Part shown: in pieces, positions 1 to 64,000 of the stretch | How the letters are laid out: every line of letters starts with the position of its first letter | Numbering within the stretch: position 1 is the first letter of the stretch | Notes under the pieces: generated by a model | Told to the model about the DNA's origin: nothing | The model's input: only the letters and a program-made list of their open reading frames with translations | The model's database searches: none | Source: Kribbella kalugense | GTDB lineage: Bacteria > Actinomycetota > Actinomycetes > Propionibacteriales > Kribbellaceae | Direction of reading: 5' to 3' | DNA: 64,000 nucleotides | Assembly: GCF_004365875.1 (NCBI RefSeq) | Contig: NZ_SODF01000001.1 | Coordinates: 620,001 to 684,000 of the forward strand | Made by a program: the position numbers and the translations under genes

Positions 1-23
1 TGAATCGCCGTTATCCTTTCAGA

Positions 24-2624
24 ATGCCGACGGCTGGGGGGAGTGCCGGGGCAGTAGAAAATCTGCTGCCGCTCGCTTTGTCGCGGCCACACGACGCGAT
101 CGCGGCCGCGCGCACCCTGCTGGCCGGTGCGCCGGCGGCGGTCGACGCGTCGATCGCCCATCAAGCCTGGGGTATCGCGCTTCGTCAGCTCGGTGATGTG
201 CTGGCAGCGGTTCGCGAGCTGCGGACCGCACTGCGACTGGCCGAGCAGTCCGGGCGTTCGAAGCGCGAGGCCGATGTCCTTGCCACATTGGGCGCCACGC
301 TTGGCCGGGCCGGCCAGAGTCGCGAAGGGCTGGCGCGGCTCGATCGCGCTGTCGACCTCAGTCGCGGAGCCCTGACCGGGCGCGTGCTGTTGCGGCGGGC
401 CGACGTACTGCTGGTGCTAGGAAGGCATCGCGAGGCGCTGGACGACCTGCGGTCGGCGATCACCCGGTTGCGGCGGTCGGGCGATCAGGTCTGGGAGGCG
501 CGGTCGCGGAACTATCGCGGCTTCATCCAGCTCGCGTTGGGCGGGACGAAGCGGGCGGACGCGGATTTCGCGGTGGCCGAGAAGTTGTATGCCGCAACGG
601 GTCAGGAGTTCGAGTACGCCGAAGCCCGGCAGAACCGGGGATTGGTCGCGTACTCGCGTGGCGATCTGCCAGCGGCCCTGCGGTACCTGGACGAAGCTGG
701 ACGGCGGTTCGCTGCGGTCGGTGTGGCCTGGCCGGACCTCGCGATCGACCGCTGCGGCGTACTGCTCGCGGCCGGGCTCAGCGCCGAGGCGTTGGCCGAG
801 ATGGACCAGGCGATCGCCCAGATGGAGGCCGAGGGCGGTACGGCGACCAAGCGCGGCGAACTGTGGTTCGCGGCCGCGACGGCTGCGCTGGCGGCGGGTG
901 ACCCACAGGCCGCTCAGGAGCGGGCCGATCGGGCGCGGCGGTTGTTCTCCGCGCAGCACCGGGAGTGGTGGTCGGTGCGTTCGTCGATGGTGCAGTTGGA
1001 GGCTCGCTATCAGGCCGGAGAACGCGGGGAGCGGTTGCTGCGTCGGGTGACCGCGGCGGCTCGGCGGCTCGACGCGTTGGGTTCGTCCGAGGCGTCGGCC
1101 GCGCATCTGCTGGCTGGTCGCCTCGCGTTGGCCGACGGACGGTCGCGGGCCGCGGATCGTCAACTGGAGTTGGCCGGACGGCATAGCAGGGATGCGCCGC
1201 CGATCGCTCGGAGTGCGGCCTGGCTCGGGAAGGCGTTGCGGGCGGAGGCCCGGTCCGATGTGCGCGGCACGTTGTCGGCGTGCGCTCGCGGTCTGGATGC
1301 GTTGGACGAGCATCGGCTGACGATGGGGGCGACCGAGCTTCGCGCGTTGGCGACGGGTCAGGGTGCTGAGTTGGCTGAGTTGGCGCTGCGCGATGCGTTG
1401 CGGCGGGACGACGCGCGGAGGTTGCTGAGTTGGGGGGAGCGGTGGCGAGCGACGGCGCTCGGAGTTCCTCCGGTTCGACGGTCGGACGACGTACAACTGG
1501 CGGCGGAGCTCGCGGCTTTGCGTGACGTCGTACGGCGTTTGGATGCTGAGCCGGATCCTGGGTTGGAGAAGGAACGGCGGCGGCTGGAGAAGGCGGTTCG
1601 CGATCGGGCGTTGCGTGCTGAAGGTGGCTCGTTGGGTGGGATGGTTCGGTTTGATGTCGACGAGCTGGTCGAGGCATTGGGTGAGACGGTGCTCGTTGAG
1701 CTGATCGAGGTCGACGGCGTACTGCATGCGGTGGTGGTGCGGGATGGACGGATCACGCGGCATGAGGTTGGGCCGTTGGCCGCTGCGGCGATTGAGGTCG
1801 AGCGGTCGCGGTTCCGGTTGCGGTGGTTGGCGCATGGCAGATCGGATAGGACGCAACGCGGTCCGTCGCTGGACGTACTTGGGACGCGGCTCGGCTCGGC
1901 GATCCTCGGGCCGGCGCAGGAGTTGCTCGGTGATCGGCCGGCCGTGATGGTCCCGCCGAGTCGGTTGCAGGCGTTGCCTTGGGGATTGGTGCCGGCACTG
2001 GCCTCGCGTGCCGTCAACGTCGTGCCGTCTGCCGCGACCTGGTTGCGGGCACGACGGTTGCGGCCGCCGGCCGATCGACGCGTGGTGCTGGTGCTGGGTC
2101 CGGGGTTGTCGGCCGGTCGGACCGAGGTGATGCGGTTGGCCGAGAAGTACCCGGACGCGACCGTGCTCGCGGACGGCGATGCGACCGCGGAGAAGGTACT
2201 GCGGGAGCTCGACGGGGCCTGGGTCGCGCATATCGCAGCACACGGGACGTTCCGCTCGGACAGTCCGTTGTTCTCGTCGTTGCGGCTCGACGACGGGCCG
2301 ATGACTGTATACGACTTCGAGCGGCTGCGGAGGGCGCCGTACCGGATGGTGTTGTCGAGTTGCGATTCAGGGCTGGCGAAGCCGGTCGGCGCGGATGAGC
2401 TGCTCGGGTTGAGCAGCAGTCTGATTCCGTTGGGGGCGGCGGGGATTCTGGCGAGCGTCGTACCGGTGAACGATCCGGCGACCGCGCCGTTGATGCTCGC
2501 GGTCCACGAAAACCTTCAAGCCGGTCAGTCGCTGGCTTCCGCTTTTGCGGGCGCCCGTTCCGAGGCGCGCGGCGACCCGGTCGCAGATGCGGCAGGCCGA
2601 TCGTTTGTCGCCCTCGGTGCATAG
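24..2624 (+). CDS. TPR-CHAT caspase-like protein
   Basis: An 866-residue protein. Roughly the first 450 residues are Ala/Leu/Arg-rich helical hairpins typical of TPR repeats. The C-terminal third is a CHAT (caspase HetF-associated with TPRs) domain with the expected His in AAHGTF (about residue 740) and Cys in SSCDSG (about residue 780), so the protease dyad looks intact. CHAT proteins are caspase-like peptidases, often partnered with conflict or signalling modules; the substrate here is unknown. A sigma factor and a small protein follow on the same strand, suggesting a sensor/protease plus transcription module. The ATG has no ribosome-binding site; TATCCT at 12-17 lies six bases upstream, so a leaderless transcript is possible. 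Confidence 0.85.
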   Translation: MPTAGGSAGAVENLLPLALSRPHDAIAAARTLLAGAPAAVDASIAHQAWGIALRQLGDVLAAVRELRTALRLAEQSGRSKREADVLATLGATLGRAGQSREGLARLDRAVDLSRGALTGRVLLRRADVLLVLGRHREALDDLRSAITRLRRSGDQVWEARSRNYRGFIQLALGGTKRADADFAVAEKLYAATGQEFEYAEARQNRGLVAYSRGDLPAALRYLDEAGRRFAAVGVAWPDLAIDRCGVLLAAGLSAEALAEMDQAIAQMEAEGGTATKRGELWFAAATAALAAGDPQAAQERADRARRLFSAQHREWWSVRSSMVQLEARYQAGERGERLLRRVTAAARRLDALGSSEASAAHLLAGRLALADGRSRAADRQLELAGRHSRDAPPIARSAAWLGKALRAEARSDVRGTLSACARGLDALDEHRLTMGATELRALATGQGAELAELALRDALRRDDARRLLSWGERWRATALGVPPVRRSDDVQLAAELAALRDVVRRLDAEPDPGLEKERRRLEKAVRDRALRAEGGSLGGMVRFDVDELVEALGETVLVELIEVDGVLHAVVVRDGRITRHEVGPLAAAAIEVERSRFRLRWLAHGRSDRTQRGPSLDVLGTRLGSAILGPAQELLGDRPAVMVPPSRLQALPWGLVPALASRAVNVVPSAATWLRARRLRPPADRRVVLVLGPGLSAGRTEVMRLAEKYPDATVLADGDATAEKVLRELDGAWVAHIAAHGTFRSDSPLFSSLRLDDGPMTVYDFERLRRAPYRMVLSSCDSGLAKPVGADELLGLSSSLIPLGAAGILASVVPVNDPATAPLMLAVHENLQAGQSLASAFAGARSEARGDPVADAAGRSFVALGA

Positions 2625-2693
2625 ATATGTATCAGCAGTCATCCGGAGCGACTCTGTACTAGTGAGCGGTCCGGTGTTGAAGAGGGGGACGGC

Positions 2694-3275
2694 ATGCGGG
2701 ACGACCCGACAGTCGTCGACCTGGTCACCCGGGCCAGGGACGGCGAGAAGAAGGCCTGGGACGAGCTGGTGGAGCGTTACGCGCCGCTGGTTTTCTCGGT
2801 CTGCCGGCGGTATCGGCTGGCGCAGCCCGACATGGACGACGTCGGGCAAAGCGTGTGGTTGCGGCTGGTCGAGCACTTGCCCGGTCTGCGCGAGCCGGCG
2901 GCGTTACCGGGCTGGATCGCGACCACGACGCAACGCGAGTGCTTCCGGCTGATCCGGACGACCAATCGGGTCGAACCGGTCGACCTGGCGGACTCGCCCG
3001 ACGTACCCGAGGATGCGATCGCGGAGGAGGAAGTGCTGCGGCACGAACGGCGCGCGATCCTGCGGACCGCGTTCAGTGAGTTGTCGCGTCGCTGCCAGAT
3101 CCTGCTCGCCCTACTGACGCAAGACCCGCCGACGCCGTACGACGAGATCAGCCGGCGACTGCACGTACCGATCGGAAGCATCGGGCCGAACCGGGCGCGT
3201 TGTTTGACCAAGCTGCGGCAAACTCCGGCGCTGGCGTTGCTGGCGGATGGACCTGACGAGAGAACGAGGAGGTGA
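2694..3275 (+). CDS. ECF-like sigma-70 family factor
   Basis: A 193-residue ECF-type sigma factor. Region 2 is recognisable in the first 80 residues (WDELVERYAPLVFSVCRRY, then DDVGQSVWLRL), and region 4 near residues 125-180 (sigma-70 r4 helix-turn-helix, PYDEISRRLHVPIGSIG). It would direct RNA polymerase to a small regulon. The start follows AGAGGGGGA at 2681-2689. It lies 69 bp after the TPR-CHAT gene and its stop codon overlaps or nearly touches the next gene, so the three are probably one unit. No anti-sigma factor is recognisable nearby. The subgroup within ECF is not assigned. Confidence 0.88.
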   Translation: MRDDPTVVDLVTRARDGEKKAWDELVERYAPLVFSVCRRYRLAQPDMDDVGQSVWLRLVEHLPGLREPAALPGWIATTTQRECFRLIRTTNRVEPVDLADSPDVPEDAIAEEEVLRHERRAILRTAFSELSRRCQILLALLTQDPPTPYDEISRRLHVPIGSIGPNRARCLTKLRQTPALALLADGPDERTRR

Positions 3276-3280
3276 GAACC

Positions 3281-3742
3281 GTGGCAGATCTGGACTGGAA
3301 CGACGACGAACAGATGATCGAGGCCTTGCGGGACGCGCTCGCGTCCGCCGACGAGGTGCCGACGGCGTTCGTCGAGGCCGGCAAGGCGGCGTTTTCGTGG
3401 CGGACGATCGACGCCGAACTGGCGGCGCTCACCTACGACTCGGCCTGGGACACCCTGGACGCATTGGCGATCCGGTCGGAGAGCGCGATCCTGCGGTCGC
3501 TTACCTTCGCGTCCGACGGCTGGACGGTCGAGCTCGAGCTGACGCCCGACGCCGTACTGGGTCAGCTGGACCCGCCGGAAGCCGGCACGGTCACCGCCCG
3601 CGGCGAGGGCGGCAAACTGGCCACGGCGGACATCGACGACCTCGGCTTCTTCGCACTCCGCCCGGTCCCGACCAGCCCATACCGCTTGGTCTGCACAGCC
3701 GCCTCCGGCACCACGATCCTGACAGGCTGGATCACGCCCTAG
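3281..3742 (+). CDS. small acidic protein with carboxypeptidase-regulatory-like fold
   Basis: A protein of about 153 residues with no recognised catalytic motif. The N-terminal half is acidic and helical. The C-terminal half ([14 protein letters not shown] to [11 protein letters not shown]) has short beta strands and a [12 protein letters not shown] turn resembling carboxypeptidase-regulatory-like beta-sandwich domains. The GTG at 3281 is preferred because GAGGAGG lies eight bases upstream; another GTG at 3272 overlaps the sigma-factor stop. Its place after an ECF factor suggests a modulator of that factor or of the CHAT protein, but this is inference only. Confidence 0.75.
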
Positions 3743-4170
3743 GCGGCGAAGACCTGGGAGTCGTCGGCGAAGGCTTTGAACTCCAGGGCGTTGCCGGCTG
3801 GATCGAGGAAGAACATCGTCCACTGTTCGCCGGTCTGGCCCTGGAAGCGGACGTACGGCTCGATGACGAACTCGGTGCCGGCCGCCTTCAGCCGCTCGGC
3901 GAAGGTCTGGAACTCGTCGACGGTCAGGATCAGTCCGAAGTGCGGCACGGGTACGTCGTGACCGTCGACCGGGTTGTGGATCCGTTGCGGTCGCTCGGGA
4001 GCGACGTGGGTGACGAACTGGTGGCCACGCAGGTTCCAGTCGATCCAGGTCTCGGAGCTGCGACCCTGCTCGAGGCCGAGTACGTCGCCGTAGAAGTGCC
4101 GCGCCGCGTCGAGGTCGTCGACCGGCATCGCGAGATGGAAGCGGGGGATGGGGGAGTCGAGAACGGTCAT
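3739..4170 (-). CDS. VOC family protein (glyoxalase/extradiol-dioxygenase superfamily)
   Basis: A 143-residue single-chain VOC protein. Typical features are the opening [22 protein letters not shown], the central [13 protein letters not shown] and the closing [15 protein letters not shown], which supply the paired beta-alpha-beta-beta-beta modules and likely metal ligands (His, Glu). The ATG at 4170 is chosen; the frame extends slightly to a TTG. It lies eight bases downstream of the IclR gene on the same strand, so it is probably co-transcribed with the amidohydrolase and regulator and may act in the same catabolic route. Its stop overlaps the end of the convergent small gene by four bases. 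The substrate cannot be told. Confidence 0.85.
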
Positions 4171-4178
4171 GCAGTTAT

Positions 4179-5000
4179 TCAAGCAGTCGTCTCATGTCGT
4201 TGCTCGATCTCGACGTGGGGGCGAGATTGCCAGAGGGCCCACTCCGCGCTGACGTCGCCCGCCGTACGGAGGAGGAGCGGGAGGTGGTCGTGCAGCAGTG
4301 TGTCGACCGAGGTCTCGGCCGCGTGCACGGTCACGTTCATCGCAGCCCGGACCGTGCCGGTGCCGTCGCGGACCGGTGCTGCGACCGAGCGGACACCGGG
4401 CGCGAGCTCCTCGTCGGCCAGCGCCCATCCACGGGCGCGGATCTCGGTCAGCTCGTCGTACAACTGCTCCGCGGTCCGGCCGATGTACGGCGGCAGTCCG
4501 GCGCGGCTCGGTTCGGCGAGGACCTCGGCCAGTTCGGCGGGGGAGAGCGCGGAGAGCAGCACCTTGCCCTGCGAGGTCTGCGCGGCCGGGAAGCGGGTGC
4601 CGATGTCGACCCGGAGTGCGATCAGCTTCGGCACCGAGACGCGAGCCACGTAGACGATGTCGGAGCCGTCGAGCTGCGCCATCGACGACGACTCGCCGGT
4701 CCGGGTGACGAGCGACTCGAGGTGCGGTTTCGCGATGTCCCACAGCCCGAGCGAACCGACGTACGCCATCCCAAGGGTCAGGACCTTGGGGGTGAGCTGG
4801 AAGGCGCCGTCGGTGGTGCGGACGAAGCCGAGCTCCTCCAGCGTGAGCAGCAGCCGGCGCGCGGTCGGCCGGGCGAGGCCGGCCGCGGACGCGACCTCGC
4901 TCAGCGACATCGTCCGGTGGTCGACGTCGAAGCAGGCCAGCACGTCCAGCCCGCGAGCCAGCGACTCGACGAAATCCGGACCCGCACCACGGCCTGCCAT
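4179..5000 (-). CDS. IclR family transcriptional regulator
   Basis: A 273-residue regulator with an N-terminal winged helix ([12 protein letters not shown], then [23 protein letters not shown]) and a C-terminal ligand-binding domain ending in [22 protein letters not shown], characteristic of IclR/PcaR proteins. These often control aromatic catabolic genes. The ATG at 5000 is preceded by GGAGGA six bases away. It follows the amidohydrolase by 22 bp and lies opposite the CoA-transferase/ring-cleavage arm. The shared 190-bp promoter region carries two inverted repeats that are candidate operators for it. Confidence 0.92.
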
Positions 5001-5022
5001 AGATCGTCCTCCAGTCGATTGA

Positions 5023-6489
5023 CTACGGTTCACCGAAGATGGTGCCACGGGCCTCGCGGGTCGAGTCGGACTTGTAGTCCGTGTACTGGTACGGGTTGTC
5101 GAACACCTCGCCCTTCGGCAGCTCCGGATTCATCCCGCTCCGCCACGCCTCCTCGCCGAGGGTCGAGCGCAGATGGTCGACGGTCGCCTCGACCTCACGC
5201 CGTACGGCGGGCAGGTCGCAGCCGACCAGTTGATGGGCGAACTTCACCACGCGGCCGTCGACGATCACGGTGTGTACGTCGCCGCGCTGGGACTGGAACG
5301 CCACCTGGCCGTACGGGTTGATCAGCGGGAACGAGACCGGTGACGAGTCGTTCTTGATCAGGATGACGTCGGCCGTCTTCCCGGGTTCGAGGCTGCCGAG
5401 GTCGTCGCGGCCGAGCGCCTTCGCGCCGCCGCGGGTCGCCCAGTCGACGACATGCTCGGCGCGGAGATGGCTGTGGGTCACGGTGGCGCCCTTCATGTGC
5501 GCCTCGAGGTGCTCGCGGGCCCGGTCGGCGCCGAGCGTGGTCCGCATCGCGCTGAACAGGTCGCCGCTCCACCACACGCTGGTGTCCATCGACAGCGAGA
5601 CCGGAATGTTGTGCCGGCGGACCTGCCAGGTCGGCGGGTAGCCCTGGCCGGCGCTCTGCTCGGACTCGGTGGAGACCGAGATCGAGCCGCCGGTCGCGGC
5701 GATCCGCTGGTACGAGTCGGTGGTGAGGGTGGCCGCGTGGACGTAGATGTTCTGCGGCGTCATGAACTCGTTCTCGTGCATCAGCTTGATGCCGTTGTCG
5801 TTGGTCGCGCCCCAGACACCGGCGTGCGTGGTCACGCCGAGCCCGAGCTCCCGGGCCACCTCGAACGCGGCCCGCTCCGGGAAGGCCGGGTCGCCGGTCA
5901 CGTCGAAGGCCAGCTGCAGACCGAGCTGCGAGTCGTCCCGCAGCCGCTCCAGGAATGCGCGCACCGACGGATCCGCGGTCCACTCCCACGGCCCGGCCTG
6001 AATGTTGCCGTAGGCAAGAACGAACCGCCCGGGTACGGCGCGCAGCGCGTCGGCGGCCGCCTCGGCGTGGTCGACACTCTGCAGTCCGTGCGACCAGTCG
6101 ACCGTTGTGGTGACGCCCGCCTCGAGCGACTCCCAGGCCGAGGTCAGGTTGCCGGCGTGGATGTCCTCGGGCCGGAACGTCTTGCCGTGCTCGAGGTAGT
6201 ACCAGACGAAGTACTGCGTCAGCGTCCAGTCGGCGCCGTACGCGCGCATCGCGGTCTGCCACATATGCCGGTGGGTGTCGATCATGCCCGGCATCACGAT
6301 GCCGCCGGTCGCGTCGACCACCTGGGTGTTCTCCGGGACGTCGAGCGCCTGGCCGACGGCGGCGATCTGATTGTCAACAATCAGGACATCGCCATTGTCA
6401 ACAATCGTGTGGTGGTCGTCCATGGTCAGCACGGTGCCGCCGCGCAGCAGGATCGGCCGGCCCGCCAGCGGCGTCGCGGCAGTGGTCAT
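5023..6489 (-). CDS. amidohydrolase (TRZ/ATZ, cytosine-deaminase-like)
   Basis: A 488-residue metal-dependent hydrolase of the amidohydrolase superfamily. The composite beta domain (RGGTVLTMDD, DVLIVDNQI) leads into the TIM barrel. The metal motif GMIDTHRHMWQ is near residue 68, and later HAGVWG and HAAT histidines and the SMDT aspartate are visible. The C terminus returns to the beta domain (LEPGKTADVILI). Members deaminate or dechlorinate N-heterocycles or hydrolyse related C-N bonds. The ATG at 6489 has GGAGGGGA just upstream. It heads the minus arm of a divergent catabolic cluster. The substrate is not deducible; it does not look like LigI or LigJ. Confidence 0.88.
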   Translation of the reverse strand: MTTAATPLAGRPILLRGGTVLTMDDHHTIVDNGDVLIVDNQIAAVGQALDVPENTQVVDATGGIVMPGMIDTHRHMWQTAMRAYGADWTLTQYFVWYYLEHGKTFRPEDIHAGNLTSAWESLEAGVTTTVDWSHGLQSVDHAEAAADALRAVPGRFVLAYGNIQAGPWEWTADPSVRAFLERLRDDSQLGLQLAFDVTGDPAFPERAAFEVARELGLGVTTHAGVWGATNDNGIKLMHENEFMTPQNIYVHAATLTTDSYQRIAATGGSISVSTESEQSAGQGYPPTWQVRRHNIPVSLSMDTSVWWSGDLFSAMRTTLGADRAREHLEAHMKGATVTHSHLRAEHVVDWATRGGAKALGRDDLGSLEPGKTADVILIKNDSSPVSFPLINPYGQVAFQSQRGDVHTVIVDGRVVKFAHQLVGCDLPAVRREVEATVDHLRSTLGEEAWRSGMNPELPKGEVFDNPYQYTDYKSDSTREARGTIFGEP

Positions 6490-6553
6490 GATTCCCCTCC
6501 AGAAGAGATCCCGGACATGCGTCCGTATGACGGTCATCGGGGCGATGAGACTC

Positions 6554-6582
6554 ACTATCTGAGCGGCTGGATGGACTGTCAA
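6554..6582 (-). promoter_or_regulatory. sigma-70-type promoter of the amidohydrolase operon
   Basis: On the minus strand TTGACA (6582-6577) and GATAGT (6559-6554) are separated by exactly 17 bases, a near-consensus housekeeping promoter about 65 bp upstream of the amidohydrolase start. Confidence 0.65.
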
Positions 6583-6586
6583 GAGT

Positions 6587-6602
6587 TCAACCTGGTGGTT
6601 GA
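6587..6602. promoter_or_regulatory. inverted repeat TCAACC-N4-GGTTGA, candidate IclR operator
   Basis: Perfect six-base arms separated by four bases, ending five bases upstream of the -35 element of the amidohydrolase promoter, a usual place for an activator or dual regulator. Assignment to the local IclR protein is inferred from position. Confidence 0.5.
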
Positions 6603-6645
6603 CAGGCGAGCGAGGGCGGTCCGAGACTGAAGCGATCTGGTCGTG

Positions 6646-6659
6646 CGGACAACTGTCCG
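6646..6659. promoter_or_regulatory. palindrome CGGACA-N2-TGTCCG near the CoA-transferase start
   Basis: Fourteen bases, six-base perfect arms, about 20 bp before the CoA-transferase GTG. Its size and symmetry fit an IclR-family half of a divergent operator pair, but it differs in sequence from the repeat at 6587. Confidence 0.5.
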
Positions 6660-6679
6660 TGATCCTCCTGGGAGGTTGT

Positions 6680-7807
6680 GTGACGGGTCCGCTCTCCGGG
6701 CTGCTGGTGGCCGACTTCTCCCGGATCCTGGCCGGCCCGTACGCGACCATGCTGCTGGCCGACCTCGGCGCTGACGTGATCAAGATCGAGGCGCCCGGCG
6801 GCGACGACACCCGGTCCTGGCAACCTCCGGTCCGCGACGGCATCTCGACGTACTACCTCGCGGTGAACCGGAACAAGCGGTCGATCGCGCTCGACCTGAA
6901 GGACCCCGAGGACCTGGCCGCCGCGCAAGAGTTGGCACGGCGCGCGGACGTGCTGGTGGAGAACTTCCGGCCGCGTGGACTGGCCCGGTTCGGGCTTGAC
7001 TACGAGACCGTTGCCGACGGCAACCCCAAGCTGATCTACGCGTCGATCAGCGGGTTCGGGTCGGGGCCGAAGGGTGCAGAGCTGCCCGGGTACGACCTGA
7101 TCGTGCAGGCGATCTCGGGCTTGATGAGCCTGACCGGTGACCCGGACGGCGAGCCGTTCCGGGCCGGGATCTCGGTCTTCGACGTGATGGCCGGCCTGCA
7201 CGCCACCATCGGCGTACTGTCCGCGCTGAACGCCCGGCACGAGACCGGACGCGGTCAGCACGTCGAGGTGAACCTGCTGTCGTCGGCGCTGTCCGGCCTG
7301 GTCAACCAGTCGAGCGCGTACGTCGCGGGTGGCGTCGTACCGCTGCGGATGGGGAACAGCCATCCGAGCCTGTTTCCCTATGAACCGCTGCCTTGTGCGG
7401 ACGGGGAGTTGATCATCACGGCCGGAAACAACGGGCAGTTCCGCAAGCTGGCGGAGGTTCTCGGCGTACCGGAGCTGGCCGACGATCCGCGGTTCGACCG
7501 CAACGAGAAGCGGACCGCGAACCGCGACGTACTGCGGCCGTTGCTGGTCGAGCGGCTGAAGACGCGGACGAAGCTCGAGTGGTTCCGCGACATCATCGCG
7601 GCCGGGGTGCCGTGTGGACCGATCAACACCGTCGACGGCGGGGTGGCGTTCGCGGAGGACATCGGGCTGGATCCGGTCGTGACGGTCGGCGAGATCCCGA
7701 CCGTGCGCAATCCGATCACGTTCTCGGAGAGCGCGGCGTCGTACCGGTTGCCGCCGCCGTCACTCGACGAACACGGAGGTGAGCTACGCAAATGGCTGAC
7801 GGAATGA
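6680..7807 (+). CDS. CaiB/BaiF type III CoA-transferase
   Basis: A 375-residue family III CoA-transferase. Family hallmarks are the start GPLSGLLVADFSRILAGPYATMLLADLGADVIKIE, the NRNKRSIALDLKD motif, and the catalytic-Asp region ISVFDVMAGLHA near residue 175. It moves CoA between carboxylic acids through an aspartyl-CoA intermediate. The GTG at 6680 has GGAGG upstream with a short spacer. It is the first gene of a five-gene plus-strand operon and overlaps the next gene by 16 bp, consistent with making the CoA thioester that the adjacent lyase cleaves. Confidence 0.9.
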   Translation: MTGPLSGLLVADFSRILAGPYATMLLADLGADVIKIEAPGGDDTRSWQPPVRDGISTYYLAVNRNKRSIALDLKDPEDLAAAQELARRADVLVENFRPRGLARFGLDYETVADGNPKLIYASISGFGSGPKGAELPGYDLIVQAISGLMSLTGDPDGEPFRAGISVFDVMAGLHATIGVLSALNARHETGRGQHVEVNLLSSALSGLVNQSSAYVAGGVVPLRMGNSHPSLFPYEPLPCADGELIITAGNNGQFRKLAEVLGVPELADDPRFDRNEKRTANRDVLRPLLVERLKTRTKLEWFRDIIAAGVPCGPINTVDGGVAFAEDIGLDPVVTVGEIPTVRNPITFSESAASYRLPPPSLDEHGGELRKWLTE

Positions 7808-8580
7808 AGTTTCCGACCTCGTTGGGTACGTCGACAGCTGACGAGATCCGGCTGCTGGGGCAGGACCTCACCGCAGATCTGATGGGGAAGGTCGGGTTCG
7901 GTGAGTTGGCGTTCTGGCTGGTGACGCTGCGCCGGCCGACGCCGTCCGAGACGCGGGTGTTCGAGGCGGTACTGGTCGCGCTGGCGGACCACGGGTTCAC
8001 ACCGACCGCGATCGCCGCGCGGGTCACCTACTTGTCCGCGCCGGATTCCCTGCAGGGTGCGCTCGCCGCCGGCCTGCTCGGTGGTGGATCCCGGTTCCTC
8101 GGCGTGACCGAGGACTGTGGAATGTTCTTGCACGAAGCCCTCGACGGACGGGATCTACCGACCGATGACACCGGCTGGGACGCCCTCGCGTTGGAGGTTG
8201 TCTCCGCGGCCCGTGAGTCCGGCAAGTACCTCCCCGGTCTCGGGCATCCGGTACACAAGGTGCTCGACCCACGGACGCCTGTGCTGATCGGCATCGCTCG
8301 TGAGGAAGGGCTGGAAGGCCCGCATCTACAGCTGTTCCAGGCGATCGGCCGCGTGCACGAGCAGGTCCTTGGCCGCAAGCTCCCGTTGAACGGCGCCGGG
8401 GTCTGTGGCGCCGCGCTCGCCGACCTCGGGTTGCCGGTCGAGATGCTGCGCGGATTCGCCTTGCTGGCAAGGGCTGCTGGGCTGCTCGGTCAGCTTGCCG
8501 AGGAGCGTCGCCGGCCGATCGGGATGGACATCTACTCCACCATCGACCGCAACGCCGTCTACGTTGATCCGGAAAGCTGA
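7792..8580 (+). CDS. citryl-CoA lyase / citrate-synthase-like C-C lyase
   Basis: A 262-residue short citrate-synthase-fold protein. It has the family HEAL and GLGHPVHK (catalytic His) motifs and a terminal region GMDIYSTIDRNAVYVDP, but lacks the large domain of a full citrate synthase, so it fits the stand-alone citryl-CoA lyase-like group. Such enzymes break 3-hydroxy-3-carboxyacyl-CoA thioesters into a ketoacid and an acyl-CoA. The ATG is preceded by GGAGGTGAG inside the end of the CoA-transferase gene, implying translational coupling. The pairing suggests activation then retro-aldol cleavage of a ring-fission product (inference). Confidence 0.82.
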   Translation: MADGMKFPTSLGTSTADEIRLLGQDLTADLMGKVGFGELAFWLVTLRRPTPSETRVFEAVLVALADHGFTPTAIAARVTYLSAPDSLQGALAAGLLGGGSRFLGVTEDCGMFLHEALDGRDLPTDDTGWDALALEVVSAARESGKYLPGLGHPVHKVLDPRTPVLIGIAREEGLEGPHLQLFQAIGRVHEQVLGRKLPLNGAGVCGAALADLGLPVEMLRGFALLARAAGLLGQLAEERRRPIGMDIYSTIDRNAVYVDPES

Positions 8581-8591
8581 AGGAGCACCGC

Positions 8592-9455
8592 ATGGCCACA
8601 GTCGCCGCTGTGATCGCCTCTACGCACCACCCGTTCTACTATCGCGCCAGTACCGCGACAGGTGCCGACCGGCCGCCGTTCGCCGACGAGTGGGTGGCGA
8701 AGATCGAGGCCTTCCGGGAGACCTTGACGAAGGCGCGCCCGGACATCCTGGTGATGGTCGGCAGTGACCACTTCCACCAGCTATGGCTGGACAACATGCC
8801 ACAGTTCCTGGTCGGCAAGGCGCCGTACTTCGACGCGAACTGGTACAACGAGGAACGCGAGTTCGGGCTGCCGCGGATGCGGCTGGCCGGTGACGAGCAG
8901 CTGGCCGGACACATTCTGCGGAACGGGCTGGACGCCGGCTTTGACCTTGCCTTCAGCAACGAACTCCGGATCGACCACAGCATCACCTGCCCGATCATCA
9001 CGCTCCGCCCCGACGCGGATCTGCCGATCGTGCCGATCTACACCAACATCTTCGCGCCGCCCCTGCCACGGCCGGGGCGGTTCGTCGAGCTGGGCCGGAC
9101 GATCCGGCAGCTGGTCGAGTCGTGGCCGAGCGACAAGCGGGTGGCGATCATCGGCACCGGACACTTGTCGCTGGAGTTGGGCGGGCCGCGGCAGTTCGGT
9201 GCGCACGGGCCGGATCCGGAGTTCGACCGGAAGGCGGTGGAGTGGATCGCGCGCGGCGACGTCGACGGTTGCCTGTCCGAGGTGACGCTGGATAGCCTGC
9301 ACGAGCCGGGCAACGCGACCCACGGGTTCATGGACTTCATGCTGATGATGGGTGTCGCGGGTGCCGGGGCGAAGGCGGATCACGTCGACTCGCTGGACCT
9401 GTTCCACACGATGGAGGCGTACTTCACCTGGTACCCGAACGGGGTGCCGGCATGA
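8592..9455 (+). CDS. class III extradiol ring-cleavage dioxygenase, LigB-type catalytic subunit
   Basis: A 287-residue LigB superfamily enzyme. It has the Fe(II)-binding and acid/base histidines in STHHPFYY (residues 10-17), GSDHFHQL (about 57-64), RIDHS and IGTGHLS (about 192-198). These enzymes open catecholic rings next to a hydroxyl. The ATG has AGGAG six bases upstream. The stop overlaps the LigA-like start by four bases (ATGA), typical of coupled two-subunit protocatechuate or gallate 4,5-dioxygenases. The exact catechol is not certain. Confidence 0.88.
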   Translation: MATVAAVIASTHHPFYYRASTATGADRPPFADEWVAKIEAFRETLTKARPDILVMVGSDHFHQLWLDNMPQFLVGKAPYFDANWYNEEREFGLPRMRLAGDEQLAGHILRNGLDAGFDLAFSNELRIDHSITCPIITLRPDADLPIVPIYTNIFAPPLPRPGRFVELGRTIRQLVESWPSDKRVAIIGTGHLSLELGGPRQFGAHGPDPEFDRKAVEWIARGDVDGCLSEVTLDSLHEPGNATHGFMDFMLMMGVAGAGAKADHVDSLDLFHTMEAYFTWYPNGVPA

Positions 9456-9811
9456 GTAAGTACTTGCTGAACAAGTTCCTGTACACCATCGATCGCGACC
9501 CGGAGCTGGTCGAGCGGTACCGCGAGGACGCCGCCGGGACCGTGAGCTGGTGGGAGCAGGAGCTGGCGAACGAGATCCTGAACTGCCACACGGGAGAGCG
9601 GTCCACGTGGCTTAGTTTCACCGACGAGGAGCGGCGTGCGCTGCGGGAGCACGATCATGTGGCGCTGTTCGGGCTTGGGGCTCATCCGTTCCTGACGCTG
9701 ACGTTGTTCATCGCGATGTTCGAGCGTGATCACGGGCCGCTCGAGTACCAGAAGGCGTACGGGCGTGCTTTGCAGCACCTGTCACTGCCTTATCCCGATA
9801 TCGCTACCTGA
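9452..9811 (+). CDS. LigA-type small subunit of extradiol dioxygenase
   Basis: A 119-residue helical protein of the LigA family: NKFLYTIDRDPELVERYRED, then LTDEER-like FTDEERRALREHD and the GAHPFLTLTLF stretch. The LigA subunit caps the active site of LigB in the alpha2beta2 protocatechuate 4,5-dioxygenase. The ATGA overlap with the preceding LigB-like gene supports equimolar synthesis. No fusion or truncation is visible. Confidence 0.88.
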   Translation: MSKYLLNKFLYTIDRDPELVERYREDAAGTVSWWEQELANEILNCHTGERSTWLSFTDEERRALREHDHVALFGLGAHPFLTLTLFIAMFERDHGPLEYQKAYGRALQHLSLPYPDIAT

Positions 9812-9820
9812 GGAGGCCGC

Positions 9821-10903
9821 GTGCGAGCCGCAGTACTGCACACCCACGGCGAGCCACCGACACACGGCGAACACCCGGACCCCGTTGCCGCGGAGGGCAT
9901 CTCGATCGTCCGGGTCACTGCCGCGCCGGTCGTCCCGCTCGACCTGTTGTGCGCTTCGGGTACGTCGTACTTCGGCCCGCCGGGGCTGCCGTACGTCCCT
10001 GGCGTGCAGGGCGTCGGCGTGATCGAACAGTCCGAGATCCTGGAGCCCGGCACCCGAGTCTTCTTCGCAACCACAGCAGGAATGGCCGCCGGCAACGGCA
10101 GCTTCGCCGAACGTGCCGCCGTACCGGACGACGCCCTCGTCCCACTCGACCCTGCGCGACCGGCAGCACCGGAAGGCGGCGGACGCGGCCCACTCGACGC
10201 GACTGCGCCGAATGGCGAGGCGGCGGCCGGCGGCGTGGCGGATGCTGACGTGGAGGGCGGGGCGATCGGTGTGGTGGGGGATGCGGCGGTGGCGGCTATT
10301 GGGTTGTCGGGGGTTGCGGGGTGGATGGCGTTGACGTGGCGGGCGCGGATGGAGCCGGGGGAGCGGGTTCTTGTGCTCGGTGGTGGGGGAGCGGTCGGGC
10401 AGGTGGCGATCGGGGCGGCGCGGGTGCTCGGGGCCGCGCGGGTGGTTGCGGTGGTGCGGTCGGATGCGGCGCGCGAACGAGCGCTCGGGGCCGGTGCGGA
10501 CGAGGTGGTTGCCTTGAGCACCGATGTCGACGAACTGACGCGGCGGCTCGGCGATCCGACGTACGACGTGGTGATCGACCCGGTCTTCGGCCCGGCCGCG
10601 ACGGCCGCCGCGCGGGTGCTCGCAGTCGGCGGGCGGCTCGTCAATCTCGGTGGGGCGTCGGGTGATGAGGCGGTGTTCTCGTCGGCGGTACTCCGCAGCC
10701 GGACGGCGAGCGTACTCGGCTACACGAACAACGCACTGACCACCGACCAGCGACGTGACGCGCTAACCGCCGTACTGCAGCACGCGGCAACCGGCGCGAT
10801 CGCGATCGCCCACGAAACCGTCACCCTCGCCGACGTCGCCACCGCCTGGCAACGCCAAGCAACCGGCAACACCACCGGCCGCCTCGTTCTCACCACCACC
10901 TGA
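9821..10903 (+). CDS. zinc-type alcohol dehydrogenase / quinone oxidoreductase (MDR)
   Basis: A 360-residue medium-chain dehydrogenase/reductase resembling NADPH:quinone reductases. The GroES-like part is in the first 110 residues, and the Rossmann motif VLGGGGAVGQVAIGAARVLGA lies near residues 186-206. No zinc ligands are evident. Between them (about residues 115-155) is a Gly/Ala/Glu/Asp-rich insert not usual for the family. The GTG follows GAGGAGG, 10 bp after the LigA-like gene, so it belongs to the ring-cleavage operon; its step in the pathway is unknown. Confidence 0.85.
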   Translation: MRAAVLHTHGEPPTHGEHPDPVAAEGISIVRVTAAPVVPLDLLCASGTSYFGPPGLPYVPGVQGVGVIEQSEILEPGTRVFFATTAGMAAGNGSFAERAAVPDDALVPLDPARPAAPEGGGRGPLDATAPNGEAAAGGVADADVEGGAIGVVGDAAVAAIGLSGVAGWMALTWRARMEPGERVLVLGGGGAVGQVAIGAARVLGAARVVAVVRSDAARERALGAGADEVVALSTDVDELTRRLGDPTYDVVIDPVFGPAATAAARVLAVGGRLVNLGGASGDEAVFSSAVLRSRTASVLGYTNNALTTDQRRDALTAVLQHAATGAIAIAHETVTLADVATAWQRQATGNTTGRLVLTTT

Positions 10904-10950
10904 ACAAAGGTCCCGGAGTCTTTCCGTCCTGCCGCGCGTAACCTCGCCCC

Positions 10951-11138
10951 CTGAGCTGGGGTTGCCCATTGAGGTAGAGGGTTGCCCCCTCGGATTCTCA
11001 GTGGGCAACCCTCCAGTTGGGTGGGCGCCCCGTGGGTTAGAGGGTTGCCCCCTGAGGTGGGGAGTTGCCTGCTGAGGTGGAGGGTTGCCCGCTCGGATTC
11101 TGAGTGGGCAAACCTCTAGCTGAGTGGGCAACCGCGAA
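10951..11138. repeat. GGTTGCCC/GGGCAACC hairpin-forming repeat field
   Basis: The 238-bp gap between convergent genes is largely filled by degenerate repeats. GAGGGTTGCCC occurs at 10977, 11040 and 11080, with variants near 10957 and 11060. The reverse-complement form occurs at 11003-11013 (perfect), 11106-11116 (one change) and 11124-11132. The first pair makes an 11-bp stem with a 15-base loop (10977-11013). It may act as a two-way terminator or be a noncoding repeat family. Confidence 0.75.
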
Positions 11139-11141
11139 CTG

Positions 11142-11849
11142 TCAGAGGAGGCGGGTGATTAGGCCGTAGTCTCGGGCCTCTTCGGCGGTGAGGATTCGGC
11201 CGGGGTCTAGGTCGGTGGCGATCTCGTCCGCCGGGCGGCCGGTTGCTTGGGCGATGAGGTCGCGGAGGCGGGCGACCTGGCGTTCGTGCTGGTCGGCAAG
11301 GGCGGCTAGTTGGTCAGCGGTGCCCTCAGCTGAGTAGTGGGGCGAGGAGAGGACGAACATTGTGTGGCGGTGGGCTTCGCGCTGCTCGGCGGCTGCGAGT
11401 ACGGCGATTGCCGGGCCGCGCAGGGTGCCGCGGGCAACGGCATGTACGGGCGAGGTGATCAGGTCGATCGCAGCGGCGACCGAGAGGGCTGCGTCTAGGC
11501 TGGATTCCGACGAGGACAGGTGCAGCGTGATCGGGTCGTTGCTGCGGGCATCGAGTAGGAGCAGCTGCGCCGCCACGTGACTCGCCAGCGCGTCGTCCAA
11601 CCGACCGTCGACCAGGATCGTCCGCTGCTCGAGCAGTCGGTCGGCGAGCTCCCGCTCGAGACTGATCGAGTTCGGCTCGTACCACGACGGCAAGATCGGC
11701 TGCGGCGACACCCCAGGCTGCGGACCTCTGGGCCCCGGCACTCCTGGACCTGGACCGGGTACGCCGGGCCTCGGTGGAACCGCAGGCCACGGCTTCGGGA
11801 TCTCCGGCTCTCCCGGCGGCCAGGTTGCGGCGGGCTTCTCCAAGTACAT
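11142..11849 (-). CDS. ClpP-like protein lacking catalytic residues
   Basis: A 235-residue protein. An N-terminal proline/glycine-rich tail of about 50 residues (PRPGVPGPGPGVPGPRG) is followed by a ClpP fold: LLEQRTILVDGRLDD, DPITLHLSSSESSLDAALSV, AVARGTLRGPAIAVLAAAE, and the C terminus ILTAEEARDYGLI. Where ClpP has its nucleophilic Ser (GQAAS) this has GTLRG, and where ClpP has the active His (HQP) this has SSP, so it is probably not a protease. It could be a regulatory or scaffold relative. The ATG at 11849 has GGGAGGA upstream; it is transcribed alone, downstream of the nucleoside hydrolase. Confidence 0.8.
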   Translation of the reverse strand: MYLEKPAATWPPGEPEIPKPWPAVPPRPGVPGPGPGVPGPRGPQPGVSPQPILPSWYEPNSISLERELADRLLEQRTILVDGRLDDALASHVAAQLLLLDARSNDPITLHLSSSESSLDAALSVAAAIDLITSPVHAVARGTLRGPAIAVLAAAEQREAHRHTMFVLSSPHYSAEGTADQLAALADQHERQVARLRDLIAQATGRPADEIATDLDPGRILTAEEARDYGLITRLL

Positions 11850-11935
11850 GCTTCCTCCCGGATGCGTCGTCCCCTCCACCCTGCGGCACATCGCAGGTAG
11901 GGAGAAGGCTCTTCCGCTACCAGCAGACGAAGCAG

Positions 11936-12865
11936 TCAGCTGAGGGCGGTTACGGCGGCGACGATCCTGTCCCAGAACGCGTCCTGGTCCAGCTCGACTG
12001 CGATTCGGGCGTTCGCCGGCCGTCCTGTGTAGCCATCGAGGTCGACCACTGTCGCGCCGGACGTCCACTCGCCCTGGGTTTCGATTACGAGGTTCGCCTC
12101 GATGCACCGGACGATCGCTGGATCGATCACCCGCGCCACAGCGGCCGGGTCGTGCAGCGGCGGCGCTTCGAATCCGAACAGGTCCCGGTACGTCGACGCG
12201 AAGAACGTCATCCACTCACTACACACCCGCGCCAACGGCGTCCCGATCCGATCGAACCGCTCAAGGACCTCCTCCGTCACCAATGCCTGATGCGTGACGT
12301 TCAACCCGCACATCGTGAACGGCACACCCGACCGGACGACCAGATCAGCCGCGTCAGGATCGACGTACGCGTTCGCCTCGGCGAGCGGTGCGATGTTGCC
12401 GCGGTCGGTCGATCCGCCCATCCAGACGATCTCGGTGATGTTCGCGGCCAAGCCCGGCTCCTCCGAGAGCAGCCGCGCGATGTTGGTCAGCGCCCCCGTC
12501 GCCACGATCGTCACCGACCTGGTCCGCAGTACGTCGACCAGCACCTCATGCGCCGAGTACGGCGACTCCGGCACGGACGGCTCGTCCGTGAACAGCGGCC
12601 CGTCGAGACCCGTCTGCCCGTGTACGTCGTCCGCGATGCGCAACCGTCGTACCAGCGGCCGGTCCGCACCGCGCGCGACCGGGATGCCGGACGCGCCGGC
12701 GAGCGAGAGCACCCGGCGGGCGTTCAGCGTGCACTTGTCGACGGTCTGGTTGCCGGCCACGGTCGTCACGGCGAGCAGGTCGACGGCCGGATCGGCCACC
12801 GCGAGCAGGATCGCCATCGCGTCGTCGTGGCCGGGATCGCAGTCGAGCACGAGTGGGGTGGGCAT
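11936..12865 (-). CDS. inosine-uridine preferring nucleoside hydrolase
   Basis: A 309-residue IunH-type ribohydrolase. The calcium-binding signature DCDPGHDDAMA lies at residues 8-18, with TTVAGNQTVDK, the VWMGGS loop, NAYVDPDAA, and the C-terminal His-Asp pair LHDPAAV. It cleaves nucleosides to base and ribose in the cytosol for salvage. Family length is normal. It is divergent from ftsH with only 66 bp between the starts. No ribosome-binding site is strong. Confidence 0.92.
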   Translation of the reverse strand: MPTPLVLDCDPGHDDAMAILLAVADPAVDLLAVTTVAGNQTVDKCTLNARRVLSLAGASGIPVARGADRPLVRRLRIADDVHGQTGLDGPLFTDEPSVPESPYSAHEVLVDVLRTRSVTIVATGALTNIARLLSEEPGLAANITEIVWMGGSTDRGNIAPLAEANAYVDPDAADLVVRSGVPFTMCGLNVTHQALVTEEVLERFDRIGTPLARVCSEWMTFFASTYRDLFGFEAPPLHDPAAVARVIDPAIVRCIEANLVIETQGEWTSGATVVDLDGYTGRPANARIAVELDQDAFWDRIVAAVTALS

Positions 12866-12931
12866 GCGGGCCAGGGTACGACCATGGAGTCGTTGCTGTT
12901 TCCCAGCCGATTCAGGTCCTATGTTGGCTGT

Positions 12932-14968
12932 ATGAGCGAGAAGGAGCAGCCGCCGAAGGACCCGTCCACGGCCGACCGGGGCACAGATCCCGATCAGAGT
13001 GACCGCAACGGCGGGTCGTCAGAGCGGCCGCCTCACAAGCCGTGGCGGACCGAGGGACTGCCGGCTGGGCACGGTGACAGCGAGAAGCCGCGGCGGCCGC
13101 GCTGGTGGAAGTGGGCCGCGTGGATCGTCGGTGGGTACCTCGTGCTCTTCCTGCTCACCACCATGCAGGATCAGATGGCCGGCGGCCAGCAGACCATCGC
13201 CTACACCGACTTCACCGCTCAGGTGCAGAAGCAGAACGTAGCCGAGATCTTCGCCCGCGGCGACACCATCCAGGGCCGGCTGAAGGCGGCCGCGCCGGTG
13301 CCGGGCAAGACCGACCAGAACTACACGAAGTTCACCACCGAGCGGCCGACGTTCGCCAACGACAATCTGTACGGCGATCTGCAGAAGGGCGGCGCCACCG
13401 TTCGGGCGACGCCGGTGGTCGCGCAGCGTGGCGTGCTGGTGAACCTGCTGATTTCGCTCGGCCCGTTCCTGCTGATCGCAGCTTTCTACTGGTGGCTGAT
13501 CCGGCGGCAGCGGGCCAGTGGCGGTCTGGGTGGTCTGGGCGGTCTGTTCGGTGGCAGCGGCCAGCAGAAGAAGCCGGTCGACCCGAGCACTGTCCGAGTG
13601 ACGTTTGCCGACGTCGCAGGGATCGATGAGGTCGAGGCCGAGATCGAGGAGGTCGTCGACTACCTGAAGGATCCCGAGAAGTATCGGCGGCTGGGTGCGC
13701 GGGCGCCGAAGGGCGTGCTGCTGTCCGGTGCGCCGGGCACCGGCAAGACCCTGCTGGCGCGGGCGACCGCGGGGGAGGCCGGCGTACCGTTCTTCTCCGC
13801 GAGCGCTTCGGAGTTCATCGAGATGATCGTGGGCGTCGGCGCGAGCCGGGTGCGGGAGCTGTTCGGCGAGGCGCGCAAGGTGGCGCCGGCGATCATCTTC
13901 ATCGACGAGATCGACACCATCGGCCGTGCCCGCGGCGGCGCGCGGTCGGTCGGCGGGCATGACGAGGGCGAGCAGACGCTGAACCAGATCCTCACCGAGA
14001 TGGACGGGTTCTCTGGGACCGAGGGCGTCGTCACGCTCGCGGCGACGAACCGCGCCGACGTGCTCGACCCGGCGCTGCTGCGACCCGGCCGGTTCGATCG
14101 CACGATCACCGTGAACGCACCGGACCAGCCGGGCCGGGAGGCGATCCTGAAGGTGCACGCGCGCGGCAAGCCGCTGGCCCCGGACGCCGACCTCAACGCG
14201 CTGTCCAAGTCCACGCCGGGGATGACCGGCGCCGACCTTGCGAACCTTCTCAACGAGGCAGCGCTCGGCGCAGCGCGGAAGGGCGAATCGCAGATCACTC
14301 AACGCGACCTGACCGACGCCCTGGAGAAGATCCAGCTCGGCACCGCGCGGAACGTGGTGATGCCGGCTGAAGAGCGGCGGCGTACGGCGTACCACGAAGG
14401 CGGGCACGCGCTGCTCGGGATGATCCAGAAGGGCGCCGACCCGGTCCGCAAGGTGTCGATCATCCCGCGCGGCCGGGCGCTCGGCGTGACGCTGTCGACG
14501 CCCGACTCCGACCGCTACGGGTACGACGTGGAGTACCTGCGCGGCCGGATCATCGGGGCGCTCGGCGGGATGGCGGCCGAGCAGGAGGTCCTCGGGGTCG
14601 TCACCACCGGCGCCGAGAGCGACCTGGAGACCGCCACCCGGATCGCACGTTCGATGGTCGGCCGGTGGGGCATGTCCGACGCGATCGGCCCGGTCTCGAT
14701 CCTCCCGGCGGAAGGCGATGCGCGTTCGGCGGGTGTCTCCGACCAACTCCTCAACACCGTCGATGAAGAGATCCGCAGCCTGATCGAACAGTGCTACGCC
14801 GAGGCCCGCCGCCTGCTCCGCGACAATCGCCCGAAGCTGGACTCGATCGCCGCCCAGCTCCTCGAGCACGAAACCCTCGACGAGGCCGACGCGTACGCCG
14901 CCGCCGGCATCACCCACTCCACCCGTCCAGACCTCGCACCGCAGCCGGCCCCGCGCGACGCGACCTAG
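12932..14968 (+). CDS. ftsH: ATP-dependent zinc metalloprotease FtsH
   Basis: A 678-residue membrane AAA+ protease. Two membrane segments flank the extracytoplasmic domain ([18 protein letters not shown] and [20 protein letters not shown]). [15 protein letters not shown] linker follows, then Walker A GAPGTGKT (about 266-273), Walker B IIFIDEID, the second-region ATNR, and zinc motif HEGGH (about 488-492) with the distal ESDLETAT segment. It degrades membrane and regulatory proteins. The ATG at 12932 has no clear ribosome-binding site; TATGTT at 12920-12925 would fit a leaderless transcript. Its stop abuts the convergent gene with no spacer. Confidence 0.95.
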
Positions 14969-15598
14969 TCAGCTGTGGGTCGAGACCGCTTGGACAGGAG
15001 GGAGCGGTGAGCGCCGGCCGCCGGTCGGCACCAGGCGCGTGACTGCTTCAGGCATCGGCCCAACCGTGAACGCGTACACAGCTGAGCCGACGGACACCGT
15101 GACGAACGACGCCACGGTCGGGATCTCATCGGGGAGCGGAATGACGTGCTCCCCGGCATCGAAGCGGGTCTCGATCACCCGCATCGAGGCGCTCTTCGGC
15201 TCGGGCGGCGTGAACGACGTACCCCAGAACGCCTCGACAACAACCTCGGCCGGCTCCTTCAAGGTGAGCTGCACCGTCCTGTTCTCGTAGGCCACCCCGT
15301 CGGCAGTCGAGCCGATGCCCTCGACCTGGGCGGCGATGAGCCCGGCGATTCCGGCGAGTCCCTGGACGAACGTGACGTGGTCGTTGACCTTGGAGATCTC
15401 GTCCCTCAGTTGCCGCTTGGTGTCAGCCGGAACCATGCCACCGAAGAGCACGACATCGAAGTCGGTAGCGTCGTACTCCGTCAGTACTTCGTCGAACTGG
15501 TTCGTCGCATCGGCCCGAAACCCTTTGTTTCTAAGGATGTCGGCAGCGTCGAGGATCACGCTCGGGCTTCTGCCGATGATCAGGATCCGTTGGTCCAT
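14969..15598 (-). CDS. uncharacterised protein with receiver-like N-terminal domain
   Basis: A 209-residue protein I do not recognise as a named family. The first about 100 residues (QRILIIGRSPSVILDAADILRNKGF, FDVVLFGGMV) alternate strands and helices like a CheY or Rossmann-like fold, without a clear phosphoacceptor Asp pocket. The C-terminal half is beta-rich. It is divergent from a MarR gene with two identical palindromes between them, so it is very probably the MarR target. GGGAGA lies nine bases before the ATG. Confidence 0.75.
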   Translation of the reverse strand: MDQRILIIGRSPSVILDAADILRNKGFRADATNQFDEVLTEYDATDFDVVLFGGMVPADTKRQLRDEISKVNDHVTFVQGLAGIAGLIAAQVEGIGSTADGVAYENRTVQLTLKEPAEVVVEAFWGTSFTPPEPKSASMRVIETRFDAGEHVIPLPDEIPTVASFVTVSVGSAVYAFTVGPMPEAVTRLVPTGGRRSPLPPVQAVSTHS

Positions 15599-15622
15599 GA
15601 GTTGGTCTCCCGGCTGATTGAG

Positions 15623-15639
15623 TGTTGGCTCGACCAACA
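15623..15639. promoter_or_regulatory. MarR-type operator copy 1 (TGTTGG-N5-CCAACA)
   Basis: A perfect 17-base palindrome in the divergent promoter between the MarR gene and its neighbour. It is identical in its arms to the copy at 15647, with starts 24 bp apart, roughly two helical turns. Confidence 0.7.
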
Positions 15640-15664
15640 TAGCCGATGTTGGCCGCGCCAACAA
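15636..15664 (-). promoter_or_regulatory. promoter overlapped by MarR operators
   Basis: On the minus strand TTGTTG (15664-15659) and TATGTT (15641-15636) are spaced by 17 bases. Operator copy 2 covers the -35 and copy 1 the -10, so a bound repressor would block both. Confidence 0.5.
15647..15663. promoter_or_regulatory. MarR-type operator copy 2 (TGTTGG-N5-CCAACA)
   Basis: Second identical-arm palindrome. It ends 18 bp before the MarR ATG, consistent with autoregulation as well as repression of the divergent gene. Confidence 0.7.
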
Positions 15665-15680
15665 CTGGTACCGTCTACCC

Positions 15681-16169
15681 ATGCCGATGCATCACCCGCC
15701 GAGCCGCACTCTCGCCCGCGTCGAAGATCGTCCGACCTGGCTGATCAGCCGGAACTTCCAGCGCTCGTCGGGACTGCTCGCCGCTGCCTTCGAGTCAGCT
15801 GGCGATGGTCTGCGCAGTTACCACTACCGCCTGTTGGCCGCGCTCGACGAGTGGGGGCCGGCGAGCCAGGCCGACCTCGGCCGCGGGACCGGGATCGACC
15901 GCAGTGATGTCACGGCGGCGCTGTCCGAACTCGAGTCGCGCCGGCTCGTGAAGCGTTCGGTCGACCCCGCCCACAAGCGCCGCAACATCGTCACGATCAC
16001 CCCGGCCGGGGTCGAACGACTCCTGGAACTCGACGCGATCGTCGACGACGTCCAGGAGCAAGTTCTGAAGCCGCTGACCGTTGCGCAGCGGCGGCAGTTC
16101 ATCGCGTTGATGGTGAAGGTCCTGGCCGCCGAAGACGAGTCACTGACTTCGGCGGCCCCGAACCCTTAG
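15681..16169 (+). CDS. MarR family transcriptional regulator
   Basis: A 162-residue winged-helix regulator: YHYRLLAALDEWGPASQADLGRGTGIDRSDVTAALSELESRRLV, followed by the wing SVDPAHKRRNIVTITPAGVERL. MarR proteins repress adjacent genes until a small phenolic or oxidative ligand binds. A second ATG six bases downstream of the chosen start is equally possible. It lies next to twin palindromes. Its stop overlaps that of the convergent DUF4832 gene by four bases. Confidence 0.92.
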   Translation: MPMHHPPSRTLARVEDRPTWLISRNFQRSSGLLAAAFESAGDGLRSYHYRLLAALDEWGPASQADLGRGTGIDRSDVTAALSELESRRLVKRSVDPAHKRRNIVTITPAGVERLLELDAIVDDVQEQVLKPLTVAQRRQFIALMVKVLAAEDESLTSAAPNP

Positions 16170-17599
16170 CCGATAGTCACCGTCTGCTGCAGATCGTTGT
16201 AGCCGGTGCTCGACTGCCAGGTGCCGTTGTTCGCCAACTGCACCGCATACACGGCGTTGTAGGTCTCCGCGGAACCCGGCAGGTGAGCCTGTGACTGCAG
16301 TTTCGGATCCGCGATGTTGAGCAGGACCTCGTATTTGCCCTTGGGCAGCTTGACGCTCCAGTTCAGGCTCACGGTCTGGCCGGCGCCCCAGCGACGCGGA
16401 TCGGCCGGCACATTGATGCGGTAGGTGTGCTTGCTGTTCTGGAACACCAGCTGGACCTGACGTGGGTTGTACGGCGCCGCCCAGCCGTCGTTCCGGATCT
16501 TCACGCCGACCTGGACCTTGCCGTGCGACTGGCTGACGGTGCTCTGGGTCAGTGCGAACCGGTAGCCGAGCTTCTGCTTGGCGATCTCGATGTTGCTACC
16601 CCAGCTGGCCAGCACGTCCGGGTGGTACTCGATGTTCAGGAACGAGAAGTGCAGCTGGGCCATCTCGGCCGCGGCCGACGGCCACTCCGACCGAGGTGCG
16701 TCCACGCCGCAGGTCTCGCCGCCTTCGGGCACGTAATTGGTGTCCTGGGCAACGAAGTCCTTGTCCAGCTGAAGCGGATCGCTCAGATACGTGCCGAAGT
16801 CGTCCGGGCTGGCCAGGAAGCAATCGTTGTGCTGCCCGATCCGCGCCAGCGCCGAACCGTCGTACGCCTGATCCGCGGTCAGCCCTCCCGCGGTTCCCGT
16901 CGGTACGTCGTACATCCGCTGCTTCATGTACGGCGTCCGTACCTGGACCATCTTGTCCTTCGGTAGCGCCTGGAGCAGCGCATCGATGACGGCCTTGCGG
17001 TCGGCCCAGTTCTGGTCGGACACCTGGCTCGGGTCGGCCGGGTTGGAGAAGTAGTCCGTGTAGTAGCCCTCGCCCCAGAGGCCGACGAAGCCGGACTGGA
17101 CGACCGCGATCATGTCGGCGTTCTTCCGCAGGATCGGCGTCAGCTGCTTGATCTGCTTGACCACCCGCGCGACCGGCGCGTCGCCGTACGGCGTGGGCGG
17201 CGGCCAACCGTCACCCGGCAGGGCGTAGGCGAACCGGACGATCATCTTGACGCCGGCCGCTCGCGCGGTGTTGAAGTCGGCCTGCATCAGGTCGAGGTAG
17301 TGCTTGTCGATCACGTCCTGCTTGGAGAACTTCTCCAGGTAGAACAGCCGGAGGATCTGGGTGATGTGCTCTTGCGTGCGGAAGTTGCGGAGCGTGGTCA
17401 CGTTCAGCGGGACGTAGCCGGAGTTGTCGGCGTAGTAGTGCGTCTCGGCGTGGTGGTAGAAACCGCGCTCCTGGTTGGAGATCACCTCGTCGGAGGTGGT
17501 GTAGGTGCGGGTCGTGGACGGGGGAGCGTTGTGCGCCAGTGCTTGCTGCGTCGGCAGTAGCAGGCTGATCGCCGCGAGAGCTGCGGCAAGCCGTCTCAT
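16166..17599 (-). CDS. secreted DUF4874/DUF4832-type protein (paralogue 2)
   Basis: A 477-residue protein with a Sec signal peptide (MRRLAAALAAISLLLPTQQALA). The N-terminal domain (SNQERGFYHHAETHYY; ILRLFYLEKF; GVKMIVRFAYA) has the strand/helix order of a TIM barrel and matches DUF4874. The middle and end (IGQHNDCFLASPDDFGTY, GGETCGVDAPRSEWPSAAAEM) match DUF4832, ending in a beta-sandwich. These domains are thought to be glycoside-hydrolase-like but lack assigned chemistry. GAGGAG precedes the ATG. It follows its paralogue by 16 bp, so the two are one operon under the ROK regulator. Confidence 0.82.
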   Translation of the reverse strand: MRRLAAALAAISLLLPTQQALAHNAPPSTTRTYTTSDEVISNQERGFYHHAETHYYADNSGYVPLNVTTLRNFRTQEHITQILRLFYLEKFSKQDVIDKHYLDLMQADFNTARAAGVKMIVRFAYALPGDGWPPPTPYGDAPVARVVKQIKQLTPILRKNADMIAVVQSGFVGLWGEGYYTDYFSNPADPSQVSDQNWADRKAVIDALLQALPKDKMVQVRTPYMKQRMYDVPTGTAGGLTADQAYDGSALARIGQHNDCFLASPDDFGTYLSDPLQLDKDFVAQDTNYVPEGGETCGVDAPRSEWPSAAAEMAQLHFSFLNIEYHPDVLASWGSNIEIAKQKLGYRFALTQSTVSQSHGKVQVGVKIRNDGWAAPYNPRQVQLVFQNSKHTYRINVPADPRRWGAGQTVSLNWSVKLPKGKYEVLLNIADPKLQSQAHLPGSAETYNAVYAVQLANNGTWQSSTGYNDLQQTVTIG

Positions 17600-17615
17600 G
17601 GGGTATCTCCTCGAA

Positions 17616-19352
17616 CTAGCTGACGGTGAGGGTCTGCAGGAGCGAGTTCATTCCGGTGGCCGCGTCCCAGGTGCCTTGGTTCGCGAGGCGGATGGAGTAC
17701 TCGGGGCGAGTGGACAGGAGGGGATCCGGCAGGTTCAGTAGCAGGGAGTACGAACCTGCCGGAAGACTGGTCGGCAGCGTGAGGGTCTGCGACACGGTGG
17801 TCGACGTACCAGCGGTCCAGCGACGTGGGTCGGAGTTCATCGCGAGCTTGTAGGTGGAGCCGGTCGACGTGTTCCGCAGTACCAGCTCGAGGTTGCGTGG
17901 GTTGAACGGTGTCGAGTAGCCGTCGTTGTGGACGGTGAACGAGATCGGCAGGCTGCCGCCGGGGGATGCGGTCGCGGGGTACGTGCCGGACTCGAGGCGG
18001 AAGCGGTAGCCGAGATTCTTGCTGATGTCGGCGAGGCAGCCGCCGGTGTTCCACGAGTTCAGGACGGTCGGCTCGTAGTCGGTATTGATGAACGACCAGT
18101 GGAACTGCGCGAGCTCGCTGGTCGCGGTCGGGCAGTCCGAGCGGGGTGGGTTCGAGCCGCAGGTCTCGCCGCCCATCGCGACGTACGTCGTGTCGGCCTG
18201 GAGGTACGGGTACTCGACGGCGGTGTTCTCGTAGGTGCCGAAGTCGTCGGGGCTGGCGAGGAAGCAGTCGTTGTGATGACCGATCCGAGGCAGCGCCGAG
18301 CCGTTGTAGGCGTCGCTCGGTTGTACTGCGCTTGTCGAGTACATGGTCCGCTTGAACTTCGGCGTACGGAGCTGGATCATCCGGCTCGACGGAACGACGC
18401 TCAGCAGCTTGTCGGTAACGGCCTTGCGGTTGGCCCAGTCCGTGCTCGAGACAGTGCCGGCGTTGCCGAAGTTCTGCGTGTAGTACCACTCACCCCACGC
18501 GCCGATCAGCCCTGCCTGGACGACCGCGATCACGTCCTGACCAGCGCTGAGGTACGGCGCCAATTGGTCGAGATGCGCCAGGATCCGGTCCTTGGTGGTG
18601 TCGTCGCCCGCGGTCGAGGTGGTGTAGGCGAACCGGAGGACCATCTTGAGACCGGCCGCGCGGACGGTGTTGATCTGCTGCTGGAGTTGGTCGAGCGCGG
18701 CCTGGGCGATCGGGCCGTTCTTGTACTCGGCCAGGTAGAACACGCACATCACCAGCGAGATGCCCTGGCCGGTGCGGTAGCTCTCCAGCGTGCTCTGCGA
18801 GAAGTCGGCTTTGTCGCAGTCGCCGGTGTGGTGGTAGAAACCGCGCTCCGGATTCGCGAAGTTCTCCGAGGACGGTGTGTAGGTCACGTCGCCGCTGGAG
18901 CCGCCGCCGGAGTACGTCTGGGTGTACTTCGTTGAGGTCTCGAGGGGAGCTTCGACCTGGAAGATCAGGTCGGCGTCGCCCGGGGTGGCGGTCTCGGCGA
19001 GGTCGGCCCGGTCGACTGTCCACTGGGCGACTCCGCCGGTGCGGGAGAAGGTGACCGTGCGGACGAGCGTCCAGCTCCAGCCGGTGCCGGTGTGTTGGTA
19101 GAGGGAGCCGTTCTCCAGCAGGTAGTCGGCGCCGATGCCGGCCTGCGCGAAGCCGGTCGACGGGTTGCGGTCGGTGTCGACGTACGCCCGGAGGAACTGC
19201 GGGGAGCCGGTGTAGGAGAAGCGGTAGGTGACGGTGGTGGCGGTATTGGTCGCGGTGGCGCCGCTGATCGTGGCTTGGGCGGGGGAGACCAGGAGGGCGG
19301 CGAGCAGCGCGCCGACGACGAGTGCACTGAGCAGGCGGAACGGACGCATCAT
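17616..19352 (-). CDS. secreted DUF4832-type protein with extra N-terminal beta domain (paralogue 1)
   Basis: A 578-residue secreted protein. A signal peptide (FRLLSALVVGALLAALLVSPAQA) is followed by an extra beta-rich domain of about 130 residues (TYRFSYTGSPQFLRAYVDTD) not present in paralogue 2. The DUF4874/DUF4832 part (NPERGFYHHTGDC, IGHHNDCFLASPDDFGTYEN, GGETCGSNPPRSDCP) is clearly homologous. The added domain could bind carbohydrate. Two adjacent ATGs (19352 and 19349) follow GAGAGGA; either may be used. It is the first gene of the pair, 55 bp after the ROK gene. Confidence 0.82.
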   Translation of the reverse strand: MMRPFRLLSALVVGALLAALLVSPAQATISGATATNTATTVTYRFSYTGSPQFLRAYVDTDRNPSTGFAQAGIGADYLLENGSLYQHTGTGWSWTLVRTVTFSRTGGVAQWTVDRADLAETATPGDADLIFQVEAPLETSTKYTQTYSGGGSSGDVTYTPSSENFANPERGFYHHTGDCDKADFSQSTLESYRTGQGISLVMCVFYLAEYKNGPIAQAALDQLQQQINTVRAAGLKMVLRFAYTTSTAGDDTTKDRILAHLDQLAPYLSAGQDVIAVVQAGLIGAWGEWYYTQNFGNAGTVSSTDWANRKAVTDKLLSVVPSSRMIQLRTPKFKRTMYSTSAVQPSDAYNGSALPRIGHHNDCFLASPDDFGTYENTAVEYPYLQADTTYVAMGGETCGSNPPRSDCPTATSELAQFHWSFINTDYEPTVLNSWNTGGCLADISKNLGYRFRLESGTYPATASPGGSLPISFTVHNDGYSTPFNPRNLELVLRNTSTGSTYKLAMNSDPRRWTAGTSTTVSQTLTLPTSLPAGSYSLLLNLPDPLLSTRPEYSIRLANQGTWDAATGMNSLLQTLTVS

Positions 19353-19380
19353 GCTTCCTCTCGCTGGGCGGGCGATGAGG

Positions 19381-19406
19381 ATAATCATGGAGTCCAGGGA
19401 AATTAT
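19381..19406. promoter_or_regulatory. possible ROK site upstream of the DUF4832 genes
   Basis: ATAAT and ATTAT arms flank a 16-base centre containing GGAGTCC. The same GGAGTCC core occurs inside the palindrome at 20567-20589 in front of the ROK gene, suggesting a second weaker site for the same protein. Weak evidence. Confidence 0.35.
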
Positions 19407-19407
19407 G

Positions 19408-20553
19408 TCAAGGTCTCAGGCCGGTGGTGATGGTGGATTCGACCTCCTCGAGCGCCAGCCGGACGGCGCCGAGCGCGACCCCTTCGTCGGCGAACGCGGA
19501 CACCCGGATCTCCGGAGTACGCAGGCACCAGCGGTCGAGCTCACGCCGCAACGGCTCCACCATCACGTCCGCCGACCGGGAGAACCCGCCCCCGATCACG
19601 ACCAGCTGCGGGTCCAGCGTCAGCACGAGGGCGGAGGTCCCAACCGCAAGATCACGCACGTAGTCACGAACCGCCTGCAAAGCCCCCTGATCACCCGCCC
19701 GAGCAGCAATAAACACACTCTCGAACCCAACCGACGTCGAGGCGTCCCGCCGGGTCGTGGTCTCGAGCCACGCGGTGAGGTGTTCGGGGGCTCTTAGCCA
19801 GCCTGCTGCTGGTAGGGCGCCGATCTCGCCTGACCAGTTGGCGAAGCCTCGGTGGAGTTTGCCGTCGATGATGAGGCCCGCGCCGGTGCGGAGGCCGGCG
19901 AGCAGGAACACCACGTCCTTCGCGTAGCGAGCGACCCCGTGCCACGTTTCGGCGAGGGCGGCGAGTTTGCAGTCGTTCTCCACCCGGACGGGGCCCGGCA
20001 CCAATCGCCGTACATGAGCGGCGAGATCGACTCCGCTCCACTCCGGGAGCGAGTCGGAGAGCATCACCTTGCCGGAGCCGTCGACGAGGCCCGTCGTCGC
20101 CACGCCGGTGGACCAGATCTGGCCCGCCTCGACGCCGGCTCCGGTCAGCGCCTTCGTCACGCAGCGGTCCATCACGGCGAGCCGCTCGCGCCGACCCGCC
20201 TCGGGGTCGACCGCGATGCGCGTCTGGTTCAGCACTTCGCCGTCGAGATCGGTGACCAGGGCAAGCACCTTGTGACCGCCGATGTCGACCCCGAGCAACC
20301 GGCCGGCCCCGGCGTTGAACCGGTACCTCCGCGCAGGCCGCCCGACGGACCCCAGCGCCGGCGCGACCTCGGCCAACCAGCCGCGTCCGAGCAGGTCGCG
20401 TGCAACATCTTCGGTCGACGCCCGGGACAGCCCGGTCCGCTTCGACAACTCGGTGAGCGTGAGCGGCTGATCGCCCCGCAACTCCCGCAGTACGGCGGAT
20501 GCGTTGAGCTGCCGCAACCGGGATAGATCCCCGCCGACCGGCTCCTCGCTCAT
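19408..20553 (-). CDS. ROK family transcriptional regulator
   Basis: A 381-residue ROK repressor. An N-terminal winged helix (LTLTELSKRTGLSRASTEDVARDL) is joined to a sugar-kinase-like domain (LLGVDIGGHKVLALVTDLDG, ATTGLVDGSG, IIDGKLHRGFANWSGEIG, LVVIGGG). The usual CxCGxxGC zinc motif of ROK proteins is absent. These regulators respond to sugars or sugar phosphates. GAGGAG precedes the ATG. It lies upstream of two secreted DUF4832 proteins on the same strand and opposite two sugar-type dehydrogenases, so it probably controls a glycan-use cluster. Confidence 0.9.
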   Translation of the reverse strand: MSEEPVGGDLSRLRQLNASAVLRELRGDQPLTLTELSKRTGLSRASTEDVARDLLGRGWLAEVAPALGSVGRPARRYRFNAGAGRLLGVDIGGHKVLALVTDLDGEVLNQTRIAVDPEAGRRERLAVMDRCVTKALTGAGVEAGQIWSTGVATTGLVDGSGKVMLSDSLPEWSGVDLAAHVRRLVPGPVRVENDCKLAALAETWHGVARYAKDVVFLLAGLRTGAGLIIDGKLHRGFANWSGEIGALPAAGWLRAPEHLTAWLETTTRRDASTSVGFESVFIAARAGDQGALQAVRDYVRDLAVGTSALVLTLDPQLVVIGGGFSRSADVMVEPLRRELDRWCLRTPEIRVSAFADEGVALGAVRLALEEVESTITTGLRP

Positions 20554-20566
20554 CGCGGCTCCTCAC

Positions 20567-20589
20567 GTTATCCAGGACTCCCGGATAAC
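20567..20589. promoter_or_regulatory. palindrome GTTATCC-N9-GGATAAC, ROK operator candidate
   Basis: Seven-base perfect arms, beginning 14 bp upstream of the ROK start in the divergent promoter. Position suggests autoregulation; the binding protein is inferred. Confidence 0.6.
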
Positions 20590-20660
20590 TATAAGCACTC
20601 GGACTGCGCACGGATCTCACCGTGTGGAAGGGCGCGCCGCACCCCTGTCCAGACCTGATG

Positions 20661-20670
20661 ACAACGTTGT
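20661..20670. promoter_or_regulatory. ACAACGTTGT palindrome, LacI-type operator candidate
   Basis: A perfect ten-base palindrome with central CG, the usual core of LacI-family operators, 54 bp before the dehydrogenase start. No LacI gene is in the window. Confidence 0.45.
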
Positions 20671-20694
20671 ACCGTGATCTGCCGACGGTCGATT

Positions 20695-20707
20695 CGAAAC
20701 GTTTTCG
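20695..20707. promoter_or_regulatory. CGAAA-CGT-TTTCG palindrome, second LacI-like site
   Basis: Five-base perfect arms around CGT, placed just upstream of the ribosome-binding site (AGGAGGA at 20712) of the dehydrogenase gene. Binding here would block transcription. Confidence 0.4.
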
Positions 20708-20723
20708 CATCAGGAGGACCAGA

Positions 20724-21704
20724 GTGTCCAACCCACTCAAGATCGCGACCCTCAGCTTTTGGCACGTCCATGCCGGCGACTATTCGAGGCAGGCACAGGC
20801 ACATCCCGGGACGGACCTGGTGGCCGTCTGGGACGACGACGCGGACCGCGGCAAGTCCGCCGCCGAGCAGTTCGGGGTGGAGTTCACCGACGACCTCGAC
20901 GCGCTGCTCGCCCGCGACGATCTCGACGGCGTGGTGATCACGACGCCGACCGACGTACACCGGGACGTGATGGTCAAGGCGGCCCGGGCCGGCAAGCACA
21001 TCTTCACCGAAAAGGTCTTGGCGCCGACGGTCGCCGAGGCCGAGGAGATCGTCGCCGCGACGGATGCGGCCGGCGTGAAGCTGACGGTGTCCCTGCCGCG
21101 GCTCTACCACGGCTACACGCAGGCGATCAGGGAGGTGATCGACGACGGCACGCTCGGCACGATCACCTACGGCCGGGTCCGGCTCTCGCACGACGGCGCC
21201 ATCCCGCGGGACGGGGTCGAGGGCTGGTTGCCGCAGCGGTTCTTCGAGCCGTCGACCGCGATCGGCGGCGCGCTTACCGACCTGGGCTGCCACCCGGTCT
21301 ACCTGACCCAGTTGTTCCTCGGCGCGCAGCCGGACACGGTCAGTGCGACGTACCGCTCGATCGCCGAGCGCGGTCTCGAAGACAACGCTGTCGTGGTCGT
21401 CGGGTACCCGGACCAGAAGATCGGCGTGATCGAGGCTGGGTTCGCCAGCAACAACCCGTTCACGATCGAGCTGTTCGGCACCGACGGGACGCTGACGTAC
21501 ACCGATGCCGGCAATGTGCTCACCGTGAACGGCGAGCAGGTGCCGGTGCCCGAGCACTCGCAGGACGCCTTCGCGCAGTGGGTCGACCACATCAACAACG
21601 GCACCCGCGCGGACGAGAACATCGCCCGCGCGACCGAGTTGACCCGATTGGTGGTGGCCGCGAACGAGGCCGCCAAGACCGGTAGCGCCATCGCCTACAG
21701 CTGA
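20724..21704 (+). CDS. Gfo/Idh/MocA family oxidoreductase (1)
   Basis: A 326-residue NAD(P)-dependent dehydrogenase. The Rossmann half starts IATLSFWHVHAGDYSRQAQ, with GVVITTPTDVHRDVMVKAARAGKHIFTEKVLAPTVAEAEE covering the EKP-like motif (here EKV). The C-terminal half includes GGALTDLGCHPVYL. Members oxidise sugars, inositols or glycosides. EKV instead of EKP and a non-GxGxxG start are mild departures. The GTG follows AGGAGGA. It is the first gene of a two-gene operon. Confidence 0.88.
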   Translation: MSNPLKIATLSFWHVHAGDYSRQAQAHPGTDLVAVWDDDADRGKSAAEQFGVEFTDDLDALLARDDLDGVVITTPTDVHRDVMVKAARAGKHIFTEKVLAPTVAEAEEIVAATDAAGVKLTVSLPRLYHGYTQAIREVIDDGTLGTITYGRVRLSHDGAIPRDGVEGWLPQRFFEPSTAIGGALTDLGCHPVYLTQLFLGAQPDTVSATYRSIAERGLEDNAVVVVGYPDQKIGVIEAGFASNNPFTIELFGTDGTLTYTDAGNVLTVNGEQVPVPEHSQDAFAQWVDHINNGTRADENIARATELTRLVVAANEAAKTGSAIAYS

Positions 21705-21715
21705 GGAGTACTCCG

Positions 21716-22708
21716 ATGATCAAGGTAGGACTCATCGGTGCCGGCGGGATCGCGTCGGCCCACATCAAGGGATACCAGCAGCACGCCGACAAGATCGGTA
21801 TCACCGCGGTCGCGGATGCCGTCGAGGAGACGGCTGCGAAGCGCGGCGAGGAGCTCGGCGCCACGCCGTACACGGATTATCGCGAGATGCTCGCCAACGA
21901 AGACCTGGACGCGGTCGACATCTGTCTGCCGCATCACCTGCACCGGGACGCGATCGTCGCGGCGGCGGAGGCGGGCAAGCACGTCCTGTGCGAGAAGCCG
22001 CTCTGCCTTTCGGCCGAAGAGGCAGCGGATGTGCGCAAGGCGGTCGTCAAGAGCGGTGTGACGCTGATGTGCGCGCACAACCAGCTGTTCATGCCGGCGG
22101 TGGCGAAAGCGAAGGAGTTGCTGGAGGCCGGCACGATCGGCACGGTCTACGAAGTACGGACGACCGACAGCTTCTACAACGACTTCGACCCGAGCTCGAT
22201 GGGCTGGCGGGCCAGCGCCAAGACAAGTGGGGGTGGCGAGCTCATCGACACCGGGTACCACCCCACTTATCTGATGCTGCACCTCGCCGGCGGGCTGCCG
22301 GTCGAGGCCACCGCGATGCTCTCGACGCACCGGTTGAAGTTCATGGAGGGCGAGGACTCCGCGCAGGTGCTGATCAGGTTCGACAACGGAGTCGTCGGTC
22401 AGCTGGTGACCAGCTGGGCCTACCAGCCGGCCGCCTCGACCGAACGCTTCTCCGCCGTCGGCGAACTCGGCTCACTGACCAGCGACGGTACGACGTTGTC
22501 CTACCGCCTCCGGTCCGGCGAGACCGAGTCCTTCGACTTCGAACCGGTTGACACCTTCATCGCCGAGATCGGCCACTTCGCCGACTCACTCGCCGGCAAG
22601 ACGCGTCCGCTGCACACCGAGGAGGAAGGCATCGCCGTCCTCGGCATCCTGCTCGCCGCGTACGAAGGCTCCCGCTCGAAGACCATCGCGCCGGTCCTGA
22701 AGGTCTGA
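21716..22708 (+). CDS. Gfo/Idh/MocA family oxidoreductase (2)
   Basis: A 330-residue dehydrogenase with a canonical Rossmann motif (VGLIGAGGIASAHIKGYQ), DAVDICLPHHLHRDAIVAAAEAGKHVLCEKPLCLS (EKP motif near residue 97) and catalytic-type GGGELIDTGYHPTYLMLHL. It lies 11 bp downstream of the first dehydrogenase and has the same domain plan, so the two may form an oxidation/reduction pair on a keto-sugar intermediate (inference from other Gfo/Idh pairs). A strong hairpin follows. Confidence 0.9.
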   Translation: MIKVGLIGAGGIASAHIKGYQQHADKIGITAVADAVEETAAKRGEELGATPYTDYREMLANEDLDAVDICLPHHLHRDAIVAAAEAGKHVLCEKPLCLSAEEAADVRKAVVKSGVTLMCAHNQLFMPAVAKAKELLEAGTIGTVYEVRTTDSFYNDFDPSSMGWRASAKTSGGGELIDTGYHPTYLMLHLAGGLPVEATAMLSTHRLKFMEGEDSAQVLIRFDNGVVGQLVTSWAYQPAASTERFSAVGELGSLTSDGTTLSYRLRSGETESFDFEPVDTFIAEIGHFADSLAGKTRPLHTEEEGIAVLGILLAAYEGSRSKTIAPVLKV

Positions 22709-22714
22709 TCGTTG

Positions 22715-22756
22715 CGTCCGAAGAAGTGTGGTCTACAGCCCACACTTCTTCGGACG
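22715..22756. terminator. bidirectional terminator hairpin, 17-bp perfect stem
   Basis: The arms at 22715-22731 and 22740-22756 are exact reverse complements with an eight-base loop. It fills almost the entire gap between the stop codons of two convergent genes and has no long U-run, as often in actinobacteria. Confidence 0.85.
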
Positions 22757-23665
22757 TCAGGCCTCGTGGAAGTAGAACGGCTTGGCCAGGTCGTCGAGCA
22801 GGTCCGGGTGCGTCGGGTGCCAGTCGAGCAACTCGGTCGTCCGGGTCGCGGTCGCCGGGTTGTCGATGGTGGCGAAGGTCGCCAGGAACCCGAGGTACTC
22901 CGGCGCCTGCTCGGGCGTGATCGAGCCGGCCGGGAGGTTCAGCCCATGACCGATCGCCTCGGCAAGTCGGCGCACCTCGATGCCTTCGTCCTGGACGGCG
23001 TGCAGGCGACTGCCTGCGGGAGCCGACTCGAGGGCGAGCCGATAGAGGCGGGCGGCGTCGAGGGTGTGCACGGACGGCCAGCGGTTCGAGCCCTCGCCGA
23101 CGTACGCCGCGAACCCGTTCTTCCGGGCGAAGGTGATCATCGAAGGCGCGAAGCCGGTGTGGTCGAGCTCGCTGTGGGTGATCGGTGGTAGCCGGACGAT
23201 CGACGTGCGAATGTCCTTGGCGGCCGCGTCGATGACGAAGTTCTCCGCGTCGATGCGGTAGCCGCTGGGCAGGGTGTCGTCCTCGGTTCCCGTGCGGTCG
23301 AGCGCGGCGAAGGCGAGCATGCCAGTGCCCGACGTCCCGACGAACGGCTTGCCGGTGCCGGCCAGAACCTGCGTCATCGCGCGGATGGCGGCGAGGTCGG
23401 TCTCCGCTGCGCCGGCCCGGTCGCCGGTAACCATCCAGTCGTGCCGGAAGGCGAGGTGTACGACGCCGTCGGAGGCGTCGGCCGCGGCGCGCAGGCCGTC
23501 GAGGTCGTTCAGGTCACCGCGGACCACGTCGGCGCCCCACTCGGTAAGCCTGGCCGCGGACGCGTCGGAGCGGGCCAGGCCCGCGACCGAGTGGCCGTGT
23601 TGCAGGAGATCCGGGACGAGGGCGGAGCCGACGTGACCGGACGCTCCGGTGATGAAGACGCGCAT
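22757..23665 (-). CDS. SDR family NAD(P)-dependent oxidoreductase (extended, epimerase-like)
   Basis: A 302-residue extended SDR. The nucleotide motif FITGASGHVGSALV (residues 4-17), GVVHLAF and a likely active region near TSGTGML / SGYRIDAENFV are visible; the classic YxxxK is not clear, placing it among atypical NAD-dependent epimerase/dehydratase proteins. AAGGGA lies eight bases before the ATG. It is divergent from a TetR gene, with two identical 19-bp palindromes between them, and is very likely the TetR target. Confidence 0.85.
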   Translation of the reverse strand: MRVFITGASGHVGSALVPDLLQHGHSVAGLARSDASAARLTEWGADVVRGDLNDLDGLRAAADASDGVVHLAFRHDWMVTGDRAGAAETDLAAIRAMTQVLAGTGKPFVGTSGTGMLAFAALDRTGTEDDTLPSGYRIDAENFVIDAAAKDIRTSIVRLPPITHSELDHTGFAPSMITFARKNGFAAYVGEGSNRWPSVHTLDAARLYRLALESAPAGSRLHAVQDEGIEVRRLAEAIGHGLNLPAGSITPEQAPEYLGFLATFATIDNPATATRTTELLDWHPTHPDLLDDLAKPFYFHEA

Positions 23666-23682
23666 GAGAGTTCCCTTCGAGT

Positions 23683-23701
23683 GATGTCATTGACTGACAT
23701 C
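23683..23701. promoter_or_regulatory. TetR operator copy 1 (GATGTCA-N5-TGACATC)
   Basis: A nineteen-base palindrome with seven-base arms, starting 18 bp upstream of the SDR ATG. The copy at 23719 is its exact reverse complement. Confidence 0.8.
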
Positions 23702-23718
23702 ACGATGCTACACCTTCT

Positions 23719-23737
23719 GATGTCAGTCAATGACATC
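23719..23737. promoter_or_regulatory. TetR operator copy 2 (GATGTCA-N5-TGACATC)
   Basis: Second operator, 36 bp from the first and 15 bp before the TetR ATG. This arrangement fits repression of both divergent promoters. Confidence 0.8.
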
Positions 23738-23752
23738 AGCTAGGATCGATCC

Positions 23753-24316
23753 ATGGGACGGTGGGAACCGGATGCGGCCGGGCGGCTGCGTGAGGCGGCG
23801 ATGGCGCTCTATGCCGAGCGCGGGTTCGACGGCACGACCGTCGCCGACATCGCCGACGCGGCTGGTGTCACCGCACGTACGTTCTTCCGGCACTTCGCGG
23901 ACAAGCGCGAGGTGCTGTTCGCCGGGTCCGAGCAACTCGAGCAGCACATGGTCCTGGCGCTGGCCGAGGCGCCGACCGAGGCGACTCCGATGGAGGCTGT
24001 CGCTGCGGCTGTCCTGGCCTCGGCCGAGTTCTTCGACGGGATGCGCCGGGACTACTCGCGACGCCGCGCGGCGGTCATCACCGCGACGCCCGAGCTGCGT
24101 GAGCGCGAGCTGATCAAGATGGCTACGTTGACGTCCTCTCTCACCAAGGGTCTGCTGGACCGCGGCGTCGCCCCGGACGTCGCCGCGCTGGCCGCCGAGA
24201 CCGGGGTCGCAGTCTTCCGGGTGGCCTTCGAACGCTGGCTCGTCGAGCCCGACAGCGTCCTGATCGCCGACGTCATCCGCTCGACCCTGAAGACTCTTTC
24301 GGGCCTGACTGCCTGA
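23753..24316 (+). CDS. TetR family transcriptional regulator
   Basis: A 187-residue regulator. The N-terminal helix-turn-helix (RLREAAMALYAERGFDGTTVADIADAAGVTARTFFRHFADKREVLF) is textbook TetR. The ligand domain is helical and ends SVLIADVIRSTLKTLSGL. It lies opposite the SDR gene across twin palindromes. The last 44 bp overlap the end of the convergent LtrA gene. Its ligand is unknown; such TetR/SDR pairs often respond to electrophiles or lipophilic compounds. Confidence 0.93.
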   Translation: MGRWEPDAAGRLREAAMALYAERGFDGTTVADIADAAGVTARTFFRHFADKREVLFAGSEQLEQHMVLALAEAPTEATPMEAVAAAVLASAEFFDGMRRDYSRRRAAVITATPELRERELIKMATLTSSLTKGLLDRGVAPDVAALAAETGVAVFRVAFERWLVEPDSVLIADVIRSTLKTLSGLTA

Positions 24317-25499
24317 CGCTCTCGCTCCACGAGGCGATGCCGACCAAGGCGACGCAGGTGGCGGCGATGAGCGCGAGGTCGGCGACCGATCCGATCTGCG
24401 GTGTCGCGATCGGCAGCACGAGCAGGACCGCGACGCCGGCAATCGCCGTACCCAGATAGGCACGGGACGGCTCCGAGATGATCCTGTGCACGCCCCACAA
24501 GAGGCCGACGAAGCAGGCGGCCGGTATGGCGACGGCGTAGCTCGCGGCGGTGGGGGAGAGGTGCAGCTCGTGGCTGGTCTGCTCGACGACGACCTCCAGG
24601 CCGGCGCCGAGGGCGGCGAGCGACGCGAAGATGCCGAAGTGTCCGTAGCCCCAACGGTACGAGCGGTCTCGCCGGTCCTCGAGCCGCGGGCCGGCGGGAT
24701 GCAGGAAGTACAGCCACCACAACGCGAACAGGATGACCAGGCCGCAGCCGGCGACCGCGATCAGTTCGGCTCCGACCTCGGTGTCCTCGACGGCCCGGCG
24801 TACGCCGTTGGACGCGGCCAGGACCGCCTCGCCCAGCAGGATGATCGTGAACAACCCGTACCGCTCGGCGATGTGGTGCGGATGCCAGTGCGTGGCCCGC
24901 GGCCGCTCGGCCCAGAGCGGTACTGACAACTCGAGGATCGCCAGGATGATGAAGGCGGCGAGCAGCACGCCGTCGGACGCGCCGCTGTCAGCCAGATACA
25001 GCCGGGCGAACCAGCCGACCTGCAAGGCCCCGATGCCGAACGCGTACCGGAACGCCGTACGACGTGAGTCCGGATCCTCGATGCCTGCGCGCAACCAGAG
25101 CGAGATCAGCCCGAGCCGCATGACCAGATAGCCGACCGTGATCATCAGGTAGTCGCCGTGGTCCGCGGCCGGCGGGACGCCGGCGGCGAGCAGCAGCACG
25201 CCGGCCATCTGCACCATGGTCAGGATCCGGTACGTGACGTCGTCGGTGTCGTACGACGAGGCGAACCAGGTGAAGTTCATCCACGCCCACCAGATCGCGA
25301 AGAACACCTGCAGGAACGGCAGCACCCCGTCGCCGGCATGACCGTCGGCGATCGTGTGCGCGAACTGCTCGGTGACCGCGGCGACCGCGATCACGAAGGT
25401 CAGGTCGAACAGCAGCTCCAGCTGGCTGGAGACCCGGTGCGGCTCGTCGATCGGCCGCGCCGTCATCCGGACCCGGATGCGGATGGTCGGGTTAGGCAC
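24273..25499 (-). CDS. low temperature requirement protein A (LtrA) family membrane protein
   Basis: A 408-residue polytopic membrane protein with about 11 hydrophobic segments. The LtrA signature is clear: SSQLELLFDLTFVIAVA near the start, FFAIWWAWMNFTWFASSYDTDD, HHIAERYGLFTIILLGEA and RWGYGHFGIF. The family is widespread, named from a Listeria cold-growth mutant, and its activity is not settled. The GTG at 25499 has GGAG six bases upstream; an ATG at 25466 has none. Convergent 44-bp overlap with the TetR gene. Confidence 0.9.
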   Translation of the reverse strand: MPNPTIRIRVRMTARPIDEPHRVSSQLELLFDLTFVIAVAAVTEQFAHTIADGHAGDGVLPFLQVFFAIWWAWMNFTWFASSYDTDDVTYRILTMVQMAGVLLLAAGVPPAADHGDYLMITVGYLVMRLGLISLWLRAGIEDPDSRRTAFRYAFGIGALQVGWFARLYLADSGASDGVLLAAFIILAILELSVPLWAERPRATHWHPHHIAERYGLFTIILLGEAVLAASNGVRRAVEDTEVGAELIAVAGCGLVILFALWWLYFLHPAGPRLEDRRDRSYRWGYGHFGIFASLAALGAGLEVVVEQTSHELHLSPTAASYAVAIPAACFVGLLWGVHRIISEPSRAYLGTAIAGVAVLLVLPIATPQIGSVADLALIAATCVALVGIASWSESVRQSGPKESSGSSG

Positions 25500-25571
25500 G
25501 GCGGCTCCGTTCGTCGTCGGTCGTCAATCAATGAGACAGCACACAGGTCGCGGATGTGACTGTGGTGCGGC

Positions 25572-25598
25572 TGTCACAAGGCCGAGGGGTGCCCTGTC
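25572..25598 (+). promoter_or_regulatory. predicted ECF41-type promoter
   Basis: TGTCACA (25572-25578), 16 bases, then TGTC (25595-25598). ECF41 factors are known to use TGTCACA with a CGTC -10 at this distance. It stands in front of the SDR-ECF41 cassette, the expected single target of such factors. Confidence 0.6.
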
Positions 25599-25647
25599 TT
25601 ATCTGGTGACGGCTCGAAATTCTGGAATCAATCGAAGGAGTCCTGCG

Positions 25648-26403
25648 ATGAAGATCGTCGTGATCGGCGGCACCGGCCTGATCGGCACCAAGTTGGCGGC
25701 GAAGCTCACCGAGCACGGGCACGAGGCGGTGCCGGCCGCGCCGAGCACCGGCGTGAACACCATCACCGGTGAGGGGCTGGACGAGGTCCTGAAGGGCGCC
25801 GACGTGGTCGTCGACGTGGCCAACTCGCCGTCGTTCGAGGCGGGGCCGGTGATGGAGTTCTTCAAGACCTCGACCGGGAACCTGCTGCAGGCCGAGGATG
25901 CGGCCGGGGTCCGGCACCATGTCGGGATCTCGATCGTCGGCACCGAGCGGCTGCCGGACAACGCCTACTTCGCCGCCAAGATCGCCCAGGAGGAGCTGAT
26001 CAAGGGCTCCGGCATCCCGTATTCGCTGGTGCACGCGACCCAGTTCATGGAGTTCGTCGCGGCGATCGCGGACGAGGGCACCTGGGACGACGGCAAGGTG
26101 CACATCGCGCCGGTCGCGTGGGCGCCGATCGCCGCCGAGGACGTCGCCGCGAACCTGGCTAGAGTCGCGACCGGTACGCCGCTGAACGGGCGGATCGACA
26201 TCGCCGGGCCGGACGAGTTCCGGATGGACGAGTTCTTCCGCAAGGCCTTGGCGGAGCGCGGCGACGCCCGCGAGGTCGTCGCCGACGAGCACGCCCGGTA
26301 CTTCGGCTCCGAGCTGACCGAGCGCAGCCTGGTCCCGATCGGCGAGGCCACCCTCGGCGAGCTCCACTACGACGAGTGGTACGCCGGGCAGGCCGGCCGA
26401 TGA
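25648..26403 (+). CDS. NAD(P)H-binding SDR/NmrA-like protein, ECF41-associated
   Basis: A 251-residue atypical SDR: KIVVIGGTGLIGTKLAAKL (residues 2-20), ADVVVDVANSPSFE, GVRHHVGISIVGTERL, YFAAKIAQEEL (a YxxxK-like element) and IPYSLVHATQFMEF. It probably binds NADP and reduces or senses a small molecule. It fits the COE (carboxymuconolactone decarboxylase, oxidoreductase or epimerase) gene that accompanies ECF41 factors, here two genes downstream. GAAGGAG precedes the ATG; an ECF41-like promoter is 50 bp further up. Confidence 0.87.
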   Translation: MKIVVIGGTGLIGTKLAAKLTEHGHEAVPAAPSTGVNTITGEGLDEVLKGADVVVDVANSPSFEAGPVMEFFKTSTGNLLQAEDAAGVRHHVGISIVGTERLPDNAYFAAKIAQEELIKGSGIPYSLVHATQFMEFVAAIADEGTWDDGKVHIAPVAWAPIAAEDVAANLARVATGTPLNGRIDIAGPDEFRMDEFFRKALAERGDAREVVADEHARYFGSELTERSLVPIGEATLGELHYDEWYAGQAGR

Positions 26404-26612
26404 GCAACGAGGAGCAGTTCCTGCGGCAGCTCGAGGTCGAGGTCGACGCTGACATCCAGCTGAACGCGGCAGGCACACCACCCGAGGACGATGCCGACTG
26501 GTTGCTGGATCCGTATGAGGCGCAAGCTGAAACGGCCGATCTGCACAGCCTGAAGGCTGCGATCGAGGTCTTGGAAGGCGAGGATCAGCCGTATCCTCCA
26601 GCGGAGAACTGA
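26400..26612 (+). CDS. small acidic hypothetical protein in the ECF41 cassette
   Basis: A 70-residue acidic protein (EEQFLRQLEVEVDADIQLNAAGTPPEDDADWLLDPYEAQ) of unknown role. Its ATG overlaps the SDR stop (ATGA), so it is translated with it, and the ECF41 gene follows 13 bp later. No membrane segment or zinc site that would mark an anti-sigma factor is present. It could be a short co-regulator; unrecognised. Confidence 0.65.
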   Translation: MSNEEQFLRQLEVEVDADIQLNAAGTPPEDDADWLLDPYEAQAETADLHSLKAAIEVLEGEDQPYPPAEN

Positions 26613-26625
26613 CAGAGGGGTGTCG

Positions 26626-27486
26626 ATGGAGCTCGACGACGCGGTCGTGGTGTTCAACGAGGCGCGGCCGCGGTTGATGGGGATCGCTTACCGGATGCTG
26701 GGCAGTCACAGCGAGGCCGAGGACCTGGTGCAAGAGGTGTGGCTGCGCTGGCAGGCGGCGGACCGCAGTACGGTCCAGAGTCCGGTGGCGTACCTGTCAA
26801 CCGCGGTGACCAGGCTTGCGATCAACGCGAGCCAGTCCGCCCGTGCCCGTCGGGAGACGTACATCGGTCCCTGGCTGCCCGAGCCGGTCGACACCAGCGC
26901 CGATCCTTATCTCGGTGCTGAGCGCGGCGAGGCGTTGAGCTTCGCCGTACTCCTCGTGCTCGAACGGCTCTCACCCACCGAGCGCGCGGCGTACATCCTC
27001 CGCGAGGCCTTCGACTACCAGTACGACGAGCTTGCCGCCGTGCTGCAGTCGACCCAGCCGGCGGTGCGGCAGCTCGTCAGCCGGGCACGCAAGCGGATCC
27101 GGGCAGAACGCCGTACCGAGGTCAGCGGAGGCGAGCAGAAGAAGTTGCTCACGGCATTCGTCGCGGCGGCGCGATCGGGCGATCTTGGTGAGCTGGAGCA
27201 GTTGCTGGCCAAGGAGGCGATCAGCTACTCCGATGGCGGCGGCGTGGCCCGGGCGTCGAAGTTCCCGGTGGTCGGGCGGGAGCGGGTGGCGAAGTACTAC
27301 CGCGCGTTCCACACCCGGTTCTGGCAGGGCGTCGAGGTCGAGCTCGGCACGATGAACGGGCAGTCTGCCGTGATGTGCAAGCGCGACGGCGAGCTGTTCG
27401 CCGTCTGCACCGTGATCGCGTCGCCCGACGGCATCGACGAAGTGCTGTGGATGATGAACCGGTCCAAGCTCACCGCCGTCGCTTGA
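26626..27486 (+). CDS. ECF41-type sigma factor with C-terminal SnoaL-like domain
   Basis: A 286-residue sigma factor. Region 2 includes AYRMLGSHSEAEDLVQEVWLRW, and region 4 includes LSPTERAAYILREAFDYQYDELA. It continues into a SnoaL/NTF2-like domain of about 100 residues with the DGGG motif (SYSDGGGVARASKFPVVGRE) and a terminal NRSKL. In ECF41 proteins this extension replaces an anti-sigma factor and tunes activity. The ATG follows AGAGGGG. An SDR gene and an acidic protein precede it. Confidence 0.9.
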   Translation: MELDDAVVVFNEARPRLMGIAYRMLGSHSEAEDLVQEVWLRWQAADRSTVQSPVAYLSTAVTRLAINASQSARARRETYIGPWLPEPVDTSADPYLGAERGEALSFAVLLVLERLSPTERAAYILREAFDYQYDELAAVLQSTQPAVRQLVSRARKRIRAERRTEVSGGEQKKLLTAFVAAARSGDLGELEQLLAKEAISYSDGGGVARASKFPVVGRERVAKYYRAFHTRFWQGVEVELGTMNGQSAVMCKRDGELFAVCTVIASPDGIDEVLWMMNRSKLTAVA

Positions 27487-27498
27487 GCTGGAGGACCT

Positions 27499-27876
27499 AT
27501 GTTCAAGCGGAGCGATCATGCCGTCGTGCACCGGTTCGCGACAGCATGCCGGGCCGGCAGCCCCGGTGCGATTCGAAGTCTGCTGGCGCCGGAGGTGGTC
27601 GCGGTCAGCGACGGCGGTGGGCGGGTGCTCACCGCGGTGAGCCCGGTCCGTGGGCCGGAGCTGGTCGCGCGGTCCGTGACAGAGCTGATGAGTCCGGACA
27701 TCGCGTTGAGCGTCGAGTCCGTCAACGGCGAGCCTGGTGTCGTACTGCGAAGAGCCGGTGGAGTGGTCGCTGTGGTCAGTCTGAGGGTGGCGGGCGCGAA
27801 GGTCGCCGCCGTCTGGATCATCCTGAACCCCGACAAGCTTGGGCACTGGAATGAACCCCGCCCGGTTCGGTGTTGA
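27499..27876 (+). CDS. stand-alone SnoaL-like domain resembling the ECF41 C terminus
   Basis: A 125-residue protein that aligns by eye with the C-terminal domain of the preceding sigma factor: LLAPEVVAVSDGGGRVLTAVSPVRGPELVAR against the DGGG segment, and a closing WIILNPDKL that matches the NPDKL end typical of ECF41 proteins. There is no sigma region. It lies 12 bp downstream of the ECF41 gene, so it may be a detached duplicate that binds the same ligand or competes for the sigma core (inference). Confidence 0.75.
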   Translation: MFKRSDHAVVHRFATACRAGSPGAIRSLLAPEVVAVSDGGGRVLTAVSPVRGPELVARSVTELMSPDIALSVESVNGEPGVVLRRAGGVVAVVSLRVAGAKVAAVWIILNPDKLGHWNEPRPVRC

Positions 27877-27885
27877 CATGTCAAC
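27872..27885. promoter_or_regulatory. 14-bp perfect palindrome upstream of the LLM oxidoreductase
   Basis: GTTGACATGTCAAC, starting within the stop codon of the previous gene and about 40 bp before the next ATG. TTGACA inside it could be a -35. A MarR- or TetR-sized dimer site; no regulator gene is adjacent. Confidence 0.5.
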
Positions 27886-27923
27886 CTAGACTTGTTGTGG
27901 TGACTGGACAGGAGAGTGTGGAC

Positions 27924-28973
27924 ATGGCCGAGGTGGCTGCGTTGAATTTCGGACTAGACACCTTCGGGGACATCCCGGTGGACGACAGCGGCGCACCGGT
28001 GACGGCTGCCGCCGCGATCCGGCAGGTTGTCGACGAGGCGGTGCTGGCGGACCAGATCGGCGTGAACGCGATCGCGCTCGGAGAGCACCACCGGCCCGAG
28101 TTCTCGATCTCTTCGCCGGAAACGGTACTGGCGGGCATCGCGACCCAGACCTCGAACATCAAGCTCGGCTCCGGTGTGACCGTGCTGAGCTCGGACGACC
28201 CGGTGCGGGTGTTCCAGCGGTTCTCCACCGTCGACGCGCTGTCGAACGGGCGCGCTGAGGTGATCCTCGGGCGTGGTTCGTTCACCGAGTCGTTCCCGTT
28301 GTTCGGATACGACCTGAAGGACTACGACGTGCTGTTCGAGGAGAAGCTGCAGTTGTTCGTGCAGCTCCTCGACGAGAAGCCGGTGACCTGGGAAGGGACC
28401 GTCCGGGCCGCGCTCGACAACATCGACGTCTACCCGAAGACCGAGTCCGGCCGGCTGACCACCTGGGTCGGAGTCGGCGGGTCGCCGCAGTCCGTCGTAC
28501 GCACGGCGTACTACGGGTTGCCGTTGATGCTCGCGATCATCGGTGGGGCTCCGGACCGGTTCGCGCCGTACATCGATCTGTACAAGCGGGCGGCCGGGGA
28601 GTTCGGGACCGTCGCGCATCCGGTCGGTATGCACTCGCCGGGGTTCGTCGCTGAGACGGACGAGCAGGCGAAGGAGATCTACTACGGGCCGTACAAGGTG
28701 ATGCGGGACCGGATCGGCGCGCTGCGCGGCTGGCCGCCGTTGAAGCGTGAGGAGTTCGAGTCCGAAGTACTGCACGGATCGATGTACGTCGGTTCGCCGG
28801 AGACGGTCGCCCGCCGGATCGCAGCCGCGGTGAAGACGCTCGGGGTCGAGCGGTTCGACCTGATCTACTCGGGTGGGCCGCTGCCGGTCAGCGCGCGGAT
28901 GAAGGCTGTCGAGCTGTACGGCACGAAGGTGATCCCGCTGGTGCGGGAGATTCTTGCGGAGGAGTCGAAGTGA
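27924..28973 (+). CDS. LLM class flavin-dependent oxidoreductase
   Basis: A 349-residue luciferase-like monooxygenase. Family features are [45 protein letters not shown] (EHH motif), [40 protein letters not shown] (RGS/SFTESF) and [11 protein letters not shown]. It uses FMN or F420. The ATG at 27924 has GGAGAG seven bases upstream. The GTG start of the next gene overlaps its stop, linking it to an F420/NADP-type reductase, which favours flavin or F420 chemistry. Confidence 0.88.
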
Positions 28974-29641
28974 CGACGATCGGGATCCTGGGGGCCGGGA
29001 AGGTGGGAACCGTCCTGGCCCGGCTCGCGGTCGCTGCCGGCTACCGCGTGCTGATCGCGGGATCGGGTGAGGTTTCCCGGATCGCGCTGATCGTGGACGT
29101 GGTGACGCCGGGCGCCATCGCGACAACGGCCGCCGAAGCCGCGGCCGAGGCCGATGTCGTGATCCTGGCGCTGCCGCTCGGGAAGTACCAGACGATCCCG
29201 GTCGAGGCGTTGCGCGGCAAGCTCGTCATCGACGCGATGAACTACTGGTGGGAGATCGACGGCATCCGCGACGACCTCACCGACCCACGCTCGTCGTCGT
29301 CGGAGCTCGTCCAGGAGTTCCTCCCGGAGTCCCGCGTCGTTAAGGCCTTCAACCACATGGGCTACCACGACCTGGACGAGGGAGCCCGCCCCGCCGGCGC
29401 CTCTGACCGCAAAGCAATCGCGATCGCGGGGGAGCCCGCGGACGCGGCCGAGGTCGCGAAGCTCGTCGACGCGCTCGGCTTCGACCCGGTCGTCGCCGGC
29501 CCGCTGTCCGACGGCGTGCGGCTGGAGCCGCACACCGAGATGTTCGGCGCCAACGTCACCGCGGGCGAGGTGCGCACCCTCCTCGACCGCTTCCCCGAAA
29601 CCCAACGCGGCCAACTGGTAGCCAAAGCCCGCACTGCCTAA
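28970..29641 (+). CDS. NADP/F420-dependent reductase-like protein (NPD)
   Basis: A 223-residue Rossmann protein of the pyrroline-5-carboxylate/F420 reductase type. [21 protein letters not shown] (residues 5-25), [30 protein letters not shown] and [15 protein letters not shown] match NADPH:F420 reductase-like sequences. It would supply or use reduced cofactor for the coupled luciferase-like enzyme (GTGA overlap). No Asn/His catalytic set can be named. The stop overlaps the convergent exporter gene by four bases. Confidence 0.82.
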
Positions 29642-30513
29642 CCAACCACCCCATCGGCGACCGGAAGTCCGTCGCTGGTGGGGTGCTTTGCGCCTCGCTC
29701 GGCGCCGACTCCGGCGGCCACCACGCACGCGATGCCGAAGACTTGGAGGAGACCCGGTGCTTGGCTGAGGAAGATCCAGCCGATCAGCAGGGCCAGCGCC
29801 GGCTCGAGGCTCATCAGGGTGCCGAAGACGCCTGCGTCGAGTCGGCGGAGAGCCAGGTATTCCAGGCTGAACGGGATCACCGGCAGGAGCAGCGCCAGCC
29901 CGAAACCGATGCCGACCAGCTGCCACGTCATCACCGGGATCGTGCTCGGCCCGGCGATCACCGTCGCGACCACGGCGGCGACAGGAATCGACACACCCAT
30001 GCCCTGCAGGCCGGTGACGTTCCCACCGACATGCTGCGTGAGCACGATGTACGCCGCCCAGCACGCGGCCGCACCCAGCGCGAACAGCACGCCGAGACCG
30101 TCGACCGAACCGTGCCACGGCTGGGTCAGCAGCATCACCCCGGCGAACGCCAACCCTGGCCAGATCAGCCTGCCGCGACTCCGAAGTACGGCGACCGATA
30201 ACGGGCCGAGGAACTCCAGCGCACTCGCGGTACCGAGCGGCAGCCGGGCCACGGCGGCCATGAACAGCAGCGTCACCCCACCGGTCGCGATGCCAAGACC
30301 GACTGCGGCCAGGAACGAGTTGCGGTCGAACGAACTCGGGCGCGGCCGGAACAGTACGAGCACAATCAGCCCAGCGCAGGCCAGTCGCAGCCAGGCCGCA
30401 CCCTCCGGCCCGACCCGGTCGAAGAGCCCGACGGAGGCGGCCAGTCCGAGCTGGACCATCGTCATCGACAGGACCGCGAAGGCCACGCCGGTCCGGCTGT
30501 CATGTCTGCGCAT
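29638..30513 (-). CDS. EamA/RhtA-like exporter (DMT superfamily)
   Basis: A 291-residue transporter with about ten membrane helices in two EamA repeats ([23 protein letters not shown] in repeat one; [30 protein letters not shown] in repeat two), typical of RhtA threonine/homoserine exporters. The ATG at 30513 (MRRHDSR) is preferred to a more distal ATG at 30540 because only the former has a purine-rich stretch. Divergent from a LysR gene, which probably regulates it. Confidence 0.88.
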
Positions 30514-30571
30514 GCTTTCCAGTGAAGCTCGCGATTTCATTCGCGTCCACGTGTTAATCCTGGACAAATCG

Positions 30572-30586
30572 TTCATGATTGATGAA
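30572..30586. promoter_or_regulatory. TTCAT-N5-ATGAA repeat at the LysR start
   Basis: Five-base arms in a T-N11-A layout, the LysR-box geometry, running into the first base of the LysR start codon. It could serve autoregulation. Short arms make it uncertain. Confidence 0.35.
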
Positions 30587-31494
30587 TGGAAGTACGGCGT
30601 CTCGAACTCCTCCTCGCCCTGTCCCGGCAGGGCTCGATGCACGCGGTCTCGGAGACCCTCGGCGTCACCACGTCGACCGTTTCGCAACAGATCGCCGCGC
30701 TGGCCAAGGAGGTCGGTACGCCGCTGCTCGAACGCGACGGTCGCCGCGTGCGGCTGACGCCAGCGGGCCGACGACTAGCCGGGCACGCGGTGAACATCCT
30801 GGCCGCGCACGAGGCAGCCCGCGCAGACCTCGATCCGTCGGCCAAGCCGGCCGGAACAGTTCGCGTGGCCGCCTTCCATACCGTGATCCGGGACAGCCTG
30901 CTGCCCGTCGTACATCAGCTGGCCGCCGAGCATCCCGCCGTACGGCTGGAGATCCAGGAACAGGAACCACCCGAGGCGCTCGCCCTGCTGGAACGCGACC
31001 AGGTCGACCTCGTCCTCAGCTACGACTACAACCTCGCGCCCGCCGCCGTGGACCCGGCGCTCGAATCCTCCCCACTCTGGGAGTCGACCTGGGCACTCGC
31101 CGTACCGTCACGCTCCCGCCGCACACCCGGTACGACGGCCGACGTCCTAACCGCCTTCGCCGACAGCGACTGGATCGTCAACTCCCGCCACACCGCCGAC
31201 GAACACGTGGTCCGAACCCTCGCTGCCCTCGCCGGATTCGAACCCCGCATCACCCAACGCGCCGACACCCTCCAACTCGTCCACGAAATGATCGTCGCCG
31301 GCCTCGGCGTCGCCCTGATGCCCGCCACCTACCCCAAGTCGACCGGCGTCTCACTCCGCGGGCTCCGCGACCCCGAACCACGAATGCGCGCCTACACCCT
31401 CACCCGCCGAGGCCGCACCGCCTGGCCGCCGTTGTGCCTCGTCCTCGGCCTGCTGTCGCCCACCCGTAAGCGACCGACCACGATCGGCTTGTAA
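30586..31494 (+). CDS. LysR family transcriptional regulator
   Basis: A 302-residue LysR regulator. The N-terminal winged helix ([58 protein letters not shown]) is followed by the periplasmic-binding-like effector domain ([21 protein letters not shown]). No ribosome-binding site precedes the ATG, so it may be leaderless. Divergent from the EamA exporter by 72 bp, the standard layout for a regulator and its exported-substrate transporter. Confidence 0.92.
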
Positions 31495-31547
31495 TTCGGC
31501 AACAAATCACTCACAGGTGTAGTCCTGAATAGTTGCGCGTTGAGCCT

Positions 31548-31575
31548 TTGCGTAGTCGTCACTGTGCGCTACGCT
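31548..31575 (+). promoter_or_regulatory. candidate promoter and inverted repeat of the four-gene STAND-like operon
   Basis: TTGCGT (31548-31553) and TACGCT (31570-31575) are 16 bases apart. GCGTAG at 31550 and CTACGC at 31569 form six-base inverted arms overlapping both elements, so a repressor could sit on the promoter. The segment is relatively AT-rich for this genome. Confidence 0.4.
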
Positions 31576-31625
31576 CCAGCAATTGGGTCGCCGGGGAGGG
31601 GTGGCCCAAGGGGGGAGTTGTGGTG

Positions 31626-31973
31626 ATGTCTGATGTAGTGAGTGAGGCTGCGCAGGTTCTGGTGCCGCTACTGGCGGCTGGGGCGAGCACTGCGGTGGAA
31701 GAGGCCTCCAAAGAAGCGGGGAAAGAATTCGCCCACGCTGTCGGGTCGGTCGTCGAGCGCATCGGGAAACGTCTGCGCGGAGCGCCGAAAACGACGGAAC
31801 TGGCTGCCACTTTGCAGGCCTGTGTCGACGACGACACGATCAAACTGGCTGACCTCAAGGAAATCGTGCGTTTGTCCAGGGCGCGTGTCGGTGATACCCA
31901 CGTGAAAGTCACCGGTGACAACGCCAAGGTCCTGACCGACCCGATCTTCAACGACCCGGTCACGTTCAACTAG
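31626..31973 (+). CDS. small helical protein with C-terminal beta motif, STAND-locus partner
   Basis: A 115-residue protein of no named family. Residues 1-55 form Ala/Glu/Lys amphipathic helices (AAGASTAVEEASKEAGKEF), and residues 56-85 a helical hairpin. The end (residues 90-115, KVTGDNAKVLTDPIFNDPVTFN region) is a polar beta strand motif. Short helical effectors ending in such motifs occur beside STAND sensors in multicellular bacteria. The last twelve residues share P-x-F-x3-V-x-F with residues 89-99 of the next protein. GGGGGAG precedes the ATG by eight bases; GTG codons at 31620 and 31623 are alternatives. First of four genes. Confidence 0.7.
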   Translation: MSDVVSEAAQVLVPLLAAGASTAVEEASKEAGKEFAHAVGSVVERIGKRLRGAPKTTELAATLQACVDDDTIKLADLKEIVRLSRARVGDTHVKVTGDNAKVLTDPIFNDPVTFN

Positions 31974-31987
31974 CCGGCTCGAAGGTC

Positions 31988-34180
31988 ATGGCGGAGGAAC
32001 GGGAGGCCTCCGCGGGTGACGAGCGCCAGAACGGCGATCAACAGCCCGCAGAGGCAGCAAAACAAGGGGAAACAGGCACGTCCAAGCCGGCCGGGGAAGC
32101 TGGCGACGAGGCCGAGAAGTCGACTCCACAGGAGTCGTCAAAGGTGCCGAAGGAGAAGGAAGCGCCGGAGAAGGTCCGATCGGACCTGGACGAGGATGCG
32201 ACTACTCCGACGCAGTCCGTCGACGCCGATGTCCGCGCCAAAAACGCGTTGATCAACCCGAACTTCTATGGCGCGGTGTTTTTCCAGACGAGTTCCGGAA
32301 GGCGACGGCACTCGAGCAACCAGACTGGGCTTGCCGCCGACCTGGCGGAAAGGCATGTCGAATCTGGGACGTTGACCGCACTGGGTGAAGCATTGTCCGC
32401 CGGCGGCGCGATTGTCGCGGTGTGTGGCACCTCTGGTATGGGAAAGAGATCTGCCTGCCTGGTCGCCCTCCACCGCGCCGGAATGACGCCGATATTCCGG
32501 CTGCCGGGCGATCTCGGGTTCGAAGATGTGGCTGGTTCAATCGAACAGCTGAAAACAAAGCATGAAAACGCTTGCTTCCTGATGGCGAATGCTCCGGTGT
32601 CGTTCGTGGAGACACTGAACGATTTCGAACTCGAGATGCTGAAAGAGAAGCTGGGCGAGTCGGGGCACTCCCGGTTGCTGATCACGACGCACGGAACGCC
32701 GTCGAAGACCGATCGGACCATGGTCGTCGTCCAGGCAACGGAGGTGCCGAGGTTCGCACTCGTCACGGCGTACTTCGAGCGGCACCCGGCCGACGACGAG
32801 ACCGTACGGCGGATCAGGCGGGTCACCGGCGCGCAGTCCGGGACGGTCTCGTTCGCCGTACTGGACACCATGGTCGCCAGGCTCCGCGCGGAACCGGACG
32901 CGTCCGACGACGATCTCCTGCGGGCGTTGCCGGGGGTGGTCACGACGGACGCGCTCGACACCTGGTTCGAGACCGAGCGATCGGCGCGCGACGTCGCCGC
33001 ACTTGCCTGTGTGGTGACCTGCGAGGGCGCGCCGCGGTCGGATCTGGAAGAGCAGATCGACATCCTCGAGGCCAAGCTGCTCGGGGACGACGCGAAGCCG
33101 GGCTTTCGGAGGACGTCCGCCGCTGCTCTGGCCGAGGGCCTGGTCACGACGACGACCCGGCCGGTGGAGTCCCGGTACGGCGGGGTCCACGACGAGTCCG
33201 TTTACGTGCTCGAGGAACGTCTTGACCGGCATCAGGCGCTGGAATATCTCTGGGAGCATGAGGGCGCCGGATTCCGCACAGGAGTCCTGAGTTGGCTCAC
33301 GAAGCTGGCCGGCCGTCCGTCGGAGTTGTGGGCGGGCGCGGTCTGGGCCGCCGGGGTGCTGCTGACGATCGACCCGCGCTACGTGGAGTCGAATCTGATC
33401 CGTCCGTGGGCGCTGGGTCGCTACTGGCCATCGGTCGCGGCCGCGCAGGCTCTTGGAGTTCCGACGATTCTGAACATTCCCAGCGACATCGGCCAGCGTC
33501 TGGCCGATGCCTGGATCGCCGGCAGCAGTTTCGACCTCCGGTTCTGCGCGATTGTCGCGTACGGCGGTCTGCTCGGCGCGTGGGACGTCGAGTCCGAGGC
33601 GCCGGTCCGGCTCTGGCTCGAGACGTTCGCGGAGGACGATCTGGCGCCCGTCGCCGCAAGACGGCTCGGGATGCTCTGTGCTGCCGGCGACGACGCTCGG
33701 CTGGTCCGGTTGACGGTGCTGAACCTGCTGCTCGAGATCTCGTCCGGTCAATGGGCGGGGACCAGGCCGGAGATGCGGCAGGCGATGTGGGTCTTCGGGT
33801 ATGCCGTCGACTCGCTGGCCGACGAGGACGAGGCATCGTCGGATTCGCTCCGGTCACTGCTGGGCGGCGAGGAAGCAGAGGCGAGGGACGCCTTCGTCGA
33901 GCTGCTGGCGAGGACCTGGTCGGCGCCATACGCACGGTGGGCCACGGAGAAGACCGTCACTGCCTTGGTCCATGCGGTGGAGGGCGAGGTGATCGAGCGG
34001 CGGGTTCTGGCCGAGCTGATCCGGTGCGCGAAGGACGCCGCCAGGAAGCTCGGCACTCTCGCCGAACTGGGCGGAGCACTATGTCGTGCGCTGGCCCTGG
34101 AACGCCGCAAGAACCCAGACGGCGTGGTCGCACGCCGGCTGCTGGATCAGTTTTTTCCGACTCGTGAGGTGACCAGATGA
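31988..34180 (+). CDS. STAND-like P-loop protein with degenerate NTPase motifs
   Basis: A 730-residue protein. Residues 1-82 are a charged, probably disordered linker rich in Glu/Lys/Gln. A short beta motif follows at 89-99 (INPNFYGAVFF), then a P-loop-like segment at 146-155 (CGTSGMGKRS). Arg replaces the Ser/Thr after the Walker A Lys. The likely Walker B strand (ACFLMANAP, about 195-203) lacks the acidic residue, and the sensor-like RLLITTHGTP has His where STAND proteins have Arg. Residues 300-720 are helical, perhaps HEAT/TPR-like. The layout fits a STAND sensor whose NTPase has decayed or is unusual. Overlaps the next gene (ATGA). Confidence 0.65.
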   Translation: MAEEREASAGDERQNGDQQPAEAAKQGETGTSKPAGEAGDEAEKSTPQESSKVPKEKEAPEKVRSDLDEDATTPTQSVDADVRAKNALINPNFYGAVFFQTSSGRRRHSSNQTGLAADLAERHVESGTLTALGEALSAGGAIVAVCGTSGMGKRSACLVALHRAGMTPIFRLPGDLGFEDVAGSIEQLKTKHENACFLMANAPVSFVETLNDFELEMLKEKLGESGHSRLLITTHGTPSKTDRTMVVVQATEVPRFALVTAYFERHPADDETVRRIRRVTGAQSGTVSFAVLDTMVARLRAEPDASDDDLLRALPGVVTTDALDTWFETERSARDVAALACVVTCEGAPRSDLEEQIDILEAKLLGDDAKPGFRRTSAAALAEGLVTTTTRPVESRYGGVHDESVYVLEERLDRHQALEYLWEHEGAGFRTGVLSWLTKLAGRPSELWAGAVWAAGVLLTIDPRYVESNLIRPWALGRYWPSVAAAQALGVPTILNIPSDIGQRLADAWIAGSSFDLRFCAIVAYGGLLGAWDVESEAPVRLWLETFAEDDLAPVAARRLGMLCAAGDDARLVRLTVLNLLLEISSGQWAGTRPEMRQAMWVFGYAVDSLADEDEASSDSLRSLLGGEEAEARDAFVELLARTWSAPYARWATEKTVTALVHAVEGEVIERRVLAELIRCAKDAARKLGTLAELGGALCRALALERRKNPDGVVARRLLDQFFPTREVTR

Positions 34181-35265
34181 CACAGACCCAGATCGATCGC
34201 CCGCTGGTGGTGCGCAGCGGCACGTTCGAACCAGACCGGCGCCGGTTCAAGTTCCGTCGGCTGCCCCTGGAGCTACCAGACCTCGAGCACGGTCAGCAGT
34301 TGATCCTGCTCGACAGCACTGGGCAGGCGACGATCGCGACCGGATCCACCGGCGGCGAGCGTGCCTTCGCCGGCTACGTGTCGTGGGTGGTCGTCGACGG
34401 CGGCGGACGGGACCTGCAGCTCGACTACGACGATGTCTTCAGTACGTCGTACGCGCGCTACACAGTCACCGTCGACGCGCATGTGGACGTGTATATCGAC
34501 GCCGGCTTCGGGCGTCAGCTCGCACTGTCCGGCATCACCTCGCTCGAGGCGCAGTTCCGCCCGACCCTGTCGGCATTGCTGAAGCGCACGCTGCGGAATC
34601 AGGAGTTCCCGACCGAGAACCTGGCTGATCCGGTCCTCCATCTTCGCAAGCTCGCGGAGGACCTGCTGAACGACGAGTTGGTCGGCAGGACGCTGGCCGA
34701 CCTCCCGCCCTGGCTTACGGTGACTGTTCGCGACATCGTTGTCCGCGACGACGCCGCGGCCGCCGGTCACCTTGCCGAGCTGCGCCACGCACGGAATGCC
34801 AAGCAGCTGACTCTGGCCAAGGGTGTCGACAAGCTGGCCGGTCTCGAGCTGACGCTCAAGCAGCGAGAGCTTCTGGAGCAAGCGATCGGCGGCAACCTGA
34901 CCTCGGCCAGTGGCATGGCGATGGAGCAGGTGCTGCTCAATCCTTCTGCACAGAACATCCAGGCCGCCATCCAGACGCTGCAGGCGTCGGAGGCGAACGA
35001 GCAGACCATGTTCCTCAAGTTCGTCGAGCAACTTGACGGCCGCGATCTCGCGGCTGATCCGGAGAACCCGGCCAAGGGCGTCGCGGCCTTCATAGACGCC
35101 CAGCGGCACCGCGACGTGATTGCCGCGGTCAGCGCGGTCGACGCCACGCCGGATCCGCAGGTGGAGAGCGGCCCAGCGACCGATCGTCCCAGTCCGGCGC
35201 ACCGTGCGGACCCGGCCGACGACGACCACCGACCCGACGACTCGAATTTCAGCCAGGACGGGTGA
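34177..35265 (+). CDS. SPFH/Band-7-like protein in the STAND-like locus
   Basis: A 362-residue protein without a firm family match. Residues 40-185 look like an SPFH (Band 7) module: beta strands YTVTVDAHVDVYIDAGFGRQL, a helical LSALLKRTL / LRKLAEDLLNDELVGRTL, and a closing WLTVTVRDIVV. A long Lys/Glu/Ala helix follows (KQLTLAKGVDKLAGLELTLKQRELLEQAI), as in stomatin-like proteins, then an acidic Pro/Asp tail. SPFH proteins form membrane-bound cages or rings. No membrane anchor is seen here; the next gene encodes one. It starts inside the STAND-like stop codon, so it is co-translated. Confidence 0.55.
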   Translation: MTQTQIDRPLVVRSGTFEPDRRRFKFRRLPLELPDLEHGQQLILLDSTGQATIATGSTGGERAFAGYVSWVVVDGGGRDLQLDYDDVFSTSYARYTVTVDAHVDVYIDAGFGRQLALSGITSLEAQFRPTLSALLKRTLRNQEFPTENLADPVLHLRKLAEDLLNDELVGRTLADLPPWLTVTVRDIVVRDDAAAAGHLAELRHARNAKQLTLAKGVDKLAGLELTLKQRELLEQAIGGNLTSASGMAMEQVLLNPSAQNIQAAIQTLQASEANEQTMFLKFVEQLDGRDLAADPENPAKGVAAFIDAQRHRDVIAAVSAVDATPDPQVESGPATDRPSPAHRADPADDDHRPDDSNFSQDG

Positions 35266-35271
35266 GGTGCG

Positions 35272-36030
35272 ATGAATGCGCTCGGTTGGCTGCTGGACGA
35301 TCTGTCGTTCCTGCCGCTCTGGGTTCGGCCGTGGACGTTGAGCTTGCTGGTTCTGGCGGCGGTCTGGTTCGTCTTCTTCCGCTCCGGGCCGAAGCGGGTC
35401 GCGGTGCTGGGTCTTCGGCTGGTGCTTCTCGCTGGAGTCGTCGTACTGACGGTCCCGCTGGCGGTCGAGTACACGAACACCCGGCGCAGGCGGGAGGCAG
35501 GCAAGTCGCCCGGGCAAGTTGGAGCCGCGGTGAGTGAGGTCGCGGAGGCGATCTCCCTCAACCTCGCCGGCGTCGACCGGCGGCTGGCGAAGACGACGTA
35601 CCCGAACAAGCGCTGGCCGCGCAAGACCATGGCCCTGCTTGCCGGTGCCGGCATTCTGTCGTGGATCGTTTTCGCTGCCTCGCCCGCGTTGGCGGCGCCG
35701 ACGGCGGTCGGTGGCAAGGCGTACGGCTGGTACCGGGACTTCGAGCAGTGGGCGGGCGGCGGCGCGCGGATCGCCGTACCGGACGAGGAGGCGGTGCCGA
35801 CCCTGATCGGACGGAAGTCGGACGTCATCCTCAGCACCTCGCCCGCGCATCACGGCGAGATCGCGCAGGTGAGCCCGGTCGGCCAGGAGAAGCGGGCGAT
35901 TCGGCTCCTGCTCGACCGGAGCGGTAACGCAGTCATTCATCTGACCAGGGCGAACAGCGCCACGTACGTTCGTGGTGACGTCTACCTGATCCAGGCGAAA
36001 GACCTGCGCGTACTCGTCCGCCTTCAGTGA
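35272..36030 (+). CDS. three-helix membrane protein with C-terminal beta domain, STAND-like locus
   Basis: A 252-residue protein, unrecognised. Hydrophobic helices are at about 19-36 (LSLLVLAAVWFVFF), 43-65 (VAVLGLRLVLLAGVVVLTVPLAV) and 118-140 (ALLAGAGILSWIVFAASPALA). The loop between the second and third is basic and helical, and the last about 110 residues are beta-rich (VILSTSPAHHGEIAQV; VYLIQAKDLRVLVRL). It could anchor the SPFH-like protein or be the membrane-acting effector. It follows that gene by six bases and ends the operon 13 bp before a convergent gene. Confidence 0.65.
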   Translation: MNALGWLLDDLSFLPLWVRPWTLSLLVLAAVWFVFFRSGPKRVAVLGLRLVLLAGVVVLTVPLAVEYTNTRRRREAGKSPGQVGAAVSEVAEAISLNLAGVDRRLAKTTYPNKRWPRKTMALLAGAGILSWIVFAASPALAAPTAVGGKAYGWYRDFEQWAGGGARIAVPDEEAVPTLIGRKSDVILSTSPAHHGEIAQVSPVGQEKRAIRLLLDRSGNAVIHLTRANSATYVRGDVYLIQAKDLRVLVRLQ

Positions 36031-36043
36031 CTGGCCTGTCACC

Positions 36044-37774
36044 TCATTCGACGAGTTTGCCGGTGGTGGTGACTTGGCGCATTAGGGGGCGGAGGTTGGT
36101 TGGGATTAGTGGGATCGGTTCGGGTTTGAGGTCGGCGGGGCCGGACCAGACGAAGTTCACCTGGAGCGATTCGTCGAGGTCGGGATAGTCGGAGCGGTTG
36201 TGGCAGCCGCGCGTCTCCCGTCGTGCCAGGGCTGCGTCGAGGGTTGCGCGGGCGGCCATCGCCGATGCCTTCAGGTCGAAGGCGTGGGCCAGGTCCTGGA
36301 AGCCGGCGATGTCCGGGTGGACGCCCACCTGCGTCATCCGCTGCTCGACCTCGGCCAGCTCCGACAGTCCGGCGTTCAGACCGTCCTCATCGCGTACGAC
36401 GCCGGCGCGGGCGGTCATCGTGTCGCGTAGGGCGCGTTGCAGGGCGCGGACGTTCTCTGGGCCGTCATTCGTCAGCAGGTGGTCGATCTCGGCCCGCGCT
36501 TCCGCCACCGCGTCGGCCGAGCGAAGCTGCGCCTGCCGGCCGATCGAGTACTTCGCGGCTTCCTCGGCGACGATCCGGCCGAACACCAGCAGCTCGATCA
36601 GTGAGTTGCCGCCGAGCCGGTTCGCGCCGTGCAGTCCGCTGGCGGCCTCGCCGATCGCCCACAGCCCGTCGACGCCGGTGCTGTGGTCCTCGGGCCGGAC
36701 CCAGACGCCGCCCATCGAGTAGTGCGCGGTCGGGGCGATCTCGATCGGCTGCTTGGTGATGTCGAGCATCTGCAGCTCGAGCAGCGTCTGGTACACGCGG
36801 GGGAGTCGCCGCATGATCGTGTCCCGGGGGAGGTGCGAGACGTCCAGCCAGACGCCGCCGTTCGGGGTGCCGCGGCCTTCCTTGATCTCGGTGTACTCCG
36901 CGAGCGCGACGCGGTCCCGCGTCGACAGCTCCATCCGCTCGGCGTCGTACCGGGTCATGAACCGTTCGCCGAGTGCGTTGCGCAGCTGACCGCCCTCGCC
37001 GCGGGCCGCCTCGGAGACGAGCGTGCCGGCCGCGTTCTCCGGCTCGATCAGCCCGGACGGGTGGAACTGGACAAGCTCGGGATCGCGCAGCTTCCCGCCC
37101 GCCAGCACGGCGAGACGGAACGCGTCACCGGTGTTCTCGTCGCGGCGGGACGACGTACGGCGCCAGATCCGGGTGTGGCCGCCCGCGGCCAGGATCACCG
37201 CGTCGGCGTGGATGACATAGCGCCGCCCGGTGGTCAGGTCGAACCCGTACGCGCCGAAGACGGTGTTGTCCTTCACCAGGATCCGCGTGACGTAGACCGT
37301 GTCCAGGATCGGTACGCCGAGCTGGACCGCGCGGTTGATCAGCGTGCGCTGGATCTCGAGCCCGGTGTAGTCGCCGGCGAACGCCGTACGGCGGTAGGTG
37401 TGCGCGCCGAAGAACCGCTGCGAGATCCGGCCGTCGGCCTCGCGGGCGAACGGCATGCCCCAGCGCTCCAGGTCCTCGATCCCACGGGCGGCGCCTTCGG
37501 CGACAATCTGGACCGTGATCGGATTCGCGAGCAGGTAGCTCTCCTGCAGCGTGTCGGCGGCGTGCTGCTGCCAGGTGTCCTCGGGGTCCATCGTGGCCAG
37601 CGCCGCGTTGATGCCGCCGGCGGCCAGCGAGGTGTGCGCGTCGGATCGCGGACGCTTGCCGAGGGCAAGGACCTCGACGCCCTGCTCGGCCAGCTCGATC
37701 GCGGCGCGCAGGCCGGCACCACCGGTTCCGATCACCAGGACGGAGGTGGCGATCTGCTGTTCGGTGATGCTCAT
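36044..37774 (-). CDS. FrdA/SdhA/NadB-like flavoprotein, orphan
   Basis: A 576-residue FAD-dependent oxidoreductase of the succinate dehydrogenase/fumarate reductase flavoprotein superfamily. FAD motif LVIGTGGAGLRAAIE (residues 13-27), HTSLAAGGINAAL, QFHPSG, the catalytic-type SEAARGEGGQLRNALGERFM, HYSMGGVWV and LHGANRLGGNSL are all present. No iron-sulphur or membrane subunit gene is nearby, so it is not a complete complex II; a soluble fumarate reductase or L-aspartate oxidase-like role is possible. GGGAGA precedes the ATG. Divergent from an alpha/beta hydrolase. Confidence 0.88.
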   Translation of the reverse strand: MSITEQQIATSVLVIGTGGAGLRAAIELAEQGVEVLALGKRPRSDAHTSLAAGGINAALATMDPEDTWQQHAADTLQESYLLANPITVQIVAEGAARGIEDLERWGMPFAREADGRISQRFFGAHTYRRTAFAGDYTGLEIQRTLINRAVQLGVPILDTVYVTRILVKDNTVFGAYGFDLTTGRRYVIHADAVILAAGGHTRIWRRTSSRRDENTGDAFRLAVLAGGKLRDPELVQFHPSGLIEPENAAGTLVSEAARGEGGQLRNALGERFMTRYDAERMELSTRDRVALAEYTEIKEGRGTPNGGVWLDVSHLPRDTIMRRLPRVYQTLLELQMLDITKQPIEIAPTAHYSMGGVWVRPEDHSTGVDGLWAIGEAASGLHGANRLGGNSLIELLVFGRIVAEEAAKYSIGRQAQLRSADAVAEARAEIDHLLTNDGPENVRALQRALRDTMTARAGVVRDEDGLNAGLSELAEVEQRMTQVGVHPDIAGFQDLAHAFDLKASAMAARATLDAALARRETRGCHNRSDYPDLDESLQVNFVWSGPADLKPEPIPLIPTNLRPLMRQVTTTGKLVE

Positions 37775-37845
37775 CGGTTCTCCCTCGCGTTCGGTGCTCT
37801 CACTAACCAGGACAACGCAGGGTGCCGATCTGTGACTGTCTCGCC

Positions 37846-37872
37846 GGTCACAATCCCGCTGTCTGTTCGGTC
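37846..37872 (+). promoter_or_regulatory. predicted ECF promoter of the hydrolase-sigma cassette
   Basis: GGTCACA (37846-37852), 16 bases, then GGTC (37869-37872). The architecture is identical to the element at 25572-25598. It lies 44 bp upstream of the hydrolase ATG, whose operon contains an ECF factor. Confidence 0.5.
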
Positions 37873-37915
37873 TCTTCAGGTAACCCGAGAGAAGTGCCGA
37901 AAGAAGGGAAGTCCC

Positions 37916-38626
37916 ATGAGCGAGAATCCGGTCGTCGTCCTGGTGCACGGTGCGTTCGCCGAGTCGGCCAGCTGGAACGGCGTCGTCGAGCGGCTGCGAG
38001 CGCGCTCGATCGAAGTCGTCGCGGCGCCGAACCAGCTGCGCAGCCTGGAAGGCGACGCACAGTACGTCCGCGACGTGATCGCCGGCATCGGCAAGCCTGT
38101 CGTGCTGGTCGCCCATTCGTACGGCGGCATGGTGATCACCGAGGCCGCGGCGGACAACGACGCGGTCCAGGCGCTGGTCTACGTCTGTGCCTTCGCGCCC
38201 GACCAGGACGAGAGCGCGTTCGCGCTGTCCGCCAAGTTCCCGGGCAGCACGCTCGCGGACGCATTGAACGCGTACCCGGTCAGCACCGGCGGCAACGACC
38301 TCGCCATCCGGGCGGACGTGTTCCATCAGCAGTTCTGCGCGGACGTATCGGCGGAGCAGGCCGCATTGATGGCCGCGACGCAGCGCCCGGCGACAGAGGC
38401 CGCGCTGACCGGTGGCCTGCGCACCGCAACCCCGGCGTGGCAGTCGATCCCGTCCTGGTTCGTGTTCAGCGACCAGGACCTGAACATCCCGGTGGCTCTG
38501 CATCGCTTCATGGCCGAGCGGGCCGGCGCGAAGGACACCCGTGAGATCGCGGGTGCGTCGCATGCCCTGAGCGTGTCCCAGCCCGAGGCGGTGACCGCCA
38601 CGATCCTCGACGCACTGGGTGCCTGA
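37916..38626 (+). CDS. alpha/beta hydrolase
   Basis: A 236-residue alpha/beta hydrolase. The oxyanion segment VVLVHGAFAES (residues 6-16), nucleophile elbow VAHSYGGM (Ser at about residue 68), acid region FSDQDLNIP and catalytic His in GASHALSVS are all in place. It resembles small esterase/MhpC-like hydrolases. GAAGGGA precedes the ATG. An ECF sigma factor follows 98 bp later, and an ECF-like promoter lies upstream, so the hydrolase is probably the target of that factor. Confidence 0.9.
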   Translation: MSENPVVVLVHGAFAESASWNGVVERLRARSIEVVAAPNQLRSLEGDAQYVRDVIAGIGKPVVLVAHSYGGMVITEAAADNDAVQALVYVCAFAPDQDESAFALSAKFPGSTLADALNAYPVSTGGNDLAIRADVFHQQFCADVSAEQAALMAATQRPATEAALTGGLRTATPAWQSIPSWFVFSDQDLNIPVALHRFMAERAGAKDTREIAGASHALSVSQPEAVTATILDALGA

Positions 38627-38671
38627 GGCCACGGACCACGGACTCGACCACGAGGTTCCAGGGCGCGATGA

Positions 38672-38703
38672 GGGGCTGCCTACGGCGACGCTGAGACAGC
38701 CCC
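38672..38703 (+). promoter_or_regulatory. GGGGCTG...CAGCCCC hairpin before the ECF gene
   Basis: Seven-base perfect arms with an 18-base loop, ending 21 bp before the sigma-factor start. It may attenuate read-through from the hydrolase gene. Confidence 0.35.
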
Positions 38704-38724
38704 CCAGCGCAAGGAGTCCGGATC

Positions 38725-39225
38725 ATGAGTACGGCGGGATTGGACGAGTTCCTCCAGGCACGGCCACGGCTGTTCCGGATCGCCGGTCGGATCGTAGGCA
38801 ATCCGCACGAGGCGGAGGAGCTCGTCCAGGACGTCTGGGTGCGCTGGCAGGCCACCGACCGGTCGGTGGTCGCGGACCCGCAGGCATTCCTGGCGACGAC
38901 GGTGTCGCGGCTCGCGATCAACGTGGTGCAGTCGGCCCGGCGACGGCACGAGACGGCGATCGGCTCGTGGCTCCCGGACGAGCGGGTCGTGAGTGCAGAC
39001 GATCCGCATCAGTACGCCGAGAACCAGGAAGCGTTCGCGGTCGCCGTACGGCTGTTGAAGGAGCGGTTGTCGCCGGCCGAGCGCGCGACGTACGTACTGC
39101 GGGAAGGGTTCGACTACCCGTACCGGCAGATTGCCGAGACGCTCCGGATCCCGGCGCCGAACGCCCGGAAGCTGGTCGAACGGGCCCGCTACCGGCTGGC
39201 TGACCTGGCCCAGGAAGCGGTCTGA
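38725..39225 (+). CDS. ECF sigma factor, ECF41-like core without C-terminal domain
   Basis: A 166-residue sigma factor. Region 2 (RIVGNPHEAEELVQDVWVRWQATDRSVV) and region 4 (LKERLSPAERATYVLREGFDYPYRQIAETL) are strikingly similar to the ECF41 factor at 26626, but it stops right after region 4 and has no SnoaL extension. The loss of that regulatory domain implies different control. AAGGAG precedes the ATG. It is encoded with an alpha/beta hydrolase. Confidence 0.9.
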   Translation: MSTAGLDEFLQARPRLFRIAGRIVGNPHEAEELVQDVWVRWQATDRSVVADPQAFLATTVSRLAINVVQSARRRHETAIGSWLPDERVVSADDPHQYAENQEAFAVAVRLLKERLSPAERATYVLREGFDYPYRQIAETLRIPAPNARKLVERARYRLADLAQEAV

Positions 39226-39298
39226 TCCGGAGTTTCGGCACCTGATGGTCCTGTACCCGCCCGGTCGTTCGCCTTAGCCTCTGTTGAGGGGGTGAGCG

Positions 39299-42073
39299 AT
39301 GGCGAACGATGGGTTCGACAACCTCGCGCCGGAGCTACGTGGGCGCCGGGCGGAGTCCGCACGGCTGGACCAGGTCGTGGCCGGAGTCCGCTCCGGCACG
39401 GGCCAGGTGCTCATCGTCCGCGGCGACGCCGGGATCGGGAAGTCGGCCCTGCTCGAGTACCTGGTCGGCCGCGCCGAGGGGTGCCGGGTCGTCCGCGCGT
39501 CCGGAGTCGAATCCGAGATGGAGCTGCCGTTCGCGGGTCTCCACCAGTTGTGTCTGCCGTTGCTCGACCGCAGCGACCGTCTGCCAGGCCCGCAGCGCGA
39601 GGCGCTGGAGGTCGCGTTCGGACTGAGTGCGGGCGGGCCGCCGGATCGCTTCCTGATCGGCGCGGCCACGCTGAGCCTGCTCTCGGCGGCATCCGATCGC
39701 AAGCCCCTGCTGTGCGTCATCGACGACGCGCAATGGCTGGACCAGGCATCGGTCCAGACCCTGACCTTCGTCGGCCGCCGGCTGTTCGCGGACCGCATCG
39801 GCCTGGTCTTCTCGCTGCGCGAGCCGGTAATCGGGCCGGAGTGGAGCGGCTTCCGCGAACTGCCGGTCGTTGGTCTGTCCGACGAGTACGCCGGCGCGCT
39901 GCTCGACGCCGTCGTACCCGGTCGGCTGGACGAACATGTGCGAGACCGGATCGTCGCGGAGACGCGCGGCAACCCGCTCGCGCTGATGGAGCTGCCGCGG
40001 GGCATGAGCGCTGCCCAGTTGGCCGGCGGGTTCGAGCGACCCGATGCCCGTCCGCTGGCGAGTCAGATCGAGCAGAACTTCGCCCGGCGGGTGCAGACGC
40101 TGCCCGCGGACACGCAGCGCTTGCTGCTGACCGCGGCGGCCGAACCGGTTGGCGACGTACCGCTGCTGGTCCGTGCCCTGACTCTCCTCGGGGTTCCGAT
40201 GAGTACGGCGGCGCCGGCCGAGGCCGCGGGGTTGATCGATATCGCGGCCCGGGTCCGCTTCCGGCATCCGCTGGTTCGCTCTGCGACGTACCGGGCCGCC
40301 GACCCGGCCGATCGACGGATGGTTCATCAGGCGCTGGCCGAGGCGATCGACCCCGGCGTCGATCCGGACCGCCGCGCCTGGCACCAGGCTCAGGGGGCGG
40401 ACGGTCCGGACGAGGATGTCGCCACCGAGCTGGTCAGCTCCGCCGGCCGGGCCCAGCAGCGCGGTGGAATGGCCGCGGCGGCGGCCTTCCTCCAGCGCGC
40501 GACCGAGCTGACGCCGGACCCGGGCATGCGGGCAGCCCGGGCGCTGGCCGCGGCCGGGGCCACCCTGCAGGCGGGTGCATTCGAGACCGCGCTGCGTCTG
40601 CTGGTCATGGCCGGCGATGGCCAGGGTGACGACCTTCATCACGCGCGAGTGGACCTTCTGCGGGCACAGATCACTTTCGCTTCAGGCCACGGGCTGGAGT
40701 CCGGGCCGATGCTCCTCGGCGTGGCCCATCGCCTCGAACCGCTGGATCTCGAACTCGCCCGCGACACCTACCTGCAGGCGCTGGTGGCGGCGCAGTACGC
40801 CGGACGGTTCGGCGCCACCTCGGGACCGGGCGGGATCAGCGCGCTGACCAGCGCCTCACAGCTAGCCCGAGCGGCTCCGACCACCGTTCGGCACCGCAAG
40901 CACGACGTACTGCTGGACGGCGTCGCAGTGCTGTTCTCGGACGGGTATCCCGCGGTCGTGCCGCTGGCCCGGGAGGCGGTCCGGTTGTACTCCTCGCCGG
41001 ACGGGACGAGCGATCTGGACGATCTACGGTGGCTCTTCCATGCGGAGCTGATGGCGGTCGATCTCTGGGACGACGAGGGCTGGGACGCGCTGGCCACCCG
41101 CCACCTGGGGATCGCTCGGGGACTCGGTGACCTGAACGAGCTCCTGCTCGCGCTGCACCACCGCGTGCACCTCGACCTCTTCTCCGGCGAGCTCGCCTCG
41201 GCCGCGGCGCTGCTCGCGGAGGCCAAGAACATCAAGGACGCGACGGGCACGGACCTGGCGCCGTACGGCGAAATGGGGCTGGCGGCTTGGCGGGGGCGCG
41301 AGGCGGCGGCCACGATGCTGATCGCCGCCGGCATCGAGGACGCGACCACCCGCGGCGAAGGCGGTGGGCTGACGACCTGCCACGTCGCGAACTCGATTCT
41401 CTTCAACGGCCTGGCCAGGTATGACGAAGCGCTGGCGGCCGCCCGGCTGGCGACCGCTTATCCGGCCGAGTACGGCGTGGCGAACTGGGCGCTGCCCGAG
41501 CTGGTCGAGGCGGCCGTGCGCAGTGGCCACCCCGAGCAGGCGACCGAGAGGTTCGAGCTGTTCGAGCAGATCGCGACGTCGGCCGGCACCGATTGGGGGA
41601 TGGGACTGCTCGCCACGGCGCGCGGCCTGCTGGCTCACGGGCGCGCGGCGGAATCGGCGTACCAGGAGGCGATCGAGCGGCTCAGCCGGACGCGGATGCG
41701 GATGCACCTCGCGCGGGCGCAGCTGGCGTACGGCGAGTGGTTGCGACGGGAAGGACGACGGCAGGACGCCCGCGGGCAGCTGCGGGCGGCGTACAAACTG
41801 TTCACTGAAGCCGGCGCCGGTGCGTTCGCCGAGCGGGCCGGGCGGGAGTTGGCCGCGGCCGGTGAGGTGCTGGACGAGCGCCGGGCGGACCACAGCTCCG
41901 GCCGGGAGTCGCTGACGGCGCAGGAGGCGCACATCGCCGAGTTGGCCGGGGCCGGGCTGACCAATGCGGAGATCGGGGCGCAGATGTTCCTCAGTCAGCA
42001 CACGGTGGAGTGGCATCTGCGCAAGGTCTTCGCCAAGCTTGGGATCGCGTCGCGGAAGCAGCTCCGCCCCTGA
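39299..42073 (+). CDS. LuxR family regulator with AAA/NTPase domain (LAL type)
   Basis: A 924-residue large ATP-binding LuxR regulator. It opens with LRGRRAESARLDQVVAGV and Walker A GDAGIGKS (residues 42-49), Walker B LCVIDDAQWLD, a long TPR-rich middle, and a C-terminal LuxR helix-turn-helix (LTAQEAHIAELAGAGLTNAEIGAQMFLSQHTVEWHLRKVFAKLGI). Such regulators sense a ligand via the TPR region and activate nearby genes. The ATG follows GAGGGGGTGAG. No obvious target except possibly the type II NADH dehydrogenase downstream. Confidence 0.93.
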   Translation: MANDGFDNLAPELRGRRAESARLDQVVAGVRSGTGQVLIVRGDAGIGKSALLEYLVGRAEGCRVVRASGVESEMELPFAGLHQLCLPLLDRSDRLPGPQREALEVAFGLSAGGPPDRFLIGAATLSLLSAASDRKPLLCVIDDAQWLDQASVQTLTFVGRRLFADRIGLVFSLREPVIGPEWSGFRELPVVGLSDEYAGALLDAVVPGRLDEHVRDRIVAETRGNPLALMELPRGMSAAQLAGGFERPDARPLASQIEQNFARRVQTLPADTQRLLLTAAAEPVGDVPLLVRALTLLGVPMSTAAPAEAAGLIDIAARVRFRHPLVRSATYRAADPADRRMVHQALAEAIDPGVDPDRRAWHQAQGADGPDEDVATELVSSAGRAQQRGGMAAAAAFLQRATELTPDPGMRAARALAAAGATLQAGAFETALRLLVMAGDGQGDDLHHARVDLLRAQITFASGHGLESGPMLLGVAHRLEPLDLELARDTYLQALVAAQYAGRFGATSGPGGISALTSASQLARAAPTTVRHRKHDVLLDGVAVLFSDGYPAVVPLAREAVRLYSSPDGTSDLDDLRWLFHAELMAVDLWDDEGWDALATRHLGIARGLGDLNELLLALHHRVHLDLFSGELASAAALLAEAKNIKDATGTDLAPYGEMGLAAWRGREAAATMLIAAGIEDATTRGEGGGLTTCHVANSILFNGLARYDEALAAARLATAYPAEYGVANWALPELVEAAVRSGHPEQATERFELFEQIATSAGTDWGMGLLATARGLLAHGRAAESAYQEAIERLSRTRMRMHLARAQLAYGEWLRREGRRQDARGQLRAAYKLFTEAGAGAFAERAGRELAAAGEVLDERRADHSSGRESLTAQEAHIAELAGAGLTNAEIGAQMFLSQHTVEWHLRKVFAKLGIASRKQLRP

Positions 42074-42136
42074 GGTCGTCACATCCGGCGCGTGCGAGTT
42101 GTCTTACCTGATAGAGGCTACGGACGGAGAGTTCTG

Positions 42137-43477
42137 GTGCGCAGGATCTTGGTGGTGGGCGGCGGGTATGCGGGGTTTTACACGGCGTGGCGGTTGGAGA
42201 AGAAGTTGCGGCGGGGTGAGGCCGAGGTGGTGCTGGTCGACCCGCGGCCGTACATGACGTACCAGCCGTTCCTGCCCGAGGTGGTCGCCGGGTCCGTCGA
42301 GGCTCGGCACGCGGCGGTGTCGCTGCGGCGCAACCTGCGGCGGACGAAGGTCGTGTCCGGGATGGTCGTCAACATCGCGCATGCCGACCGGACGGTGACG
42401 ATCCGGCCGGCGCAGGGGCCGGACTACACGATGACGTACGACGTGATCGCGGTGACCGCTGGCGCGGTGACGCGGACCTTCGACGTACCGGGTGTGGCCG
42501 ATCGGGCCATCGGGATGAAGCACGTCGAGGAGGCGGTCGCGATCCGGGACCGGCTGTTCACCGCGTTCGACGAGGCGGCCGGGCTGGAGCCGGGACAGTT
42601 GCGGCGGAAGCTGCTGACGGTCACGTTCGTCGGCGGCGGGTTCTCCGGGGTCGAGGGGTTCGCCGAGCTGCTGTCGTCGGCGCGGGCCCTGCTGAAGAAG
42701 TACCCAGAGCTGTCCGAGAGCGATCTCGCGTTCCACCTGGTCGAGGCGACGCCCCGGATCCTGCCCGAGGTCAGCGACAAGCCGGGCGAGTGGGTGGTGA
42801 ACCTGCTCGAGAAGCGCGGCGCACAGGTGCATCTGAATACGACGATGAAGTCGGCCGACGACGGGCACGTGGTCCTGTCGGACGGGTCGGAGTTCGACTC
42901 GGAGCTGATCGTTTGGACGGCGGGCAACGCCGCGACCCGGCTGCTGCAGAACCACAGCGACCTGCCGCACAACCAACGCGGGATGGTCCAGGTGCGTGCC
43001 GATCTGCGGATCGGGACCGACGCCGAGGTGATCGAGGACGCGTGGGCGGCCGGTGACGACGCGGCCGTTCCCGACCTCACGTCCTCGATCCCAGGCGCTT
43101 ACACGGTGCCGAACGCGCAGAACGCCGTACGGCAAGGGAAGTTGCTGGCGAAGAACTTGCTGCGGTCGCTACGTGGGCGAGAGCCGAAGAAGTACGAGCA
43201 CCACAGCCTCGGGGTGATCGCGACGCTCGGCCTCGGGTCCGGCATCTTCCAGTACAAGCGCCTCGTCATCAAGGGTGTGCTCGCCTGGCTGATGCACCGC
43301 GGGTACCACGTCCTTGCGGTCCCGACGTGGGACCGCAAGGTGCGGGTGCTCGCGATCTGGCTGGCGGCGTTCTTCTACGGCCGCGACATCGTCTCGCTGG
43401 CCTCGGTCCAGAGTCCGCGCGAGGCGTTCGAGGCCGAGGCCAAGGCGCGGTCGCTCAGTGCGAGCCGGCCGGGATGA
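42137..43477 (+). CDS. type II NADH dehydrogenase / NAD(P)/FAD-dependent oxidoreductase
   Basis: A 446-residue NDH-2-like enzyme. It has two dinucleotide motifs (ILVVGGGYAGFYTAW at residues 4-18; TFVGGGFSGVEGF near 166), the flavin-site MTYQPFLPEVVAGSV, and AWAAGDDAAVPD. NDH-2 oxidises NADH and reduces menaquinone at the membrane without pumping protons. The amphipathic C terminus (RVLAIWLAAFFYGRDIVSL) would attach it. GTG start with GGAGAG upstream. It runs into the convergent peroxidase remnant, overlapping by 23 bp. Confidence 0.9.
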   Translation: MRRILVVGGGYAGFYTAWRLEKKLRRGEAEVVLVDPRPYMTYQPFLPEVVAGSVEARHAAVSLRRNLRRTKVVSGMVVNIAHADRTVTIRPAQGPDYTMTYDVIAVTAGAVTRTFDVPGVADRAIGMKHVEEAVAIRDRLFTAFDEAAGLEPGQLRRKLLTVTFVGGGFSGVEGFAELLSSARALLKKYPELSESDLAFHLVEATPRILPEVSDKPGEWVVNLLEKRGAQVHLNTTMKSADDGHVVLSDGSEFDSELIVWTAGNAATRLLQNHSDLPHNQRGMVQVRADLRIGTDAEVIEDAWAAGDDAAVPDLTSSIPGAYTVPNAQNAVRQGKLLAKNLLRSLRGREPKKYEHHSLGVIATLGLGSGIFQYKRLVIKGVLAWLMHRGYHVLAVPTWDRKVRVLAIWLAAFFYGRDIVSLASVQSPREAFEAEAKARSLSASRPG

Positions 43478-44795
43478 GCAGGTCGGTCAGGCCGAACGTG
43501 TCACCGGCGGCGGGCAGCGTCGGCTGCCAATCCGGCTCGACGCTCAGGTAGCTGGCCGGGTCGGCCCGCAGCAGCCCGATCAGTACTTCAGCCACGATCC
43601 GCCCGCCGACCGGCCCGAGCCGGTCGCCGTCGGCAAGGTACTCGGACTCCTTGAGGATGTAGAACCACAGCGGCGTACCGCCAGGCCAGGTCTCTTCGGT
43701 CAGCGGCGGTACGTCGAGCAGTTTGGCGACCTCCTCGCCACTGGGCAGACCGGTCGTGTCGCCGCGCAGCAGGTCGCGAACGGCCAGCGACCGGTACGCC
43801 GTCTCGTCGACTGCGCCGGTGATCCGCTCAGGCAGCCCGATCAGGCTCGCAGCGAGCCGGCCGTCGAGTCGCTTCGCACGTTGGGCCGGCGGCCGGCCTG
43901 GTACGTCGAAGATCTGCGCCAGATCGAGCCGGTGGTCCTCGGGCAGTGGGCCGAAACCGACCAGATCAGGGAAGAGCGGGAGCTCCGGGCCGCCGTCGAC
44001 CAGGTGGTAGGCGTGCCGGATCTGACCGTGCCCGTAGCGGTACGCCGCGTCCGCGTACTCCAGCGGAATGAACGCCTGCATCGGCTCCGGGGCGAACCAC
44101 TTCCCGCCGTCCTCGAGCACCTCGTCGACGAGCGGACGCCCGACGAGACGCGGCAGGAAGTCGTGGACCACGACCCACTGGTGGTGCCAGGTCAGCGTCG
44201 TCCGCGCCTGCTCGAAGACGTCTGCCTCGGCCACGCCGCTCGCGCGCAGGTGGTCGACGATCCGGTTGTGCGCCTACAGCAACGCCACATGCAGACTCAA
44301 CGAGAAGATGTGCACGTCGTTGCGCGGATCGCCGATCAGCGCAACACCTTGCGGGTTCCGCGGTACGTCATACCCATCCGGGCTGAGCAGGAACTTGGCG
44401 GCATCGTCGAGGTCGAACATGTACGGCGAGCCGACCGGTCCGTCGGCGTACAGCATCTCGAGGTTGAGCCGGGGCGAACGCGCGTTCCGCAGCGCGTCGG
44501 TCTCGACGCCGCCCATCAACGGCGATCGATCCGCCGTCGTGTCGTGCGCCAGCAACTGCCCGAAGAACGGCCAGCCGGCCGCCTGCACCGCGTCATCCCC
44601 GCCGGCGCCGAGATCCAGCTCGGCCGCGGCATCACAGATCCCGCCGTCCCCACCGGCCCGCATCAACACGTGCGGATCCGTCCCGAGCGGCTCCAGCCGC
44701 GGAAACATCCGCCCGTACCGCGCGCCACCAGTCGGACGATCCACACTGCGTGACGGACTGAGGCAGTGGTCGCGCGCTGCCGGATGCGTAGTCAT
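43455..44795 (-). pseudogene. animal-type haem peroxidase interrupted by an amber codon
   Basis: Two halves in one reading frame together make a 446-codon peroxidase. Typical features are GWPFFGQLLAHDTTADRSPL, RNARSPRLNLEMLYADGPVG, RNDVHIFSLSLHVALL, then AHNRIVDHLRASGVAE and the proximal-side TLTWHHQWVVVHDFL. They are separated by TAG at 44276-44274, where the family has Gln or Arg before AHN. One C-to-T change would restore CAG. No other frame damage is seen, so it is a recent pseudogene, a read-through case or a sequence error. GGGAGG precedes the ATG at 44795. Confidence 0.85.
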
Positions 44796-44863
44796 TCCCA
44801 GCCTCCCGAAGATTCGACTTCACAGAGGAAGACAGGCCAAGCATGCCGGATGTGACCGACAGT

Positions 44864-46849
44864 TCAGTTGATCCGGGTGAGGCGGCCGTCGGGGAGGACG
44901 CGGACGGTGGTTTTGCGGGCGCCGACGGTGAGGTCGACGAAGAACATCGAGCCGATGGTCCGGGTCTTGTAAGTGACTGTTTCGGAGGAGCCGGCCGGGA
45001 CGATCGCGGACAGGATGGTCGCGTCCGTGCCGTTGCGGTTGAACTTGACCACGGGTGCGGACTGCCGGTGGAAGATGTCCGGGTAGTACCAGCCTTGCAC
45101 CGGATCCTGCTGGCCCTGGACCACGGTGATGCCGTCGGACGGCGGCGTTTGCTGGTAGGGGATCTGCAGCAGGTACGTCTTCGACTTGTCGCCGGGTTTG
45201 GCGGCGATGGCCGTGGTGGGCGACTGGACCGTGACCTTCTGATCCGGTGCGAGGTGCCAGAGCGTTTCGTACCGCTGGCTGGTCGGCGACTGCCCGCGAT
45301 CCAGCGTGATGATCAGATCGGGATCCTTCAGCACCAGTACGTCGCGCTTCCGGGTCACGTCCGGTGCCGGCGAGTCGGCCAGCGAGTACGACTCCCAGGT
45401 CGGCGTGATCGCCGCCCGTACCAGCTGGGTCTGCACGGACGCCGTCGTCGCCGACGGGATCGTCATCACGTTGTGCGCGGCCGCGCTCTTGGACCAGGCC
45501 TGCCACTTGTCGAGCTGATAGCCGGAGTGACCCGGGTCGATCAGGATGTCCCGGCCGTGCGACGAATAGGTGATCGACATGTGGTCGTCGTGACCGTGCA
45601 GTGTGCGGGCGGGACCGTACCGGATGCTGTACGTCGACTCCTGCGTGAACGGCCGCGTCTCACCCCACCCGGTCCGCCCGAAGATGTACCCGGCGTCGAA
45701 CACCGCGGCCCGCTTCTTCGGCTTGGTCCCGTGCTTCCCGAGCGAGGCGACGTAGTCCAGTGAGGTCCCGGCCGCGCCGGTCGGCTTCTGCCGGACCGCG
45801 TCACCGACCTGCTGCAGCTCGCCAGTCGACTTGGTCGCGAGCGCCAACCACTCGGACAGCGCGGCCCGCCGCTGGGAGATCACCTTCCCGGGATCGGATC
45901 CGCAGCGCTGCAAGGCCGTAGTCGCCCGACCCCACAGCAGATAGTTGAACATCCCGTACCCGACCGACTGCTCGTTCGTCGAACCCTGCGGGTCGATCGC
46001 GGTCGTAATGGCCTGCGTCAGCCGCTCGACGGCCAGCTGCTTCAGCTCCGGTTTCTTCAAGGTGCAGCCGACCCCGAACAACGCGATGCTCTCGTCCGTA
46101 CCGTGGTTCGACGACCCGCTCCAGTTCACGATCATGAACTGCGCATGGTCGATCAACGCCTTGTCCAGCCAGGCGTACTGCGATGGCAGCGAGCTGACAT
46201 GCATCCCGGTGAGCACGGCCTGGCGGGCGCACAGCAGCACGTTGGTCCGGTGCATGGTCGCTTCCCACGCACCGATATCGCTCTTCCAGCTGTACGGGTT
46301 GTCCTGCACCCAGTCGTGGATGATCGCCATCGTGTGCGCCAGCACCTTGCGGTCACCGCGCTGCCCGGCCTCGATGCCGTTCCCCAGCCAGCGCAACGAA
46401 TGCAGCCACATGTACCAACTCGGCTTGTGGTACGGGTCGGAGCGCCAGTTGATGTCGCCCTTACCGTCGCCGACCTTGTACGGCGGATCGTCGCCCCAGG
46501 AGAACGTGTCGTTCATCAGCATCGACACCGGCACCGCGATGCCGCTGAACCCGGGGCACTCGTACGTCCCGGTGTTGGCGACCGGCGTCGCCGGCGGGGG
46601 AGTGGCCGGGGTGTCCACGCCCGGGAGCGGCTCGTCGGTCGAATCCGGGAGGCTGGGCTTCGGGCTGGGCGTACTGGGTTTCGGCTTGCTCGGCGTGGGC
46701 GAACCGCTCGCGACGACCGGCGTACCGCGGTCGCGAGCACCGGGCATCAGCACGAAGACCGCGCCGGCGAAGGCCACCCCACAGACCAGTACGCAGGCAA
46801 GTGTCAGCGCGACGGTCGTGCCCAACCGCCTCTTCCGCTGCGCCGCCAC
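44864..46849 (-). CDS. membrane-anchored heparinase II/III-like protein
   Basis: A 661-residue protein. An N-terminal signal anchor (VALTLACVLVCGVAFAGAVFVL) precedes a Pro/Ser/Thr-rich stalk (SPTPSKPKPSTPSPKPS) of about 50 residues. The alginate-lyase-like helical domain follows (SWYMWLHSLRWLGNG, NWSGSSNHGTDESIALFGVGC, NEQSVGYGMFNYL), then a heparinase II/III beta domain (LHGHDDHMSITYSSHGRDILIDPGHSGY). It probably cleaves acidic polysaccharide outside the cell. GTG start with GGGGGGA upstream; divergent from a methyltransferase. Confidence 0.85.
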   Translation of the reverse strand: MAAQRKRRLGTTVALTLACVLVCGVAFAGAVFVLMPGARDRGTPVVASGSPTPSKPKPSTPSPKPSLPDSTDEPLPGVDTPATPPPATPVANTGTYECPGFSGIAVPVSMLMNDTFSWGDDPPYKVGDGKGDINWRSDPYHKPSWYMWLHSLRWLGNGIEAGQRGDRKVLAHTMAIIHDWVQDNPYSWKSDIGAWEATMHRTNVLLCARQAVLTGMHVSSLPSQYAWLDKALIDHAQFMIVNWSGSSNHGTDESIALFGVGCTLKKPELKQLAVERLTQAITTAIDPQGSTNEQSVGYGMFNYLLWGRATTALQRCGSDPGKVISQRRAALSEWLALATKSTGELQQVGDAVRQKPTGAAGTSLDYVASLGKHGTKPKKRAAVFDAGYIFGRTGWGETRPFTQESTYSIRYGPARTLHGHDDHMSITYSSHGRDILIDPGHSGYQLDKWQAWSKSAAAHNVMTIPSATTASVQTQLVRAAITPTWESYSLADSPAPDVTRKRDVLVLKDPDLIITLDRGQSPTSQRYETLWHLAPDQKVTVQSPTTAIAAKPGDKSKTYLLQIPYQQTPPSDGITVVQGQQDPVQGWYYPDIFHRQSAPVVKFNRNGTDATILSAIVPAGSSETVTYKTRTIGSMFFVDLTVGARKTTVRVLPDGRLTRIN

Positions 46850-46971
46850 TCGTTCCCCCCACCCGGCTCTGTAGAAGCAGAACGCTCCGACCCGTCCAAT
46901 TCGTTGCGTCCGGCCCTCGAATGAGCGAATTCTTCAAGATCCAGCATGCCCGTCCCAGGAAAGCTACCGGC

Positions 46972-47643
46972 ATGACCGAAAGAGCGTTCACACCGGCCCT
47001 GGGACGGTTCCTTCCCACGAGGTACTACGACATTGTCGCCTCTCTGGTCCGCGAGCGACTGTGGCGCGGCCTGGTCGTCCGCGAGGCGGCTCCAGCGCCC
47101 GGCGACCTGATCGTCGACGTCGGCTGTGGAACCGGATCCCTCGCTCTACTGCTGCACCAGGCCGAGCCCGCGGCGTGGGTGATCGGCGTCGACCCGGATC
47201 CCGCCGTCCTGGCGAGGGCGAAACGCAAGGCCGGACTCGCTGGAGTCGAGTTTCGAACCGGGCTGGGCGACGAACTGGCCGACGTCGTCGGTTCGGAGAT
47301 CGCGGATGTCGCGGTGTCGAGTCTGGTCCTGCACCAGTGCCCGCTGCCGGTCAAGCGGGCGATCCTTGCCGCGATGTACGACGTACTCCGGCCTGGCGGG
47401 CGCCTTGTCATCGCGGACTACGGACTGCAGCGCACGCGGGCGATGCGGCTCGCGTTCCGGATCGTGCAGTTGGCGGACGGTTTTCAGGACACCCGGCCGA
47501 ACGCGGACGGGATCCTGCCGTCGCTGATCGCCGAAGCCGGGTTTCGAGATGTCCGCGAGGTCGAGGTCGTGCCGACGATCACCGGCTCGATCTCGGTGCT
47601 GACGGCGTACCGCGGAGCGCTGGGAGGACCTCTGTCGGCGTGA
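46972..47643 (+). CDS. class I SAM-dependent methyltransferase
   Basis: A 223-residue methyltransferase with motif I LIVDVGCGTGSLALLL (residues 46-61), GVDPDPAVLARAK, VAVSSLVLHQCP and LRPGGRLVIADYG, resembling UbiE/MenG-like small-molecule methyltransferases. The ATG at 46972 has AGGAAAG eight bases upstream; an in-frame ATG at 46921 is a weaker choice. The final 65 bp overlap the convergent AraC gene. Substrate unknown. Confidence 0.87.
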   Translation: MTERAFTPALGRFLPTRYYDIVASLVRERLWRGLVVREAAPAPGDLIVDVGCGTGSLALLLHQAEPAAWVIGVDPDPAVLARAKRKAGLAGVEFRTGLGDELADVVGSEIADVAVSSLVLHQCPLPVKRAILAAMYDVLRPGGRLVIADYGLQRTRAMRLAFRIVQLADGFQDTRPNADGILPSLIAEAGFRDVREVEVVPTITGSISVLTAYRGALGGPLSA

Positions 47644-48253
47644 GCCCGATCATCTCGCGCATCCATCGGGTCAGATGGGCCTGATCGGCGAAGCCGGCCG
47701 TCACGGCGGCATCGGCGAGCGACTGCCCAGCGGCGAGCGCCTCGGCAGCCCGGCGCAGCCGCGTCCAGATCCGCCACCGCGAGAGCGGCATCCCGAGCGC
47801 CTCGCGGGCGACCGAGCGCAGGCGTTGCGGCGAGATCCCGACCCGTGCGGCGAGCTCGGGCATCGACAGCTGCCACTCGGTCAGCGTCAGTTCCATCGCC
47901 TCGACCAGGCGCGGATCGAACCCGCCCGACGCCCGCGTCGCCGCCGGGCCGAGATCCTCCTCGCGCAACCCGCGGAGTGCGTCCGCCACCGTGATCCCGT
48001 CGTACTCGCGCAGCCGGTCGGCGAACGCGCACTGCGGCTCGATGAAGTACGTCTGTACGTCGTCCGACGGGAGCAGCCGGTGCCAGGTCATCGGGGGCAC
48101 GACGAGCGCCGTACCGCGGTGGCACACGTCATCGTCGTCGACCATCGCGACGTCCGAGCCGATCGCGAGCTGGAACGCGGCGTGCCGGTGCCTCGAGCCG
48201 CCGGCCACGGGACCGCGGTAGGACGCGTAGCCGTCGCGGATCACGAATCGCAT
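47579..48253 (-). CDS. AraC family transcriptional regulator
   Basis: A 224-residue regulator. The N-terminal cupin-like part (HRHAAFQLAIGSDVAMV, ALVVPPMTWHRL) precedes an AraC DNA-binding domain (MPELAARVGISPQRLRSVAREALGMPLSRWRIWTRLRRAAEAL and ADAAVTAGFADQAHLTRWMREMIGLTP). The gene is placed 13 bp inside the end of the MFS gene on the same strand, so it is translated from the same message and likely controls that transporter. A 65-bp convergent overlap with the methyltransferase is unusually long. Confidence 0.9.
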   Translation of the reverse strand: MRFVIRDGYASYRGPVAGGSRHRHAAFQLAIGSDVAMVDDDDVCHRGTALVVPPMTWHRLLPSDDVQTYFIEPQCAFADRLREYDGITVADALRGLREEDLGPAATRASGGFDPRLVEAMELTLTEWQLSMPELAARVGISPQRLRSVAREALGMPLSRWRIWTRLRRAAEALAAGQSLADAAVTAGFADQAHLTRWMREMIGLTPTEVLPALRGTPSAPRSSR

Positions 48254-49623
48254 GCGGCCGAGGGTACGGGCACCGGAGTACGGCGGCCGATGGCGGCGAG
48301 GGCGGTTACGCACAGGCCGACGATGCTCGCCGCTGCGGCGACGATCGTGCAGGTGATGAAGCCGGTGGTCAGGTTGTGGGCGGTGCCGAGGAGTGGGCCG
48401 AAGGTCGCGACGCCGATCGCTCCGCCGATCTGGCGGGACGTGTTGAACGCGGCCGAGGCGGCGCCGTGCAGGTCAGGTTCGACGGCGGCGATGGACTGCG
48501 CGGTCATGGTCGGGACGAGCAGCCCGGAGCTGAAGCCGATCGGAACTAGGGCGACCACCATCGGCCAGACGGCGGACGACGTACTGGCCCAGGCGAGTCC
48601 GAGTAGTGCGATCGTCAGGATGGCCTGGCCGATGCCGAGTACGGCCGGTCGGCCGAGGCGGCGGGTGAGCGGTGCCGAGCAGAGATTGGCAATCGAGATC
48701 AAACCTGTCAGCGGTAGGAACAGCAGGCCGGTGACCAGCGGACTGAGACCACGGCCCTGCTGCAGCAACAGGCTCATCGTGAACAGCACGCCGTAGAAGG
48801 CGAAGTTGAGCAGCGTGCCCTGTGCGGCGGCGGCCGCGAAACCGGGATCGGCGTACAGCTTGGGTGGTAGGAGCGGTGCTCGGACGGACCGCTCGATCCA
48901 GACGAAGGCGACCAGGCCGGCGACTGTTAGCGCTGTCGCACTGAGTACAGCGGGGTCGAGCCAGCCGCGCGTTGGTGCTTCGATCAGCGCGAAGACCAGG
49001 CCGCCGATGAACGCGGTCGCGGTCAGCATGCCGGCCCAGTCGAGTCGTCGGGCTCGGCGTACAACTGCCGGCATCGAGCGGAGAGCCCAGATTGCGGCCG
49101 GGATGCCGATGACCACGTTGACTGCGAAGACCGCCCGCCAGTTCGCGAGGGCGACCAGGCCGCCGCCGAGGAGCGGGCCGGCTGCCATCCCGGCGCCGCC
49201 GGCCGCGGCCCACCAGCTGACCAGGCGGTGCCGGGTGTGTTCGTCGGTCGCGGACGCAGTCGCGAGGATGAGCGCGCTGGGGAGGAGCAGGGCGGAGCCG
49301 GCGCCCTGGACGAGGCGGGCGAGGTTGAGCATCAGCATCGAGCCGGCCGCCGCGCAGACCGCTGAGGATGCTGTGAACACGACGAGTCCGGTCAGGAACG
49401 CTCGCTTCGCGCCGAGGGTGTCCGCGATCGCCCCGGCGCCGAGCATCAGCGCGGCGAACGAGAGCGTGTACGCGTTGAGGGACCACTCGAGCTCGGCCCG
49501 GGATGCGTGCAGGTGAGTGGCGAGCTGGGCGAGGGTGACGTTCACGATCGTGCTGTCGACGAACACCATGAACGAGGCGATCAAGGCGAGGGTGACAACG
49601 GACCGGCGGTGCTCTAGGGGCAT
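48241..49623 (-). CDS. MFS multidrug transporter (14-helix, DHA2/EmrB-like)
   Basis: A 460-residue drug/H+ antiporter. The typical first helix VVTLALIASFMVFVDSTIVNVTL, motif A variant AGAIADTLGAKRAF, motif C-like WWAAAGGAGMAAGPLLGGGL, and about 14 membrane helices. The ATG at 49623 has AGGGTGG upstream. A palindrome TGTTCGAC-N4-GTCGAACA lies 20 bp before it. The downstream AraC gene is coupled to it. Probable efflux of a toxic or signalling compound. Confidence 0.9.
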   Translation of the reverse strand: MPLEHRRSVVTLALIASFMVFVDSTIVNVTLAQLATHLHASRAELEWSLNAYTLSFAALMLGAGAIADTLGAKRAFLTGLVVFTASSAVCAAAGSMLMLNLARLVQGAGSALLLPSALILATASATDEHTRHRLVSWWAAAGGAGMAAGPLLGGGLVALANWRAVFAVNVVIGIPAAIWALRSMPAVVRRARRLDWAGMLTATAFIGGLVFALIEAPTRGWLDPAVLSATALTVAGLVAFVWIERSVRAPLLPPKLYADPGFAAAAAQGTLLNFAFYGVLFTMSLLLQQGRGLSPLVTGLLFLPLTGLISIANLCSAPLTRRLGRPAVLGIGQAILTIALLGLAWASTSSAVWPMVVALVPIGFSSGLLVPTMTAQSIAAVEPDLHGAASAAFNTSRQIGGAIGVATFGPLLGTAHNLTTGFITCTIVAAAASIVGLCVTALAAIGRRTPVPVPSAACDS

Positions 49624-49642
49624 GCCAACCACCCTACGACAT

Positions 49643-49662
49643 TGTTCGACGCAGGTCGAACA
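49643..49662. promoter_or_regulatory. palindrome TGTTCGAC-N4-GTCGAACA upstream of the MFS gene
   Basis: Eight-base perfect arms with a GCAG spacer. It is well placed to repress the MFS-AraC operon. AraC proteins usually prefer direct repeats, so a distant TetR/MarR protein may be the binder. Confidence 0.6.
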
Positions 49663-49699
49663 GTATCCCATTGGGCAGGGGATGGTAAGCCGACGGTGG

Positions 49700-51355
49700 T
49701 TACGGGGCGGAGGCGGTGGCTAGGAGGTACCAGGCGGTGTGGGGGATCCATTGTTCGGCCCAGCGCCAGTGGTCGGATTCGGGGGCGTCTGGTGGGAGGA
49801 AGGCGATGTCTTGCTCGTTCGTCCAGCCTCCGGTGATGCCGTTGATGATGCCGCCGGGGAGGTTCGGGTAGTCGGAGTGGTAGTCGACGTTGTTGCGGCC
49901 GCGGCCTTGGAGCATGCAGACGTCGTACGGGTTGCGGCCGAGGATCCAGGCGAGTTGGTCGGCGGCGAAGGTCTTCAGTCTGTGCTTGTCCGCGTCGGGT
50001 ACGTCCGGGAGGTGTGCGCAGGCGCTGGCTGCCGCGGAGAGGGAGGCGATGGCGGCGTTCTCGCCTTGCCACCAGTAGCCGGTTTCGTTCTCGTGCGGGA
50101 AGAAGAAGCCGGCGGGTGAGCGTGGGTAGCCGAACGGGTTGGGTACGGCTGCGGTGCGGTCCAGTACGTCGAGCATTGCCCGTACGGCGGTCGTCCGGGC
50201 GATGCTCGCCTGCCGACTGGTCGGGAACACCTCGGCGAACCGCAGCAACGCGAGGATCGGCAGCCCCGGCTCAACCGCGTGCACGAACGGACGCCCGTCC
50301 TCGTCGGCCCGAAACCATCCGGGCCCATCGCCAGGGGACACATACCGCGAGACCAACGACGAAGCCCTCCGCCAAGCAGCGTTTGCCGCCACCCGCACAC
50401 CCTCTGCGTCATCCGCCGTGCGGAGGGCGGCGGTTAGTTCGGTGGCGGCTAGGAGGGCGCAGTAGTCGTCGATGATGGATTCGGTGTGGTCGAAGAGGTA
50501 TTCGCGGTTGTGTTGTTCGAGGTGGGTGAAGGCTTCGGACGCCGCAGCCAGGTAAGTGCTGCGCGGGTAGTCGCCATCAGCATCCGTGGTCGAGGCCCGA
50601 GCCAGCGCAGCGATCGCCAGGCCGCCGCCGTGACGGTAGGCGGACTGATACCGAGCCGTACGCACGGAGTTCTGCAGCGGCGCCGTGATCACACGTTCAT
50701 CCAGCTGCTTCGTCAGCGCGTCGAAGATGCCGGTATAGAAGTAACCCTCAGGGGAGCGGAACCGGACCAGAAAGTCAGCCCCGAACAGCGCCTCGTCACG
50801 CAATCGCGACCCCAACAGCCGAACCAGCGCAGGATGCCAAGCGCTGATCTGATCCCGCGCCGCGAGCATCGCCCAAGCACGCAACGGGATCTGCTGCGGA
50901 CTCATCGTCGACGTATACGTCAGATGCGACAAGAACTTGCTCGTGTCCCCACTAGCGTCCAACCACCCGCCCCGCGCGTCCACAGTCGTACCAGACTCGT
51001 CACCCCACAACCGAGCAGCCCGGTCCTTGCGATCGATCTCACCACTCGACCGCATCGCCTTGAAATACGCCAGTACGTCGGACATCGTCTGCCGCTGCAC
51101 CCGATCCGGCTCGACCACGAACGGCTCGGACTCCACCGAGCCGACCCGCACGACGTACGTCCCGGGAGACAGCTCGTCCGGCAGGACAACCCGCGCGCAG
51201 GACCCGATCGACCACCCCGGCACAGACTCGACCGGCCCCAGCTCAAGGGTGACAGCCCCGACCAGTTCCGCCGTCAACTGTCCGTCGACCCCGAGGACGA
51301 CAACCGAACGTCCCACCCCGGTCCCGTAGCCGAGGTGGGAGGTCAGGATCTGCAT
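49700..51355 (-). CDS. glycoside hydrolase family 9 enzyme
   Basis: A 551-residue GH9-type hydrolase without signal peptide. The N-terminal Ig-like domain (residues 1-95) is followed by a six-hairpin barrel: GGWLDASGDTSKFLSH contains the family Asp pair (usually DAGD; here DASGD), and the C-terminal ILGRNPYDVCMLQGRGRNNVDYHS and GITGGWTNEQDIAFLP hold the later catalytic segments. Intracellular GH9 enzymes act as exo-glucosidases or glucosaminidases on imported oligosaccharides. It ends the ABC/kinase operon, its ATG overlapping the last ATPase stop codon. Confidence 0.85.
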   Translation of the reverse strand: MQILTSHLGYGTGVGRSVVVLGVDGQLTAELVGAVTLELGPVESVPGWSIGSCARVVLPDELSPGTYVVRVGSVESEPFVVEPDRVQRQTMSDVLAYFKAMRSSGEIDRKDRAARLWGDESGTTVDARGGWLDASGDTSKFLSHLTYTSTMSPQQIPLRAWAMLAARDQISAWHPALVRLLGSRLRDEALFGADFLVRFRSPEGYFYTGIFDALTKQLDERVITAPLQNSVRTARYQSAYRHGGGLAIAALARASTTDADGDYPRSTYLAAASEAFTHLEQHNREYLFDHTESIIDDYCALLAATELTAALRTADDAEGVRVAANAAWRRASSLVSRYVSPGDGPGWFRADEDGRPFVHAVEPGLPILALLRFAEVFPTSRQASIARTTAVRAMLDVLDRTAAVPNPFGYPRSPAGFFFPHENETGYWWQGENAAIASLSAAASACAHLPDVPDADKHRLKTFAADQLAWILGRNPYDVCMLQGRGRNNVDYHSDYPNLPGGIINGITGGWTNEQDIAFLPPDAPESDHWRWAEQWIPHTAWYLLATASAP

Positions 51356-52389
51356 CAGCCGGCGACGCCCGCGTCCGCTTCGGCCACATGGCAAGCGGCC
51401 TCGTGGTTCTCGCCGAGGCGGCGGAGGACCGGCGTCTCCACGTGGCACCGATCGATCGCCAGCGGGCAACGCCACCGGAACCGGCACCCAGGAGTCGGGT
51501 CGACCACCTTCGGCGGTTCGCCGGTGTCGCCTTCGATGCCGAGGCTCAACGGCGCCCGCGGATCCGGCACGGCGCCGAGCAGCAGGTCCGTGTACGGGTG
51601 CTTCGGGTTCGCCAGCACCGACTCGGCCGGACCGGTCTCGACGATGTGACCGGCGTACATGATCATCAGCCGGTCGGCGACGTACCGGGCGCTGGCGATG
51701 TCGTGGGTGATGTAGAGGAACGAGACGCCGGCCGAGCTGCGCAGTTCGGCCATCAGGTTCAGCAGGCCGATCCGGATCGACACGTCCAGCATCGACACCG
51801 GTTCGTCCGCCAGGATCAGCTTCGGCTTGTGCGCGAGTGCCTGGGCGAACCCGATTCGTTGCCGTTGGCCACCACTCAGTTCGTACGGGTACCGGTCCAT
51901 GATGTCGCCGGCCGGTGTCAGTCCGACCGCCTCGATCACCTGTGCGGCTTCGTCCTGCCGCTGCTGCCGGGTGAGCTCGGGCCGGTGCAGCTTCAAGCTC
52001 CGCAGTACGCCGTGTGAGACCCGGAACGCCGGGTTGAGCGAGCTGAACGGATCCTGGAACACCATCGGTACGTCGCCCCGGTAGGACAGCTGGTCCTTGC
52101 GGGACTTGAACGACGACATCGGCCGGCCCTGGTAGAAGATCTCGCCGCCGGTCGGCTTGTACACGCCCGCGAGCAGCCGTGCGATCGTGCTCTTCCCGCT
52201 GCCGCTCTCACCGGCCAGCGCGACGATCTCCTGCCGGCCGATCGAGAAGCTCACGTTGTCGACGGCATGCAACTGCTGCTTCGAGAAGAACCCCCGCCCG
52301 ACCCGGAAATGCCGGCTCAGATCCCTGGCCTCGATCACCGGCGTCGCGGCCGATTCGGTCACGCCGGGTTCAACATCTACCGATGTCAT
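51355..52389 (-). CDS. ABC transporter ATP-binding protein, DppF/OppF type
   Basis: A 344-residue nucleotide-binding subunit: Walker A GESGSGKST (about 60-68), signature LSGGQRQR, Walker B LILADEPVSMLD and a C-terminal oligopeptide-type zone (GCRFRWRCPLAIDRC) with the cysteines typical of this group. It pairs with the DppD-like subunit. Its ATG overlaps the end of that gene by four bases. Despite the peptide name, this class also imports cello- and chito-oligosaccharides. Confidence 0.93.
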   Translation of the reverse strand: MTSVDVEPGVTESAATPVIEARDLSRHFRVGRGFFSKQQLHAVDNVSFSIGRQEIVALAGESGSGKSTIARLLAGVYKPTGGEIFYQGRPMSSFKSRKDQLSYRGDVPMVFQDPFSSLNPAFRVSHGVLRSLKLHRPELTRQQRQDEAAQVIEAVGLTPAGDIMDRYPYELSGGQRQRIGFAQALAHKPKLILADEPVSMLDVSIRIGLLNLMAELRSSAGVSFLYITHDIASARYVADRLMIMYAGHIVETGPAESVLANPKHPYTDLLLGAVPDPRAPLSLGIEGDTGEPPKVVDPTPGCRFRWRCPLAIDRCHVETPVLRRLGENHEAACHVAEADAGVAG

Positions 52390-53363
52390 GAGACCTCCTT
52401 GGCCGACTCGATCGACGGGGCGTGCAGGAGGCAGCGGGACTGGACGGCGCCGACCTGGTAGAGCTCCGGTTCGATCTTCGGGCAGTCTTCGAACGCCTTC
52501 GGGCAGCGCGGCTGGAACCGGCAGCCCGGCGGCGGGGAGGCCAGGTTGGGCGGGGCGCCGGGTATGCCGGTCAGCGGCACCTTCGGTCCGCGGATCGATG
52601 GGAACGCGTCCAGCAGACCCTCGCTGTACGGGTGCTCCGGGTGGTCGAAAACCGCGCGGGTGTCGCCGAACTCGACCACCTGACCGGCGTACATCACCAC
52701 GAGTTTGTCGGAGAAGTGGCTGACCAGCGACATGTCGTGGGTGACGAAGATGACCGCGAACCCGAGCTTGCGCTGCAGTTCCTTGATCTGCACCATCAGC
52801 GACCGCTGCGCGACCACGTCGAGCGCGGACGTCGGCTCGTCCATGATGATCAGGTCCGGCGTGAACAGCAGCGCCATCGCGATCATCGCCCGCTGCCGCA
52901 TCCCGCCGCTGAGCTGGTGCGGGTAGCTCTTCAGGTGGATCGGGTCGATGCCGACCAGCCGCAGTACCTCGGCCGGGCGGTTGTCGTCGACCACCTCGTC
53001 GTGGGCCATGATCGTGTCCTGGAACTGCGCGCCGATGCTCTTCACCGGGTTCAGCGCGTTCATCGCGCTCTGCATCACCACCGAGAAGTCACGCCAGCGC
53101 AGCGCGGCCAGCTTCTTCTCGCTCATCGTGACCAGGTTCTGGCCGAGGAACTTCACGCTGCCGCCGGTGATCGCGGCCGGCGAGCTCAGCAGTTGCGCGA
53201 TCGCGAACAGCAGCGTCGACTTTCCGCAGCCCGACTCGCCGACGATGCCGACGAACTCACCGGCCTGTACGTCGAGATCCACATGGTCGACCGCGACGAC
53301 CGGGTGTTCCCCGGTGTCGTAGGAGACGGTGAGATCACGGACCTCAAGAAGCTGATCGGGCAC
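52386..53363 (-). CDS. ABC transporter ATP-binding protein, DppD/OppD type
   Basis: A 325-residue nucleotide-binding subunit: Walker A GESGCGKST (about 41-49), signature LSGGMRQR, Walker B LIIMDEPTSALD, H-loop VTHDM, and the C-terminal GCRFQPRCPKAFEDCPK cysteine region. The GTG at 53363 has GGAGG upstream and lies inside the end of the permease gene (20-bp overlap), showing tight coupling. Confidence 0.93.
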   Translation of the reverse strand: MPDQLLEVRDLTVSYDTGEHPVVAVDHVDLDVQAGEFVGIVGESGCGKSTLLFAIAQLLSSPAAITGGSVKFLGQNLVTMSEKKLAALRWRDFSVVMQSAMNALNPVKSIGAQFQDTIMAHDEVVDDNRPAEVLRLVGIDPIHLKSYPHQLSGGMRQRAMIAMALLFTPDLIIMDEPTSALDVVAQRSLMVQIKELQRKLGFAVIFVTHDMSLVSHFSDKLVVMYAGQVVEFGDTRAVFDHPEHPYSEGLLDAFPSIRGPKVPLTGIPGAPPNLASPPPGCRFQPRCPKAFEDCPKIEPELYQVGAVQSRCLLHAPSIESAKEVS

Positions 53364-54276
53364 GACGCCTCCGAACCGGCCGTAGCGCGGGGTTGCTGAT
53401 CTCGTCGAACGCATAGTTGAGCAGGGCAAAGGAAACACCGAGCAGCGCGACCGCCAGACCCGGCGACAGCGCCCACGCGGGCAGGCCGTTCACCAGGGCG
53501 CCCTGGTTCTGCGCCCAGTAGAGCATCGTGCCCCAGCTCAGCGAGTTGGGATCGCCGAGGCCGAGGAACTGCAGTCCGGCGGCGGTGAGCACGGAGTACA
53601 AAGCGGCGCCGAGGAAGTTCGCGACGATCAGCGAGGTCATCGTCGGCAGCACTTCGACCACGATGATGTACGACGATCGCTCGCCCCGGACCCGGGCCGA
53701 CTCGAGGAAGTCCCGGTTCCGCAGCGACAACGCCTGCGCCCGCATCTGTCTGGCCCCGTACGACCAGCCGGTCAGGATCAGCACGATGATGATCACGGTC
53801 AGGTTGCCCTTGCCGGCGTACGTCGCCAGCACGATGATCAGCGGGAACGTCGGGAGCACCAGGAAGACGTCGGTCAGCATCGACAACCCGTCGTCGGCGA
53901 ACCCTCCCAGATAGGCGGCCGAGACGCCGATGATCACCGACAGGATCGTCGCGCCCAGACCGGCGACGATCGCGATCACGAGCGACTCACGGGTGCTGTA
54001 GACGAGTTCGGCGTACACGTCCTGGCCGAGGCCGGTCGTGCCGAGCCAGTGTGCGCCGGACGGTTTCGCCAGCGGGGTGTCGCCGATCGCGCGGGGATCG
54101 CCGTGCAGCCAGGGCACGAACAGATGCGGGAACGCGGCGAGCAGGATGAACAGCAGCAGCAGGGCCGCACCGACCATGGCCTTGCGGTTGTGTAGAACGG
54201 CTCGGAACAAGCCACCACGCGGACGACGGGTTGCCGCGGTAGTCGGGGCGGCAGTCCCGGCAACGATCGCACTCAT
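53344..54276 (-). CDS. ABC transporter permease, DppC type
   Basis: A 310-residue inner-membrane subunit. The N-terminal cytoplasmic stretch precedes the first helix (MVGAALLLLFILLAAFPHLF), then GTTGLGQDVYAELVYSTRESL and the EAA-like loop (FLESARVRGERSSYIIVVEVLP) that contacts the ATPases. About six membrane helices. It pairs with the DppB-like permease, separated from it by an 83-bp gap containing a hairpin. Confidence 0.93.
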   Translation of the reverse strand: MSAIVAGTAAPTTAATRRPRGGLFRAVLHNRKAMVGAALLLLFILLAAFPHLFVPWLHGDPRAIGDTPLAKPSGAHWLGTTGLGQDVYAELVYSTRESLVIAIVAGLGATILSVIIGVSAAYLGGFADDGLSMLTDVFLVLPTFPLIIVLATYAGKGNLTVIIIVLILTGWSYGARQMRAQALSLRNRDFLESARVRGERSSYIIVVEVLPTMTSLIVANFLGAALYSVLTAAGLQFLGLGDPNSLSWGTMLYWAQNQGALVNGLPAWALSPGLAVALLGVSFALLNYAFDEISNPALRPVRRRRARSAS

Positions 54277-54309
54277 CGGCGTCCTCGCTTCGCTCCGGGC
54301 GCCGATGAG
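54272..54309. repeat. hairpin at the DppB-DppC junction
   Basis: CTCATCGGCG (54272-54281) and CGCCGATGAG (54300-54309) are perfect ten-base arms around an 18-base loop. The left arm overlaps the DppC start. The flanking CTCGCTTCGCTC and CTCGCTACGCTC motifs resemble dispersed extragenic elements; it may set differential expression in the operon. Confidence 0.55.
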
Positions 54310-54359
54310 CGCGGGGCGCTGTGCTTGATGATGACCTCGCTACGCTCGCTCATGGTCGG

Positions 54360-55358
54360 CTATCCCTTCGTCCGGGCTCGGGGGTCGAGCAGGAACACCG
54401 CGAAGTCGCAGAGCAGGACACAGATCAGCACCGCCAGTGTCACCAGCAGGAAGAGGGCCTGTAGCAACGGATAGTCGGTGCTCACGGTGGCGTTGTAGAA
54501 CATGTAACCCAGGCCGGGGTAGTTGAACACGTACTCGACCAGGATCGTGCCGGAGATGACGAAGCCGAGGGACATCGCGAACCCGGACAGGTTCGGCAGG
54601 AACGCGTTCCGGCCGGCGTACCCGAACATGATCCGCCGGCTCGGGATGCCCTTGGCCCGGGCCATCCGGACGTAGTCCTCGGCCAGCGTCGTGACCATGT
54701 TGTTCCGCATGGTCAGGATCCAGCCGCCGACCGCGGTGATCAGAATCGTGCCGGCCGGCAGGATGCCGTGCTTGAGCACGCTGAGAATGAACTCGCCGTT
54801 GAAGCCCGGCGTCAGTCCTTGGTCGTAGTTGAAGTCGTTCGGCAGGATCGGATGGTCGCCGATCGCGAACAGCGAGATGAACAGCAGCGCCACCCAGAAG
54901 TACGGCAGCGCCGACGTGACGATGAAGACCGGCGGCAGGATCCCGTCGATCAGCCCGCCCCGCCGCCAGCCGGCGACCGTGCCGATCAGCGTGCCGATCG
55001 CGAACGCCAGGACGGTCGCGATGCCGACCAGGCCGAGCGTCCACGGCAGCGCGTCGCCGATCAGCGTGGTCACCGGGACGCCGAGGCTGCTGCCGATCGA
55101 CACGCCCCAGTGCCCGGTGACCATCGCCTTCAGGTACTCGAGGTACTGCAGCACGATGTTCTTGTCCGGCTCGAAGCCGAACTCGGCCAGCACGGTCCGC
55201 AACTGGTCCGCCGTGACCACCGAACCGCCCTTGCTGAGCCGCTCCCGCAAAGCCTCCTCGGGACTGCCGGGCATCAGCCGTGGGATGAAGAAGTTCAGGG
55301 TCATCGCGGCCCAGAGCGTGAGCACGAAGAACCCGAGACGTCGTAGCAGGTACCTCAC
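54360..55358 (-). CDS. ABC transporter permease, DppB type
   Basis: A 332-residue permease with the family start MRYLLRRLGFFVLTLWAAMTLNFFIPRLMPG, a periplasmic region, and the EAA loop (TLAEDYVRMARAKGIPSRRIMFGYAGRNAFLP). About six membrane helices. It lies 28 bp downstream of the binding-protein gene, typical of Dpp/Opp operons. Confidence 0.93.
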   Translation of the reverse strand: MRYLLRRLGFFVLTLWAAMTLNFFIPRLMPGSPEEALRERLSKGGSVVTADQLRTVLAEFGFEPDKNIVLQYLEYLKAMVTGHWGVSIGSSLGVPVTTLIGDALPWTLGLVGIATVLAFAIGTLIGTVAGWRRGGLIDGILPPVFIVTSALPYFWVALLFISLFAIGDHPILPNDFNYDQGLTPGFNGEFILSVLKHGILPAGTILITAVGGWILTMRNNMVTTLAEDYVRMARAKGIPSRRIMFGYAGRNAFLPNLSGFAMSLGFVISGTILVEYVFNYPGLGYMFYNATVSTDYPLLQALFLLVTLAVLICVLLCDFAVFLLDPRARTKG

Positions 55359-55386
55359 AAACAGCTCCTCGTGCTCACGCCGGACG

Positions 55387-57096
55387 TTACTTCTGGGCCG
55401 ACTTCGAGTACAGGTTCGCCAGCACCTGTCCGGCGTCCGGGATGTTGTACGGCGCCGGCTGGGCGTACGGGTTGTCCTGCGTCGGCCAGCCCTCGATGTC
55501 CTTGGTGTTGTACTGGTACCAGTCGACCGACTCGGTGGTCGGGATGAGCGGCACGTCCTTGATCATGTACGACGAGATCTGCTTGACCAGCTTGATCTGG
55601 GTGTCCGGATCCGCGCTGGCGTACTGGTCGAACAGCTTGTCCACGTCCGGGTTGCTGTACCGCGAGTAGTTGCTGTTGGCCTGCTTGCCGATCGGCGCGG
55701 TGTTCTTCGAGTACAGCAGCTGCCGCAGCTCGTAGTACGGCGTGGGGCCGCCGGACAGGCTGGAGTAGGCGAGGTCGTAGTCACCGGTGTAGAGCTTCTG
55801 GTTGTACGACTGCTGCTGCAGGTCCTGGATGCTCAGCTCGACGCCGACCTTGGCGAGTTGCTGCTTCACGACCGCGAGCGACGCGTCCCAGTCGGTATAG
55901 CCGGTGACCGTGATGACGCTGAGCTTGAGCGGGTTCGACTCCGAGTACCCGGCGCCCTGCAGGAGCTGCTTCGCCTTGTCGAGGTTCGGCTTGTCGTACC
56001 CGGCAGCGGCCAGGGCGTCCTTGTCGAAGTACTTGTCGAAGGTCGGGGTGACGACGCCGGTCTGGTTCGCGGCCGGCTGGTAGCCGCTCTCACCGATCTT
56101 CGAGATCTGCTCCCGGTCGAGCGCGTACGCCAGTGCCTGCCGGACCGCCAGTTTGCTGGTCGCCGGGCGGGACGGGTCGTTGTTCGGCACGAGTGCCACG
56201 TTCGCGGTCGGCGGGAACCAGTAGTTGTTCTGCGGCGACTTCGACTTGTAGAAGTTGTCGATGTTCGGGATGTACTGACCGCCCCACTGTGCCTTGCCGC
56301 TGGCGAGGTCGAGGTTGGCCGGGTTGTTGTCCAGGTACGCCGGGTACTGGACCTTCTGGATGTACGGCTTGCCCGGCTGCCAGTAGCTGCCGTTGGCGGC
56401 GTACGAGATGTTGTTGCTGGTGCAGGACTCGACCGTGTACGGCCCGGTGCCGACCGGCTTCGGGTCCGCCCAGGTGGCCGGCTTGGAGGCCGCCTCACCG
56501 GTCGACCAGATGTGCTTCGGCACGATGTTGACCTGGTTGGCGAAGTTGAAGAAGTACGGCTCGGCCGCGCCCTTGAACTTCAGCGTGACCTTGTTGCCGG
56601 CCGCGGTGACACTGGTCAGCCCCGCGCCGGTCCACAGCGCGTAGATGTCCAGAGCGGGCTGCTGCTTCATCAGGTTGAACGTGTAGACCACGTCGTCGGC
56701 GCTGAACGGCTGCCCATCGCTCCACTTCACGCCGTCGCGGATGGTGAAGACGATCGAGTCCTTCTTCGGCGACCAGGCGAAGTCGGTGGCCAGCATCGGC
56801 GTGGTAGCGCCGGCCTTCAGCACGTTGACGAACGTCAGCGGCTCGTAGACGAACCCGCCCGCGACGCCGTTGACGGACGGGTTGAACGGGTTGAACTGAC
56901 ACGGCCAGGTCTGCCCGCCGACGTTGGCGATGGTGACCGTGCCGCCCTTCTTGTACTGCCCCCCACCGTTGCTCGACGAGGACGACGGGTTACCCGCCGA
57001 CGACGTACTCCCGATCGGCTTGTCCCCACCGCCGCACCCGGCGGTCAGCGCGCTGACCGCCACCACGGCGACGGCGATACGTTTGATGCCCCTCAT
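55387..57096 (-). CDS. ABC transporter substrate-binding lipoprotein, SBP_bac_5 family
   Basis: A 569-residue extracellular binding protein. The lipoprotein signal peptide ends in the lipobox LTAGC (Cys at residue 21), followed by a Ser/Gly/Asn linker. Family 5 features include GFVYEPLTFVNV, WSPKKDSIVFTIRDGVKWSDGQPFSADDVVYTF and RQALAYALDREQI. The family binds peptides or oligosaccharides; genes for a sugar kinase, a GH9 enzyme and a ROK regulator in the same locus favour sugar. Encoded after the kinase gene. Confidence 0.93.
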   Translation of the reverse strand: MRGIKRIAVAVVAVSALTAGCGGGDKPIGSTSSAGNPSSSSSNGGGQYKKGGTVTIANVGGQTWPCQFNPFNPSVNGVAGGFVYEPLTFVNVLKAGATTPMLATDFAWSPKKDSIVFTIRDGVKWSDGQPFSADDVVYTFNLMKQQPALDIYALWTGAGLTSVTAAGNKVTLKFKGAAEPYFFNFANQVNIVPKHIWSTGEAASKPATWADPKPVGTGPYTVESCTSNNISYAANGSYWQPGKPYIQKVQYPAYLDNNPANLDLASGKAQWGGQYIPNIDNFYKSKSPQNNYWFPPTANVALVPNNDPSRPATSKLAVRQALAYALDREQISKIGESGYQPAANQTGVVTPTFDKYFDKDALAAAGYDKPNLDKAKQLLQGAGYSESNPLKLSVITVTGYTDWDASLAVVKQQLAKVGVELSIQDLQQQSYNQKLYTGDYDLAYSSLSGGPTPYYELRQLLYSKNTAPIGKQANSNYSRYSNPDVDKLFDQYASADPDTQIKLVKQISSYMIKDVPLIPTTESVDWYQYNTKDIEGWPTQDNPYAQPAPYNIPDAGQVLANLYSKSAQK

Positions 57097-57127
57097 CGAC
57101 TTTGCCTTTCGCTACTGGGAATCCTGT

Positions 57128-58063
57128 TCATGCGAACGCCTCCGTGCCGAGAACAACGCCCGCCGCCTCGACGCCTAGGGCGAGTGCCCCGATCAGCGGT
57201 GCCTCCGTTGGAAACCGGGCCACTGACAGCTCCGGTGGAAAAGGGACGGCTGCGTCGAGGGCGCGGCGCAGACCGGCTTCGATCTGGTCCCAGGAACGCA
57301 CCAGTCCACCGCCGACGACGATCCGGACCGGATCGACCGCGATGGCCAGGTTGGCGAGATGCATCGCCAGTTCCCGGACGAACTCGTCGGTGAGGACGGC
57401 GGCGTCCGGCTGGGTCCGCGCCATCGTGAAGACGTCGGCGGCCGTGACCGGCTGCCCGAGCCGGGCGGACCCGGTGGTCTCGAGCGCCTGACCGCTGACG
57501 ACGTGCTCCAGGATCGTGCGCTCGTCCATGTCGACGTACACGTCGCCGGCCGAGCGCAGGTTGTAGCCGATCTCGCCGGACGCGCCGTGCGCGCCGGTGA
57601 TCACGGTGCCGCCGGCAACGATCGCGATCGCGAGACCGGTGCCGAGATTGACGTACAGCCCGGGGTCGCAGTCGGCGAGCGCCCCCCAGCGGAGCTCGGC
57701 CGCCGCGGCCGCTTTCACATCGGTTGCCAGCCGCACGGGTACGCCGGGAAACGCGTCGCGGACCAGTTGCCCGAAGGGAAGCTCGTCCCAGCCCGGAAAG
57801 GTCGGTGCCAGCTCGACGTGATCGTCGTACGGGATGCCGAGGGTGGCGGCGCCGACGCCGGCGAGCTCCTGGCCGGGTGCGACCTCGGCGAGCAGGTCGT
57901 GGGCAGCGGCCAGGCCGCGAGCCAGCGACTGCTCTGCGCCACCCGACTCGGCGCGGCTGTCGATGGTGGTCCCGCCCAGGCGGCGGCCGGACAAGTCGCC
58001 GACGGCAACGGCGATCTTCGTGCCGCCGAAGTCGAGCCCGAGCACGACCGGTGTCGGAATCAC
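57128..58063 (-). CDS. ROK family sugar kinase
   Basis: A 311-residue kinase-like protein: ATP-binding LGLDFGGTKIAVAVGD (residues 7-22), LATDVKAAAAAELRWGA, YVNLGTGLAIAIVAGG and VRIVVGGGLV. It lacks a helix-turn-helix, so it is an enzyme and not a regulator. The CxCGxxGC zinc motif usual in ROK glucokinases is missing. It would phosphorylate glucose or an amino sugar released by the GH9 enzyme. GTG start with GAGGAGG nine bases away; first gene of the seven-gene operon. Confidence 0.85.
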   Translation of the reverse strand: MIPTPVVLGLDFGGTKIAVAVGDLSGRRLGGTTIDSRAESGGAEQSLARGLAAAHDLLAEVAPGQELAGVGAATLGIPYDDHVELAPTFPGWDELPFGQLVRDAFPGVPVRLATDVKAAAAAELRWGALADCDPGLYVNLGTGLAIAIVAGGTVITGAHGASGEIGYNLRSAGDVYVDMDERTILEHVVSGQALETTGSARLGQPVTAADVFTMARTQPDAAVLTDEFVRELAMHLANLAIAVDPVRIVVGGGLVRSWDQIEAGLRRALDAAVPFPPELSVARFPTEAPLIGALALGVEAAGVVLGTEAFA

Positions 58064-58135
58064 GGGGTGGCACCTCCTCGCCTGGACCAATAGAATCGAT
58101 TGGAAACTAACTTAACAATCACCGTGACCACAAGG

Positions 58136-58167
58136 GCTAACTCGCACTTGTTGGCCGAGTTGTTAGC
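58136..58167. promoter_or_regulatory. GCTAAC...GTTAGC inverted repeat before the ROK regulator
   Basis: Six-base arms 20 bp apart, with further TCG/CGA pairing inside, in the divergent promoter region. The nearby AACTAACTTAACAA stretch (58105-58118) is AT-rich and carries related AACTAA/TTAAC steps. Probable ROK operator region. Confidence 0.4.
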
Positions 58168-58183
58168 GAGCGAGGGGGGCGGC

Positions 58184-59413
58184 GTGACAGTTGTGACCGG
58201 AGGCGTTGCCGGCGGTGTTGGTGACGGGGTTGGTGGTGCCTCGGCAGCCCGTCCGCAGCTGATCCGTGAGATCAACGAGCGCGTGCTGCTCGACCACATC
58301 AGGCGGTCCGGACCGATATCCCGCACCGAGCTCGCCGGTCTGACCGGATTGTCGAAGCCGACGGTGTCGGCCGCGCTGAGCTCGTTGGAGCGATCCGGTC
58401 TTGTCCACGTGACCGGCCAGCGCACCGGCGTACCAGGTCCGGCTGCGAGTCTGTACGAAGTACGTCCGGAGGCGGGGTATGTACTCGGGCTCGATGTCGG
58501 GCGAGAGTTTCTGCGCGGCGCGATCTCGGATCTCAGCGGGAGCGTTCGCGCGCGGTTGAGTGTGCGGACCAAGGCGGGTGACGCGATGGCCCGCATTCAG
58601 GAGCTGGCGGACCTGGCTGTCACGCTGGCGACCGAGGCGGGTATTCAACTGACCCAGCTCACCCAGACCGTGCTCGGTAGTCCTGGTGTCTACGACCCGC
58701 GGCTCGATGCGCTGACTCTGACCGGCCGCCTGTCCGGATGGGACTCACCTGCGACGCTGGCGGCACTGCGCGATCGCTTCGGGTCGTCACTGATGATCGA
58801 GAACGACATCGATGCGGCGGCGATCGCCGAGCGGGTGCACGGACATGGCCGGAACGTCGACAGCTTCGCCTTCGTTTCGGTCGGCACCGGTATCGGCATG
58901 GGTCTCGTTCTGGACGGGAAGCTCCGGCACGGATCGCACGGCGTCGCGGGCGAGATCGGCTACTTGCCGTTCACCGAAGGTAGCGGCAGCGATCCGCGGG
59001 ATGCCCGTAAACGCGGCGGATTCGATGCGTCGGCGTCGGCGGCGGCAGTGGTCCGCGCGGCCCGGCGGGCCGGCGTTCGCGGTACGTCGACCGCCGAGAA
59101 AGTGTTCGCAGCCGCCGCCCGTGGTGACGTCGTCGCAGCCGCGGTCGTCGCCGAGGAAGCACTCCTCGTGGCCAAGGCGGTCTGCACAGTGATCACCGTG
59201 GTCGACCCCGACCTGATCGTGCTGGGCGGCGGTATCGGACAAGCACCCGGCTTCCTGGAGGCCGTGGTCAAGCAACTTCGCCAAATGGCCCCGGTCCTGC
59301 CCGACGTGAAGGCCAGCGTCCTCGGCACCGAAACCGTCGTAGCCGGCTGCCTCGCCGCAGGCCTCGATCGGTCGTGGCAGAGTCTTGTCGGCCGCACCGC
59401 AAACTCGGTGTAA
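58184..59413 (+). CDS. ROK family transcriptional regulator
   Basis: A 409-residue ROK regulator. The N-terminal Gly/Val stretch precedes the winged helix (INERVLLDHIRRSGPISRTELAGLTGLSKPTVSAALSSLERSGLV). The kinase-like domain follows (YVLGLDVGREFLRGAISDLSG; VSVGTGIGMGLVLDGKL; LIVLGGGIG). No zinc motif. The GTG at 58184 has GAGGGGGG upstream. It is divergent from the seven-gene ABC/kinase/GH9 operon and is almost certainly its regulator, responding to the sugar or its phosphate. Confidence 0.9.
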   Translation: MTVVTGGVAGGVGDGVGGASAARPQLIREINERVLLDHIRRSGPISRTELAGLTGLSKPTVSAALSSLERSGLVHVTGQRTGVPGPAASLYEVRPEAGYVLGLDVGREFLRGAISDLSGSVRARLSVRTKAGDAMARIQELADLAVTLATEAGIQLTQLTQTVLGSPGVYDPRLDALTLTGRLSGWDSPATLAALRDRFGSSLMIENDIDAAAIAERVHGHGRNVDSFAFVSVGTGIGMGLVLDGKLRHGSHGVAGEIGYLPFTEGSGSDPRDARKRGGFDASASAAAVVRAARRAGVRGTSTAEKVFAAAARGDVVAAAVVAEEALLVAKAVCTVITVVDPDLIVLGGGIGQAPGFLEAVVKQLRQMAPVLPDVKASVLGTETVVAGCLAAGLDRSWQSLVGRTANSV

Positions 59414-59416
59414 CAA

Positions 59417-59435
59417 CCGGACGCAAACCGTCCGG
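59417..59435 (+). terminator. short hairpin after the ROK gene
   Basis: CCGGACG and CGTCCGG arms with a five-base loop, four bases after the stop codon. No T-run; may terminate the ROK transcript ahead of the next start at 59458. Confidence 0.55.
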
Positions 59436-59457
59436 AATGGTCAGTAGGGTGCGTTGC

Positions 59458-59814
59458 ATGATCGCTATGTATCCGAGTTTCGTGATGGATTGTCCCGACG
59501 CCGGGGCCCTGGGTCAGTTCTACGGAGAGATCCTGGGCTGGAAGGTGGAGGCCCGCGACGGGTGGGCCGACATCAAGCCTGAGGACGGGAGCAACTGCAT
59601 CTCGTTCCAGCAGGTGGCCGATTACAAGGCGCCGAGCTGGCCGACTCAGGACGTTCCGCAGCAGCTGCATCTCGACGTGATGGTCCGGGACCTGGACGAG
59701 GCGGAGCCCGAGGTGCTGAAGCTGGGCGCGACCAAGCCCGAGCATCAGCCGGGTACGTCGTTCCGCGTCTTCCTCGACCCGGCCGGGCACCCGTTCTGCC
59801 TTTGCACCGGCTGA
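59458..59814 (+). CDS. VOC family protein
   Basis: A 118-residue VOC protein: YPSFVMDCPDAGALGQFYGEILGWKV, ISFQQVADYKAPSWP, LHLDVMVRDLDEAEPEVLKLGATK and FRVFLDPAGHPFCLC. The pattern is typical of actinobacterial glyoxalase-like proteins of unknown substrate. AGGGTG lies seven bases upstream. An ATG three codons later is also possible. Followed by a small hypothetical gene after 17 bp. Confidence 0.88.
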   Translation: MIAMYPSFVMDCPDAGALGQFYGEILGWKVEARDGWADIKPEDGSNCISFQQVADYKAPSWPTQDVPQQLHLDVMVRDLDEAEPEVLKLGATKPEHQPGTSFRVFLDPAGHPFCLCTG

Positions 59815-59831
59815 GCGCCTTAGGGTGAGGC

Positions 59832-60236
59832 GTGACGAGTTGGCGTGACGAACGACGACAGGCGGCGGCCGAACACGCGGCCGCCCTGGAACGCCGGAAG
59901 GCCTCGGAGACCGCTCAGGCCCGCGAGCTGCTGACCGATTTCATCGCGACGCTGAAGGAACGCGGCGTCGAGCCCGAGCCGTTGCGTGCGCAGGTCGTCG
60001 GATCGAACGCGAGCTACCGGACCAACCTCACCGGCTGGTACCTGCGCCGTAACCGCTCGCTGGCCGTGGACGTCGAGGGGAACTTCTACATCCTCGGCGT
60101 CCAGCCCAGCCTCAAGGCCCGCGTGGCCGGAGTCCACGTGCTGCCGTCCGATCCGCCGATCATCGTCGGTCAGGGTGCTCGCGACGGCGAGTCGATGCCG
60201 CTGGCCGAGTTGCTACGCCTTCGGCTTGAGTCCTGA
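59832..60236 (+). CDS. hypothetical protein, possible operon partner of VOC gene
   Basis: A 134-residue cytosolic protein of unknown function. The first 45 residues are an Ala/Arg/Glu helix (RDERRQAAAEHAAALERRKASETAQARELL). The rest is alpha/beta (YRTNLTGWYLRRNRSLAVDVEGNFYILGV). No motif is recognised. GTG start with GAGG. The last 24 bp overlap the convergent HxlR gene end. Confidence 0.7.
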   Translation: MTSWRDERRQAAAEHAAALERRKASETAQARELLTDFIATLKERGVEPEPLRAQVVGSNASYRTNLTGWYLRRNRSLAVDVEGNFYILGVQPSLKARVAGVHVLPSDPPIIVGQGARDGESMPLAELLRLRLES

Positions 60237-60722
60237 CAGCACGCTCTCGATTAGCGCAGTACCAGGCGCTGTTCGGCCGCCTGGTCCGGGGGACGGCGCG
60301 ACCTCGTCCATCTGCAACGCCTCGCCGCACTCCGAGCAGCAGACCGTTGCCGTCGTCACCTTTCCGCAGGTCGTGTGGGTGAACCGGAGCGGTTGGCCGG
60401 CCGGGGGAGTCGCCCAGCGGTCACCCCATGCCGTCAGCGCGATCAGGATCGGCACCAGCTCCTGCCCGGCGTCGGTCAGCTCGTAGCTGTAGCGGACCGG
60501 GTTCTGCTGGTACGGCGTACGTCGTACCAGGCCGCCGTCGACCAGTGTGGTGAGCCGGTCGGTCAGCAGGTTGCGGGAGATGCCGAGGTCGGTGACGAAC
60601 TGGTCGAAACGGTTCAGGCCGAGGTAGAGGTCGCGCAGCACGAGGGGAGTCCACCAGTCGCCGATCAGCTCCAGCGACTGGGCGAGCGAGCAGTGCATCG
60701 AGGCGAAGCTGGTGTTCCGCAT
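60213..60722 (-). CDS. HxlR family transcriptional regulator
   Basis: A 169-residue winged-helix regulator with the family start MRNTSFASMHCSLAQSLELIGDWWTPLVLRDLYLGLNRFDQF, ISRNLLTDRLTTLVDGGLVRRTPYQQNPVRYSYELT. It ends in a Cys-containing tail (TTCGKVTTATVCCSECGEAL) that could bind zinc or sense oxidants. The ATG at 60722 is preferred over 60749, because the latter falls inside an inverted repeat that is the probable operator. Divergent from a SnoaL-like gene. Confidence 0.9.
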   Translation of the reverse strand: MRNTSFASMHCSLAQSLELIGDWWTPLVLRDLYLGLNRFDQFVTDLGISRNLLTDRLTTLVDGGLVRRTPYQQNPVRYSYELTDAGQELVPILIALTAWGDRWATPPAGQPLRFTHTTCGKVTTATVCCSECGEALQMDEVAPSPGPGGRTAPGTALIESVLSGLKPKA

Positions 60723-60732
60723 GCGCCCGAGT

Positions 60733-60761
60733 GTAGTCAGTTGCGTCATTGAACTCACTAC
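60733..60761. promoter_or_regulatory. HxlR operator candidate, GTAGTCAGTT / AACTCACTAC
   Basis: Ten-base arms with one mismatch and a nine-base spacer, beginning 11 bp upstream of the HxlR start and ending 17 bp before the divergent gene. The size fits an HxlR dimer. Confidence 0.6.
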
Positions 60762-60777
60762 CCCTAGGGTGGTCGGC

Positions 60778-61236
60778 ATGGGTATCTACCACTCGATCGT
60801 GGCGCGGCAGGTGCGGAACGCGTTCGCACAGATCAGCGCCGGCAACTGGGAGGCGATGGTGGCCGGGATGGCGCCGACGTTCACCTACCGGTTCTACGGG
60901 GACCACGCGCTGGGCGGCGAGCGCCGGACCCACGACGCGCTCCGTCGCTGGTGGGAGCGTTGTTTCCGGCTGCTCCCGAACACCCGGTTCGAGGTCCAGG
61001 ACGTGCTGGTCAGCGGGTGGCCCTGGAATACCCGGGTCGCCACCGCGGTCACTGTCCACGTCGGCGTTGTGGACGGATCGACGTACGAGAATGTCGTCCA
61101 TCAGTTCCTGCGGATCCGGTGGGGGAAGATCACCGAAGTACGGACGCTCGAGGACACTGCGGTGCTGGAACGGACCCTCGACCGGCTGGCCGCCGCGGGG
61201 TACGCCGAGGCGCACGCGGAGCCGATCGTCGGTTGA
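60778..61236 (+). CDS. SnoaL/NTF2-like protein
   Basis: A 152-residue NTF2-like protein (VRNAFAQISAGNWEAMVAGMAPTFTYRFYGDHALGGERRTHDALRRWWERCFRLLP; FLRIRWGKITEVRTLEDTAVL). Such domains hold small hydrophobic ligands or act as cyclases or isomerases. AGGGTGG precedes the ATG by six bases. It faces the HxlR gene across a palindrome, so it is the probable target. A terminator hairpin follows immediately. Confidence 0.85.
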   Translation: MGIYHSIVARQVRNAFAQISAGNWEAMVAGMAPTFTYRFYGDHALGGERRTHDALRRWWERCFRLLPNTRFEVQDVLVSGWPWNTRVATAVTVHVGVVDGSTYENVVHQFLRIRWGKITEVRTLEDTAVLERTLDRLAAAGYAEAHAEPIVG

Positions 61237-61244
61237 GACGTGAC

Positions 61245-61283
61245 GAAGCCGGGACGGTTGCTGGTGACAACCATCCCGGCTTC
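61245..61283. terminator. bidirectional terminator hairpin, 16-bp stem
   Basis: Arms 61245-61260 and 61268-61283 pair with one mismatch and a seven-base loop, followed on the plus side by TTCTTC. It lies between two convergent stop codons. Confidence 0.82.
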
Positions 61284-61292
61284 TTCTTCGGG

Positions 61293-62015
61293 TCAGCGGA
61301 CCGGCTTGAATCCCTTGAAGGTCATGTAGAGGCCGATCGACAGCTCCCAGAGGGCGACGGGCAGCGTGGCGACCGCCGACACGACGGACAGCTGGGTGTT
61401 GTGTCCGAGGACGGTCAGGATGTTGACGGTGAGGAGCAGCGGCGCGCCGACGAGACCCATGATCGGCATGAACCGCGGCACGCGGCGGGACCTGTACAGC
61501 AGGATGCCGAGCAGGATGGCGCTGAAGGCGGGCATGGTGCCGCCGCCGAAGAGGAAGGTCCAGTCGCGGACCTCGACGAGCGCCCGGCCGATGGTGGCGA
61601 GTGCGGCTTGGTCGGTGCCCTGGGCGCCGGCGAGGTCCTGTCGCAGGTTGACGACGGCGACGAGACTGACGACACCGATCATGATCACGGCGGCCTCGAG
61701 CGTCCGTGACGTGACGAAGCCGAGTGCGAGCGACTCCTTGTAGCGCTTGATCACCGGGAACAGCGCGACGGCGCTGCCGATGCCGGCCAGGGCGTTGACG
61801 AAGTCGAGCAGGCAGCCCACCAGCACCCGGGTGTCGTGCCCGCCGCCGATGATGTAGTTGTGGTCGTTCAGCACCGGCCCGATCAGGAACAGCGCCGGGA
61901 ACGAGGCGGCGAACGTCACCAGGTAGAAGATGCCTGCGGCCCGGACGTGGTTGCGGGTCGGATCGGCTGAGCTGTGAGTGGCAGCCGGTGTCGGTGTCGG
62001 TGCGGTGATGGTCAT
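61293..62015 (-). CDS. DUF4386 family membrane protein
   Basis: A 240-residue membrane protein with about six helices. DUF4386 marks: AAGIFYLVTFAASFPALFLIGPVL, LVGCLLDFVNALAGIGSAVALFPVIKR, SLALGFVTSRTLEAAVIMIGVVSLV and YRSRRVPRFMPIMGLVGAPLLL. Function unknown. The ATG at 62015 has AGGAG six bases upstream and nearly touches the previous gene's stop, so both are one transcript. Confidence 0.88.
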   Translation of the reverse strand: MTITAPTPTPAATHSSADPTRNHVRAAGIFYLVTFAASFPALFLIGPVLNDHNYIIGGGHDTRVLVGCLLDFVNALAGIGSAVALFPVIKRYKESLALGFVTSRTLEAAVIMIGVVSLVAVVNLRQDLAGAQGTDQAALATIGRALVEVRDWTFLFGGGTMPAFSAILLGILLYRSRRVPRFMPIMGLVGAPLLLTVNILTVLGHNTQLSVVSAVATLPVALWELSIGLYMTFKGFKPVR

Positions 62016-62016
62016 G

Positions 62017-62244
62017 TCAATCTCCTGGGTTCTGGATATGCCGATCGACCGAGAGCAACGGCAGCCCGAGGTCGCGGAGTCGCTGGAGCAGTCCGTGCAG
62101 GGCTGCTTGGTCGGCCACACGGCCGTGGATGACGGTGGTGCCGTCGGAGTGCGTGGTCAGCGTCATGCCGTCGAACCATGCGGCCCACCGTGGGTCGAGA
62201 CGCCCTTGGAGGCGAATGTCGTACCAGGCTGCGTCGTGGTCCAT
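62017..62244 (-). CDS. small hypothetical protein upstream of DUF4386
   Basis: A 75-residue soluble protein (WYDIRLQGRLDPRWAAWFDGMTLTTHSDGTTVIHGRVADQAALHGLLQRLRDLGLPLLSVDR). The pattern strand-strand-helix is common in small actinobacterial proteins encoded beside DUF4386 or LuxR genes. It lies 40 bp after the LAL regulator stop on the same strand. The role is unknown. Confidence 0.7.
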   Translation of the reverse strand: MDHDAAWYDIRLQGRLDPRWAAWFDGMTLTTHSDGTTVIHGRVADQAALHGLLQRLRDLGLPLLSVDRHIQNPGD

Positions 62245-62284
62245 AGCCGCAAGTTACGAACGGACCTGGTGACCGCGCATCACA

Positions 62285-64000
62285 TCATCTGGTGATCTTC
62301 AGCAGGCCCAGCTGATGAGCCCGCCGGACCGCTGCGCGTCGGCTGTTGACGCCGAGCTTGGTGTAGATGTGCTTCGTGTGCGTACGCACGGTGTTGAGAG
62401 ACACGACGAGTTCCCGGGCGATCGACGGACCGTCGAGCTCGCTGGTGAGCAACCGGAGTACGTCGATCTCGCGGTCGCTGAGCGGATCCAGCAGACTCTG
62501 TGGAGCGACCGGCTCGCGGACCTGAGTGCGCCGGTCGAGCAGCGTTCGCGGGTAGGCCCAGTCCGGGCGGCGCCGCTGCAGAGTCGACAGCAGCGACATC
62601 ATCGGCGCCCCTTCGGCGATGAAGGTCCGGACGTACCCCTCTGGCTCGGCGATGGTCAGTGCTCGTTCAAGGACGGCTGGATCGCGAGCCGCGAGAGCCT
62701 GAAGGACGAGGATCTCGATCAGGGTGCCGGTCCGGCCGCCATTCTCTGTGGCGGCGCGCAACCGTTCGAGGAGTCCGGCGCAGTCTCGGTGTTGGGCGAT
62801 CATGAGTCTGGCCAGCGTCACATGTTCGTACTCGTGCAGGTAGGAGTCGCCGATCGGCAAGCTGTCAGCCCATTCCTGTGCCGCAACCAGCTCGCCTCGG
62901 GCGATCAGTAGTCGGGCCCGGACCGCGGTCAGCGGGCGGACGGTCGGGGAGAAGTCGCCGACGTACACCCGGATGGCCGCGTCGAGGAGCTCCAGGGCTG
63001 TGTCGAGATCGCCTTCGGCTTCGCGGATCCGGGCCATCGCGACCCGCCAGCGGTACGGATTCTGTGGGAGGTCCGCGTCCAGGTCTTCGCTGCGGCGCAG
63101 GTAATCGGCGGCGAGGCCGAGGTCGTTGCGTTCCCAGGCGAGCTGGCTCAAGCCGACGTACATGTCGGACGTTCCGCGCAGCTTCTCCTCGCCGGCCAGC
63201 TTGAGCGCTCGTTCGAACGTTGCCTGTGCCTGACGGAGATGGCCTTGGGTGATCTCGAGATCGGCCAGGGTGATCGAGCAGCCGAGGACGTCGGCGATGT
63301 GCCCGATCCGTTCGAGGCCCTCGGCGCCGGCGGCGTACCCGCGGTGCGCGGCCTCGATGTCTCCACCAGCCCACGAGGCAAGGCCGGACAGCGCGGAGGC
63401 GGCCGAGGTGGTGAGATCGTCGCCTTCGACGGCGAGCCGGATCGCGTCCGCGGCGTGGTCGATCGTGCCGGCCGGATCCCCTGCAATCAGACAGAGTGCG
63501 GCTCGGTAGGTCTCGATCGCGCCCGGCAGCCGGTCGAGCTCCTGGGGATCGACGACCACCAGTGCGTCGACGGGGCCGGCCAGCTGTCGTTCGATGTCCT
63601 GGATCCGTTGTTCGACACCCTGGAACTGGTTGCCGGCCATCAGCGCCCCGACGAATCCGATCGCGAGGACCGGTCGGCGCCGGACGAGCTCGTCGGGGAT
63701 GACGTCCAGCCAGCGCAGGATCGTGGCTTCTCGTCGTTCCCGCTGCAGGTGAGGGACAGCGAGCTCGATCAAGTCGGCGGCGTGGTCGACGTCGCCGGCC
63801 GCGACGGAATGGCGGACGGCTGCGACCGTGTCGCCGGTTTCGCCGTACCACTGGGCGGCGCGGCGGTGCAGGTCGGTGATGTCGCTGCGCTCGGCGAGCA
63901 GCCGCGCTCGCAGGACGTCCGCGAAGAGATGGTGGTAGCGGTACCACTGGCGTCGGTCGTCGAGCGGTACGACGAACAGGTTCCGTCGTTCGAGCGACTC
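62285..64000 (-). CDS. LuxR family regulator, LAL/MalT type (5' end beyond window)
   Basis: A partial C-terminal part of 571 residues; the frame stays open to the window edge. The first visible residues (ESLERRNLFVVPLDD, QWYRYHHLFADVLRARL) match the end of the MalT-like ATPase domain. A TPR-rich region follows, then a LuxR helix-turn-helix (LSDREIDVLRLLTSELDGPSIARELVVSLNTVRTHTKHIYTKLGV). It likely regulates the two small genes downstream on its own strand. Walker motifs would lie outside the window. Confidence 0.92.
   Translation of the reverse strand, partial: ESLERRNLFVVPLDDRRQWYRYHHLFADVLRARLLAERSDITDLHRRAAQWYGETGDTVAAVRHSVAAGDVDHAADLIELAVPHLQRERREATILRWLDVIPDELVRRRPVLAIGFVGALMAGNQFQGVEQRIQDIERQLAGPVDALVVVDPQELDRLPGAIETYRAALCLIAGDPAGTIDHAADAIRLAVEGDDLTTSAASALSGLASWAGGDIEAAHRGYAAGAEGLERIGHIADVLGCSITLADLEITQGHLRQAQATFERALKLAGEEKLRGTSDMYVGLSQLAWERNDLGLAADYLRRSEDLDADLPQNPYRWRVAMARIREAEGDLDTALELLDAAIRVYVGDFSPTVRPLTAVRARLLIARGELVAAQEWADSLPIGDSYLHEYEHVTLARLMIAQHRDCAGLLERLRAATENGGRTGTLIEILVLQALAARDPAVLERALTIAEPEGYVRTFIAEGAPMMSLLSTLQRRRPDWAYPRTLLDRRTQVREPVAPQSLLDPLSDREIDVLRLLTSELDGPSIARELVVSLNTVRTHTKHIYTKLGVNSRRAAVRRAHQLGLLKITR

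Follow-up and report, generated by a model that had tools for sequence, protein, structure and literature searches.

A four-gene ECF41 cassette

The window, i.e. the whole stretch of 64,000 nucleotides from Kribbella kalugense that was analysed (contig NZ_SODF01000001.1, positions 620,001 to 684,000), contains a cassette consisting of an SDR, a small acidic protein, an ECF41 sigma factor and a protein of 125 residues. The initial annotation had listed these four genes, and all of them could be confirmed as open reading frames on the forward strand:

25572..25598, + strand: ECF41-type promoter TGTCACA-N16-TGTC (pattern match, 76 bases before the SDR start)
25648..26403, + strand: SDR / NAD(P)H-binding (NmrA-like) protein (Pfam NAD_binding_10 1.3e-7, NmrA 2.9e-7; syntenic in relatives)
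26400..26612, + strand: 70-aa acidic protein of no known family (open reading frame; ATGA overlap with the SDR stop)
26626..27486, + strand: partner ECF41 sigma factor (TIGR02957, Sigma70_r2, Sigma70_r4_2; alternative GTG start at 26620)
26872..26886, + strand: WLPEP, sigma2-sigma4 linker of the partner sigma factor (from the sequence; motif named in PMC3426412)
27232..27246, + strand: DGGGV in the partner's own extension, fifth residue hydrophobic (from the sequence)
27457..27471, + strand: NRSKL, end of the partner's own extension, replacing NPDKL (from the sequence)
27499..27876, + strand: free 125-aa ECF41-type regulatory domain, the D-protein (profile matches, tree, AU test)
27610..27624, + strand: DGGGR of the free domain (from the sequence)
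27826..27840, + strand: NPDKL of the free domain (from the sequence; present in 21 of the 25 Kribbella copies)

The order SDR, acidic protein, sigma factor and free domain, which the annotation had suggested looking for elsewhere, recurs in relatives. The gap between the sigma stop and the start of the free domain amounts to 12 bases in the window, and a GGAGG sequence lies between the two genes both here and in the five relatives examined. The 70-aa acidic protein matches no Pfam or NCBIfam family at E<=0.1 (best Pfam value 0.79) and has homologues in several relatives, with identities of 34–91%.

The partner sigma factor scores 327.7 bits against TIGR02957, passing the NCBIfam cut-off of 323.25, and is matched by Pfam Sigma70_r2 (9e-14) and Sigma70_r4_2 (2e-11). 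It exhibits the WLPEP linker motif, a C-terminal extension and a neighbouring COE gene (the SDR) with the ECF41 promoter TGTCACA-N16-TGTC; the SDR is its probable COE partner and target gene. The extension ends in NRSKL where ECF41 factors have NPDKL: as the curated model is passed, we nevertheless file the protein as ECF41, and the third NPxKL residue is other than D/E in 13 of 83 ECF41 factors sampled across the class.

The published ECF41 promoter consensus is TGTCACA-n16-CGTC (PMC3426412). Sites like that in the window were found in 47 of 69 SDR upstream regions (35/55 once identical regions were removed), with the reversed pattern present in none of the 55 distinct regions. Genome-wide, the pattern gives 7 matches against 2 for its reverse, and five of the seven lie at the window's SDR or beside other ECF41 genes. 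With an ECF41-type promoter ahead of the SDR, sigma factor and free domain are likely co-produced in the window; in many Streptomyces loci the sigma/free-domain pair is convergent, and co-transcription is thus not general.

Identity and descent of the free domain

The 125-aa protein matches only the C-terminal parts of sigma models in NCBIfam: NF007214 (positions 172-290, 3e-24), TIGR02957 (positions 166-280, 2.8e-22) and NF007213 (9.7e-6), the first two matches corresponding to the SigJ/SigX4 C-terminus. This bears out the initial annotation in its view that the protein is an ECF41-type C-terminal domain. Unrelated NTF2 proteins, which the annotation had named as the relatives that would speak against this assignment, are not closer than ECF41 extensions, since in a PDB profile search the SigJ extension is the best solved relative (3e-12), followed by a steroid isomerase (0.004). 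Against Pfam SnoaL_2 (PF12680) the protein reaches 20.6 bits, below the gathering cut-off of 27, and Foldseek with the fusion model returned matches to NTF2-fold structures: the free protein thus looks NTF2-like while scoring too low for the family. With ECF41 extensions as its best matches and both DGGG and NPDKL present, it belongs to the ECF41 C-terminal regulatory domains; sigma2 and sigma4 are absent, and this bare domain (sigma core score 0) is therefore not a sigma factor.

The likeness to the neighbouring factor's own domain, also claimed initially, holds only in part: DGGGR and NPDKL are found in the free protein, but the factor's own extension ends in NRSKL and is only ~30% identical. 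The notion of a duplicate had to be given up, with the AU test rejecting a group of Kribbella free domains and their partners' extensions (p 0.0009) and so ruling out a copy of the neighbour's extension. In the tree, free domains group with six intact ECF41 factors, two of them encoded in the window's genome (support 100/99), and the partner extensions form a separate group with six extensions of unpartnered factors (98/95). On this phylogeny, the free domain comes from another ECF41 lineage than the neighbouring sigma factor; in Kribbella and related soil bacteria, it appears to be what is left of a second ECF41 sigma factor after loss of the DNA-reading part.

Graded states of such decay are found in living organisms: a whole degenerate sigma factor in Streptomyces, a sigma2 remnant with linker and domain in Nonomuraea and allies, Actinopolymorpha and three Kribbella, and the bare domain in the window. 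Among 284 distinct domain records, a sigma core is present at >=90 bits in 200, faint in 55 and absent in 29; of the 84 records with a faint core or none a few are fragments, and 80 pass the domain cut used for the motif counts. A sigma2 model matches all 26 sigma2-bearing relatives (3.9e-10 to 3.8e-5, compared to 0.8 for the best of 200 shuffles), with a sigma4 model clearly matching only one of the 26. Pfam Sigma70_r2 gives 3.4e-5 to 7.5e-4 in three of the four relatives tested, values at or under Pfam's cut-off. The promoter-reading core has probably decayed stepwise, with sigma4 lost before sigma2. Three further loci (L127, L161 and L168), which lie outside the classification of loci found by DNA pattern, have intact sigma cores of their own (142-152 bits).

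Two other arrangements were considered. Among 402 open frames there was no sigma factor naturally fused to two such domains, and two apparent double-domain fusions proved to be one deleted sigma remnant counted at two loci. Stop-codon read-through joining sigma factor and domain was rejected because the two are not consistently in one frame: the frame is shared in the window and in L091-L094 and differs, for example, in L095 and L096. In viral contigs, none of 132 pattern stretches was a relative.

Within the genus, free-domain homologues occur in 23 of 38 genomes at E<=1e-20, and two weaker ones (G010, G024) bring this to 25/38. Given these homologues, a median dN/dS of 0.30 (45 pairs of ten Kribbella copies) and the GGAGG before the start, the reading frame is a conserved gene and not a chance one. 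In an alignment of 22 copies, one of them from another family, the conserved positions include NPDKL with the following tryptophan and the signature motifs of ECF41, and the motif columns are invariant; this alignment does not contain four divergent Kribbella copies. The search profile (alignment A1) likewise omits G010, G024, G035 and G036, in which NPDKL is altered. A dying remnant without function would fit the decay series and the gene's absence from 13 of the 38 genomes, but is extremely improbable in view of the dN/dS of about 0.30, the invariant motif columns of those 22 copies and a ribosome site kept at all six loci compared (window and five relatives).

Co-location and motif retention

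Free domains lie close to intact sigma factors of the partner's clade. Such a factor is encoded within ~5 kb at 16 of the at least 20 loci that a profile search of 120 genomes yielded, and at 50 of 63 loci found by DNA pattern; the two sets share 13 loci, and a partner-clade sigma factor is present at each of the seven new loci that the profile added. In Kribbella, the partner lies within 1 kb of the free domain in 22 of 25 cases. All eight genomes searched hold a partner-clade factor, seven of these being among the 13 pattern-found loci that lack such a neighbour. Only 15 and 37 candidates per genome were scored in the profile searches, and the counts are hence lower bounds. Counting against a sigma partnership, 11 of the 13 Kribbella genomes that are missing the free domain still hold a sigma relative.

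Kribbella G002 and G022 depart from this pairing. In G002, the free domain is open and 74% identical, only a deleted remnant of the sigma gene next to it is left, and no partner-clade factor was detected at E<=1e-70 among 64 of 87 candidates. In G022, SDR and sigma factor are present and the free domain is absent. Both observations count against a sigma partner for the domain.

The G002 case, within those 64 of 87 candidates, is also what an NTF2-fold enzyme or ligand carrier would lead one to expect, one acting together with the SDR on a metabolite and making no contact with a sigma factor: the fold is common to SnoaL-like, ketosteroid isomerase and epoxide hydrolase proteins, and an SDR is encoded in the same cassette. 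We consider such a role unlikely, given the descent from a sigma factor, the conservation of ECF41 signature motifs, NPDKL and the next tryptophan (22 copies, four divergent ones left out) and a partner-clade factor near 16 of the at least 20 profile-found loci.

The motifs themselves differ between the two proteins. In the compact, inactive form of ECF41 factors, the extension is tied to the linker motif through NPDKL (PMC7730460), the WLPEP linker (named in PMC3426412) being the docking site in this contact (PMC7730460). None of 80 free domains has WLPEP, against 59 of 62 partners. NPDKL is retained in 19 of the at least 20 profile-found free domains (6/7 at the new loci) and altered in four of the 25 Kribbella copies: the docking motif has mostly been kept in proteins that lack the docking site in cis. 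The named loci were fetched with patterns holding NPDK or DGGG, which biases their motif counts, and we therefore base our statements on the loci from Kribbella and on those found by profile. Two partner motifs in the latter, SRSRV and ARRRL, are probably regex errors.

NPxKL and DGGGx are altered in most partners and mostly kept in free domains. D/E occupies the third NPxKL place in 9 of the 57 partners with letters there versus 70 of 83 unpartnered factors class-wide, a sample of about the best-scoring 80 regions of a longer list. In raw counts the partners' loss of NPDKL is strong (Fisher p 1e-4 in Kribbella, 2e-16 overall), but as a correlated change it cannot be separated from descent: a tree-aware test, for which supported branches offered only 3 pairs, gave no signal, and the change is partly clade-wide, D/E being absent from 8 of 17 Kribbella factors that have no partner. 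Six Herbidospora partners retain NPDKL.

A free domain that buffers an inducer shared with the sigma extension, in line with the competition for ligand suggested in the initial annotation, would agree with two domains of one family being encoded side by side. This sponge-like role, free of sigma contact, leaves unexplained why the published docking motif NPDKL was mostly kept after loss of its cis target, and appears very unlikely.

A candidate trans regulator of ECF41

The initial annotation had suggested that a free copy might act in trans, and this is the best reading of the locus: the domain with the decayed core would be a trans regulator, likely inhibitory, of the neighbouring ECF41 factor, a proposal with about an even chance of being right in our estimate. 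The promoter-reading core of one ECF41 paralogue would have decayed, leaving its regulatory domain beside an intact ECF41 factor of another branch. The NPDKL/DGGG face of this domain would dock on the partner's WLPEP linker, a site to which the altered extension of the partner itself (NRSKL) may bind poorly. Once docked, the domain would damp the sigma factor unless a small, putative ligand is bound. Since the promoter before the SDR would drive both sigma factor and free domain, a negative feedback loop could result.

The sign of such an effect is where published truncations matter: activity rose about 20- and 120-fold when the end of the ECF41 extension was cut, and was abolished when the whole extension was removed (PMC3426412). 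Because complete removal abolishes activity, part of the extension is required, and the free domain could instead be a positive partner that, with the sigma factor's own extension decayed, supplies this part in trans as one half of a two-subunit sigma factor. SigO-RsoA is a sigma factor of this two-subunit kind, and the motifs mostly altered in partners and mostly intact in free domains would suit such a division. The neighbouring factor's extension is still complete, however, same-clade factors occur without a free domain, and loss of the distal extension raised activity in the published case (PMC3426412); a positive role is thus on the unlikely side.

Structure prediction adds parts but not their arrangement. 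For the read-through chain of sigma factor plus domain, the AlphaFold model reaches a pTM of 0.50, with separate domains mostly well predicted and the WLPEP linker at pLDDT <50, and therefore supports no docking. It was folded with alignment A3, holding core-only rows for other sigma factors, because in A2 and A4 some or all of the sequence in the rows for free domains had been aligned with the extension of the sigma factor itself. The TM-scores of the Foldseek matches to SigJ are low, at 0.26 and 0.36-0.37 by query length, so that these matches support the parts only.

PhyR mimics a sigma factor and sequesters the anti-sigma factor. The PhyR-NepR-EcfG system thereby also reuses a sigma-like domain as regulator; here, it is the regulatory extension that has been kept, and it would be directed at the sigma factor. 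Two-protein sigma systems (cf. SigO-RsoA) likewise split sigma functions over two proteins, but the partner here keeps sigma2, linker, sigma4 and extension. Fused ECF41 factors (Ecf41Bli, Ecf41Rsp, SigJ) with a SnoaL_2/NTF2-like extension share the domain, DGGG, NPDKL, COE neighbour and promoter motif with this locus; their domain acts in cis without an obvious anti-sigma factor (PMC3426412), whereas here a related domain stands free beside a complete ECF41. In the ECF56 pair SigG1-RsfG from Streptomyces tsukubaensis, RsfG is reported to have no conserved Pfam domain and is not presented as sigma-derived in the available portion of PMC7730460. In titles and abstracts of the openly licensed literature we found no free ECF41 domain or sigma-derived ECF41 regulator, and the accessible parts of PMC11256431, PMC8999054 and PMC8103513 contain nothing on free domains.

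More tentatively, we propose a sigma-derived class of anti-sigma factors, in which an ECF41 paralogue was stripped stepwise to become a dedicated trans regulator of an ECF41 with weakened cis control, and living intermediates can still be seen next to the target in various actinobacteria. The widespread ECF41 group, reported to be missing from B. subtilis, has been described as having no obvious anti-sigma factors and as being controlled by the fused domain (PMC3426412): if the free domain works in trans, part of this group would have a second regulatory protein. It would likewise provide a regulatory domain naturally separated from the sigma core, a help in the search for the ligand, as well as an example of a regulator arising from a decaying paralogue, the intermediates of which make the steps testable.

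Cassette organisation and expression

The initial annotation described an SDR gene, a small acidic protein, an ECF41 factor and a 125-residue protein, and we find all four together on the forward strand, followed by two further genes:

25648–26403, + strand, SDR: NAD(P)H-binding gene, first of the cassette
26400–26612, + strand, acidic 70-residue ORF, overlapping the SDR gene by ATGA
26626–27486, + strand, ECF41 sigma factor (the partner)
27499–27876, + strand, 125-residue ORF (the free domain)
downstream of the cassette, luciferase-like monooxygenase (TIGR03858, 496.9 bits)
downstream of the cassette, F420-type oxidoreductase

The sequence TGTCACA-N16-TGTC lies 76 bases upstream of the start of the SDR, the probable target gene of the partner, and a similar site is present in 47 of 69 SDR upstream regions (with identical regions counted once, 35 of 55, versus none for the reversed pattern). 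Across the 8.3 Mb host genome the strict pattern has seven matches versus two for the reversed control, five of the seven being located, by coordinates, at the SDR of the window or beside three other ECF41 genes. Since this ECF41-type promoter motif lies upstream and only 12 bases, with a ribosome site among them, separate the sigma stop codon from the free domain, the sigma factor and free domain are probably made together.

The acidic protein matches no Pfam or NCBIfam family at E≤0.1 and has counterparts, 34–91% identical, close to the SDR in many Kribbella as well as in a few other actinobacteria. An LtrA-family gene (24273–25499, − strand) and a TetR-family gene (23753–24316, + strand) overlap at their 3' ends, and in many Kribbella one or both adjoin the cassette. 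The 14-base sequence GTTGACATGTCAAC (27872–27885), a perfect palindrome, overlaps the free-domain stop codon upstream of the monooxygenase gene and is absent from the 17 related loci checked, some of which are the same genome twice. A 730-residue protein (31988–34180) and the small ORF preceding it (31533–31973) have no Pfam match under 0.05; a GTSGMGKRS stretch in this pair resembles, by eye, a nucleotide-binding loop.

Identity and descent of the free domain

The NCBIfam matches of the free domain are confined to the C-terminal region of sigma factor models (SigJ, 3e-24; SigX4, 2.8e-22), and its Pfam SnoaL_2 score of 20.6 is below the cut-off of 27. A PDB search with a profile of 22 free-domain proteins returned SigJ at 3e-12, versus 0.004 for the next match, a steroid isomerase; the proposed kinship to ECF41 extensions over unrelated NTF2 proteins is therefore borne out. 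That the free domain is an enzyme we regard as quite unlikely. Invariant in the 22-protein alignment, which leaves aside four more divergent Kribbella copies (NPKKL, NPSKL, NPAKL and NPAKL at the NPDKL position), are three residues of DGGG, the whole of NPDKL and, three positions past it, a tryptophan.

The free protein had also been taken for a duplicate of its neighbour's own domain. In a tree of 67 domains picked from 125, free domains form one group with six intact ECF41 factors (support 100/99), two of them (L002, L003) encoded in the genome of the window, and partner extensions form a separate group with six unpartnered extensions (98/95). Uniting the Kribbella free domains with the partner extensions was rejected (AU test, p 0.0009), and a single clade for all free domains was not (p 0.33). 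These groups and the rejected constraint show that the free protein is not copied from the domain of its neighbour.

Many Nonomuraea-family genomes, Actinopolymorpha and three Kribbella genomes (G014, G035, G036) carry a decayed form, in which the domain follows a short in-frame sigma2-like segment and its linker, with sigma4 missing. In an aligned set the sigma2 model matches 26 of 26 proteins, at 3.9e-10 to 3.8e-5 compared with 0.8 for the best of 200 shuffles, and a clear sigma4 match was obtained for only one of the same 26, from Streptomyces. AlphaFold placed sigma2-like helices in one such protein (locus L121) at pLDDT 83–94 (residues 11–70; whole-chain pTM 0.64), with SigJ and SigG1 as top Foldseek matches of this model at low TM-scores. 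Several Streptomyces encode a second protein with a faint, near-complete core (50–69 bits, model positions 10–164 of 166; seven checked). Bare domains such as that of the window are the end of this decay series; the order in which the sigma parts were lost is one that we infer.

Distribution and neighbourhood

The free domain is present in 23 of 38 Kribbella genomes at E≤1e-20 and in 25 when G010 and G024, with weaker scores, are included. The gene order recurs in relatives: 22 of the 25 have an ECF41 factor no more than 1 kb upstream, those of the 21 other genomes being 65–91% identical to that of the window. The exceptions are G008 and G014, where a sigma relative is present away from the free domain, and G002, where only a deleted remnant of the adjacent sigma gene is left and the 64 of 87 candidates scored included no sigma relative at E≤1e-70: G002 is a natural case of a free domain without its sigma neighbour. 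At this locus (L082, 4786–5333) the sigma gene is internally deleted and the free domain still open.

A scan of named genomes with patterns containing NPDK or DGGG gave 510 loci, Kribbella included; among the best 80, 77 could be classified, as 14 ordinary fused ECF41 factors and 63 of free or decayed type, 50 of the latter with a partner-clade sigma factor in the same locus. In eight genomes searched whole, seven of them from the 13 neighbourless cases, such a factor was found in all eight. Because the first patterns held NPDK or DGGG, the scan was repeated with a profile on 120 genomes belonging to the same family as a Nonomuraea genome: at least 20 contain a free or decayed protein, with a partner-clade sigma factor about 5 kb away or closer in 16 of 20 loci, LPEP in all 16 of these partners and NPDKL in 19 of the 20 proteins. 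Thirteen of these loci were already in the pattern-found set; the seven new ones show a sigma neighbour in 7/7 and NPDKL in 6/7. A class-wide ECF41 search (about 80 best-scoring places, 83 intact factors) revealed no free or decayed protein in the stretches first taken, and a later profile search located two, each near a different one of these factors, at distances of 3.2 kb and 7.2 kb, beyond those stretches. A phylum sample contained the type in at least 3 of 296 genomes (15 candidates scored per genome). Overall, therefore, the type is rare, and it clusters in certain groups.

Docking motif and proposed function

PMC7730460 describes a compact, inactive form in which NPDKL holds the ECF41 extension to the linker. 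The WLPEP linker motif is found upstream of the domain in none of 80 free or decayed proteins, the D of NPDKL is kept in 75 of the 80, and the linker motif is present in 59 of 62 partnered sigma factors. The docking motif has thus outlasted its cis target, which points to a target in trans. That the domain would merely act as a ligand sponge, with no such target, we consider very unlikely. The partnered factors have D or E in NPxKL in 9 of 62 cases (five without letters there), compared with 70 of 83 unpartnered factors of the class sample. This change is partly common to the whole partner clade, as 8 of 17 unpartnered Kribbella factors also lack D/E; six Herbidospora partners retain NPDKL, and a tree-aware test had no power, with only three pairs on supported branches.

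The most likely reading, which we hold with middling confidence, is that the free domain would inhibit the neighbouring sigma factor in trans, with feedback. We chose it because of the inactive NPDKL–linker form, because distal loss of the ECF41 extension is described in PMC3426412 as activating and total loss as inactivating, and because PMC7730460 presents RsfG as a separate, adjoining antagonist of another SnoaL_2 sigma factor without NPDKL. The main rival is a co-activator, an unlikely role in our estimation, beside which the inactivation upon total loss may be set. When AlphaFold modelled sigma factor and free domain as a single read-through chain, it did not place them relative to each other with confidence (pTM 0.50). 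The components are already known; no title or abstract listed in searches of the openly licensed literature describes their combination here, in which a free regulatory domain derived from a sigma factor sits next to a complete ECF41 factor.
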